40,642 nt of DNA from Acidobacteriota bacterium (GTDB lineage Bacteria > Acidobacteriota > Blastocatellia > RBC074). Below, piece by piece: positions 1 to 40,642 of this stretch (positions are counted from its first letter, which is position 1; every line of letters starts with the position of its first letter). The stretch is taken from contig JACPYM010000079.1 in NCBI GenBank assembly GCA_016196035.1, forward strand, positions 1 through 40,642, read 5' to 3'. The notes under the pieces are model-generated. The model did no database searches. It saw only the letters and a list, made by a program, of their open reading frames with translations, and was not told the origin of the DNA. Position numbers and translations under genes: made by a program.

Positions 1-89
1 CAGCACAAGCCGTGCGGATGAAGCTGCTGCGCCAACCACAACGTGCAGGCTTCGGCATCTAGGAGATCGTTAAGGGGAAAGTCAATCAT
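1..89 (-). CDS. Transposase N-terminus, IS1595/ISXO2-like (partial)
   Basis: The ATG is at 89-87 and the frame stays open to the window edge, giving about 29 residues that begin MIDFPLNDLLDAEACTLWL and then reach LHPHG before the edge. The identical copy at the other end continues a few residues further to LCCP. ISXO2/IS1595 transposases characteristically begin with a short helix followed by a zinc-ribbon of the form L-x-P-x-G-x-x-CP, which fits. The catalytic DDE/DDN domain is not present here, so the call is from the N-terminus alone. Confidence 0.5.
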   Translation of the reverse strand, partial: MIDFPLNDLLDAEACTLWLAQQLHPHGLC

Positions 90-135
90 TCCCTAAGCTT
101 ACCCCTGGCGATGCAAACTGACTACACATGAGCCA
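1..135 (-). mobile_element. End of an IS1595/ISXO2-like insertion sequence (truncated by contig edge)
   Basis: These bases are the exact reverse complement of 40503-40637 (position i matches 40638-i), and the identity stops abruptly at 135/136. On the minus strand the segment runs from the element's outer end through about 46 bases of leader into the first codons of a transposase-like frame that leaves the window. An abrupt identity border next to a broken permease gene is what an IS end looks like. The family assignment rests only on the short N-terminal peptide. No target duplication can be tested, because the other end of this copy is outside the window. Confidence 0.75.
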
Positions 136-543
136 AACTTTTTTGCGCCCGTCAGGATGGCAATGGGCGTGCTGGGCTACGCGGGCGGACTGGCGCTCCT
201 GCTCAGCGCCATCGGTCTGTACGGAGTGCTGGCGCAGGCGGTCAGCGGGCGGACGCGCGAAATCGGCATTCGGATGGCGCTGGGCGCACAGCCCGCCACT
301 GTAGCGCGTTTGATCTTGCGCGAAGGGCTAAGCCTGACCCTGGTTGGAATTCTGCTTGGACTGGTTTCCGCAGTGGCTTCGACCCGTTTCTTATCCAGCT
401 ACCTTTACGGAGTCACGCAGCACGACCCGCTGACATTCACTGCCGTTGGATCGTTGCTGCTCGGTGTCGCCTTGTTGGCCTGCTACCTTCCGGCACGCCG
501 CGCCACCAAAGTTGATCCGCTGGTCGCACTCCGGCACGACTGA
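136..543 (+). pseudogene. 3' remnant of an ADOP-type (FtsX/MacB) permease, 5' part lost at IS junction
   Basis: The permease frame is open from the IS border at 136 through to TGA at 543. The ATG at 157 is only an internal methionine. What remains is the last roughly 130 residues of an ABC-3/FtsX permease: a TM segment (GGLALLLSAIGLYGVL), the hallmark turn RTREIGIRMALGA, two more TM segments and the ending PARRATKVDPLVALRHD, which closely matches the ends of the next two genes. Full ADOP proteins are about 800-900 residues, so this is a C-terminal fragment. Its stop lies 5 bases before the next start, so it was once the first gene of a three-permease operon. Function was presumably lost unless the gene is intact beyond an assembly break. 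Confidence 0.85.
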
Positions 544-548
544 AACCG

Positions 549-3203
549 ATGGCTGATTCGGCAAATACAACCCGCGATCGCTTTTGGCTCTGGCTGATTC
601 GCTTCATCGGCCTGCTCGTGCCGCGCCGCTTGCGCGCCGATTGGCGGCAGGAGTGGGAAGCCGAATTGCAGTATCGGGAAGCGATGCTGGCGGAGTGGGA
701 CAAGCTGAATTGGCAAACCAAGCTGGATTTATTGCGACGCAGCACCAGTGCGTTTTGGGATGCGCTGTGGCTGCAACCGAAACGCTGGGAGGAAGAGATG
801 TTTCAAGATTTGCGTTTGGGCGTGCGGATGTTGCGGGCGCAACCGGCATTTGCGTTGGTGGCGGTGCTGGCGTTGGCGTTGGGCATTGGCGCGACGACGC
901 TGATTTTCAGTGTGGTCAATGCCGTGTTGCTCAGACCGTTGCCGTACCGCGAGGCTGACCGCATTGTGCGGTTGGAAGAGCGCCACGGACGCGGCGGGCC
1001 AGGCAATGTTAGTTACGCCAGTTTCCTTGACCTGGGCGCGGAGACGGCCTCGCTCGAACAGATTGCGGCATCGCGCTTTTGGACGGCGAATCTGACCGAC
1101 AGCCGTAACGCCAACGTCGAACCGGAGCAGGCGCCGAGCGCGCTGGTTTCGGCCAGTTTCTTTTACGCGCTGGGCGTGACGCCGTTGCTGGGCCGCACCT
1201 TTTTAGCGGCAGAGGATCAGCCGGGCGGCCAGGCCGTCGCGGTGTTGAGCTATGCGTTGTGGCAACGCCGCTATCAGGGCGACCCGGCGATCATCGGCAA
1301 AACGATTCGAGTCAGCGATGTTGATCGAACGGTCGTCGGCGTAATGCCCAAAGACTTTCAGTTTCCGACCAATACCGAATTGTGGACGCCGTTGGTGGCG
1401 GGTGGCGATTTGCGCGACAACCGGCGCGCGCATCTGTTGGCGGTCATGGCGCGCTTGAAACCCGGCGCCACGCTCGCACAAGCGCAGGCCGAGTTAAGCG
1501 TGACGGCTAGCCGCATCGAACAGCAGCATCCGGGCGTTGATCCGCATCTGAGTTTTGGCGCGCTGCGTTTGCAAGACCGGTTGGTCGGCAACATGAAAAC
1601 GGCGTTGACGGCGTTGCTGGGCGCGGTCGGATGTTTGTTGCTGATTGCCTGCGCCAATGTCGCCAATTTGCTGCTGGCGCGGGCGACGGCGCGCGAAAAG
1701 GAAATGGCGATCCGCGCGGCCCTGGGTGCGGGGCGCTGGCGGCTGATGCGGCAGTTGTTGACCGAAAGTTTGTTGCTCGCAGCCCTGGGTGGCGCGGTTG
1801 GCCTGTTGATCGTGTATTGGAGTGTCCGCTTCATCGCCACACTCGACCGCTTCGCTTTGCCGCGCATCAACGAAGTCAATGTTGATGCGCGCGTACTAGG
1901 CTTCACGCTGCTGGTCACGCTGGTAACGGGCGTGTTGTTCGGGTTGGCTCCGGCGTTGCAATTGCCCAAACACGCGCTGCAAGCGGCGTTGAAAGAAGGT
2001 GGACGAACTTCGGCGGGCACGCGGCGGCGCTATTTGCGGCACGGGCTGGTCGTCGCCGAGATGGCGCTGACGTTGCTGCTGCTGATTGGCGCGGGGCTTT
2101 TGGTGAATAGTTTCTGGCGCTTGCTGCAAGTGCGGCACGGCTTCGATCCGCAAAATGTCGTCACATTCAACCTCTTCCTCTCGCCGACGCGGTTTTCGAC
2201 TGAACCGCAAAAGATCAACTATCTCAAACAGGTGCTGGAGCGTGTGCAGACTACGCCCGGCGTGCGCGCGGCAGGGCTGACCTCGACGACGCCACTGACG
2301 GGCGGCCCGGCCACCGATTTCGAGATTGAAGGTCGCGCGCCGGTTGACGATGCCCACGCGCCAGTGGCTGACATTCGCATTATTGATGCGAACTACTTCC
2401 GCGCGATGAGTATCGGCTTGGTGGCCGGACGAGCGTTCAGCCACAACGACACTGCCGAAGCACCGCGCGTGCTGATCATCAACGAAACGCTGGCGCGTCA
2501 GTTCTTCTCCGATGAAAGCCCGCTCGGTCGGCGCATCACGATGAAAGATTGGGGGCCGCCGCTGACGGGTGAAATTGTCGGCGTGGTGGCCGATGTCAAA
2601 GAGAACGGGCTGGATGCGGCCATGCAGCCCGAAATTTATTGGCCCTATCCGCAATTCCCGTCGAATTTCAACACGCTGATGGTCAAGGCGGCGGGCGATC
2701 CGGCGGGCATCGTGGCTGCCGTCAAACAGCAAATCTGGGCGGTAGATGCGCAACAGCCCATCGCGGCGATTGCGACGATGGATGAAGTGCTGGCGCGTTC
2801 GGTCGCCAGTCGCCGCTTCAATCTGTTGCTCTTCGGTGCGTTCGCGGCAGTGGCCTTGTTGCTGGCGGCGGTGGGTGTTTACGGCGTGATCTCATACACC
2901 GTCTCACAACGCACGCACGAAATCGGCGTGCGGATGGCGCTGGGCGCAAAGACTGCGGATGTGTTGCGGCTCTTCCTCGCGCACGGTCTGCGCCTGGCCA
3001 GCGCGGGCGTCGTGCTGGGCCTGGCCGGAGCCTTAGTGCTGACGCGAGTCATGCAGGGTTTGTTATTCGACGTAAGCGCGACAGACCCGTTGACCTTTGC
3101 GAGCGTCGCCTTGGTGCTGACGTTGGTCGCGCTCCTGGCCTGTTTTATCCCGGCGCGGCGGGCGGCGCGCGTTGATCCGCTGCGCGCCCTACGCCACGAG
3201 TGA
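549..3203 (+). CDS. ADOP-family ABC permease (MacB periplasmic core plus FtsX, duplicated)
   Basis: An 884-residue membrane protein. Residues 1-80 form the acidobacterial N-terminal cytoplasmic region (LRADWRQEWEAELQYRE). A first TM (about 95-125) is followed by a MacB-type periplasmic domain, three TMs with the FtsX turn AREKEMAIRAALGAGRWR (about 375-395), a second TM/periplasmic-core/FtsX unit and the C-terminal turn THEIGVRMALGAK. Two fused half-permeases are the defining ADOP architecture. MacB-like permeases couple to a MacB/LolD-type ATPase for efflux or lipoprotein handling, but no ATPase gene is visible here, so it is an orphan permease of unknown substrate. It follows the truncated permease by 5 bases and overlaps the next start by one base. 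Confidence 0.93.
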   Translation: MADSANTTRDRFWLWLIRFIGLLVPRRLRADWRQEWEAELQYREAMLAEWDKLNWQTKLDLLRRSTSAFWDALWLQPKRWEEEMFQDLRLGVRMLRAQPAFALVAVLALALGIGATTLIFSVVNAVLLRPLPYREADRIVRLEERHGRGGPGNVSYASFLDLGAETASLEQIAASRFWTANLTDSRNANVEPEQAPSALVSASFFYALGVTPLLGRTFLAAEDQPGGQAVAVLSYALWQRRYQGDPAIIGKTIRVSDVDRTVVGVMPKDFQFPTNTELWTPLVAGGDLRDNRRAHLLAVMARLKPGATLAQAQAELSVTASRIEQQHPGVDPHLSFGALRLQDRLVGNMKTALTALLGAVGCLLLIACANVANLLLARATAREKEMAIRAALGAGRWRLMRQLLTESLLLAALGGAVGLLIVYWSVRFIATLDRFALPRINEVNVDARVLGFTLLVTLVTGVLFGLAPALQLPKHALQAALKEGGRTSAGTRRRYLRHGLVVAEMALTLLLLIGAGLLVNSFWRLLQVRHGFDPQNVVTFNLFLSPTRFSTEPQKINYLKQVLERVQTTPGVRAAGLTSTTPLTGGPATDFEIEGRAPVDDAHAPVADIRIIDANYFRAMSIGLVAGRAFSHNDTAEAPRVLIINETLARQFFSDESPLGRRITMKDWGPPLTGEIVGVVADVKENGLDAAMQPEIYWPYPQFPSNFNTLMVKAAGDPAGIVAAVKQQIWAVDAQQPIAAIATMDEVLARSVASRRFNLLLFGAFAAVALLLAAVGVYGVISYTVSQRTHEIGVRMALGAKTADVLRLFLAHGLRLASAGVVLGLAGALVLTRVMQGLLFDVSATDPLTFASVALVLTLVALLACFIPARRAARVDPLRALRHE

Positions 3204-5989
3204 TGCCAATGAAAGAGCCGAAGCAAACAACACGGGGTCATTTTTGGCGCGGGCTGATCCGCTTCATCGGTCTGCTTGTGCCGCGCTGGTTGCGCGCGGA
3301 TTGGCGGCAGGAATGGGAAGCGGAGTTGGACTGCCGCGAACGGCGCTTGGCCGAGTGGGAGCGGCTCGACTGGCGCAATAAACTGGATTTGTTCCGGCGC
3401 AGCACCAGCGCGTTTTGGGATGCGCTCTGGCTGCTGCCCAAACGCATGGAGGACGAACTGATGCAAGACATACGATTTGGCTGGCGCGTGTTGCGGCAAC
3501 GGCGCGGGTTCACGCTGGTGGCGGCGCTCTCGTTGGCGCTGGGCATCGGCGCGAATACGGCAATTTTCAGCGTCGTGGATTCGATCCTGCTGCGGCCCTT
3601 GCCGTATCCGGGCGCGGCGCGGCTGGTCAAATTGGCGGCGGCGAATTTTCAGCAACAGGTGCAATGGGAGCACTGGAACCGTGCCGGCGTGCCGTTGGCC
3701 GATTTCCGCGAATGGCAGGCGCAGAGTCAGAGCTTTGAAGAGATGGCTTTGTATACTGGGGCAGGGGCCTATCCCACTACGGTGGACGATGACAGCCGCT
3801 ATTTGCTGGGCAGCCGGGTTTCGCTGAATCTGTTTGCGATGCTGGGCACGCGGGCCGCGCTGGGGCGGCTTTTCGTACCGGCAGATGAACAGCCCGATAG
3901 CCCGCGCGTGACCGTGTTGAGCCATCAATTTTGGGCGGAGCGCTTTCAGGCCGACCCGCAAATCCTGGGCAAGCAACTGGCGTTGAAAGACGAGACTTAC
4001 ACCATTGTAGGTGTGCTGCCGGCAAGCTTCCGCGATTATTTCACGCAGATGCCGCGCGACTCGGGCTTGCAGATGGCGCCTTTGCGTGTGTTGAACCTTC
4101 CACCGACGCAGTTTTGGCTGCCGCTCAAGGTGACGCACGAAGCCGCGACCTGGCACGGTTACGGCGGCAATCGGCACGGTTCATATTCTGTCTTGGCGCG
4201 GCTCAAACCCGGCGTTACCCAGGCGCAGGCGCAGACTGAACTTTCGGCTATCGCGGCGCAACAGGCCGAGCGTTACCCCGAATCAAACAAAGACCTGGGC
4301 GCAACCGTGGTTAATCTGCACGCAGAAGTGACGGGCGGCACGCGCGGCAGGCTGCTGTCGTTGGTCGTGGCGTTTGCGCTGGTGTTGTTGATCGCCTGCG
4401 CCAATGTCGCCAGTTTGTTGCTGGCGCGCGGCATCGAACGCGCCAAAGAATTGGCGATTCGCGCGACGTTGGGCGCGGGCCGCTGGCGGTTGTTGCGGCA
4501 ATTGCTGACCGAATGTTTGTTGTTGGCCGGGTTGGGCAGCGCGCTGGGCTTGGCGCTGGCATACGCGCTGGTCGCGGGCCTGCGTCCGCTCATCCCCGTG
4601 GACATCCCGCGCAGCGATGCCATCACGCTGGATTACCGCGCCTTGCTCTTTACGCTGGGGCTGTCGTTGCTGGCGACCTTGCTGGCCGGGCTGTTGCCCG
4701 CCTGGCAGGCCGCCAAGCTGAATCTGACTGAAGAGTTGAAAGAAGCCGGGCGCAGCGCCACCGAAAGCCGCCGCAATCGTGGATGGCGGCACGCGCTGGT
4801 CGTGAGCCAGGTGGCGCTGACGATGATTTTGCTGACCGGGGCGGGGCTGGCAACCAAAAGCTTTTGGCGCGTCGCGCACCAAGCTTTGGGATATGACACC
4901 GCGAACCTGGCGCGGCTGAGAGTGTTGCCGCCAGGGCCTGAAAACAGGGAGCGGTATCGGCGTTTGCTTCCCGATGCGCAGGATGCCGCCGAGTGGCAAC
5001 AGTATTGGCAACCGCTGCTGGCCCAGGTGCGCGCCTTGCCGGGCATTGCGGATGCGGCGTTCACTTCCGGTTATCCGCCCGAAGGCGTCAATTTCGGTGC
5101 GACCATGCGCATTCCCGGTCATCCGCCCGTCAAGCCACGGCTGGGCACGGCGATCACTGGCGATGTGGTTAGCGACGATTATTTCCGCCTGTTAGGGCCG
5201 CGCGTGCTGGCGGGGCGGTCTTTCAACGCCGCAGACAATTTCGAGCGTCCCCGCGTACTCGTCGTCAACGAAACTTTTGCGCGCACCTACTTCCCTCATC
5301 AAGCCACCGTGGGACAAACCGTGACGCTTAATCCAGGCTCAAAGATCGAAGCCCAAGCCACGATTATCGGCGTCGTGGCTGACACGCTGGGACGGCTGGA
5401 TCGCCCGCTGGAACCGCAGGTTTATCAGGCGCTCACACAATTGCCGTTGCGCGATTACAACCTGCTCGTGCGCACCACCGGCCCGCCGGAAGCCAGTTTT
5501 GAGGCGCTCCGCAAGCTGGCGCGGACGTTCAATTCTGAGCGGCCCGCTGACCAACCGGTCACGCTTGCTGAAGCGCGCACGCAGTTGACGGTGAAGCCGC
5601 GTTTTTATCTGGCGCTGCTTGGCAGCCTGGCGCTGCTGGCCTTGGTGCTGGCCGTGACGGGCATTTACGGCACGCTCTGGCTGACGGTGAATCAGCGCAC
5701 GCACGAACTGGGCGTGCGCCGCGCGCTGGGCGCACAGGATGGCGACGTGTTGCGTTTGGTATTGCGGCAAGGGGCGGGCTTGGTGTTGGCCGGAATGTTG
5801 CTGGGCCTGTTGGGCGCGTGGGGGCTGACGCGTTTCATACGCGGCTGGCTGGTCGAAGTCAGCCCGACCGATCCGTTGACGTTTGTGGCGGTGGCGCTGT
5901 TGTTGTTATTGGCCGCGCTGCTGGCGTGTTATGCGCCCGCGCGGCGCGCCGTGCGGGTTGATCCGTTGGTGGCGTTGCGCAGTGAGTGA
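3203..5989 (+). CDS. ADOP-family ABC permease, second full copy
   Basis: About 928 residues with the same plan as its upstream neighbour: an N-terminal region with LRADWRQEWEAELDCRE, a first TM, a MacB core, an FtsX block (AKELAIRATLGAGRWRLLRQ near residue 415-435), a second core and a C-terminal block THELGVRRALGAQ. The N-terminal regions of the two genes are clearly similar at the DNA level, so the pair is probably a tandem duplication that has since diverged. The start is ambiguous: ATG at 3203 overlaps the previous stop as TGATG and suits translational coupling, while GTG at 3200 and ATG at 3209 are alternatives. No partner ATPase is encoded nearby. The substrate is unknown. Confidence 0.92.
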   Translation: MPMKEPKQTTRGHFWRGLIRFIGLLVPRWLRADWRQEWEAELDCRERRLAEWERLDWRNKLDLFRRSTSAFWDALWLLPKRMEDELMQDIRFGWRVLRQRRGFTLVAALSLALGIGANTAIFSVVDSILLRPLPYPGAARLVKLAAANFQQQVQWEHWNRAGVPLADFREWQAQSQSFEEMALYTGAGAYPTTVDDDSRYLLGSRVSLNLFAMLGTRAALGRLFVPADEQPDSPRVTVLSHQFWAERFQADPQILGKQLALKDETYTIVGVLPASFRDYFTQMPRDSGLQMAPLRVLNLPPTQFWLPLKVTHEAATWHGYGGNRHGSYSVLARLKPGVTQAQAQTELSAIAAQQAERYPESNKDLGATVVNLHAEVTGGTRGRLLSLVVAFALVLLIACANVASLLLARGIERAKELAIRATLGAGRWRLLRQLLTECLLLAGLGSALGLALAYALVAGLRPLIPVDIPRSDAITLDYRALLFTLGLSLLATLLAGLLPAWQAAKLNLTEELKEAGRSATESRRNRGWRHALVVSQVALTMILLTGAGLATKSFWRVAHQALGYDTANLARLRVLPPGPENRERYRRLLPDAQDAAEWQQYWQPLLAQVRALPGIADAAFTSGYPPEGVNFGATMRIPGHPPVKPRLGTAITGDVVSDDYFRLLGPRVLAGRSFNAADNFERPRVLVVNETFARTYFPHQATVGQTVTLNPGSKIEAQATIIGVVADTLGRLDRPLEPQVYQALTQLPLRDYNLLVRTTGPPEASFEALRKLARTFNSERPADQPVTLAEARTQLTVKPRFYLALLGSLALLALVLAVTGIYGTLWLTVNQRTHELGVRRALGAQDGDVLRLVLRQGAGLVLAGMLLGLLGAWGLTRFIRGWLVEVSPTDPLTFVAVALLLLLAALLACYAPARRAVRVDPLVALRSE

Positions 5990-6004
5990 GTGAAGCAGCG
6001 CAAC

Positions 6005-6126
6005 CTGGGTACGCACCGCTTCCAGCGTGCAGTTTCGGCGGCTGGCGGAGTAATGCCGAAGGGAAATCCTGCCGGATTGAAAACGTCCTCAGCCGAGACT
6101 GCACGCTGGAAGCGGTGCGTACCCAG
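6005..6126. repeat. Dispersed palindrome, family 1, copy A
   Basis: Two perfect 29-base arms (6005-6033 and 6098-6126) carry the core motif GGTACGCACCGCTTCCAGCG and its complement around a 64-base centre. The same arms recur at 28751-28859 and 32295-32417. This copy fills the space between the convergent ends of the second permease and the dipeptide epimerase, where the transcribed hairpin could also stop or protect both messages. It carries no gene of its own. Confidence 0.9.
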
Positions 6127-6144
6127 AATTGCCGTACTGAGGCT

Positions 6145-7206
6145 CTATTCGATAACCGAAATACCTAACCCCGCACCTGCGCCGACGTGGACGAAACCAT
6201 CCGTCACAAAAATCCCACCCTTCGCTACGTCGTCCAAAATGTCCAGATGTCCATCGAGATCGGCGTAGGCGCAATTGTGCAGCGCCAACGCCAGATGAGC
6301 TGCGGCGGACAGCGAGATGCACGATTCATCCATACAACCAATCATCGTGCGAATGCCGCGCGCTTCGGCGACGGCGTTGGCTTTGAGCGCACCGGTGATG
6401 CCGCCAGTTTTCATAAGTTTTAGATTGATGAGCGGGGCGGGCGTCAGCAGCACGTCAGCGGCGCTCAAGACGGATTCATCGGCCATGACGGGAATGGGCG
6501 CACGCGCGCACAGTTCGCGCATTCCTTCCACATCAGCGGCGTCGAGCGGCTGTTCGATAAAGGCGATGTTGCAAGCGCGCAGTGCTTCGAGCACGCGCAA
6601 GGTTTCGGCCAGCGTGTAGCCCTGATTGGCGTCGAGCGTCAATCGCATGGCAGGGCCGACGGCGGCACGCACGGCGCGCACCCGCTCGACATCGGCGTCC
6701 GCAGCCAACCCGATTTTGATTTTCAGCGCTTTGAAGCCTTGGGCTTGAAATGCCAACGCCTGAGCGACGCTGGTGGCGGTTACGGCAATGCTGAGCGTGA
6801 CCGTCGTTTCGATAGCGGCGCGCGCCGCACCCAACAAGCGATAGAGCGGCAATCCGGCCAATTTGCCGAGCAAGTCATAGAGCGCGATGTCCACGGCGGC
6901 AATGGCGCTGGGCGCGGTTGGGGCGAGCGCGGTCAGTTGCGCCCACAACGCTTCGATGCGTGTGGCATCAGCGCCCAGCAACACGGGTTTGAAAAGCCGT
7001 GTGATGGTGTGTTCGACACTCGCGGCGGTCTCGCCCGTGACGTGTTGATCAGGCGCGGCGTTGCCGTAACCGACCAAACCATTTTCCAGTTCCAAACGCA
7101 CGACGATGTTGGGTGCGGCCTCCAGCGCTTCATACGCGACGACCGAAGGGTTGCGAAGTTGGAAGTCGTGGCGGGCAACGGTCAACGAGACGATGCGGGT
7201 GTTCAT
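6145..7206 (-). CDS. Dipeptide epimerase (enolase superfamily, L-Ala-D/L-Glu epimerase type)
   Basis: A 353-residue member of the enolase superfamily, muconate-lactonizing subgroup. Visible landmarks are the KxK catalytic lysine motif (ALKIKIG, about 165), the metal ligands in TLDANQGY (about 193), FIEQP (about 218) and ADESV (about 243), the second lysine in NLKLMKTGG (about 263), and the ends IGCMDES and DLDGHLDI. The MDES and DLDGH signatures are typical of L-Ala-D/L-Glu epimerases such as YcjG/YkfB, which recycle murein dipeptides. Related enzymes use other dipeptides, so the substrate is inferred. Its ATG overlaps the aroK stop by four bases (ATGA), so it is co-translated as the third gene of the aroA operon. 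Confidence 0.9.
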
Positions 7207-7733
7207 AGTCGGTGCAGTTGGCGCAGGCAGGCTGCGGCAATTTCGGCGGCGGATTGCGCGGGTTGAATGGCGATGTGAATGGGCGCAGCTTGATAAAGCG
7301 GCAGGCGTTGTTCATAGCGGGTGTGGGCCGTCGCTTCATCCGGCGCGAGCGGGCGCGTGATGCCGTCCTGCCGAATGCGCTGCCAGCACAGTTCAAAAGG
7401 CGCATCCAGCCAAATCAGCACGCCGCTGTCTTGCATCAAGGCGCGATTTTCGGCGCGCGTGATGGCCCCGCCGCCAGGCGCAATTACGGCAGGTTCGCCT
7501 TGCGCCGTTTCCGCCAGCGTTTGCGTTTCGAGTTGGCGGAAACGCGCTTCGCCCGCGCGTTGAATCAGCTCGAAGATCGTGCCACCGGCTTGGGCTTCGA
7601 TCAGGCGATCCAGGTCAATGAAGGGGCGCTGCAAGCGGGCCGCCAGCACGGGGCCTACAGTGGACTTGCCGGAGGCCATAAACCCCACCAGAAAAATTTG
7701 AGATTTGAGATTCGAGATTTGAGATTCGCTCAT
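7203..7733 (-). CDS. aroK: Shikimate kinase
   Basis: Phosphorylates shikimate to shikimate 3-phosphate in the chorismate pathway (cytoplasm). The P-loop is GFMASGKST. The shikimate-binding DLDRLIE, the FR of EARFRQLE and the APGGGAI loop follow, then a lid region with RPLAP. I chose ATG 7733, which overlaps the aroA stop as ATGA; an upstream ATG at 7754 would lie inside aroA. This gives 176 residues, normal for the family. The first dozen residues ([13 protein letters not shown]) are encoded by a 7-base tandem repeat at 7697-7724, so the stretch before the first strand is low-complexity. The gene sits directly after aroA, the next-but-one pathway step. Confidence 0.95.
7697..7724. repeat. Heptamer tandem repeat inside the aroK start
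   Basis: Four head-to-tail copies of TTTGAGA (two units read TTCGAGA or TTTGAGA), with a partial fifth reaching 7728. The repeat lies between the aroA stop and the aroK P-loop and is read through by aroK. Three units span 21 bases, so copy changes in steps of three keep the frame. Confidence 0.85.
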
Positions 7734-9073
7734 GGGGCGACAGGCGCGCCGCAAGCGGCGAGTAGCCGGTAAAACTCCGGCAATGAGACCGACGCCGCCT
7801 CGGCATTGGCGATTTGCGTCGCGCCCTCGGCCCCCAGCGCCGCCACCGCGAAGGCCATCGCAATGCGGTGATCGCCGTAAGAGTCTACCGCCGCGCCGCG
7901 CAAAGTTTGCCGGCCTTTGATTTGAAAGCCGTCTTCGAACTCTTCAATTTGGGCATTCATCCGGCGCAGGTTGTCCACGATGGCGCGGATGCGGTCGCTC
8001 TCTTTGACGCGCAATTCGCGGGCGTCGCGCACGGTCAGCGTGCCCTCGAGTTGCGTGGCGGCGACGGCCAGGATCGGCAATTCGTCAATCAGGTTGGCGA
8101 TGACCGCGCCCGACAGTGTGAGATCGCCTTGCAGTTTGGACGAACGCGCGCTGAGATCGGCGACGGGTTCGCCGTGCACCAGGCGTGGATTGGTGATGTC
8201 AAGCTGGCCGCCCATTTGCCGCAACACGTCGAGCAAGGCCGTGCGCGAAGGGTTGATGCCGATGTGGCGCAGATGCAATTCGGCATCCGGCACGATCAAT
8301 GCGGCGACCAAAAAGAAGGCGGCAGAAGACAAATCGCCTGCGACTGTGTATTCGCCCAATGCTTTGAGCGCTTGGCCGCCCACGATAGAAAGGCGTTCGC
8401 CCGTGCTGGTTTGTTCACGCTGCAATGCAACGCCGCATTCGCGCAGCATCACTTCGGTATGGTTGCGCGTGGGCGTGGTTTCAATGACGGATGTGACACC
8501 GTCGGCAAACAACCCCGCCAGCAGCGTGCACGATTTGACTTGGGCGCTGGCGATGGGCGGCGTGTATTCAATGCCTGAGAGATTGCCGCCGTGAATGTGC
8601 AGCGGGGCGTAGCTGCCGTCGCGGGCTGCGATGCGCGCGCCGAGCAGGGTCAGCGGTTCGATGATGCGTTTCATCGGGCGGTGCTGGATGCTTTCGTCGC
8701 CGGTGATTTCGGTGGTGAAGGGTTGTCCGGCCAGAATGCCTGAGAGCAGGCGAATGGTCGTGCCCGAATTGCCTGCGTCGAGGACGCGCGTGGGCGCTTG
8801 CAAGCCGTGCACGCCGACACCCGTGATTTCGATGGCTGCGGGCGAACGTTTGGCGGGCACGCCCAGAGCTTCCAAGCAATCGAGTGTGCTTTGGCAATCG
8901 CGCGCTGAGGAATAATTCAGCAGTCGCGACGGGCCGTCGCCGAGCGCGGCGAACATGGCGCTGCGGTGCGAAATGGATTTGTCTCCGGGAATTTGAAAAG
9001 CGCCGCGCAGCCGTTCAACAGCAGCGAGGGTGACCGATGAAACCGTGGTTGCAGTGGATGATGATGAAGCCAT
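7730..9073 (-). CDS. aroA: 3-phosphoshikimate 1-carboxyvinyltransferase (EPSP synthase)
   Basis: Condenses shikimate 3-phosphate with phosphoenolpyruvate to EPSP, the penultimate step to chorismate. Family landmarks are [10 protein letters not shown] near the N-terminus, [38 protein letters not shown] and [16 protein letters not shown] 9073 gives about 447 residues, the normal size; the frame is open upstream to 9229, but that part does not resemble the family. No strong Shine-Dalgarno is visible before 9073. The gene heads a three-gene overlapping operon, aroA-aroK-epimerase. The GNSGTT motif keeps the glycine-rich PEP-binding pattern. Confidence 0.96.
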
Positions 9074-9428
9074 GAGAAAAGAAGTTTTGCCGGTGAACTG
9101 AAACTTTCGCGCAAAGAGTGCCGTACAGACGGACGGCACTCCACGAATGATCCAAAAAAATGCGTTGTTGCGGTGAAGCACGCGGCCTGCCAAGCAGCCG
9201 GCCAGCACGCAGGTTCCGAAGCGAGCCAAGGCGCGTAAAGCCCGACGGTTGACAGGTTTTTTCGGCCTGTGTTACACAGGCTCGCGTTTTACCGAACTTG
9301 TTTACGTGATCGTCCTTGCGGTGTCCGAACGCGCGCATCTTATCACACGGTTTTCGTACCCCGGATGAAGAGCGCAGCTATTTTGGCCTCTCACTTGGAC
9401 GGGGCCTGAAAGAAGGAACCTCCGGCTT
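9074..9428. other. Divergent intergenic region aroA / rsbW-like gene
   Basis: 355 bases between divergently transcribed genes that must hold both promoters; no convincing gene is visible. It contains two small hairpins: AGTGCCGT with ACGGCACT at 9118-9141, and GCCTGTG-TTA-CACAGGC at 9265-9281, a 7-bp stem with a three-base loop. A Shine-Dalgarno-like AAGGA lies just before the 9429 start. I could not assign confident -35/-10 boxes. Confidence 0.5.
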
Positions 9429-9911
9429 ATGATGCTAGCCGAAAATGTCGTCGAATTGACTATCGCCAGCCAACTGGAATTCATTGATCTGGTGACGACC
9501 CTCACGGACAACGTCACGCAGATGGTCGGGTTCGATGAGGAAGCCGCCTATTGGGTCAACATGGCGGTGCGCGAATCGGTCGCCAATGCGGTCGAGCACG
9601 GCAATAAATACGATCCGAACAAAACCGTGGACATCCGGTTCACCATCGGCGTGGACGCCTTGCGGGTGACGGTGCGCGATCACGGCGAAGGCTTCGATCC
9701 CGCGACGCTGCCCGATCCGCTTGATCCGCACAACATCCTGAATCCGGCTGGGCGAGGCATTCTTTACATGCGCACGTTTATGGACAGCGTCGAATACGAG
9801 CGTCATCCCGAAGGCGGCATGATCGCGACGATGTCCAAACGCCGCGCCCCGAAAGCCGTCGAAGCCTCTCAAGAAGGAGATCGCAAACACGATGCAGTTG
9901 GAAATTACTGA
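9429..9911 (+). CDS. rsbW: Anti-sigma regulatory serine kinase, RsbW/SpoIIAB-like
   Basis: A 160-residue GHKL-type ATPase (HATPase_c_2). The N box is [12 protein letters not shown] (about 48-59), the G1 box is [10 protein letters not shown] (about 81-90) and the G2 box is GRGILYMR. Such kinases bind and inhibit a sigma factor and phosphorylate their STAS antagonist; in Gram-negative bacteria the same pair often steers other outputs. AAGGA precedes the start; ATG 9429 and 9432 are both possible. It overlaps the STAS gene by 20 bases, so the two products are coupled. No phosphatase or sensor gene is adjacent, and the nearest sigma gene is at 22740, so the target is unknown. Confidence 0.9.
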
Positions 9912-10248
9912 ACGCAACGTGACCGCTATGTGGGGCGACATCGTTATCCTCGACCTGCGCGGCAAAATCACCATCGGCGAGGGCAGTGTGCTCTTGCGCG
10001 ACTCCGTCGAAAACCTGCTGCAAGCCGGACGCAACCGCATCATCCTCAACCTGGGCGGCGTCAGTTATGTGGACAGTTCCGGCATCGGCGAATTGGTCTC
10101 GCGGTACACGACGACCAAAAACATGGGCGGCAAGTTGAAGCTGCTCAACCTGCCCAAAAAGATCAAAGACCTGCTGATGATCACCAAGCTGCTGACGGTT
10201 TTTGAGATTTACGAAGACGAACAGACGGCGTTGGAAAGCTTTCAATAG
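9892..10248 (+). CDS. rsbV: Anti-sigma factor antagonist, STAS domain (RsbV/SpoIIAA-like)
   Basis: A 118-residue single STAS domain. The phosphorylatable serine lies in [10 protein letters not shown] (about 61-70), the classic SpoIIAA/RsbV loop, preceded by the strand IILNLGGV. Unphosphorylated antagonists bind the kinase and free its target. An AAGGAG Shine-Dalgarno lies inside the upstream gene, nine bases before the start. The gene follows its kinase with a 20-base overlap and ends at a strong hairpin, so the two form a two-gene operon. The final residues ([11 protein letters not shown]) are typical of the family. Confidence 0.93.
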
Positions 10249-10274
10249 CCGGATGCTTGAAACAGGTAAGCCCG

Positions 10275-10315
10275 AAAGGCGCGCTGGACAATTTCCAGTC
10301 GCGCCTTTTGTTTTT
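10275..10315. terminator. Bidirectional rho-independent terminator
   Basis: AAAGGCGCG pairs with CGCGCCTTT, with a further CTGG/CCAG pairing across a one-base bulge and a 7-base loop. A T-rich run follows on the plus strand, with AAA on the other side. It sits between the convergent ends of the STAS gene and the FG-GAP gene, so it can stop both. Confidence 0.85.
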
Positions 10316-11471
10316 AAGGTACAGGCAAGTAGCGCGCTTTCTTACCGGCCAGTTCGCTAAAGGTGAGCGCTTTGCCCAAGAGCACGGTCACATTATTCGC
10401 GGTCGTATTGGCGGTGGCTAAATCGCGGTTGCCGTCGCGGTCAAAATCCGCCACGGCCAGCATCACCGGGCCGCGCCCGACGGCGAAGCTCTGTTTCGCC
10501 GGAAAGGTACCATCGCCTTTGCCAAGCATGATGGTGACTTTGGCTTCGATGCTGTTGGCGACGGTAAAATCGGTTTGGCCGTCATGGTTGAAATCGCCCG
10601 TGATGACAGCGCTGCAATCGCCGATGGCGTAATTGGTGGCCGTCTGAAAATTGCCGTCGCCGAGGCTCAGCAAAACGTGTGCGCCCCGGCTGAAATTGTT
10701 GGCCGTGACCAGGTCGAGTTTGCCGTCCTGGTTGAAATCGCCCGTGGCGACCTGGTAGGCATTTTGTCCGGCGTAAAAGCGTTTGGCTTCGGCAAACGTG
10801 CCGTCGCCGTTGCCCAGATAAACGCCCAACTGCGTCGGGCCGTTGCGTTGCCAGGGACAGGTGATGAAATCGGGCTTGCCGTCATTGTTCAGATCGGCGG
10901 TAGTGACGAAGAAGGGCACATAGCCCAGGTCGAGCGTTTGCGGCGCGGCCCAATCATCAGCGCCTTGGCTAAGCAACAGCGTGGCTTGGTTGGCGCTCAG
11001 GCTGGCGACGATCAGATCGTCGCGGCCATCGCCGTTGAAATCGGCGGCGGCCAGCGAGCCGGGCGCTTGGGTAACGGCGATTTTGAGCGGCTCCTGAAAT
11101 TCGCCCTTACCTTTATTGAGGAAAATCAGGATGGCGTCCTGGCCGCTCAGCGCAACGGCGAGATCGCGTTTGCCCAGGCCGGTGAAATCGGCGGCAATGA
11201 CGGCGGTGGGAGCTTTGCCGACTGCGAGGTTGGTGGCGGGTTGAAACGTGCCGTCGCCTTTGTTGCGCAAGATGCTCAGGTTTCCGCTGTTGTGATTGCT
11301 GACGATCAGATCGGCGCCGTTATCAGGGCCGCCGAGCTGCGCGGCGGTGAGGTAGTAGGGTGCGGAATCTGCGGCATAATTTTGCCCAGCAGTTTGTGCG
11401 GCAGTGCGGACGAAATGAATCGCAGTGAACAGTATCGCGGCGGCCAGCGTGGGGATGAAGATGCGGCGCAA
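10314..11471 (-). CDS. Exported FG-GAP/VCBS repeat protein, predicted seven-bladed propeller
   Basis: About 385 residues with an N-terminal signal peptide (RRIFIPTLAAAILFTAIHFV, then AAQ). Seven repeats of the FG-GAP type follow; most carry a calcium-binding-like D-x-N/D-x-DG loop such as ADFNGDGRDDL, ADLNNDGKPDF, GDFNQDGKLDL, GDFNHDGQTDF and ADFDRDGNRDL. Seven blades are the number expected for an integrin-alpha-like beta-propeller. The start is TTG at 11471, supported by AAGGAGAGG seven bases upstream and by the signal peptide beginning directly there; no suitable ATG exists. Such proteins are extracellular or periplasmic binding modules; the ligand is unknown. The end is at the shared terminator. 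Confidence 0.85.
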   Translation of the reverse strand: MRRIFIPTLAAAILFTAIHFVRTAAQTAGQNYAADSAPYYLTAAQLGGPDNGADLIVSNHNSGNLSILRNKGDGTFQPATNLAVGKAPTAVIAADFTGLGKRDLAVALSGQDAILIFLNKGKGEFQEPLKIAVTQAPGSLAAADFNGDGRDDLIVASLSANQATLLLSQGADDWAAPQTLDLGYVPFFVTTADLNNDGKPDFITCPWQRNGPTQLGVYLGNGDGTFAEAKRFYAGQNAYQVATGDFNQDGKLDLVTANNFSRGAHVLLSLGDGNFQTATNYAIGDCSAVITGDFNHDGQTDFTVANSIEAKVTIMLGKGDGTFPAKQSFAVGRGPVMLAVADFDRDGNRDLATANTTANNVTVLLGKALTFSELAGKKARYLPVP

Positions 11472-11566
11472 GATAATACCTCTCCTTGAATGCCTAATCG
11501 GATGCGCCTGCCCAGTGCAGGCGCATTGTATGCGATGTTCACCGCACTGTCAGTTACACGAGAGCT

Positions 11567-12457
11567 TCACACCAGCTTCATCGGTTTCGGATTCTTCGGA
11601 TCACTGTAATCGTAAAAGCCCTTCCCCGACTTGCGCCCGTAAAGCCCGGCCAGCACCATTCGTTTGAGCAACACCGGCGGGGCGAAGCGTTTCTCTTTGA
11701 ATTCGTCGAACATGATGTTGGCGATGTAATAGGTCGTGTCCAGGCCTACGAAATCAGTCAGTGTGAGCGGGCCCATCGGATGGCCGCAGCCAAGTTTCAG
11801 CGCGTTATCAATCTCTTCAATCGAAGACAGCCCCTCTTCCAACACGCGAATCGCATCGAGCATATACGGTACGAGCAGGCGGTTGACGATGAAGCCGGGT
11901 TTGTCGGGCGCGGTGACGACCGTTTTGCCGACGGCCTGGCCAAAGGCAATGACTTCCTGAAAAACGCTTTCGTCGGTGAGGATGGTGCGGATGACTTCGA
12001 CCAGCTTCATCAGCGGGACGGGGTTGAAAAAGTGCAGCCCAACGAAACGGCGCTGCCGTTCGGCGCTGGCGGCCGTCATCATTTCGGTGATCGAAAGCGA
12101 AGAAGTATTCGAGGCGAAAATCGTTTCCGGCTTACAGAGCGCGTCGAGCTTGGCGTAAACATCGCGCTTGATCGCCAGGTTTTCGATGATGGCTTCGACG
12201 ATCAGGTCGGCGTCGGCCAGGTCTTCGTATTTCGTCGTGCCGCGCAAGCGGCTGAGCGCGGCGTCTTTTTGCTCAACGGTGAGCGCGCCTTTTTCGGCGA
12301 ACTTGGCGAGCGATTTCTCGATGCCGCTCAGGCCTTTTTGAATGAGTTCGTCACTGACTTCGACGAGGGTGACTGTGTGACCGCTCGTGGCGGCGATTTG
12401 GGCGATGCCTGCGCCCATCAGGCCGGCGCCGAGCACGCCGATTTTTTGGATTGCCAT
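11567..12457 (-). CDS. hbd: 3-hydroxybutyryl-CoA dehydrogenase
   Basis: A 296-residue NAD(P)-dependent short-chain 3-hydroxyacyl-CoA dehydrogenase. The Rossmann motif is GAGLMGAG at the N-terminus, followed by VEAIIENLAIK, the catalytic region SNTSSLSITEM and GLHFFNPVPLMKLVEV (catalytic His), PDKPGFIVNRLL and GCGHPMGPLTLTDFVGLD. It interconverts 3-hydroxybutyryl-CoA and acetoacetyl-CoA in fatty-acid or butanoate metabolism. Its length matches single-domain PaaH/Hbd rather than the long FadB fusion. A GGAGGAA Shine-Dalgarno sits six bases before ATG 12457. Its upstream region is filled by the 12508-12758 palindrome. Confidence 0.95.
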   Translation of the reverse strand: MAIQKIGVLGAGLMGAGIAQIAATSGHTVTLVEVSDELIQKGLSGIEKSLAKFAEKGALTVEQKDAALSRLRGTTKYEDLADADLIVEAIIENLAIKRDVYAKLDALCKPETIFASNTSSLSITEMMTAASAERQRRFVGLHFFNPVPLMKLVEVIRTILTDESVFQEVIAFGQAVGKTVVTAPDKPGFIVNRLLVPYMLDAIRVLEEGLSSIEEIDNALKLGCGHPMGPLTLTDFVGLDTTYYIANIMFDEFKEKRFAPPVLLKRMVLAGLYGRKSGKGFYDYSDPKNPKPMKLV

Positions 12458-12507
12458 TGGGATTCCTCCTACAAAGAAAAATAAAGGCGGTATAGACAGG
12501 AGAGACT

Positions 12508-12758
12508 ACGGAACAGACGGAAATAACGGAACAGACGGAAAGAGAAAGGGCTGCAAAGAGTTCTTTGATAACCACGAAGAAGCGAAAGGCACGAAGCGGA
12601 GAAGAGAAGGGAAGAGATGAATGCTTATTGTTTTCTGCCTTGCTTCGTGCCCTTCGTTTCTTCGTGGTTGCAAGCCTTTGTCAATGGATTTTGGCAAACT
12701 GCTAAATGACTGGCAGCAGGTTTCCTTCCGTCTGTTCCGTTATTTCCGTCTGTTCCGT
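12508..12758. repeat. Double nested palindrome upstream of hbd
   Basis: The outer arms are perfect over 33 bases (12508-12540 and 12726-12758), each made of two near-identical direct copies of ACGGAACAGACGGAAATA-like sequence. The inner arms (12570-12597 and 12642-12669, AACCACGAAG...CACGAAGC) match at 26 of 28 positions. The centre is purine-rich on one side. No gene lies inside. The element occupies almost the whole space between the rhomboid gene end and hbd, so the promoter of hbd either lies in it or is upstream. Confidence 0.9.
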
Positions 12759-12793
12759 AAGCTCTTTCCAGCCGGATTGAATAAAGTCTGGCA

Positions 12794-13774
12794 TTACCGA
12801 TTCAATTGGAGTGCCGTTTGCTCAACCGCCGGCATATAACGCGGCCTGACTTGATAGGCGCGCACAAAAGAAATTGTCACGAGAAAAGTGCAGGCGGCGA
12901 TTAGCTCCACTTGCCGCCAAGTCACGCGTTCGCGGCCCGGCGCCAGATACGGGATGATAAACGCCAGTCCGGCTCCTGCCAACAGGCCGCCCATATGAAT
13001 TGAGTTGTCAATGAACGGCACCGTAAAGCCGATGAACAAATTCACCGCGATGGCGGGCAAGACGGCAATGGCGAAGGAATTGATAAAGGCTGCGGGCAAT
13101 TCGGCGCGATATTTGAAACTGAACACGGCCAGCACGCCAAACAGGCCAAAGATCGCCCCCGAAGCGCCGACGGCCACCGTATGAGGTTTGCCACTCAAGG
13201 CGTGCGCCAACACGCTGCTGAGCAGGCCGCCCAACCCGGCCAGCAAATAAATCAGCAGGAAGCGCACCGAACCGTAAAGCCGCTCGACCTGCGGCCCGAC
13301 AATCGCCAGCGCGAAGCTGTTCGAGAGCAGATGCAGCCCGCTCAGATGCAAAAAGATCGGCGTGACCAGCCGGAAGTATTCGCCGTCCAGCAACGCCGCA
13401 TTGGTTTTCGCGCCAAAGGCGAGCAAGGCGGGGCCGTCTACGCCGTGTAATAGGTTTTCAAAGGGTGAGCCGCCAGCCAGGGCGGCGATCAGTAAATACA
13501 CCAGCAGATTCGCCAGAAACAGCGCATAGGCCACTGGCGTTTCGCGCGCGAAGAAGGCCGCCAAGAAGCGGCGTTCGATTTGTGTTTGCGCATTGAGCGC
13601 GGCCGTCGAGAGCCGCCGCATGCCGCAATTCACGCACAGCGGTTCGCGCGCGGGCGTGGGTTTTTTGCAGTGGCGGCAGACCTGAAACGATTGAATTGCA
13701 TTGACGACCGGATGCGGGACAAAAGTCCGGATGGATGATTTGGGTGTGTGCTGTAGTGAAGCATTGGCGTTCAT
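12794..13774 (-). CDS. Rhomboid-family intramembrane serine protease with zinc-ribbon N-terminus
   Basis: A 326-residue membrane protein. Residues 33-50 form a CRHCKK...CVNCG zinc-ribbon-like pair. The rhomboid core has six or seven TM segments with the landmark FLHLSGLHLLSN (first His/Asn region), the catalytic serine in GASGAIFGLFG and the catalytic histidine in NSIHMGGLLAG. Rhomboids cleave TM segments of other membrane proteins; the substrate here is unknown. Zinc-ribbon plus rhomboid is a known arrangement. It lies upstream of hbd on the same strand. ATG 13774 has only a weak GAGAG-like ribosome site. Confidence 0.92.
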   Translation of the reverse strand: MNANASLQHTPKSSIRTFVPHPVVNAIQSFQVCRHCKKPTPAREPLCVNCGMRRLSTAALNAQTQIERRFLAAFFARETPVAYALFLANLLVYLLIAALAGGSPFENLLHGVDGPALLAFGAKTNAALLDGEYFRLVTPIFLHLSGLHLLSNSFALAIVGPQVERLYGSVRFLLIYLLAGLGGLLSSVLAHALSGKPHTVAVGASGAIFGLFGVLAVFSFKYRAELPAAFINSFAIAVLPAIAVNLFIGFTVPFIDNSIHMGGLLAGAGLAFIIPYLAPGRERVTWRQVELIAACTFLVTISFVRAYQVRPRYMPAVEQTALQLNR

Positions 13775-14161
13775 AAAGACACTTTCTCTCGAAATGGGGG
13801 AACATGGTTATCGGGAACTGGGAAAGGATGCGGCGGCGGGATGTGTGGATTGGGATGTCTGCTGGGATGCAACCGGTACGAGCGGTCAGTGCGGGCGCAT
13901 TTTACCGGTTGACCAAGAGCTTTCAAAGAAAAATTTCTGTCGGTCAAAAGTCGGGCTTGTTGGGGCAGCGGGACAGTACCGCGCGCGTGAGCAAGCGAGA
14001 TAGTGCGATTACGCCAAGGTGCCTGGTTTGACGCGCCGCTTGCTCACGCGCGCGGTACTGTCTCAATACGGCGGTGTGTTGCGTGGGCCTAGAGCGGCTG
14101 ATAGACTGACGCTCCGCTCATCAAACTGAACGAAAACAACATTGGAAGTAGTTAGCGCATT
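13775..14161. other. Divergent intergenic region rhomboid / resB
   Basis: 387 bases with no credible gene. The middle holds a copy of palindrome family 2 (13972-14062). A small inverted pair, GAGCGG with CCGCTC at about 14092-14119, lies near the resB side. Promoters for both divergent genes must lie here, but I could not assign boxes with confidence. Confidence 0.5.
13972..14062. repeat. Dispersed palindrome, family 2, copy 1
   Basis: Perfect 26-base arms (13972-13997 and 14037-14062) that begin GACAGTACCGCGCGCG and end GAGCAAGCG, around a 39-base core. Copies lie at 24833-24923 and 34253-34340. The right half of the core (GTGCCTGG...TGACG) is conserved with copy 3 and, in reverse orientation, with copy 2, so the element has a direction. 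Confidence 0.92.
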
Positions 14162-15745
14162 ATGGCAACCGTGCAATCATCACCCGCCGGGACGCAACCG
14201 GCAGCCGAACCCGTCGAAAGCCCAGTCGGAAAAAAGGCTGGCGCTAAAACCAAACCGTTGACCATCTGGTCGGCGGTAGATTTTGTGCTCGATCTGCTCA
14301 GTTCCGTGCCGTTCGGCCTGATTTTGCTCATCCTGCTGATCTCGGCTTGCATGACCGGGATGCTCATACAACAACAGGAACTGCCGGAATTTTCCAAGTA
14401 TTATGCCAGCTTGACCCCGGCGGAACGGATCGTTTACGGGCGGCTGAATTTCTTCGACATTTATCATGCGTGGTACTTCAACGTGCTGCTGCTGCTGCTC
14501 AGCCTGAATATCATTCTCGCTTCGATAGACCATTTCCCAGCGGCCTGGAGCTTTATCGCCAAAAAGAAACTGACCGCTTCGCCCACCTTCGCCAAAGCGC
14601 AACGCACCAAAGGCGAAGTCGAATTGCCTGGCGTCAATCGGGCTTCGCTGGTCGAACGCGCCCGGCAGGCGGCGCGGACTTTGGGCTTTAAGACCAAAGT
14701 CACCGAAGAAGAAACGCGCACCACCATCTTTGCCGAACGCGGTGTCTGGAACCGCCTGGGCGCCTATCTGGTGCACATTTCGTTGTTGACGATTTTTGTG
14801 GGCGGCTTTCGCACCAGCCAGGGTTACACCGGCATGATGCGCGTGGTGCCTGAAAAGCAATCCGACCGGATGATGCAAAGCGTGTTTAGCATTGATAACG
14901 CCGCGATGTTGCACAATTCCGGCATGCGCGAACTGGAGTTGCCATTCACCATCGAGGGCGTGGACATTCAGCAAAAGCTGATTGATAAGAGCAAAGGCAT
15001 TGATATGCCCAACACGCTGGATTGGATCACCCGCGTGCGCATCCACGACAAAGAAACGGGCAGGAAGGACGAAGCGCTGATTCACATGAATCATCCGTTT
15101 GATTATCGCGGCTACCGCATGTTCCAAACCAACTGGATCGCGCAAGGCAATGCCCGCCAGGTCAAAATCCGCGTCACGCCGACCGCTGGCGGGACTGCGC
15201 AAGACATTACGCTCGAACGCAGCGGGCAGGCCAAACTCCAGGATGGCACCATCGTGCGTTACCGCGAATTCAATCCCGCCTTCACCGTTAATCGCGAAGG
15301 TCACGTTGAGATGTCCTCAGCCGATTATGACAATCCGGCGGCGCACCTGGATGTGATCTATCCCGATGGCGACAACCGCGATGTCTGGGCCTTGAATGAG
15401 GCAGGGCGATTGATGTTTGAACAAGCGCCGTTTTTGAAGGAAAAGTTCGGCGACACGGGCAAGTACAGCTTTACGCTCACGGATTTTGAGAAAGTCGGCA
15501 CGGCCCACGACATTTCAATTCAGTTCGATCCGGGGATCAAAATCGTTTACACGGGCTTCCTGATGCTGTGCCTGTCGCTGATGGCGGTGTTCTTTTTTTC
15601 GCACCAACGGCTTTGGCTGGTGGTTGAAGAGGGGAAAATTACGCTGGGCGGCGATGCCAACCGCAATCGGCTGGGGTTTGAAGACCGTATGAAGCGTGTG
15701 ATGGCGCGCATTCGTGGTGAACAGGAATTGCAGACGGCCCCATAG
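14162..15745 (+). CDS. resB: Cytochrome c biogenesis protein ResB/Ccs1
   Basis: A 527-residue membrane protein of system II cytochrome c maturation, which with CcsA/ResC carries heme outward and ligates it to apocytochrome CXXCH motifs. TM1 is FGLILLILLISACMTGMLIQ (about 45-65), and TM2 is near NVLLLLLSLNIILASIDHFP, an end that is typical of ResB. TM3 (LVHISLLTIFVGG) precedes a large periplasmic domain with PFDYRGYRMFQTNW, and a last TM at about 465-485 is IVYTGFLMLCLSLMAVFFFS before HQRLW. The length and HQRxW ending match the family. The ccsA partner follows at 16007 after a broken small gene. Confidence 0.92.
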   Translation: MATVQSSPAGTQPAAEPVESPVGKKAGAKTKPLTIWSAVDFVLDLLSSVPFGLILLILLISACMTGMLIQQQELPEFSKYYASLTPAERIVYGRLNFFDIYHAWYFNVLLLLLSLNIILASIDHFPAAWSFIAKKKLTASPTFAKAQRTKGEVELPGVNRASLVERARQAARTLGFKTKVTEEETRTTIFAERGVWNRLGAYLVHISLLTIFVGGFRTSQGYTGMMRVVPEKQSDRMMQSVFSIDNAAMLHNSGMRELELPFTIEGVDIQQKLIDKSKGIDMPNTLDWITRVRIHDKETGRKDEALIHMNHPFDYRGYRMFQTNWIAQGNARQVKIRVTPTAGGTAQDITLERSGQAKLQDGTIVRYREFNPAFTVNREGHVEMSSADYDNPAAHLDVIYPDGDNRDVWALNEAGRLMFEQAPFLKEKFGDTGKYSFTLTDFEKVGTAHDISIQFDPGIKIVYTGFLMLCLSLMAVFFFSHQRLWLVVEEGKITLGGDANRNRLGFEDRMKRVMARIRGEQELQTAP

Positions 15746-15779
15746 TCAGGCTGAGTTGAGGGAATTTACCCGGAGCGAG

Positions 15780-15948
15780 ATGTTCAAAATGGGAATGCGT
15801 ACTTTTACTGCAATCGTTCACAAAGAAACGGATTTGTATGTTGCGGAATGTCCTGAGGTGGGCACAGTCAGCCAGGGTTATACGATTGAAGAAGCAGTGG
15901 CGAATCTGTAAAGAAGCCACCGAATTATATCTACAAGAATGCTCTTGA
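15780..15948 (+). pseudogene. HicB-like antitoxin with a one-base frameshift, orphan
   Basis: From ATG 15780 (or 15789 or 15795) the frame reads FTAIVHKETDLYVAECPEV, then GTVSQGYTIEEAVANL, before TAA at 15909. This is the start of HicB-family antitoxins (partial RNase H fold). If one T at 15909 is dropped, the frame continues KEATELYLQECS and stops at 15948, which is exactly the usual HicB continuation. So a single inserted T, or a sequencing or assembly error, has broken it. A GGAG-like ribosome site precedes it. No HicA toxin is adjacent. It lies between resB and ccsA, interrupting a normally contiguous pair. Confidence 0.8.
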
Positions 15949-16006
15949 TAGACCAAGTCTACCAAGGTGTGGTCTTTTTGCTGGTCTTTCTTGATGGAGG
16001 CTTACG

Positions 16007-17611
16007 ATGAGTCAGGCAATGAAATCAATTAACGTCCCGCTGCCCGCCGCGCCCGAATTCGTCGCGCCGCGCTTTGGGATCAAAAATTATCTGCCCGCGC
16101 TGCTGCCTTTGCTGGCGGCGTTCGCGTTAGTGGCCGTTCGTAAAGCCGGCGGGCCGGGTTCGACGCCGACCGATGGCACGCTGATCGTGTGGGCGCTGTT
16201 GGCCTATATCTTTGCGGCGGCTTCGCTGCTGGTCAATTTCTGGGCACCGGTGCCGTTCCTGCAAAAGCTGGGTCTGTGGGCCGGGTCGTTCGCGTTCTTT
16301 GCCAATCTCGCAAGCTGGCTGGTGCGTTGGGTCGCGGCCGGTGAGCGCGAGAGTTGGGTGCGCATGACCGACCAGATCACGGGCCAATATCATTTCTGGT
16401 GGTTCTTCGGTTACATCCCGTTTACCAATCTGTATGACCTGTCGGTGGCGTTTGCCTTCGGCGCGGCCTTTGGCACCTTGCTCTGGAGCCAGCGTGAGAA
16501 TGCGCGATTCGTCGGCGCGCTGTCATTTCCACTCATTACGCTCATCTTGTTGTTGGCCGTTTTTATCGGCAACACCTTCGTTGATCTGCCGCCGGTGCTG
16601 GATAGTTACTGGCGTCCGATTCACGTCGGCGTCGCCTCGCTCAGTTACGGCATCGCGCTGGTGAGCTTTGCCATCGCCGTGATGTACCTGATCAAAGACG
16701 GCGTGAAGATGGAGGCGATGGGCATCGGGGTCGGCATCTTTGTGCTGGCGGGCTTTTTGCTCTTCAGCAATGGCTTCAACATTCTGTCGTTGAATTACAC
16801 GCTCAATCCGATGCTGCCGACGATGCGCAGCGAGATCTCCGCCGTGCGCGTGCCGGTGCCGGGCATGGGGCTGATTCTGCTGGCGGCGCTGGTGTCGTTG
16901 TTGATCGGCACGCTGGGATTTGCACTGTATGTCTATCGTAACGACGAAAAAGGCAAACGCTTCGGTCATTTGGCCTGGCGCGTCTCGTTGGCGTTGCAAG
17001 CGTTGGGCATCGGCTGGTTTTTCTACCAAGTGAAAACGGCGGGCAGCGTGGCAGGCGCCATCGGCGCGAATCAATACCGCGCGCTGGGCGCATGGTTGAG
17101 TGGCGACCAAGCCGCGCAAATGTCCGTTGAACAATTGGTGCAAACGGGTTCGCAATGGCTGCAACAGGCGGGCGGCAACCTGACGCTCAATGCGCGTTCC
17201 AATCCGGTCGAAGTCGCCGCATTGCTCAGTGCCCTGGTGTTGACGGGCTTCATTGCCTTGTTCAGCTTCCGCACCGAAAAGATTCGCGCCGCCTTGCCGC
17301 CGCTCGAACGCATTGACCAGATGGTTTACAAAACGGTCGGCGTCGCCTTTGCCGGGTTGGCGATTCTGTTGGTGACGGGCGCGGTCTGGGCCAACGAATC
17401 GTGGGGCCGGTATTGGGGCTGGGACGCCAAAGAAACGGGCGCGTTGGTGGCGTGGCTGGCCTATGGCGCTTATCTGCATTCGCGCATGGCGCACGGCTGG
17501 ACGGGACGGCGCAGCGCCTACTTCGCGCTGCTCGGCTTCCTGCTGGTGATCTTCACCTATCTGGGCGTGAGTTACCTGTTGCCGGGATTGCACTCTTACG
17601 CCAAGTTGTAG
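16007..17611 (+). CDS. ccsA: Cytochrome c biogenesis protein CcsA/ResC (heme handling protein)
   Basis: A 534-residue polytopic membrane protein. The family signature is the tryptophan-rich WWD-type segment ANESWGRYWGWDAKETGALV near residue 465-485, followed by a long TM and the ending FTYLGVSYLLPGLHSYA. Histidines flanking the WWD segment coordinate heme (for example HVGVASLSYG near 206 and HSRMAHGW near 500). With ResB it forms the system II holocytochrome c synthase. A GGAGG ribosome site lies six bases before ATG 16007. An extended region at about 330-420 is not seen in shorter CcsA proteins; its role is unknown. The hairpin at 17630-17669 follows. Confidence 0.93.
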   Translation: MSQAMKSINVPLPAAPEFVAPRFGIKNYLPALLPLLAAFALVAVRKAGGPGSTPTDGTLIVWALLAYIFAAASLLVNFWAPVPFLQKLGLWAGSFAFFANLASWLVRWVAAGERESWVRMTDQITGQYHFWWFFGYIPFTNLYDLSVAFAFGAAFGTLLWSQRENARFVGALSFPLITLILLLAVFIGNTFVDLPPVLDSYWRPIHVGVASLSYGIALVSFAIAVMYLIKDGVKMEAMGIGVGIFVLAGFLLFSNGFNILSLNYTLNPMLPTMRSEISAVRVPVPGMGLILLAALVSLLIGTLGFALYVYRNDEKGKRFGHLAWRVSLALQALGIGWFFYQVKTAGSVAGAIGANQYRALGAWLSGDQAAQMSVEQLVQTGSQWLQQAGGNLTLNARSNPVEVAALLSALVLTGFIALFSFRTEKIRAALPPLERIDQMVYKTVGVAFAGLAILLVTGAVWANESWGRYWGWDAKETGALVAWLAYGAYLHSRMAHGWTGRRSAYFALLGFLLVIFTYLGVSYLLPGLHSYAKL

Positions 17612-17629
17612 GGCCAAATTCAATAAAGT

Positions 17630-17669
17630 CGAGAGCGTCAAGTTACCTGTGGGTAGCCTGGCGCTCTCG
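17630..17669 (+). terminator. Possible terminator hairpin after ccsA
   Basis: CGAGAGCG (17630-17637) pairs with CGCTCTCG (17662-17669), and an inner TACC/GGTA pairing shortens the loop. There is no T run after it, so rho-independent action is uncertain. The next start is only 24 bases downstream. Confidence 0.5.
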
Positions 17670-17692
17670 GCGTCTTCGCGTTTGATAAGCAC

Positions 17693-18427
17693 ATGAATCA
17701 CTTGATTGGTACCGTCCAAGCCCTCTACCGCTATCCCGTTAAATCCATGGCGGGCGAAGCCTTGCAAACCGCTACACTCGGTTGGCATGGGATGGAAGGC
17801 GACCGCCGCTTTGCGTTCCGCCGCGTGGCGGAAACGGGCGGGTTCCCCTGGCTGTCGGCGGGCCGCTTACCCGCGCTGATTCGCTATCAACCATACGCGT
17901 CTAGCGCCGGTTCCTCGCCTACCCACGTGCGCACGCCTGATGGACGTGAATTGGAATTGCACGGCGCGGCGTTGTGCGATGAGCTGGCTGCCTTGCACGG
18001 CGCCGAGTTGCAACTGATGCACCTCAAGCACGGCATGTTTGATGAAGCGCCGCTCGCGCTCATTACCACCGAAACGCTCGGCACCCTGTCAACAAAGGCT
18101 GGGACTGTATTGGATGTGCGCCGCTTCCGCCCCAACATTTTGCTTGCCACCAACCTTGCAATTGGCAGCGGCGCTCCGTTCCCTGAAAACGATTGGATCG
18201 GCAAGCTGATCGTTTTTGGCGAAACTGACGACGCGGCGGCGATGAATGTGACGCAGCGCGATGTGCGTTGCGCGATGGTCAACCTTGATCCTGAGACGGG
18301 CGTGGCGACACCTGGGATTTTGAAAGCCGTGGTGCAGGCCAACGAAAATTGCGCGGGCGTGTATGGCGGCGTCTTCCGCACGGGAAAGATTTCGTTGGGC
18401 GACCGGGTTTTTGTGGTGGATGTGTAG
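17693..18427 (+). CDS. MOSC domain protein
   Basis: A 244-residue cytoplasmic protein. The N-terminal beta-barrel part carries YRYPVKSMAGE and MEGDRRFAFR. The C-terminal MOSC part has DVRRFRPNILLAT and a conserved cysteine in NENCAGVYGGV near residue 223. MOSC proteins bind molybdenum cofactor sulfur ligands (for example in mARC or Moco sulfurase), and standalone MOSC proteins are thought to handle sulfur for metal clusters. No molybdoenzyme is nearby, so the substrate is not inferable. The start ATG is 24 bases past a hairpin. Confidence 0.88.
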   Translation: MNHLIGTVQALYRYPVKSMAGEALQTATLGWHGMEGDRRFAFRRVAETGGFPWLSAGRLPALIRYQPYASSAGSSPTHVRTPDGRELELHGAALCDELAALHGAELQLMHLKHGMFDEAPLALITTETLGTLSTKAGTVLDVRRFRPNILLATNLAIGSGAPFPENDWIGKLIVFGETDDAAAMNVTQRDVRCAMVNLDPETGVATPGILKAVVQANENCAGVYGGVFRTGKISLGDRVFVVDV

Positions 18428-18473
18428 TCATTCCGGCGCAATTGCGCTAAGCTCCGCCGCATTGGATGTGGTT

Positions 18474-18887
18474 ATGAATCTACAACTCGATTACACAATT
18501 TTTTGCGAAGACGTGCGCTTCGAAGCTTCACAACATTTGAGCCTGATGGGCGTAACGCATCAAATTGTGGTGCCGCAACTGCCCGTCTCGCTGATCAAAC
18601 TGGCCGTGGTCAATCACTGGCGCGGAGCGGGCCAATTCATGAGCGAAGTGCGCATCCTGACGCCCGATAAAAACCAGGCCATCGCCGTTTCGCAACCAAC
18701 CAGTTTCGTCGTGCCGCCCGATGGTTATGCCGACAACGTGACCGTGTTTGTGAATACCTCGTTTTATCAGCCCGGCCATTACCTGGTGCAAACGCTCATC
18801 AATTCCAGCCTCTTTGCCGAACGCGTCTTGCCGGTGTTGCTGATGCAGGCGCCGGAAGAGTTCACCGAGAGTGAACGTGTGAATTGA
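18474..18887 (+). CDS. Small protein resembling DUF6941 family, function unknown
   Basis: A 137-residue protein from ATG 18474; the frame opens further upstream but overlaps the MOSC gene end. It begins MNLQLDYTIFCEDVRFEASQ and contains LSLMGVTHQIVVPQLP, a pattern I associate with DUF6941 (xxFCDDVRxExGGKLSLxG). That assignment is from memory of the motif and should be checked. No signal peptide or membrane span is obvious. Beta-strand-rich segments suggest a beta-sandwich. It lies 46 bases past the MOSC gene and just upstream of the CHAT gene promoter. No function is known to me. Confidence 0.6.
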   Translation: MNLQLDYTIFCEDVRFEASQHLSLMGVTHQIVVPQLPVSLIKLAVVNHWRGAGQFMSEVRILTPDKNQAIAVSQPTSFVVPPDGYADNVTVFVNTSFYQPGHYLVQTLINSSLFAERVLPVLLMQAPEEFTESERVN

Positions 18888-18927
18888 AGCGCCCGCCGGT
18901 TTTTCTCCCGTCGTTAGGACTTTCCAG

Positions 18928-18975
18928 TTGGCAAACCGCCCCGTGTCTTTTATCTTGTCCGCGCGTTCCCCAACG
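18928..18975 (+). promoter_or_regulatory. Promoter-like module for CHAT gene with downstream inverted repeat
   Basis: TTGGCA (18928-18933), 17 bases, TATCTT (18951-18956), 7 bases, then CGTTCCCCAACG (18964-18975), an inverted repeat with a 4-base centre. The same arrangement occurs at 22182-22229 with identical spacing while the spacers differ. The ATG of the CHAT gene is 43 bases beyond the repeat, behind a GAAGG ribosome site. The boxes resemble a sigma-70 promoter (TTGACA and TATAAT) at the ideal spacing; the repeat overlaps the expected start of transcription and could be an operator or a 5' RNA hairpin. Confidence 0.65.
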
Positions 18976-19018
18976 TATTCTCGATTAGTCCTCTTCGCTT
19001 CTCGTTTGAAGGTCAACC

Positions 19019-22000
19019 ATGAGCACGCCACGCTTTGCCTTTCGTCTCCTGGTTGGTTTGAGCCTTTTGCTGTGGCGGTCGCCTGCCTCACGGGGACAAG
19101 GCGCCGCGCCTGAGCCGCTCCGACTAAACCAGCCCCTCGAACGCGCGCTTGAGCGTGGGTCTAGCCATCTTTATCAATTCACACTCGCAGCCGGTGAATA
19201 TGCGCGCGTTGAAATAGATCAACACGGAGCGGATGTCGCCGCACTCTTAGCACACGCGGACGGCGAAAAGCTGGCGGAGGTGAATCTCACCGGCAGCCGG
19301 GGCTATGAGTTTGTTTCGGTGACCGCCGCTGAGTCCGCCACTTATCGCCTTGAAATCCGCGCTCTATCAACGACGGCCAAGTCCAGCCGCTATCAGATCA
19401 AACTCGCCGCGCAACGGGCCGCGACTGACCGCGATCAACAATGGATGACAGCCGAACGCCTGCTGCTGGAAGGCGCGCGCCTGTACAAAGACCCTGCCCA
19501 GTTGCGCCAGGCGGTGGAAAAACTCCAAGCCGCATTGCCGTTGCTGCGTGCGGCGGGCGACCGTTACGGTGAGGGCGTGGCGCTGCGTCTGCTGGGGGTG
19601 GCACACTTCAGAAAGAACGAGAACCAGCAGGCGCGTGCCTATGCGAATCAAGCCGTGGCGCTGTTTCGTGAATTGGGCGATCAACGCGAAGTCGCTGTGA
19701 CGCTGGGAACAGTGGGCGATGTGTTGATTGCCTTGGGTGAGGCGCAGCAGGCGCTGGACGCCGCCAACGAAGCCCTGCGAATGTGGCAAGCCGTGGGGGA
19801 TGCCTATTACGAAGGCCGCGCGCTTTATGACTTGGGGCTGGCTTGCTCGAACCTGCGCGATCAGCCGCGCGCGCTTGCCTATTTTGAGCAAGCCCTGCCG
19901 CTCTTCCGCCAACTGGGCGAGCGTCATCTCGAGGCGGGCACGCTCGGTAATTTGGGCAACATGTATCGTCGGCAAGGGGACTTGCTGAAGGCGGCCCAAT
20001 ATTACGAACAGGCGCGCCTGTTGCAGCAAGCGGAAGGGGACACCGCCAATCTGGCCGGGACGTTGAACAACCTCGGCATCGTCTATAAAACGCAGGGCGA
20101 TTACCCCAAGGCCATCGGCGCCTACACGCAAGCGCTCCAGGTCTGGCACGGCATGAAGCTGCGCTCCGGCGAAGCGCTGGCGTTAATCAATCTGGGCAAT
20201 CTCTACAACGTGCAGGAGCGTTGGCGCGACGCCCGCGAGGTCGCCATGCAAGGGTTGTCGTTGGCCGAAGAGCTCGGCGAGTCGCGCAGTATTCTGGGCG
20301 CACGCCAGGCCTTGGCGTTGGCCGCGTATGGCGCGGGCCAACTGGCGGAAGCGCGGCAACAGCTCGACCAAGCACTGGCCCTGACGGAAGCCATGCGGGC
20401 GCGCATCCTCAATCGCAGCCAGCGCGCTTCGTGGTTCGCGGCCCAGCACGAGGTCTACACGCTTTACTTTGATGTGTTAATGGCCCAGCACGCGCAACAG
20501 CCCACGGCTGGTTATGCGGCCCAGGCGTTGCAGGTGTGCGAAAGCACGCGGGCGCGCGTCTTGTTGGAATTGCTGACCGAAGCCGGGATTGATTTGCGGC
20601 GTGACCTGCCGCCCGCGCTGGCCGAACAAGAACGCGCACTGCAAACGCGCATCGAAGCCGCCGACGCCGCGCAACGCAAAGTGCCGGCTGGCCAACCGGC
20701 TGCCGAACAAAACGGCGCGGGCAACGCGGCGGCGCGGGACTTAGCGCTGCTGACGGCGGAATACGAACAGTTGCAAACGCAGATCAGGCGCAGCCATCCG
20801 CAGTATGCCGAATTGAAACAGACGCACCCCCTCAGTCTGACAGAGTTGCAACAGCAAGTGCTGGATGAAAAGACGTTGTTGCTTGAATACGCTCTCGGTC
20901 AAAAACGCAGCGTCCTCTTTGCGGTGACTCCCACGGCTTTGCACAGTTTCAAGCTGCCGGGTGCTGCCGAAATTAACGCGGCGGCCAAACGCTACTATCA
21001 ACTGCTGACCGCGTTGGGCAAGCCGCCGGTCTTTCGCGATCTCGTTGCGAAAGAAGTTTGGCGGAAACAATTACGGCTGGATACCGCAACGGCGGCGGCG
21101 GCGTTGAGTCGAATGTTGTTGGAGCCTGCGCGCGACTTGCTCGGGCAAAAACGGCTGTTGATCGTGCCCGATGGCGCTTTGCATTACGTGCCGTTTGCGG
21201 CGCTGCCAGAACTGGGGAAGAGGGATGGGGGATTAGGGGCTAGACAGAAGCGGCCCCAGTCCCTAGTTCCTAACCCCCAGCCCCTGATCGCCAGGCACGA
21301 AATCATGAGCCTGCCTTCGGCTTCCACGCTGGCCGTCTTGCGGCAGGAGTTGAAGGATCGTCCGCCTGCCGCCAAGACGCTCGCCTTGCTGGCCGATCCC
21401 GTTTTTGACGCGACCGACGAGCGCGTGCAGGGAAACGTCGCCAAAGACCAGCCCTCAGACGTTAAGGCGGAAGCTAAGGGCGAACTCGCGTTGTTGCGCG
21501 ATGCCTGGATTGATTTTGCGGCGGACGCCGGCGAGTCATCCGGCAATGCGATGCTCACGCGCCTGCCCGCGACGCGCCTGGAAGCGCAGGCACTACAAAA
21601 GCTGGTACCCGCGTCAGAACGCTTGATGGCTTTGGATTTCGAGGCCAATCGCGCGACGGCTTTGAGCGAGGCGCTGCGCCAATATCGTTACGTGCACTTC
21701 GCTACGCACGGCTTGCTGAACAGTGCGCAACCTGAATTGTCGGGGCTGGTGCTGTCGCTGGTTGACCGGCAGGGGCAACCGCAAAACGGTTTTTTGCGCG
21801 CGCTGGATGTCTTCAATCTGAAACTTCCGGCGGAGTTGGTGGTGCTGAGCGGCTGCCGCACCGCGCTCGGCAAAGAAATCAACGGCGAGGGACTGGTGGG
21901 GCTGACACGCGGCTTTATGTATGCGGGTGCGCGGCGCGTGCTGGCCAGCACTTGGTCGGTGAATGACGCCGCGACGGCGGAGTTGATGCAACGTTTTTAC

Positions 22001-22144
22001 AGCGGTCTGTTAAGTGCTAAGGCGCATACGCAACCGCTCAGCCCAGCCGCCGCCTTGCGCGCGGCGCAACTTGCGCTGTGGCGCGACAAGCGCTGGCAAG
22101 ACCCCTATTACTGGGCCGCCTTCGTGTTGCAAGGCGAATGGTAA
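19019..22144 (+). CDS. Exported TPR-CHAT domain protein (caspase-like peptidase family)
   Basis: 1041 residues. A signal peptide (RLLVGLSLLLWRSPASRGQG) leads into a pre-peptidase-like beta domain (about 30-130), then about 8 TPR repeats (about 140-450; for example YEQARLLQQAEGDTANLAGT, NNLGIVYKTQGDYPKAIGAY), a coiled linker, and a C-terminal CHAT domain. The caspase-like dyad is H897 in HFATHGLL and C946 in LSGCRTALG. CHAT proteases cut targets after signals such as partner binding. The gene is followed by a sigma factor and a putative membrane anti-sigma factor. A short repeat-like insertion at about residues 735-757 (21221-21290) interrupts the CHAT N-terminal region. Secretion suggests action outside the cytoplasm. 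Confidence 0.9.
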   Translation: MSTPRFAFRLLVGLSLLLWRSPASRGQGAAPEPLRLNQPLERALERGSSHLYQFTLAAGEYARVEIDQHGADVAALLAHADGEKLAEVNLTGSRGYEFVSVTAAESATYRLEIRALSTTAKSSRYQIKLAAQRAATDRDQQWMTAERLLLEGARLYKDPAQLRQAVEKLQAALPLLRAAGDRYGEGVALRLLGVAHFRKNENQQARAYANQAVALFRELGDQREVAVTLGTVGDVLIALGEAQQALDAANEALRMWQAVGDAYYEGRALYDLGLACSNLRDQPRALAYFEQALPLFRQLGERHLEAGTLGNLGNMYRRQGDLLKAAQYYEQARLLQQAEGDTANLAGTLNNLGIVYKTQGDYPKAIGAYTQALQVWHGMKLRSGEALALINLGNLYNVQERWRDAREVAMQGLSLAEELGESRSILGARQALALAAYGAGQLAEARQQLDQALALTEAMRARILNRSQRASWFAAQHEVYTLYFDVLMAQHAQQPTAGYAAQALQVCESTRARVLLELLTEAGIDLRRDLPPALAEQERALQTRIEAADAAQRKVPAGQPAAEQNGAGNAAARDLALLTAEYEQLQTQIRRSHPQYAELKQTHPLSLTELQQQVLDEKTLLLEYALGQKRSVLFAVTPTALHSFKLPGAAEINAAAKRYYQLLTALGKPPVFRDLVAKEVWRKQLRLDTATAAAALSRMLLEPARDLLGQKRLLIVPDGALHYVPFAALPELGKRDGGLGARQKRPQSLVPNPQPLIARHEIMSLPSASTLAVLRQELKDRPPAAKTLALLADPVFDATDERVQGNVAKDQPSDVKAEAKGELALLRDAWIDFAADAGESSGNAMLTRLPATRLEAQALQKLVPASERLMALDFEANRATALSEALRQYRYVHFATHGLLNSAQPELSGLVLSLVDRQGQPQNGFLRALDVFNLKLPAELVVLSGCRTALGKEINGEGLVGLTRGFMYAGARRVLASTWSVNDAATAELMQRFYSGLLSAKAHTQPLSPAAALRAAQLALWRDKRWQDPYYWAAFVLQGEW
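21221..21290. repeat. Repeat-like insert inside the CHAT gene
   Basis: GGGGGATTAGGGGCTAG and, further on, an approximate complement CTAGTTCCTAACCCCC lie in a purine/pyrimidine-biased stretch that encodes residues such as RDGGLGARQKRPQSLVPNPQ. This breaks the CHAT domain between FAALPELG and ARHEIMS. It keeps the frame and looks like an in-frame capture of a dispersed low-complexity repeat. Confidence 0.55.
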
Positions 22145-22181
22145 GGCTGCCAAGAAATCTGCCCCGGCATGTGACTTGAGG

Positions 22182-22229
22182 TTGGCAAAAGCCACTGGCT
22201 CTCGTATCTTGTTGCGGCGTTCCCCAACG
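22182..22229 (+). promoter_or_regulatory. Second copy of the CHAT-type promoter module
   Basis: TTGGCA (22182-22187), 17 bases, TATCTT (22205-22210), 7 bases, CGTTCCCCAACG (22218-22229). By eye 35 of 48 positions match 18928-18975, and the three motifs are identical while most changes fall in the spacers. It could drive the sigma/anti-sigma pair from about 500 bases upstream. Confidence 0.6.
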
Positions 22230-22361
22230 CTCCTACAGTTCGTCCTCAAATAACGCTTCACGCAAACTCAACCCGGCGGCCGCCGGCAGCCGCTGTGTAT
22301 GCTGGATTTTCTCCCGCTATTTACCTGTGGCGCTTGCAGCGGCGTGGCATGGCGCAACACC

Positions 22362-22470
22362 CTAGTACTCCATCAAGCTGTAAGTGATGGATGCTGAGAG
22401 CGCATCCGGGATGTAGGGCGGGATTAAATCCCGCCCTACATCCCTCATTTTCAGCTTGATGGAGTACTAG
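22362..22470. repeat. Concentric palindrome with two arm pairs
   Basis: Outer arms CTAGTACTCCATCAAGCTG (22362-22380) and its complement (22452-22470) are perfect over 19 bases. An inner hairpin has 17-base perfect arms (22408-22424 and 22428-22444, GGGATGTAGGGCGGGAT) with a 3-base loop. The ends are CTAG, which could be an insertion site or part of the element. It lies in the leader between the second promoter copy and the sigma gene. Confidence 0.9.
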
Positions 22471-22739
22471 CGCCCGGCACACGGCGTTTTGTGTTGGCCG
22501 ACAAATGATGAGATAAGTTTGGTGTCGAAGACAGAGGCAAAGGCAAGGACTTAACCGTGTTAAACAAAGTTTGAGGCCCGGCAATTTTGCCCGGTTCCCA
22601 TACCTTTTCTAAAAATGGCTTCCTCGTATGGCGTTGGACTGTCCCGTTCGATGCCCAGGCACTGCCACAAAAAAACAAAAAACCACGCGACGACAATGCG
22701 CCGTAGGTCGTTCCTTTATGCAAGACTTGAAGATCACCC

Positions 22740-23381
22740 ATGAACACCACCACTTCAGTCGTGAGGTCGCGCAAACCCCGTGACCTGACGCCGGAGCAAT
22801 TCGACAAACTGCTTGCGACCTTGGCGGCTGACCGCGAATCAGCCGCCGAAGAGTACGAGCAGTTGCGTCGAGCCTTAATGACGTTTTTCGAATTTCGCGG
22901 CGCCCTCCAACCAGCGGATGAAGCCGATGAGGTCATTGACCGCGTCGCGCGCCGCTTAGACGAGGGCCGCGAAATCTTTACCGCCCATCCGCGCAATTAC
23001 TTTTACGCCGTGGCGCGCAACGTTTGGCGCGAACGGCTAGCCAGCCCGGTTACCGAAGTCGAGCTTGCTGCGCAAGTCCTGCCTGCCTTTGCGCAAGCGC
23101 GCAATCCGCTGGAGCTTTTGGAAGCGTCCGAAGCAGAGCAGATCCGCCTGCAACGGTTGCAATGCCTGCAAAGTTGTCTGCAACAGCTTGAAGAGACGGA
23201 GCGCGCCTTGATCGTCAGTTATTACGAAGGCAGCGGCGGCGACAAAATCAGAAATCGGCAGGCGCTGGCCCTCCGGCTGGGCATCCCGGTCACGACCTTG
23301 CGCGTGCGCGCCTGCCGCTTGCGCGAGAAATTGGAGACGCGCGTCCGGCGCTGTTTGCAGCGCTCCAAAAAAGAGAAATAA
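22740..23381 (+). CDS. Sigma-70 family RNA polymerase sigma factor (ECF-like)
   Basis: 213 residues. Region 2 is recognisable as ADEADEVIDRVARRLDEG with PRNYFYAVARNVWRERL (about 60-100), and region 4 as the helix-turn-helix RQALALRLGIPVTTLRVRAC near residues 178-197, preceded by LQQLEETERALIVSYY. No region 3 is seen, so it is of ECF type. The spacing between regions is typical. It is followed 122 bases later by a one-TM protein that is probably its anti-sigma factor, and preceded by the TPR-CHAT gene. A similar trio is common in Acidobacteria by my recollection. The promoter it reads is unknown; the shared CHAT module is a candidate. Confidence 0.85.
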   Translation: MNTTTSVVRSRKPRDLTPEQFDKLLATLAADRESAAEEYEQLRRALMTFFEFRGALQPADEADEVIDRVARRLDEGREIFTAHPRNYFYAVARNVWRERLASPVTEVELAAQVLPAFAQARNPLELLEASEAEQIRLQRLQCLQSCLQQLEETERALIVSYYEGSGGDKIRNRQALALRLGIPVTTLRVRACRLREKLETRVRRCLQRSKKEK

Positions 23382-23503
23382 CCGAAATTGTGTTGCAATG
23401 TTTTTCGCCTTTGCTCATTTCTAAGCACGCTTGAACGCGTGTCAGGTAAAGCATGGGGTGGCAGCGATTCGTGCGGAAAATGGCGCGGTGGTACTTGGTT
23501 GCT

Positions 23504-24454
23504 ATGAAAGAGGAAAGCGTAAACAAAGAATTGTTGAAAGGCTATTTGCTTGGCGGCTTGAGCGAAGCCGAGGTGGAAACGGTCGAAGCACGCCTTTTTG
23601 ACGAGCCGCTGTGGTTGGATGACTTGCTGGCCTCCCGTGATGACTTGCTGGATGCCTGGGTGCGGGGCGAATTGGCGCAACGTGAAGAACAGCAGCTCAG
23701 CGCGCGGTTACAGTGTTTGCCCGCGTTGCGTGGCAAAGCGGCCTTTGCGCATAGCTTGCAACAAGCCTTGGTTGTGCAAGCTGATTTGGATGACCCTTCA
23801 TCCTCTACGCCGCCGCTTACCTTCATTCCGAAGAAAGCACAGCCACCGGCTTCCGGTAAAACCTGGCTCAGTGTGTCGCGGCGGACATTGGCGTTGGCCG
23901 CGCTGGTCGTCTTGCTGTTAAGCGGTGGGATTGGATTGAAAGCTGTGCGTTGGCGCGCGCAACGCGCGACGGAATTGACACAAAACGGCGTGCCTGCGCT
24001 CCCGTCCGTTTCGCCAAGTGCGCCCTTGTACGCGTCACAGGCACAGCCGCCCGCAGCGAAACCAAAAGCCGCGCCGGTAACAATTCCCCTCTCACCGCAA
24101 CATGCGGCGCGGGGAACCACGGTCGCCAATTTTCTCTTATCGGCGGCAGTGACGCGCGGCGAGCAAGACGCGCCGGAGTTGGTCGTGCCATCTCAGGCTA
24201 AAACGCTCCGGTTGCAATTGGAATTGGACTCTCCCAAAAAGCTGCCGCCGCAGGCGCTGTTGCAAACCGCCAGCGGCACTGTTGTGTGGCAGCAAGCACG
24301 GGTGCGGACGCAAGTCTCTCGCGGCATCCCGCTGGCGATCTGCGAAGTGCCGGTTGGATTGCTGGCAGAAGAAGTTTATCAATTGCGGTTGACGCAACCC
24401 GGCGCGCACGAAGTTGTTTACCGGTTTCGCCTCAATAAGCCCGCAGTGAACTGA
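23504..24454 (+). CDS. Putative membrane anti-sigma factor
   Basis: 316 residues from ATG 23504; an upstream in-frame GTG/ATG start at 23453 adds 17 residues without similarity. The N-terminal cytoplasmic part (KELLKGYLLGGLSEAEVETV and LLDAWVRGELAQREEQQ) has the acidic, helical look of anti-sigma N-termini but no zinc HxxxCxxC motif. One TM lies at about 128-148 (TLALAALVVLLLSGGIGLKA). The rest (about 149-316) is Ala/Pro-rich then beta-rich and presumably periplasmic. Position after a sigma gene is the main support. The start of signalling may be cleavage of the periplasmic domain. Confidence 0.65.
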   Translation: MKEESVNKELLKGYLLGGLSEAEVETVEARLFDEPLWLDDLLASRDDLLDAWVRGELAQREEQQLSARLQCLPALRGKAAFAHSLQQALVVQADLDDPSSSTPPLTFIPKKAQPPASGKTWLSVSRRTLALAALVVLLLSGGIGLKAVRWRAQRATELTQNGVPALPSVSPSAPLYASQAQPPAAKPKAAPVTIPLSPQHAARGTTVANFLLSAAVTRGEQDAPELVVPSQAKTLRLQLELDSPKKLPPQALLQTASGTVVWQQARVRTQVSRGIPLAICEVPVGLLAEEVYQLRLTQPGAHEVVYRFRLNKPAVN

Positions 24455-24533
24455 GTCCGGCGTTGTCATTCAAAGAGAAACCATGAAAAAAATCTCTTTC
24501 TGTAAATAATGCGGGACTGAAAAGAAAACCAAC

Positions 24534-24599
24534 GTTCAGAGTTCGCGCTTCAGCGTGCCTGCCGGCCGCCACTCACATGCTGAAGCGTGAACTCTGAAC
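24534..24599. repeat. Palindrome downstream of anti-sigma gene
   Basis: Arms GTTCAGAGTTCGCGCTTCAG... (24534-24557) and the complementary strand at 24576-24599 match at 22 of 24 positions, with an 18-base centre. Flanks show a further weak TCTGTAAAT-like complement. May serve as a terminator hairpin for the anti-sigma gene, 80 bases upstream. Confidence 0.8.
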
Positions 24600-24788
24600 C
24601 GCTGTGACCGAAAAATTTACAGCAAGAAAAATTGAAACGTTTTTTGGGTTTTCCCATTGTTAGTACGGCATCGGTCTGTGACTCCTGGATTCGAGGCGAG
24701 TGAATTCAGTAGACCGAAGTTGGCATTGGTGACTCAACGCCCCGCCAGCGAGCACATTGCTTTCTCTTATTCTGCCGCGCCCTTTGCT

Positions 24789-24968
24789 TAGATCGGTTTT
24801 CATCTGCGTGTACGGTAGGCGCGCCGCGCCGGGACAGTACCGCGCGCGTGAGCAAGCGGCGCGTCAAGCACGGCTGATTCACGCAACGCCGAAGCGCCGC
24901 TTGCTCACGCGCGCGGTACTGTCCCGCTGCGCGGCTTTTTGCCATACACCGAAGTGAAAACCGATCTA
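24789..24968. repeat. Nested palindrome with family 2 element (copy 2) at its centre
   Basis: The family 2 element (arms 24833-24858 and 24898-24923, perfect over 26 bases, core 39 bases) is flanked by an additional inverted pair: TAGATCGGTTTTCA (24789-24802) and its complement ending at 24968, with partial matching through the intervening CTGCGTGTACGG. So one palindrome sits symmetrically inside another. The core is in reverse orientation relative to copies 1 and 3. Confidence 0.85.
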
Positions 24969-25026
24969 GAACTGCCGGAGCGCTTGGCATGCGGTAGTTT
25001 GCGCAACAATTTTTTCGAGTACTGAC

Positions 25027-25338
25027 CGCGGTAGCAGGCAGTGGAACCACCAACATCAAGCGCTTGTGGGGAGTGCTTGATGCAGGATCTCCACGCTCCC
25101 TGCTACCCGGTTGGTAGAGCTGGAGCGGCTGTTCGCCAGGCTGGCGCCGTTGTGGTAGGGGCGCACTACCAGGGACGCAACGACGACACGGGCGGCAGCC
25201 CTCCGGCGTCCACACAACCGTCTAAGGGACGAGAAGGTTGTGACTGGACGCTGGCGTTATCGGTTCGGTTCAATGGGGATTGGCCGGGCTGGTAACAAAA
25301 GAGGGTCAGGGCGGATGCTGCGCTAGCATTCGCCCTGA
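25027..25338. other. Run of stem-loops, unidentified structured DNA/RNA
   Basis: Hairpins in order: CGCGGTAGCAGG...GTGGA with TCCACGCTCCCTGCTACCCGG (25027-25045 and 25090-25110), enclosing CATCAAGCGCT/AGTGCTTGATG; TGGTAG/CTACCA (25153-25171); CGTCCACACAACC with GGTTGTGACTGGACG (25207-25250); TCAGGGCGGATGCT/AGCATTCGCCCTGA (25306-25338). The last has a 5-base loop and could stop transcription towards the HD gene. No coding pattern and no known RNA family recognised. Confidence 0.5.
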
Positions 25339-25401
25339 TTCATATAGAGGGGACGGGTCGCCGTTGTTTGCGCCGTTACAGCACAGGTGAACTTAGCGCG
25401 G

Positions 25402-25983
25402 CTAGCTCGGCACGCTGCGCTGCAATCCTAATTCTTCCTGAATCTCACGTAAGGCCGCGATTACAAAGGCGCAGTGTTCGTCAAAGCTCAGCCCCAACTC
25501 TGCCGCGCCGCCCCATAAATCTTCGCGTTTGACCGTGCGGGCAAAGGCTTTGTCTTTCATGCGTTTTTTCACGGATGCGACTTCCAACGAATCGAAACTC
25601 TTGTCGGGCCGCACCAAGGCGCACGCCGTCAGAAAGCCGCACAATTCATCACAGGCGAACAGCGCGTGTTCCAGCAAACTCTCACGCTGCACGCCTGAAT
25701 AATCGGCGTGCGAGAGGATGGCGCGCCGCACCGTTTCGGGATAGCCCTGGGCGAGTAGCTCTTCGGAACCGAGCATGGGGTGGCGTTCATCGGGGTAGCG
25801 TTCGTAATCGAAGTCGTGCAGCAACCCGACCACGCCCCAGGTGTCTTCGTCCGCGCCATACTTGCGGGCATAGCTGCGCATGGCGTACTCGACGGCGCGC
25901 GCGTGTTTGCGCAAACTCTCGCTCAGCGTCCACTCACATAACAAATTCCACGCGGCTTCTCGTGCAGGGCACTGCTCTGGCAT
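25402..25983 (-). CDS. HD domain hydrolase
   Basis: 193 residues from ATG 25983, chosen because GGAGGAGG lies six bases before it; a start at 25998 would put that site inside the gene. The HD phosphohydrolase fold is shown by RKHARAVEYAMRSYARKYG (first His), VVGLLHDFDYERYPDERHP (the HD pair), and ILSHADYSG. Metal-dependent HD proteins cleave phosphate esters or nucleotides. Many similar stand-alone HDIG proteins of this length are poorly characterised, so no substrate is claimed. It follows the EF-hand gene on the same strand after about 235 bases. Confidence 0.85.
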   Translation of the reverse strand: MPEQCPAREAAWNLLCEWTLSESLRKHARAVEYAMRSYARKYGADEDTWGVVGLLHDFDYERYPDERHPMLGSEELLAQGYPETVRRAILSHADYSGVQRESLLEHALFACDELCGFLTACALVRPDKSFDSLEVASVKKRMKDKAFARTVKREDLWGGAAELGLSFDEHCAFVIAALREIQEELGLQRSVPS

Positions 25984-26060
25984 CGTTGCCTCCTCCAAAT
26001 TGATGATGATGTTGTTGGCGGGCAGTATCTTCAGCCGAGTGCTGCAAACAAGGCAAGCGC

Positions 26061-26103
26061 AACGCGCCGTTCACCGTGTCGAAAACACAGCGGACGGCGC
26101 GTT
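26061..26103. repeat. Hairpin between HD and EF-hand genes
   Basis: AACGCGCCGT (26061-26070) pairs perfectly with ACGGCGCGTT (26094-26103), with an additional inner GTGT/ACAC. A second imperfect pair (GCGGCGT at 26177-26183 with ACGCCGC at 26204-26210) lies just after the EF-hand stop. Neither is followed by a T run, so terminator function is a guess. Confidence 0.6.
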
Positions 26104-26218
26104 CAGTGCACGGCAGCCTTTGACCGAATGACCTCAGCGACTAAGTCAGAGGGCGAACTGCCGTGCGTAGGTTGATGCGGCGTTGCGTGCAGTGCCACAC
26201 GGGACGCCGCGCGCATCG

Positions 26219-26734
26219 TTAGGGCGTAGGTTTGATGGGCGTTGTCGCGGGCGTCGTCTTGCCCCGGCCGTTATGTGCCGCCCGCAACTCTTCAACGGTA
26301 ACGAAGCCGTCGCCATCGCGATCCAATCTGGCGAAGCCTTTCGGGTTGCCTTTCCATTCATCGCGCCCGATTTTGCCATCGCCGTTGGTATCCATCTGCC
26401 GCAGTTTGCCGTTGAAGGCCTGCGCCTGGTTGGCCGCTTCTTCGCGCGTGATCACGCCATCGCCGTTGGCATCCAGCCGGTCAAAGCCTTGCGGGCGTCC
26501 CTTCCATTCCTCGCGCGTAACCTTGCCATCGCTGTTAGCATCCATCTGTTGCAGCTTCTTGGCATTCATACGCCCTTGATGTTTGGCCGGGGCGGCGGTC
26601 GCCGTATTTTGCGGCGGTGTTTGTTGGGGATCTTGTGCGGCGGTTGAGCCAGCCAGCGCGCCAGCCAGCGCGCCAGCCAGCGCGGTGGTTAGCCCGACAG
26701 ACAGGCAGGCAGCGCTAAATAAATTTCGGTTCAT
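26219..26734 (-). CDS. Exported EF-hand calcium-binding protein
   Basis: 171 residues from ATG 26734, with GAGGAG in a good place upstream. A signal peptide (NRNLFSAACLSVGLTTALAG) is followed by an Ala-Gly repeat and TAAQ. Four EF-hand loops: DANSDGKVTREEW, DANGDGVITREEA, DTNGDGKIGRDEW and DRDGDGFVTVEEL, all with proper ligands. Exported EF-hand proteins with 'FDRLDANGDG' spacing are common in Bacteroidetes/Acidobacteria-like genomes; they bind calcium, role unknown. Part of the signal peptide is encoded by a 12-base tandem repeat (26651-26686). Confidence 0.88.
   Translation of the reverse strand: MNRNLFSAACLSVGLTTALAGALAGALAGSTAAQDPQQTPPQNTATAAPAKHQGRMNAKKLQQMDANSDGKVTREEWKGRPQGFDRLDANGDGVITREEAANQAQAFNGKLRQMDTNGDGKIGRDEWKGNPKGFARLDRDGDGFVTVEELRAAHNGRGKTTPATTPIKPTP
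26651..26686. repeat. 12-base tandem repeat in EF-hand signal peptide
   Basis: Three copies of AGCCAGCGCGCC (the third ends GGT) code for ALAG repeats on the minus strand. Copy-number change alters the length of the hydrophobic core in four-residue steps. Confidence 0.85.
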
Positions 26735-26777
26735 TGCTTTCACTCCTCGGTAGTGGGTCAATGGGGAGAGAGTCACG

Positions 26778-26857
26778 CCGCAGATCAACGCCGACCGACG
26801 CAGATCAATTCAATTGGCTAACAGGACTGATCCGCGTTTTCCAGCGTTCATCCGCGG
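26778..26857. repeat. Diverged palindrome between EF-hand and DUF4870 genes
   Basis: Arms of 30 bases (26778-26807 and 26828-26857; CCGCAGATCAACGCCG...) match at 22 of 30 positions around a 20-base centre. Looks like an older member of the dispersed-palindrome type seen elsewhere in the window. Confidence 0.65.
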
Positions 26858-27078
26858 CAAGACCTCTCCTCTTTGAGCCACCACCCACTCCTCAAAAAAT
26901 GTTGCTCATAGCGCGCCAACGCCGGACGACGTTGTTGCGTATTGCTAGGAGGCCAGCTCCTGCGCCTTGGTCGGAAATTTTTCCGCCGGTTTACAAATTC
27001 ACGGCCTTTCAAGATACTGAGGCGCATTGGCGCACGGCAATTTTCTTCAAACCACAACCATCCCCAAGGAGGCAGATC

Positions 27079-27450
27079 GTGTACACCCCAACGCAACAGG
27101 AACGCACCCTAGCGATGCTTTGCCATATCGGCGGACTGCTCGGCATTTTTGTGCCGCCCGGCAATCTGGTCGTGCCGCTGGTGATTTGGATGTTGAAGAA
27201 AGATCAATCCGCCTTTATCAACGAACACGGCAAAGAGGCGATCAACTTCCAGATTAACCTGAGCGTCTGGGCCGTCATCTGTTTCGTGGTCAGCTTCATT
27301 CTGATTTTTATCATCATCGGCGCCTTTCTGATGCCGCTGACGTTGGGCTTGCTCGGACTGGCGGGGTTGGTGCTGGGCATCGTGGCGGGCGTCAAAGCTT
27401 ACGAAGGCAATTACTATCGCTACCCGTACATCATCCGGTTGGTGAAATAA
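27079..27450 (+). CDS. DUF4870-like small membrane protein
   Basis: 123 residues starting at GTG 27079, chosen because AAGGAGG lies six bases before it; the frame is open far upstream, but that part lacks similarity. It begins VYTPTQQERTLAMLCHIGGL and has a characteristic VPPGNLVVPLVIWMLKKDQS and NEHGKEAINFQINLSVW, both typical of DUF4870 (Tic20-like) proteins. Three TM segments: LLGIFVPPGNLVVPLVIW, WAVICFVVSFILIFIIIGAF, and LGLLGLAGLVLGIVAGVKAY. Function of the family is not established. It is followed 22 bases later by the dipeptidase gene. Confidence 0.85.
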   Translation: MYTPTQQERTLAMLCHIGGLLGIFVPPGNLVVPLVIWMLKKDQSAFINEHGKEAINFQINLSVWAVICFVVSFILIFIIIGAFLMPLTLGLLGLAGLVLGIVAGVKAYEGNYYRYPYIIRLVK

Positions 27451-27472
27451 CCAAATACCTGAGGGAGAAATC

Positions 27473-28720
27473 ATGTCGCGTTCGACTGTTTGTGCGCTGC
27501 TGTTTGGTGTGTTTATGACGGCTGTTTTTTCGAGTGCAAAGGCGCAAACCCCCAGCGATCCGCTTTGGCAAAAGGCGTTGAAGATTCACCGCGCGGCCAT
27601 CGTGGTGGACACGCACGCTGATACGCCTTCGCTGATTTTGGATGCCGGGCTGGACATCGGCGACCCGCAGGCCAAAAGCCATCTGAACCTCAAACGCATC
27701 AAAGAAGGCGGCCTGAGCGCGCAATTTTTCGTCTCGTATGTCAGCAAATCCTTCGTGCCCGAAAATCGCTCGGCCTTTCGCGCCCTTGAGATGATGGACG
27801 CCATCCGCCACGACATCGTCGAGCGTTACCCGAATGATTTTGTCTTCGCCACTTCTGCGGCAGACATCCGCGCCGCCAAACGCCAGGGCAAGATCGCCGC
27901 GCTCATCGGTATCGAAGGCGGCCACGCGATTGAAGACAGCTTGCGCTTGCTGCGCCAGTTCTATCTGCTCGGCGCGCGCTACATGACCTTGACGCACACG
28001 AACACCAACGGCTGGGCCGATTCGTCGGCGGATGTGGCGAAGTGGGATGGCCTGAACGAACTGGGCCGCAAGGTTGTGCTGGAAATGAACCGGCTGGGCA
28101 TGATGGTAGACATCTCGCACGTCTCGGATGCCACGTTTTTTGACGTGATCGAAACGACCAAAGCGCCGATCATCGCCTCGCATTCCTCGGCGCGCGCGCT
28201 CAACAATCATCCGCGCAATATGACCGATGACATGTTGCGCGCCGTCGCCAAAAATGGCGGTGTGGTGATGGTCAACTTCTATCCGCTATTTATAGATCAG
28301 GCGCTGCTCGACGCCGACCGTAACCGCGACCCGCTGGTCAAAGCCATGATCGCCGAGGTCGAAACCAAATACGCCAAAGACTGGGCCAAACAGCAGGAAG
28401 AACTCGCCAAGATCGAAGCCGCGCATCCGTTGCCGCCCGCGACGCTGGCAACGTTGATGAAGCATTTCGACCATATCATCAAAACCGCCGGCATTGACCA
28501 CGTCGGCATCGGCTCCGATTTTGACGGCATTGATAAAGTGCCGGTCGGGATGGAAGAAGTGTCGAAGCTGCCACACATCACATACGAATTGCTCAGGCTG
28601 GGGTACAGCGAACGGGACATCAAAAAAGTGCTGGGCGAGAACGTCTTGCGCGTGTTTGGCGAAGTGGAAAAGGTGAGCCGGACTTGGCCGAAAGGGAATC
28701 AGACGGCGGCGGGGAAATGA
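27473..28720 (+). CDS. Exported membrane dipeptidase (peptidase family M19)
   Basis: 415 residues with a signal peptide (LLFGVFMTAVFSSAKAQ). Zinc-dependent renal-dipeptidase fold: HAD in VVDTHADTPS (HxD metal site), the bridging Glu in GIEGGHAIED, His in TLTHTNTNGWADSS, H in DISHVSDATF, IIASHSSARAL (second metal His) and the late IGSDFDGID. Such enzymes cut dipeptides, often with broad specificity. A GAGGGAGAA ribosome site precedes ATG 27473. It could feed the dipeptide epimerase (6145) with substrate, but the two are distant. The stop is 31 bases before palindrome family 1 copy B. Confidence 0.93.
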   Translation: MSRSTVCALLFGVFMTAVFSSAKAQTPSDPLWQKALKIHRAAIVVDTHADTPSLILDAGLDIGDPQAKSHLNLKRIKEGGLSAQFFVSYVSKSFVPENRSAFRALEMMDAIRHDIVERYPNDFVFATSAADIRAAKRQGKIAALIGIEGGHAIEDSLRLLRQFYLLGARYMTLTHTNTNGWADSSADVAKWDGLNELGRKVVLEMNRLGMMVDISHVSDATFFDVIETTKAPIIASHSSARALNNHPRNMTDDMLRAVAKNGGVVMVNFYPLFIDQALLDADRNRDPLVKAMIAEVETKYAKDWAKQQEELAKIEAAHPLPPATLATLMKHFDHIIKTAGIDHVGIGSDFDGIDKVPVGMEEVSKLPHITYELLRLGYSERDIKKVLGENVLRVFGEVEKVSRTWPKGNQTAAGK

Positions 28721-28750
28721 ATGAAGCTATGAGTAATTCAGCAAGCTGGT

Positions 28751-28859
28751 AAACCTGGGTACGCACCGCTTCCAGCGTGCAGACTCGGCGATTCGCTGAT
28801 TGACTCGCATTGCGTCTCTCGCCGGAACTGCACGCTGGAAGCGGTGCGTGCCCAGGTTT
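28751..28859. repeat. Dispersed palindrome, family 1, copy B
   Basis: Arms AAACCTGGGTACGCACCGCT... (28751-28782 and 28828-28859, 32 bases, one mismatch) around a 45-base centre. It fills the space between the convergent ends of the dipeptidase and HemCD genes. Confidence 0.9.
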
Positions 28860-28878
28860 CTTGCGAAAGTTCAAGCCA

Positions 28879-30822
28879 CTAACCCCACGCAAATTCCTGC
28901 TGCAAACAATCCTCCTGCAACGCGCGCACCAACGCCGCCACATTCACCTCATTCGGTTGCAAATGCACCTGCAAGCTGTGAGCTTGCGCCGCCTCGCGCG
29001 CGCCGTCATTCGTGCACAGCACGCGGGCCGCGCCCAGAAAGACGGGCAGGGGGCTGGGTTCGAGCACCGTGGCCAGATTCTCGACGCTCGATTCGCCGTT
29101 GAACAGCACGTAATGGAAGTGTGCGGCGCGCAACTCCGCCGCGATTTCAGCGCTGCCGGTTTCGGGCAATGAGGTGCGGTAGGCTTCGCCCACTTCGACA
29201 TAGACGCCGAATTTGTCCAGGGCGGAACGCAAGTCTTTGTGCGATGTTTGTGAGGCGAGCAGTAACATTGACGTGCCGCGCAACCGTTCGCGCACGCCAT
29301 AGCGTTTGCGCACCGCTTCGGCCAAACATTCCGCCGTGAATCGTTCGAGCACGAGATCGGGTTGGACGCCTTCCGCGCGCAACGCTTCTGCCGTGCGCGC
29401 CCCGACGGCGGAAATGCGGCGGGCTTCGATTTCGCTCAGATGATGGCCAAGCGCGAGAAAGCGTTTGAAGAAATAGGTCACGCTGGCGGCGCTCACAAAC
29501 GTCACCCAGTCGTACCAGCTCAAATGCAGGAGCGCTTTATCCAGGCTTTCCCAACCGGTCGGCTCGCTGGTGCGCACGGTCGGGCAGACGACCACTTCGG
29601 CACCCAATTCTTCCAGTCCGTTGACCAGTTCCGCGTTGGCGCGTGTGGCGCGCGCAATCAAAATGCGGCGCTCCTTCAAGGGCGCTTGCTCACGCGCTTT
29701 GCGCGCTTTGGTCGCGACCAGGTCGAACTCGTGGGCGGCTTCGCTCACAAACGCAGAAACCGCTGCCGTTTGTTCTTCCGCCTGCGCTACCTCTGCGCCA
29801 CGCGTTTCCATCAGCGGCGCGGAGGCCGCCAGGGCGACAGCGGATTCCTGCAAGACGGGGAACAGTTCCTCGACCGCCGCATAGAGGTTCATTGGCGAAG
29901 CTTGCAGCAATTCGCGCGCGCCGTTGTTTAACAGATCATGCGCCAGCGCGCTGCCGATTAATTCACCTTGGCGCAGCGGGCCACGGCCTTCGCTGCGCAC
30001 CAACCGGCTGCCGTCGGCATCGGCCACCGTGGCGGTGACGATCAATTGCGGCCCGTCAGCACTTTCTTCCACCCGCGCCAAGGCTGCCGCCGGAGCGCGG
30101 CGTTCATTGAATGGTTGAGGCAGCAAATTGCGCAAGACGGCGCGTTCCGCCGCCGTGGCATAACGCGTCGGCCAATGATTGAGGGCTTCCAGCAACAGGT
30201 TAGTGCGTTGGTCTTCGAGGCGTGTTTGCAAAGCGAAGGCGCCCTGCCCGGCGGCGGGCAAGACTTCATTGGGTTCCAGCAAGGCCGCGATGCGCCCGCG
30301 TTCGCCCAGATGCAATAACGCCGCCGCCGCCACGACCAGCGCGTCCACTTCACCCAAGTCCAATTGCTTCAGCCGGGTTTCGAGTGGCGCATAGAGATCA
30401 ACAATTTGCCAGCCGTACAGCAAGGCTTGCAATTGCGCGCGCCGCACAAAGGTGTTGACGCCGATGCGCGCGCCGTCGGGCAGATCGAAAAGGCGTTTGA
30501 CCTGCGCGTGCCAATCGTCGCGCACGACCAGCGCCTCGCGTGGCTCCGCGCGTTCGGTGATGGCGGCCAGGTGAAATTCGAGCGGCAAGTCCAACGGCAG
30601 TTCGCGCAGGCTGTGCAAGACGCCATCCACGCGGCGCGTTTGCAGCGCTTCTTCCGCGGCGCTTTGAAAGGCGTCTTGGGGCGTAGCCTCGGCCTCCGCC
30701 AGTTCGATAATTTCCAGGCCGACCAGCAAGCCGGGATGCAATTTTTCCAACTGGGTCTTGACCCAATTGGCTTGGCTCAGCGCCAGCTTGGCGGCGCGCG
30801 AGCCGATGAGCAGATGTGCCAT
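28879..30822 (-). CDS. hemD: HemC-HemD fusion with cysteine-less, degenerate HemC domain
   Basis: 647 residues. The first about 310 resemble porphobilinogen deaminase (IGSRAAKLAL, LETRLKQLDLGEVDALVV, VLPAAGQGAF). The last about 260 resemble uroporphyrinogen-III synthase (LIARATRANAELVNGLEELG, SWYDWVTFVSAASV, SAVGARTAEALR). Two consecutive heme-pathway enzymes are fused, which is known elsewhere. The HemC half, however, has no cysteine at all, so the dipyrromethane cofactor cannot be anchored; the usual VHSLKD site reads VLHSLRE (R73-E74), the RGNV Arg is missing and the AGLxRL Arg is His. The HemD half looks normal. Start ATG 30822 has a weak ribosome site. Confidence 0.82.
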   Translation of the reverse strand: MAHLLIGSRAAKLALSQANWVKTQLEKLHPGLLVGLEIIELAEAEATPQDAFQSAAEEALQTRRVDGVLHSLRELPLDLPLEFHLAAITERAEPREALVVRDDWHAQVKRLFDLPDGARIGVNTFVRRAQLQALLYGWQIVDLYAPLETRLKQLDLGEVDALVVAAAALLHLGERGRIAALLEPNEVLPAAGQGAFALQTRLEDQRTNLLLEALNHWPTRYATAAERAVLRNLLPQPFNERRAPAAALARVEESADGPQLIVTATVADADGSRLVRSEGRGPLRQGELIGSALAHDLLNNGARELLQASPMNLYAAVEELFPVLQESAVALAASAPLMETRGAEVAQAEEQTAAVSAFVSEAAHEFDLVATKARKAREQAPLKERRILIARATRANAELVNGLEELGAEVVVCPTVRTSEPTGWESLDKALLHLSWYDWVTFVSAASVTYFFKRFLALGHHLSEIEARRISAVGARTAEALRAEGVQPDLVLERFTAECLAEAVRKRYGVRERLRGTSMLLLASQTSHKDLRSALDKFGVYVEVGEAYRTSLPETGSAEIAAELRAAHFHYVLFNGESSVENLATVLEPSPLPVFLGAARVLCTNDGAREAAQAHSLQVHLQPNEVNVAALVRALQEDCLQQEFAWG

Positions 30823-30953
30823 AGCGATTCGACTCCGAGTCGTGGCTCAGATGAGTGTGGCGACCGTTGGGGGCAGCAACGAGCGGGGTGATTTACCAAG
30901 TCTGGGTAAGGTCTGAACTTTCTTTTGTGGGGAAGGCGCGGTCGTCAGTTCAA

Positions 30954-32285
30954 TTACTTCATTGCTTCGTAAAAGCCCGCGCGTTGGTACGATTCATCGA
31001 GCAGTTCGACCAAATGCGCGATGCGGCACTCGGCCTCAAACAAACGCGCGCCCGCGCTCAATTGCATGTGGCAGCCGGGATTGGCCGTCACCAGCACCTC
31101 GGCGCCGGTCGCTTTCACTTTGTTGATTTTGTCAGACAGCAGCCGGTTCGACATCTCCGGCTCGCTCAAATTGTAAATGCCCGCGCCGCCGCAGCAATCC
31201 TGAAAGCCTTCGAGTTGTTTGTATTCTAGCCCCGGAATCGCGGCCAGCAATTTTTGCGGCGCGGTCAGCACGCGCTGAGCGTGGTACAGATGGCAGGGCG
31301 CATCGTAAGTCACACGCTGGTCGAGCGGCGCGCCGGTTTTGAATCCACCTGCATCAATCAACGCCGCCAGGAACTCAGTGACATCTTTGACCCGCGCGCT
31401 GAACGTCCGGGCGCGTTCGGCATAGAGCGCATCGTGTTTGAGCAACTCGCCGTACTCTTTCAACAACGCGCCGCAACCAGCGGCATTGATGATAATCGTG
31501 GTGTTGGGGGCGCTGCGTTCAAAGGCGTCAATGTTGCGGCGTGCCAACTCACGCGCCGTCTCGATGTCGCCCGCGTGCGCGTGCAAAGCGCCGCAGCAAA
31601 CCTGCGCCTTCACGCGCGTATTCGCGCTGCCATTCACGGCCAAGACGCGCGCGGTTGCCTCATTCGTAGATTTGAATAACCCCTGCATCACGCAGCCCGT
31701 AAAGACTGTCACGGGCCTTGTGTCATCTACTTCAAATTTCGTTTTCGCGCCGCGTCGTCTCGCGTGTGGCGTTGTCGAGTCGAGCAGGGAAGCCGCGAAA
31801 TCCGCCGACGGCGCAAGGGTTCTTAACAAGCCCGAACGCAGCAGCCATTTCGTCAAAAAGAAACCGCGCGCTAGCCGCATAAAGAAAAAGGCCACACGCA
31901 AGCGCCAGGGATACGGGAAGACGTGGCGCAGCGTCAGCTTGAGCATGGTTTTCTGCAACGTCCCGCGCGCGTCTGCGCTTTCGGTGTGCAGCAAATCTTC
32001 GCGCGCCGCTTCGAGCAAAAAGCCGTAATTGACGCCCGCCGGACAAGCTGTCTCGCAAGCGCGGCAACCCAGGCACAGATCAATGTGTTTGTTGAAACTG
32101 GCCGATTCCAACGGCAAGCGCCCTTCCGCCACGGCGCGCATCAGGTAAATGCGCCCGCGCGGGCTGTCGTTTTCATTGCCCAATTGCTGATAGGTCGGAC
32201 AGGCGGGCAGACACAAACCGCAGTGAATGCAGCCCAGAATCTTATCCATCTCAGTGTTGAGCGCGGTTTGTAGTTTGATGGTCAT
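30954..32285 (-). CDS. glcF: Glycolate oxidase iron-sulfur subunit
   Basis: 443 residues from ATG 32285; an open frame upstream to 32357 is read through the palindrome and looks spurious. N-terminal double 4Fe-4S ferredoxin region: CIHCGLCLPACPTY and CLGCRACETACPAG. Two CCG-type cysteine-rich domains: TGCVMQGLFKS, QVCCGALHAHAG, NAAGCGALLKEYG, and APCHLYHAQR with FQDCCGGAGIYNL and NPGCHMQL. With GlcE (next upstream) and GlcD it oxidises glycolate to glyoxylate; no glcD lies in this window. The gene is 132 bases downstream of GlcE's stop, with palindrome copy C between. Confidence 0.93.
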   Translation of the reverse strand: MTIKLQTALNTEMDKILGCIHCGLCLPACPTYQQLGNENDSPRGRIYLMRAVAEGRLPLESASFNKHIDLCLGCRACETACPAGVNYGFLLEAAREDLLHTESADARGTLQKTMLKLTLRHVFPYPWRLRVAFFFMRLARGFFLTKWLLRSGLLRTLAPSADFAASLLDSTTPHARRRGAKTKFEVDDTRPVTVFTGCVMQGLFKSTNEATARVLAVNGSANTRVKAQVCCGALHAHAGDIETARELARRNIDAFERSAPNTTIIINAAGCGALLKEYGELLKHDALYAERARTFSARVKDVTEFLAALIDAGGFKTGAPLDQRVTYDAPCHLYHAQRVLTAPQKLLAAIPGLEYKQLEGFQDCCGGAGIYNLSEPEMSNRLLSDKINKVKATGAEVLVTANPGCHMQLSAGARLFEAECRIAHLVELLDESYQRAGFYEAMK

Positions 32286-32294
32286 AGTGTTGTT

Positions 32295-32417
32295 CCTAGG
32301 TACGCACCGCTTCCAGCGTGCGGACGTGGCAGCGGACTGACGAATGCTGAAAGGCAACTCTTCGGCCTGATTCCGTCCGCTGCCACGTCCGCACGCTGGA
32401 AGCGGTGCGTACCCAGG
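32295..32417. repeat. Dispersed palindrome, family 1, copy C
   Basis: Longest arms of the family: 32295-32336 and 32376-32417, 42 bases with one mismatch. Its outer edge ends one base before the glcE stop codon (32418-32420 on the minus strand) and its other edge lies nine bases before the glcF start. It therefore fills the entire glcE-glcF gap within one operon. Confidence 0.92.
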
Positions 32418-33755
32418 TTAAATCCCGGCAACGAAACGCCCATAATTCAACCGGTGTTGCGGGTCGTATTGTTCCTTGATGCCACGCAACAGCGCGGCAT
32501 TGGCGCCCACCTCGCCCCACACGTCCAACTGGTTTTTCAATTCAAAGGGCGCGCGCACGATCAGCATTTGCCCGCCGCGCGTCTGCATGGCCTCGCGCAA
32601 TTCGACGAGCAGTTTGTAGCGGAAGCGCGAACGCAACTCATCCAGCATGTCTTCGCCGCCGAGAATGCGCACCACACCATTGGCGGCGTGCGCGCGCAGC
32701 ACCGCCGCCGGCATCAGCCGTTGCACATCGGCCAACGTTGCGCCTACGTCTGAAGGCAGGGCGGTCGCACGCAAACTGAATGTCCAATCTTTCGTTGTCT
32801 CGCTCGCGTGATAAGCGCGCCAGAATTCAGCGCTGTCCGCCTCGCTCAAAACGGTATGCGGCAATTCACCGCCGAGCCGTTTGGCTTCATTGATCTGCCA
32901 GTCGGCGGTCTCGGCTTCTTCGTTCCAAAAGCGCAGCACGAGCGCATATTTCTCTTCGTCAACCGGCAAATCGGCCTGTGGCGAGAGCAGTTCCCACGCC
33001 GCCGGCTGCAAATCCGAATCCATGACCCGCGCCGATAACGCGCATAGCGGTTCAGCCGCGTTGGCATAAAAAACCAGCGTGCGTTCGCTGACGGGTAGCG
33101 CGCGCATTTTGAAACTCAGCTCGGCCAGCACCGCCAGCGTGCCGTAACTACCCGCATACAGTTTGCACAGATCGTAGCCCGCGACGTTTTTGACGACCTT
33201 GCCGCCCGCTTTGGTAATCGTGCCGTCCACGTGCGCAACGCGCGCGCCGATCAGCCAATCGCGCGGCGTGCCGTAATGACAACGCAAAGGCCCGGCGCTG
33301 GCCGTCGCCACCGTCGCACCCAAGGTGCCGCGCGCATCGCCAAACGGATCGAGCGGGATGAATTGATTGTGCTCAGCGGCTTGTTCGTTAAAGGCGCGCA
33401 AGGCCACGCCCGCCTCAACGGTGCAGGTCAAATCGGCGGGTTCGTATTCCAGCACGTGATTCATCCGCGCGGTTGAAACGATCAGATGAAACTGCGCGAT
33501 GTGGTTGCCCATTTCCAGCCAGGTGCCCGCGCCCGCCGGGACAATGCGCCAGCCTTCGGCAGTAGCGAATTTCAGCATCTCGCTCAACTCCTCGATGCTC
33601 TGCGGATAGGCGATGACGCGGGCGTCTTCGTCGCTGACGCGGTAATGACTGCCGATGGCATGTTGGGCGCGTTCGGGGCCAAAGGCTTGCGTCAGGCGGT
33701 AAGCGACTTGTTCAGGCGCAATGTAGGCAATCGCCTCGGCGCTCGATATTTCCAT
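32418..33755 (-). CDS. glcE: Glycolate oxidase FAD-binding subunit
   Basis: 445 residues. FAD-binding type-4 (PCMH/VAO) domain: VIAYPQSIEELSEMLKFATA, then the glycine loop VPAGAGTWLEMGN, a second loop DPFGDARGTLGATVATASAG, and GGKVVKNVAGYDLCKLYAGSYGTLAV, which is a hallmark of GlcE. The ending YDPQHRLNYGRFVAG matches FAD-linked oxidase C-termini. Length is above that of E. coli GlcE (about 350), with an additional N-terminal 40 residues. It is transcribed ahead of glcF. The iron-sulfur scaffold gene lies 69 bases upstream on the same strand. Confidence 0.92.
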   Translation of the reverse strand: MEISSAEAIAYIAPEQVAYRLTQAFGPERAQHAIGSHYRVSDEDARVIAYPQSIEELSEMLKFATAEGWRIVPAGAGTWLEMGNHIAQFHLIVSTARMNHVLEYEPADLTCTVEAGVALRAFNEQAAEHNQFIPLDPFGDARGTLGATVATASAGPLRCHYGTPRDWLIGARVAHVDGTITKAGGKVVKNVAGYDLCKLYAGSYGTLAVLAELSFKMRALPVSERTLVFYANAAEPLCALSARVMDSDLQPAAWELLSPQADLPVDEEKYALVLRFWNEEAETADWQINEAKRLGGELPHTVLSEADSAEFWRAYHASETTKDWTFSLRATALPSDVGATLADVQRLMPAAVLRAHAANGVVRILGGEDMLDELRSRFRYKLLVELREAMQTRGGQMLIVRAPFELKNQLDVWGEVGANAALLRGIKEQYDPQHRLNYGRFVAGI

Positions 33756-33824
33756 GGTGTTTGCTACGATTTCGATGGGGTAGTCAGTGACGGAACATCG
33801 CCAACGGTTGCGGTTATACCATGC

Positions 33825-34181
33825 TCAATCCATTTCAGCGAGCGCCGCCCGCAACGCATCCATTGCCAGCACGGCGCAATGTTCTTTGTTGCGCGGCAAG
33901 CCGCCCAGCGCCGCGCTGACATCTTTAGCGTTCAATTGCCGAGCTTCAGCCAGCGTTTTTCCGTTGAGCATCTCGGTCAATACCGAAGCCGCCGCGATGC
34001 AGGGCGGACAACCTTGCACCTGAAAGCCGCTGGCGCCGATGCGCGCGTCTTCAATTTTCAAATACAGATGAAGCAGGTCACCGCAAACCGGATTGGTCGC
34101 CATGCCTCGCACAGAAGCGTCGGCCAGTTCGCCCACGTTGTGCGGATTGTCGAGGTGTTTGAGGATTTGGGGACTGTACAT
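33825..34181 (-). CDS. Iron-sulfur cluster scaffold, IscU/NifU N-terminal type
   Basis: 118 residues. Three conserved cysteines: C33 in NPVCGD, C58 in VQGCPPC and C102 in KEHCAVLA, plus a Asp in CGD that helps cluster release; together they bind a nascent [2Fe-2S] cluster. The segment YSPQILKHLDNPHNVGEL is typical. An additional C61 in GCPPC is unusual at that place. No IscS or IscA lies next to it. Upstream of glcE on the same strand; the context suggests supply of clusters to GlcF or similar, but that is inference. Confidence 0.88.
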   Translation of the reverse strand: MYSPQILKHLDNPHNVGELADASVRGMATNPVCGDLLHLYLKIEDARIGASGFQVQGCPPCIAAASVLTEMLNGKTLAEARQLNAKDVSAALGGLPRNKEHCAVLAMDALRAALAEMD

Positions 34182-34252
34182 AATGCCGGGCAGTTTAGCG
34201 TAGCGGCTGGGTTTGCGCCTAATTGGATAAGGTTAGAAAACGCGGCCTGTGG

Positions 34253-34340
34253 CGGTACCGCGCGCGTGAGCAAGCGGAGTTGGCGCGGTTGTGCCGTTGT
34301 GCCTGGCCTGACGTGCCGCTTGCTCACGCGCGCGGTACCG
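34253..34340. repeat. Dispersed palindrome, family 2, copy 3
   Basis: Perfect 25-base arms (34253-34277 and 34316-34340, CGGTACCGCGCGCGTGAGCA...) around the core, which shares GTGCCTGG..TGACG with copy 1. The outer end reads GGTACC instead of AGTACT-type ends of the other copies. Confidence 0.92.
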
Positions 34341-34357
34341 TCCCGGCTCCAAACAAC

Positions 34358-34385
34358 TTGCTAGTTCAATGGCGCTGGCTACAAT
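34358..34385 (+). promoter_or_regulatory. Sigma-70-like promoter for the Oar-like receptor
   Basis: TTGCTA (34358-34363), 16 bases, TACAAT (34380-34385). The -10 box matches the consensus well (5 of 6), the -35 box weakly. It is about 185 bases before ATG 34572, just outside the palindrome. Confidence 0.5.
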
Positions 34386-34571
34386 ATAAACACCGAAATG
34401 GTGGCGCTTACGTTTTGTTGGCTCACTGGATTGATCAACACCTGAATCCTTGAAGAAGTAGACCACCAGCCACACGGATCGTTGCTCTTAGCGCGACGGT
34501 ACCGCACACGAACGCATCGGCTAGCTGACTGAGAAACCAACCAACTGCATATGCATTACAGGAGAATTGCC

Positions 34572-37500
34572 ATGAGATTGCAGAGCCTTGTTAGCACTTT
34601 TCTGCTGCTCGTTGCCCTTACCCTTTGCGCCAGCGCGCAAACCGTGACTGGGACGTTGAACGGCACTGTCACCGACACGTCGGGCGCGGTGGTGCCGAGC
34701 GTGGAAGTCGTCGCCAAGAGCCTGGAAACCGGCATCACACGCACTACCCGCAGCAACGCCGAGGGCTTTTACAACATGCCTTTTTTGCCCCTGGGCAGTT
34801 ACGACGTGACGGTGGGCGCGAACGGCTTTAAGAAAATCATCAAGAATGGCGTGCTCATCGAATTGAACAGGACCACCGTTTCGGATTTCAAACTGGAAAT
34901 CTCCAGCATCGGCGACGCCGTGCAGATAACCGGCGAGACGCCGCAGATCGAAACTTCCACTGGTGAATTGAAGCATTCGCTGGATGAGAAGCGCGTCGAA
35001 GACACGCCACTGGCCGGGCGCAATTTCATTTCGCTGGTCGAACAGATTCCCGGTTTCCAAATCTCTTCGTTCGGCGGCGACGCTTCGAGCGGCCAGAATA
35101 ATCCGACCAATTCCAGCGGCTCGTTCGCGGCCTTTAGCGGCTTGGGCGGACGCGCCACGACCTTTCAGGTGGATGGCGTGAGCAACAACGATTCGTCTGA
35201 AAACCAGAATCGGCAGGGCGTCAATATCAGCACGATCAAAGAGCTGCAAGTCTTGACCAACGCCTTCTCGGCGGAATTCGGCGGTGGCGGCGCGGCGGTG
35301 CTGGTGCAAACCAAGTCGGGCACGAACAGGTTTCATGGCGACGGTTACGATTTCATCCAGAACGACGTTTTCAACGCCAACGGATTTTTCAGAAATGCGG
35401 CGGGCAACTCTTCGACGACGGGCCTGCCTTTGCAGCCGCGACCGGCGGTGCGGCGGCAACAATACGGCGGCACGTTTGGCGGCCCGATTTGGCTGCCGCA
35501 AAAATTCTTTGGCCCGGCGGCCTATGATGGACGCGACCGGCTCTTTTTCTTCATCAGCGCGGAAAAGCTTTTCAATAAGACCGGCAACAACTACACGCGC
35601 GTGATCTTTTTGCCCGGCGAAGAACCGAAGGCCTGTCCCGTGGTCAACGGCGTGACAGTCAACCCGAAGCCGGGCGATCCGTTGCGCACGTTCTGTGTTG
35701 ATCCGCTGACGCATCCCAATCTCGAACGCGATTTGGCATTTATGCGCTCGGTCATCCGTCTCTATCGCACGCCGGAATTGCAGGGCATTGCGCCAAACGA
35801 TCCGAACGCCTGCGCACAGTTGATTTCCAGCGGGCGCGAGCCGCGCTGCGTGACGCTAGGCATCACGACCGTGCAGCCGCGTTCCGATTACACGGGCCGG
35901 CTGGATTTTCGCGCCACCCGCAGCGACAACCTTTGGCTGCGTTATCAATACAGCCGCCAGCGCGACACCACCGGGCGCTTCATCCTGGGCGACACCTTCG
36001 GCGCGCGCAACGACCGGCAATACAATCTGGGCCTGACCGAAACGCACGTCTGGTCGTCGCGCCAGGTCAGCGAATTCCGCTACAGCTTCGGCAACCGCAC
36101 GACCTTGCAGGATGTGAGCGACGGCAATGACATTCCGGTCATCCGCTTCAACACCAATCTTTGCACGGGCAACAACACGGGCGCGTGCGGCGGCATCATC
36201 GGCACTTCGACCAACGTGCCCATCAATCGCCGCCAGCACGATCAGCAGTTTGTCTTTAACCACACCTTCAGCTTCGCGCGCCACACGTTGAAGGCGGGCG
36301 TTGACCAGCGCAAACAGTTGCTGGATGACGTTTCGGGCGACCGCTCACGCGGCTTCTGGACATTCGGCACGAATGACTCGACCGCCAACATCGTGGCGCG
36401 GCTCGGCTACACCAGCTTCGAGAACTTCATGCGTGGTTTCATCACGACCTATCAGAAAGGCTACGGCAACCCGATTGGCAATAACCGCTTCGGCGAGACG
36501 AATCTTTATTTGCAGGACGACTTCCGGCTCAAACGCAACCTGACGCTCAACCTGGGCGTGCGGTATGAGTACGTGCGCGCGCCGAAGGAGCAAGACAACC
36601 GCTTCAGCTACGGTTTTGAAGACGACCGCAACAACGTTGATCCGCGCTTTGGCTTCGCGTATTCGCCGGCCTTTGAAAGCGGCTGGTTGCACAAGCTGAC
36701 CGGCGGCGCGGGCAAATCCGTTATTCGCGGTGGTTATGGCATCAACCACACGCGGCTTTTCCAATCACTTTTCTCGCAAAACCAGTTGAGCATCCGCACG
36801 CAACCGCCCAACGGTTACGCCGATGTTTTCAGCGGGCGCTGTCCGAATGAAATTTCCGACCCGGCCTGCGGCTTTGTTTTCACGCCGGGCTTTGCGATCA
36901 CCTCGACGGCTTTCACGGCGGCCAGCGCCAACAATACCGGCGCGGTGCGCGACATCGGCGGGCGGCTGGCTTCGACGCTGCTGATTCCCAACAAGCATTT
37001 GCAGATGCCTTACGTTCAGCAATGGAACCTGACGCTGGAACGCCAACTGCCGAAAAATTACGCCGTGCAACTTAGCTACAGCGGCAATCGCGGCATCGGC
37101 TCGCCGTGGTTTGACAGCGGCAACGATGCGGTTTTCCCCTTTGTCTCGCCCTCGCTGTTGGTGGATGTGGGCGGCGGCAATTTCAAACCGGTGGTGTTTG
37201 ATCGCGCCTGCACCGGCATCACCGATCCGATCTGCCTGAATCCGGCGAATGCGGCGGATACGGCGGTTGGTTCGCTGCGCAGCTTTTCCGCGCTCAACAG
37301 CACGACCGCGACGCTGGCGCAAAAAGGCATCGTGATCGAAAACGGCGTGCCGCACGGTTACATCTCATTGGCGCAACCGCGCACCAACGAACGCCGCCCC
37401 GACGCGACGCTGGGCCGTTTCGTCAACTTGAACAACTTCGGTTGGAGCTACTACCACGCGGCCACGGTCAAGATGACCAAACGGCTGTCGAATGGGCTGA

Positions 37501-38276
37501 GCTTTAATGCTTTTTACACCTTCAGCAAAGCGATTGACACCGGCTCCGAACAAACTTCGACCGTGGTGGACACCAATGCGCCAGCCAGTAAAAAAGGCGG
37601 CGCGGCGGCTTCGTTGCGCGGTCTGAGCGCCTATCACGCGGCGCATCGGATGGTCGCCAGCTATTCGTATGAACTGCCGTTTATGCGGCATCAGAATGGC
37701 GCCGCCGGGCGCATCTTGGGCGGCTGGAACATCACCGGCGTGACGACGCTGCAATCGGGCAATCCGTTCAGTGTGACGCTCGGTTACGACGCCAACGGCG
37801 ACGGCTTGGCCGGTGACCGCCCGCGCGTGGCTGACCTGAGCGTGCTGGGCCGTTCGGTGGACAACGGACGGCGCAATGCGCAGGGCGTGCAAATCTCGAC
37901 CTTGCAACTGCCAGGTACGGCCTTCATCCCCGCGCAATCCGCAGCCATTGGACAACAGGATCGTTTGTATCTGCCGGGCGGCGGCTTGGACGGGCAGATC
38001 GGGCGCAATACGTTTTTCCTGCAAGGACTGAATCACACCGATATGACGGCGTTCAAAACCTTCCGCGTGCGCGAAAGCGTCAAGCTGATCGTGCGCATGG
38101 AGTTTTACAATGTCTTCAACCGTGTGACCTTTGGGGCGCCGACACGCACGATCCTGAGTGGCAATACGCTGGGCACGATTTCGACCGAGCGCAATGTGTC
38201 GAGTTACGTCAACTCCGGTCGTCTGGATGGCAGCAGCGGGCGGCAGGGCCAGATAGCGTTGCGCCTCGTTTTCTAA
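34572..38276 (+). CDS. Oar-like TonB-dependent outer-membrane receptor with carboxypeptidase-regulatory domain
   Basis: 1234 residues from ATG 34572, chosen because CAGGAGAA lies just before it. Signal peptide (LVSTFLLLVALTLCASAQT). Residues about 25-105 form a carboxypeptidase-regulatory-like beta-sandwich (GTVTDTSGAVVPSVEVVAKS, GFYNMPFLPLGSYDVTV). A plug-like part follows (VEDTPLAGRNFISLVEQIPG, GGRATTFQVDGVSNND), then a long beta-barrel region ending in GRQGQIALRLVF, with the terminal Phe of outer-membrane beta-barrels. These Oar-type proteins are abundant in Acidobacteria, where they are thought to take up polysaccharide-derived or other large ligands. No substrate genes are adjacent. Terminator at 38299-38340. 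Confidence 0.93.
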   Translation: MRLQSLVSTFLLLVALTLCASAQTVTGTLNGTVTDTSGAVVPSVEVVAKSLETGITRTTRSNAEGFYNMPFLPLGSYDVTVGANGFKKIIKNGVLIELNRTTVSDFKLEISSIGDAVQITGETPQIETSTGELKHSLDEKRVEDTPLAGRNFISLVEQIPGFQISSFGGDASSGQNNPTNSSGSFAAFSGLGGRATTFQVDGVSNNDSSENQNRQGVNISTIKELQVLTNAFSAEFGGGGAAVLVQTKSGTNRFHGDGYDFIQNDVFNANGFFRNAAGNSSTTGLPLQPRPAVRRQQYGGTFGGPIWLPQKFFGPAAYDGRDRLFFFISAEKLFNKTGNNYTRVIFLPGEEPKACPVVNGVTVNPKPGDPLRTFCVDPLTHPNLERDLAFMRSVIRLYRTPELQGIAPNDPNACAQLISSGREPRCVTLGITTVQPRSDYTGRLDFRATRSDNLWLRYQYSRQRDTTGRFILGDTFGARNDRQYNLGLTETHVWSSRQVSEFRYSFGNRTTLQDVSDGNDIPVIRFNTNLCTGNNTGACGGIIGTSTNVPINRRQHDQQFVFNHTFSFARHTLKAGVDQRKQLLDDVSGDRSRGFWTFGTNDSTANIVARLGYTSFENFMRGFITTYQKGYGNPIGNNRFGETNLYLQDDFRLKRNLTLNLGVRYEYVRAPKEQDNRFSYGFEDDRNNVDPRFGFAYSPAFESGWLHKLTGGAGKSVIRGGYGINHTRLFQSLFSQNQLSIRTQPPNGYADVFSGRCPNEISDPACGFVFTPGFAITSTAFTAASANNTGAVRDIGGRLASTLLIPNKHLQMPYVQQWNLTLERQLPKNYAVQLSYSGNRGIGSPWFDSGNDAVFPFVSPSLLVDVGGGNFKPVVFDRACTGITDPICLNPANAADTAVGSLRSFSALNSTTATLAQKGIVIENGVPHGYISLAQPRTNERRPDATLGRFVNLNNFGWSYYHAATVKMTKRLSNGLSFNAFYTFSKAIDTGSEQTSTVVDTNAPASKKGGAAASLRGLSAYHAAHRMVASYSYELPFMRHQNGAAGRILGGWNITGVTTLQSGNPFSVTLGYDANGDGLAGDRPRVADLSVLGRSVDNGRRNAQGVQISTLQLPGTAFIPAQSAAIGQQDRLYLPGGGLDGQIGRNTFFLQGLNHTDMTAFKTFRVRESVKLIVRMEFYNVFNRVTFGAPTRTILSGNTLGTISTERNVSSYVNSGRLDGSSGRQGQIALRLVF

Positions 38277-38298
38277 AATATGACTTTCGTTTCGCGTG

Positions 38299-38340
38299 GG
38301 CCGCGTGGCAAGACTGTAATAGTTGCGCCACGCGGCCTTT
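38299..38340 (+). terminator. Rho-independent terminator after the Oar-like gene
   Basis: GGCCGCGTGGC (38299-38309) pairs with GCCACGCGGCC (38327-38337), a perfect 11-bp GC-rich stem with a 17-base loop, followed by TTTCTTGTT. Placed 22 bases after the stop at 38276. Confidence 0.85.
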
Positions 38341-38394
38341 CTTGTTCGTACTGCGCGGCCTGCGCTATGCTGCGCGCCGAAGGAGACCAAGCGT

Positions 38395-39042
38395 ATGTCC
38401 GCCCAACCTGCTTTAGCCGCACTTGAGCTTATAGACGATGATGCCTTGCCGGATGAGACTGATCCGGTTGTACTGCATTTCGCGCCAATTCTACGCCGGT
38501 TACGGGGGGATGATTTCTTCCGCTTCTGCCAGGCCAACGACCGTTGGCGGTTGGAGCTATCCAAGGAGGGCGACTTGATTATTATGATGGCGGCGGGTTC
38601 CAACACGGGCCGCCGCAACGCAAAGTTGACGACGCTGTTTGGCATTTGGGCTGCTGAGGATGGCACTGGCGAATACTTCGATTCCTCAGCAGGTTTCACC
38701 CTGCCCAATGGCGCTGAACGCTCGCCTGATCTGTCTTGGGTGAAGAAAGAACGCTGGGAAGCCTTGAGTCAAAAACAACGCGAAAAGTTCGCCCCTCTTT
38801 GCCCTGACTTTGTGGTCGAGTTGCGTTCGGGTACCGACCGCCTGAAACCTTTGCAAGCCAAACTGGAGGAATACATCGAAAACGGCGCGCAACTCGGCTG
38901 GTTGATTGATCCGTACAAACGCAAGGTCTACGTTTATCGTCCAGGCACGCCGGTTGAGCGGTTCGATGAACCGGAAACCATCAGCGGCGAGCCGTTGCTG
39001 CCGGGCTTCGTTTTGCCCGTCGCGCAACTTTGGCAACGCTGA
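38395..39042 (+). CDS. Uma2 family (DUF820) restriction-endonuclease-like protein
   Basis: 215 residues from ATG 38395, chosen because AAGGAG lies 10 bases before it; an ORF opening at 38323 is spurious. PD-(D/E)xK-like core: LTTLFGIWAAEDGTGEYFDSS, PNGAERSPDLSWV (the conserved PD), PDFVVELRSGTDRLKPLQAK (the E-x-R/K half). The last third has GWLIDPYKRKVYVYR. Uma2 proteins are very numerous in Cyanobacteria and some Acidobacteria; their role is unknown, possibly in mobile or stress processes. The acidic N-terminus (ELIDDDALPDETDP) is unusual. It is a stand-alone gene. Confidence 0.9.
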   Translation: MSAQPALAALELIDDDALPDETDPVVLHFAPILRRLRGDDFFRFCQANDRWRLELSKEGDLIIMMAAGSNTGRRNAKLTTLFGIWAAEDGTGEYFDSSAGFTLPNGAERSPDLSWVKKERWEALSQKQREKFAPLCPDFVVELRSGTDRLKPLQAKLEEYIENGAQLGWLIDPYKRKVYVYRPGTPVERFDEPETISGEPLLPGFVLPVAQLWQR

Positions 39043-39145
39043 AAGCGGAACTACCTGGCCCAGTTAGCGTGAAAGACTCTGTCACACTCGCTCTCACTTA
39101 TCCCCGCAAACTAATTCCACCATCCCAAAATTGTCTGCTGAAGTT

Positions 39146-40357
39146 ATGTCCAAGCTCAAAAAATCCATCGCCTTACTCGTGTTGTTCAGTCTGCCCGCCT
39201 TGGCCCAGGCCCCCAAAAAGCCCAGCGACATTGCGCGCGAACAGGGACAGGCCGTCGTTGTCATCGAAGCGCTTGATGCTAACGGCAACGTCAGCGGTCA
39301 GGGCAGCGGGTTCATCGTGACGGCCAAGGGAGCCATCGTGACGAATCTGCATGTCATTCAAGGCGCCCACACCGTGCGCGTCAAATTGCCGAACGGCGAT
39401 GTTTATAAAACGCAGGACTTGGTGGATGTGGACGACACCAAAGACCTCGCGCTGCTGAAAATCAAAGGCTTCAAACTGCCCCTGGTCGCGCTGGGCGATT
39501 CCGACAAGACCGAAATCGGCGAGAGCATCACCGTCATCAGCAGTCCCGAAGGCCTGACCAATTCGCTTTCGACCGGCGTGGTCAGCGGTGTGCGGCGGCT
39601 GGAAGGCTTGCGCGTCTTTCAAATCACCGCGCCGATCAGTCAGGGCAGCAGCGGCGGCGCGGTCTTTGACGGCAATGGCAATGTCATCGGCATCGTGACC
39701 TATCTGTTGCGCGGCGGGCAGAATCTGAATTTCGCCGTGCCGGTCAATTATGCGCGCGGGATGATCGGCGATGAAGTCACCAAGACCCTGGCGCAACTGG
39801 GGCCGCTGGCCAAAACTCCGCCGCCCGTGCAAGCGCCACCGCAATTGGGCGCTGAACCGCCGCGCCGTGAGGAGGCGTTGCCCAATGAACAACTCAGCAC
39901 GGCTGCGCGCGGCTTGTTGGGGCGCACACAGCTTGACCCGTTGTATGCGCAACCGGCCCAGGCGCTGGCCTTTTTCTACCGCATCGTGGATGGCATCGGC
40001 ATTATGCGCGACACTGAACTGGCCGACCTGACGCGTTCGGCCTGGCTGATCAAAGGCAAAGAGACCGCGATGACAGAAGATTTCACGATCAATTTTTTAA
40101 GCCCGGCGCTAGGCATGACCCTGACCCTCAACAAAACCGACCGCGTGCTGGGAGGCGTCGAATTGCTGGTGACCTGGACGCTTGACGATCTGGAGCGCGT
40201 CTTCGGCAACAAATATACCAAGCGTCCGCAAGACGCGCAAAAATTGCTGGAATTCAAGGTCAAGAAAACCGAAGGCAAAAAGGAAACACAGAAGATCGTG
40301 GCTGTTCAAGAGGCCAACGGGCTGGTACGGTCGGTGCGATTCACCAAGGTGAAGTAA
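39146..40357 (+). CDS. Trypsin-like serine protease, HtrA/DegP-type (S1C), exported
   Basis: 403 residues from ATG 39146 (TTG 39131 adds five residues). A signal peptide (KKSIALLVLFSLPALAQA) is followed by the protease domain with triad H69 (TNLHVI), D100 (TKDLALLK) and S169 (SQGSSGGAVFD). The spacing matches S1C proteases. No PDZ domain is recognisable; residues about 250-403 form a different, unrecognised C-terminal domain with KETAMTEDFTINFLSPALG and LVTWTLDDLERVFGNKYT. The linker is Pro-rich. Function is probably periplasmic protein quality control or processing, but the lack of PDZ makes substrate choice unknown. Starts 104 bases after Uma2. Confidence 0.87.
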   Translation: MSKLKKSIALLVLFSLPALAQAPKKPSDIAREQGQAVVVIEALDANGNVSGQGSGFIVTAKGAIVTNLHVIQGAHTVRVKLPNGDVYKTQDLVDVDDTKDLALLKIKGFKLPLVALGDSDKTEIGESITVISSPEGLTNSLSTGVVSGVRRLEGLRVFQITAPISQGSSGGAVFDGNGNVIGIVTYLLRGGQNLNFAVPVNYARGMIGDEVTKTLAQLGPLAKTPPPVQAPPQLGAEPPRREEALPNEQLSTAARGLLGRTQLDPLYAQPAQALAFFYRIVDGIGIMRDTELADLTRSAWLIKGKETAMTEDFTINFLSPALGMTLTLNKTDRVLGGVELLVTWTLDDLERVFGNKYTKRPQDAQKLLEFKVKKTEGKKETQKIVAVQEANGLVRSVRFTKVK

Positions 40358-40502
40358 CATCTGGTGTTAAAGGTGGAATTATGTACTGCGCGAAATAGTC
40401 GTTGAGGTTGAATTGTTGTTGCCGAGTTAGTGAATAGCTAGCTCGGTTAAACTTCGCTTGAAAATAATTGCTAAAAGTCGGAATTTTTTGTTGATACTTT
40501 TG
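40358..40502. other. AT-richer intergenic strip before the IS
   Basis: 145 bases between the protease stop and the IS border. No gene or clear hairpin seen. It is AT-richer than the rest of the window near the IS border. Confidence 0.5.
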
Positions 40503-40642
40503 TGGCTCATGTGTAGTCAGTTTGCATCGCCAGGGGTAAGCTTAGGGAATGATTGACTTTCCCCTTAACGATCTCCTAGATGCCGAAGCCTGCACGTTGT
40601 GGTTGGCGCAGCAGCTTCATCCGCACGGCTTGTGCTGTCCGG
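40503..40642 (+). mobile_element. End of an IS1595/ISXO2-like element, inverted relative to window start
   Basis: 40503-40637 is the exact reverse complement of 1-135; the last five bases extend beyond the match. It carries a leader and the transposase start at 40549. The identity ends at 40503, which should be the IS border. The flanking sequence here (GTTGATACTT side) differs from that at the other end, so these are two separate insertions. Confidence 0.75.
40549..40642 (+). CDS. Transposase N-terminus, IS1595/ISXO2-like (partial)
   Basis: ATG 40549 opens a frame to the edge, with the same peptide as the minus-strand copy at 1-89 but reaching two cysteines (LHPHGLCCP), the start of a zinc ribbon. 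Only about 31 residues are present, so the family call is tentative. Confidence 0.5.
   Translation, partial: MIDFPLNDLLDAEACTLWLAQQLHPHGLCCP

Follow-up and report, generated by a model that had tools for sequence, protein, structure and literature searches.

HMB synthase (HemC) is described as needing one invariant cysteine, which carries the dipyrromethane that the enzyme makes for itself and draws the growing chain through the catalytic site. The window (the whole stretch of DNA analysed here, 40,642 nucleotides of an Acidobacteriota draft genome) encodes a HemCD fusion whose HemC half lacks this cysteine, which raises the question of whether HMB synthase chemistry proceeds without it at this locus, or whether the half is a remnant beside another HemC. 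The initial annotation, made from the letters of the window, had left open both of these readings, together with the uptake of heme from outside.

The HemCD fusion of the window

The HemCD fusion is a single uninterrupted gene (Table 1), and its first cysteine, residue 413, lies inside the HemD half. Translation and alignment agree with the initial annotation that the first 330 residues are free of cysteine. E. coli HMB synthase (1pda and 1ah5) aligns with the HemC half over chain residues 6–304 (E-value of 5.8e-42 for 1ah5), and, in E. coli numbering, the residues changed in the window are S13A, K59Q, K83R, D84E, T127V, S128N, S129T, R131V, R149Y, N151P, and R176H, with cysteine absent at 242 and a shortened lid, in which residues 42–46 form an alignment gap. 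These changes bear out three further points of that annotation, namely, the conversion of the K-D pair of the VHSLKD site to R-E, the replacement by Ala of the Ser that follows the N-terminal Arg (R11, itself present), and the loss of substrate-binding arginines (R131, R149, and R176). Still present in the half are R11, Q19, S81, R132, R155, and Q198. Thus far it remains recognizable as a member of the family, with a PF01379 score of 133.7 bits (cut-off of 22.1); its C-terminal domain scores 14.9 bits with PF03900, below the cut-off of 26, and its score with the NCBIfam equivalog TIGR00212, 163.9 bits, is marginally below the cut-off of 164. The features that define an HMB synthase are incomplete in this half: the cysteine for the dipyrromethane cofactor is missing, catalytic Asp84 is Glu, and only R11, R132, and R155 remain among the substrate arginines considered. 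Judging from these residues, the window HemCD is probably inactive as an HMB synthase and would not be the HMB synthase of the cell. The predicted structure of the window protein alone (AlphaFold) had a pLDDT of 37.4 and was not used.

A frameshift or sequencing error that masks the cysteine, which the initial annotation had named as a possible refutation, does not account for the loss. GGxC occurs at the site in none of the three frames of the minus strand, and the single GGRC, in frame 2 of that strand, lies about 25 codons beyond the site in an unlike context. The sister genome (G001), which is the one other member of the genus searched, also lacks cysteine at the site, with four cysteines elsewhere within the first 330 residues of its fusion. 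The canonical HemCD proteins of the same family (in G003, G006, G007, G008, and G009) are the same two-part fusion with 41–44% identity to the window protein, and each is the sole HemC match of its genome; they retain GGGC, the lid, K-D, FTSPST, and CIGPVTA, whereas the window fusion is altered at all of these places. The cysteine loss is shared with G001 and not with the canonical fusions of the family.

The HemD half, which had seemed normal in the initial annotation, is in fact altered. It is a clear member of its family (PF02602, 129 bits, cut-off of 27.5), and the signatures of its first domain are present; the FTS and GPxTA signatures of the second domain are gone.

Table 1. Positions of the features discussed, in the window and in other records
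Feature	Record	Position	Strand	Basis
Resident HemCD fusion, 647 codons/647 aa	window	28879..30822	minus	intact open frame
HemC half, residues 1-330, zero Cys	window	29833..30822	minus	translation + alignment
Shortened active-site lid (relatives: TTGD...GGKGxFTKE)	window	30667..30705	minus	alignment
HSLRELP replacing HSLKDLP (K83R, D84E)	window	30595..30615	minus	alignment
GVNTFVRR replacing GTSSLRR (T127V, S128N, S129T, R131V)	window	30439..30462	minus	alignment
YAPLETR replacing RGNVxTR (R149Y, N151P)	window	30373..30393	minus	alignment
LLPQPFNERRAP replacing cofactor loop LGGGCAVP	window	30091..30126	minus	alignment
HemD half, from residue 381	window	28882..29682	minus	Pfam + alignment
FNGESS replacing FTSPST, HemD second domain	window	29086..29103	minus	alignment
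CTNDGAR replacing CIGPVTA, HemD second domain	window	28996..29016	minus	alignment
DUF4870 gene	window	26761-27450		
Cytochrome c assembly genes ResB, CcsA	window	14162-17611		
Second HemC	G000, contig C60	2385-3083	plus	
Divergent glutamyl-tRNA-reductase-like gene	L034 (G000, contig C60)	1327-2376		
Separate HEM4/HemD gene	L035 (G000, contig C102)	8436-9251		
Stand-alone HemD	L042 (genus g8)	8793-9569		
Histidine kinase/response regulator in heme operon	L059	9969-11580		
Histidine kinase/response regulator in heme operon	L068	8665-10319		
Cys-less HemC'D'	L125	5998-7488		
Cys-less HemC'D'	L126	2003-3535		
Cys-less HemC'D'	L128	5989-7539		
Cys-less HemC'D'	L129	6013-7584		
Cys-less HemC'D'	L134	6013-7539		

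A second HemC and a probable replacement heme operon

A search of the window's own genome (G000) recovers one other HemC (163.4 bits), on contig C60, as expected from the suggestion that the cysteine-free half is a remnant with another HemC elsewhere. The C60 protein is a compact HemCD of 504 residues, denoted HemC'D', in which GGGC and HSWKD are present together with substrate arginines; its HemC' part retains all 18 compared residues (R11, S13, Q19, D46, K59, S81, K83, D84, T127, S128, S129, R131, R132, R149, R155, R176, Q198, and C242), and N151, considered separately, is Ser. The protein passes the hemC equivalog TIGR00212 (178.6 bits against 164) and has the HMBS catalytic residues, including the cofactor Cys, that characterize the Leptospira-type HemC/D. 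The same pair is found in G001, in which a more decayed HemCD without Cys242 (95.1 bits) accompanies an intact HemC' (152.7 bits). In the family, HemC is matched in 8 of 11 genomes, and the six outside the genus have a single match each (271.5–287.4 bits). Across the class (162 genomes, 109 with a match), a second low-scoring full-length HemC occurs only in G000 and G001, and four other genomes show two partial HemC pieces. The same scan gave no HemC match in 53 of the 162 genomes, or in 36 when only the 101 good-quality genomes are counted, and tetrapyrrole synthesis may often have been lost in the class.

The intact HemC' bears directly on the reading that the window HemC half itself works as an HMB synthase independently of a cofactor Cys. 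The fold family of the half is kept, as are R11, R132, and R155, but none of the lid, K83, D84, S13, S129, R131, R149, R176, and the cysteine remains unaltered, and the same genome encodes an intact enzyme. In E. coli HMB synthase, D84A and D84N are inactive and D84E is reduced (PMC3945110), and human Cys261 is intolerant to change (PMC10577081). Cysteine-free catalysis by the window protein was set aside on the residue losses as extremely unlikely, and the different chemistry of heme synthesis proposed in the initial annotation is without support in this genome.

The gene order on C60 is hemA', hemC'D', hemB', hemL', and hemN', and the only HemB, HemL-grade, and HemA matches of the genome lie on this contig, scoring 349.9 bits (486–503 in six family genomes), 482.6 bits (635–655 in five family genomes), and a weak 38.7 bits (175–190 in five family genomes), respectively. 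Profile searches of G000 did not find hemA, hemB, or hemL of the canonical family type; as its single copies are all of the C60 operon type, the canonical set seems to have been replaced. The sole HemB of G001 is also of the operon type, and HemA and HemL were not found in that genome, where the contig is 4.4 kb and cut. Four tested genomes of the genus g8 have the same hem gene types as C60. One g8 genome has a stand-alone HemD (L042), in which the second-domain signatures are altered too (FTHPDE and VGDATT) and which is perhaps redundant beside HemC'D'. The window HemCD has a DUF4870 gene nearby, as do the HemCD genes of G006, G007, and G008, and this shared neighbourhood fits the descent of the window HemCD at its old place.

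The hemA'-hemC'D'-hemB'-hemL'-hemN' type of operon is present in Bdellovibrio and Leptospira records. In Bdellovibrio bacteriovorus, hemA', hemC'D', hemL, a histidine kinase gene, a response regulator gene, hemE, and hemN are found, with hemB adjacent on the opposite strand. The Leptospira interrogans operon consists of a hypothetical gene, hemCD, hemB, hemL, histidine kinase and response regulator genes, hemE, and hemN, whereas the G000 locus is limited to its five genes; relative to the general order hemA-hemCD-hemB-hemL-(HK-RR-hemE-)hemN, the bracketed HK, RR, and hemE are absent from C60. The hypothetical gene at the hemA place in Leptospira is a weak hemA match (34 bits), like the divergent glutamyl-tRNA-reductase-like gene on C60 (L034), which reaches only 37 bits. 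The HemC/HemD protein of L. interrogans, annotated as a “bifunctional porphobilinogen deaminase/uroporphyrinogen synthase”, is the kind of enzyme encoded on C60 and retains HSWKD, SSPRR, and GGGCHQKIG; the window protein differs from it in being a fusion of the canonical type. A histidine kinase and a response regulator lie within the heme operon in records of Bdellovibrio and Leptospira and in those of Blastocatellia, for example L059, and are absent from the G000 locus.

The HemC'D' set comprises 80 loci out of 91 confirmed relatives, of which the named ones are mostly Bdellovibrionota, together with SAR86, some alphaproteobacteria, and Acidobacteria. In a quick tree of 82 rows, from which L138, L119, and L103 were dropped and in which many deep forks are open, eight Blastocatellia rows cluster as a single clade (SH-aLRT 100) that lies among rows of Bdellovibrionota, and two further Acidobacteria rows (L094 and L106) are placed elsewhere. 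A record titled Streptomyces griseus (MAG), L082, whose HemC'D' falls with Bdellovibrionota, may carry the wrong name.

The second intact HemC, the replaced neighbours, the decay of the old fusion in two species, and its open frames together point to displacement: the resident HemCD has very probably been made redundant by an imported heme operon of the Bdellovibrionota/Leptospira type. The likely order of events begins with the window gene as the ancestral HemCD fusion of the family. An ancestor of the genus would have acquired hemA'-hemC'D'-hemB'-hemL'-hemN', now on C60, and the imported HemC'D', with its own cofactor Cys, would make hydroxymethylbilane and close it. The resident hemA, hemB, and hemL would have been lost, and the resident HemCD would have remained as an open frame, its HemC half without the Cys on which the dipyrromethane cofactor is usually held and presumably no longer acting as an HMB synthase, and its HemD half without second-domain signatures. 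The cysteine loss in the window is real and is very probably explained by this displacement, not by a new chemistry.

A mix-up of contigs, in which either the C60 operon or the window comes from another organism in the bin, is conceivable for a draft assembly of 139 contigs, but it is very improbable, given that the same HemC pair is present in another genome of the genus, that GC content is similar (0.592 in the window, 0.582 in the first 16 kb of C60, and 0.593 in the C102 stretch), that contamination is 0.18%, and that G000 yielded no canonical hemB, hemL, or hemA.

The later steps of the pathway were searched for in the same genomes. HemE was not found in G000 and G001 in searches with TIGR01464 (4 of 12 genomes without a match) and PF01208 (4 of 8 without), and ferrochelatase was not found in either, both being among the 3 of 10 genomes without a match. 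A separate HEM4/HemD gene of G000 (L035, contig C102) lies beside a molybdopterin oxidoreductase gene and a siroheme-type nitrite reductase gene, and G007, a genome with a canonical HemCD as well, has the same type of cluster. With neither HemE nor ferrochelatase found, and a siroheme-type nitrite reductase gene next to HEM4, uroporphyrinogen III may serve siroheme. The window itself carries the cytochrome c assembly genes ResB and CcsA, and the heme of this strain may come from outside, through heme uptake, or else by the siroheme-to-heme (Ahb) route.

Constraint on the old fusion

On 12 canonical rows, 74 invariant columns were defined, and the old fusion has lost 15 of the 27 at the active site in G000 and 18 of 27 in G001, against 21 of the other 47 in each genome. 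A concentration of losses at the active site is not significant (Fisher p of 0.47 in G000 and 0.09 in G001); as the two rates do not differ significantly, the data do not show a loss targeted at catalytic positions. In the comparison of G000 with G001, the old fusion has 42% identity, a dN of 0.60, and a saturated dS of 1.50, and third positions changed most. For the same pair of genomes, the values are dN 0.43 and dS 1.65 for HemC'D' and dN 0.20 and dS 1.13 for HemB', and canonical relatives show dN 0.10–0.24 and dS 0.75–1.70 in four pairs that are less diverged. About 15 stops would be expected in a random frame of the same make-up, yet the frame of the old fusion is open in two species. The open frame and the bias to third positions indicate some selection at the protein level, and the gene is therefore not a plain pseudogene. 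This selection is read as weaker than that in canonical relatives, in keeping with a redundant protein under relaxed constraint. What is left in the window may, as a tentative reading, be a protein in slow decay under weak constraint.

Compatible with displacement is the proposal that the old HemCD has been repurposed as a pseudoenzyme that binds a tetrapyrrole, PBG, or a partner such as HemC'D', and that regulates or buffers the pathway. The frames that stay open at 42% identity with a third-position bias would suit such a role, as would the well-kept first HemD domain and GQGxxxLQxRxEDQRTNLxLExLNHxPTR stretch in both G000 and G001, but the rates of loss at active-site and other invariant columns, which do not differ significantly, the divergence of the two proteins in different directions at many sites, and a comparison in which no new conserved motif was seen make it unlikely.

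Whether the HemD half could still matter depends in part on the tail of HemC'D'. Pfam HEM4 gives no match in the C60 protein, a profile comparison of the HemC'D' tail with HemD gave none either (hhalign probability of 0.1), and no PF02602 match was found in 6 of 10 HemC'D' genomes, including two complete Bdellovibrio chromosomes; the four with a match are Blastocatellia/Acidobacteria. In a predicted model of the relative L125, residues 305–496 match 4es6 (Z of 12.2, 3.6 Å over 189 residues) and 3re1 (Z of 10.9), a HemD fold match obtained on L125 and not on the C60 protein itself; HemD was not among the best 50 Foldseek matches of the L125 model and was present in the VIA-align list. Dual activity of the Leptospira fusion has been reported (Guegan 2003, as cited in PMC8698207). 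Taken with the modelled fold, the imported HemC'D' most likely carries its own compact uroporphyrinogen III synthase.

The idea that the window HemCD was retained because the imported operon had no HemD is weakened by this HemD-like tail, by Bdellovibrio lacking a PF02602 gene, and by the losses in the HemD half of the window. It is likewise doubtful, and rather improbable, that the fusion is kept for a residual HemD activity with the HemC half as a merely co-folding domain, a reading that is also compatible with displacement. The first-domain signatures are present in the window, and the region of the first HemD domain is the best conserved between G000 and G001 (51% identity), but FTSPST and GPVTA are gone in both, HemC'D' seems to supply its own UROS fold, and there is a further HEM4 gene on C102. 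A tyrosine that we take to be a candidate active-site residue of HemD is present in the window (AYRT) and absent from G001. UROS is not known to have any essential residue (PMC7242693), which leaves some room for residual activity. Under displacement, the preferred explanation, the window represents one way of losing the cysteine, in which a displaced fusion erodes in both catalytic halves with its frame open, and it would be a useful case in which to follow the passage from enzyme to pseudoenzyme once an operon has been swapped.

Steroidobacteraceae-type HemC'D' proteins

The cofactor Cys (GGxC) of HemC'D' is kept in 74 of the 79 loci that reach the site (L138 ends before it) and is missing in five, L125, L126, L128, L129, and L134, which are labelled Proteobacteria/Pseudomonadota, three of them Steroidobacteraceae, and which form one clade in the quick tree (SH-aLRT 100). 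Like the window protein, these five lack the cysteine of the cofactor loop; unlike it, each is the single HemC match of its genome (completeness of the genomes not given), keeps Asp84, Lys83, and the substrate arginines, and has cysteine at the place of E. coli Ser128, which is Cys122 in L125. The residues present in all five are R11, S13, Q19, D46, S81, K83, D84, R101, R105, S129, R131, R132, R149, R155, R176, and Q198; K59 and N151 are not kept, and T127 is replaced by Ser, which is also the residue in 31 of the 75 other HemC'D' rows. Position 128 is Ser in all 75 of those rows and in each of the five canonical HemCD proteins compared, so that a Ser-to-Cys change there is not a general feature of HemC'D'. 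Two further cysteines common to the five are less specific: the second (CxxMVLPL) is Cys in 33 of the 75 other rows, and the third, in the HemD tail, in 57 of 75.

The L125 model has a pLDDT of 92.1, and its HemC part matches 4htg (Z of 30.2) and 1pda (Z of 28.8); the structure alignment used 35 of the 80 loci, with L089, L094, and L131 dropped for a GTG first codon. Ser128 lies just before a domain-2 helix. Human Ser146, which corresponds to E. coli Ser128 by a constant offset of 18, is listed as a van der Waals contact of ring C1 (PMC7907807), and E. coli Ser128 is one of the residues that, in simulations, touch the chain from DPM through P5M (Table 1 of PMC3945110). Ring C1 is bound to Cys242, and the movement of this cysteine is proposed to draw the chain past Asp84 (PMC8561815).

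These features suggest that, in one lineage of HMB synthases, the site at which the dipyrromethane cofactor is attached shifted from Cys242 to Cys128, a proposal that stands evenly balanced. PF01379 scores of the five are 107–146 bits, and their TIGR00212 scores of 111–142 bits, all under the cut-off of 164, count against relocation, since such scores are expected of a changed enzyme or of a non-enzyme. If Cys128 holds the cofactor, the mobile Cys242 loop cannot draw the chain as the accepted model has it, and growth would proceed otherwise, for example through motion of the domains only. More boldly, the bilane might be assembled in these enzymes without any covalent attachment. The Steroidobacteraceae case would then be the other way of losing the cysteine, in which the sole copy found keeps its other catalytic residues and gains a new Cys beside the cofactor, and it offers a direct test of whether chain growth needs the mobile cysteine loop. 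Among the matches listed from the open-licence literature, no Cys-less or pseudoenzyme HMB synthase was recognised, and the relocated anchor is possibly a new variant. In a plasmid collection, where Cys-less relatives were sought, four records were found (two of Leptospira and two of Neisseria), and the Leptospira protein examined keeps GGGC.

The gene neighbourhoods of these proteins are of a sulfate-assimilation/siroheme type. The operon in L125, L129, and L134 consists of cysJ, cysI, cysH, hemC'D', hemB, a 5-aminolevulinate synthase gene, and cysG (cys names assigned from Pfam domains); in L128, cysG lies ahead of hemC'D', and the operon of L126 is cut by the contig end. The 5-aminolevulinate synthase matches TIGR01821 with 501 bits in L125 and 524 bits in L128, against a cut-off of 339.
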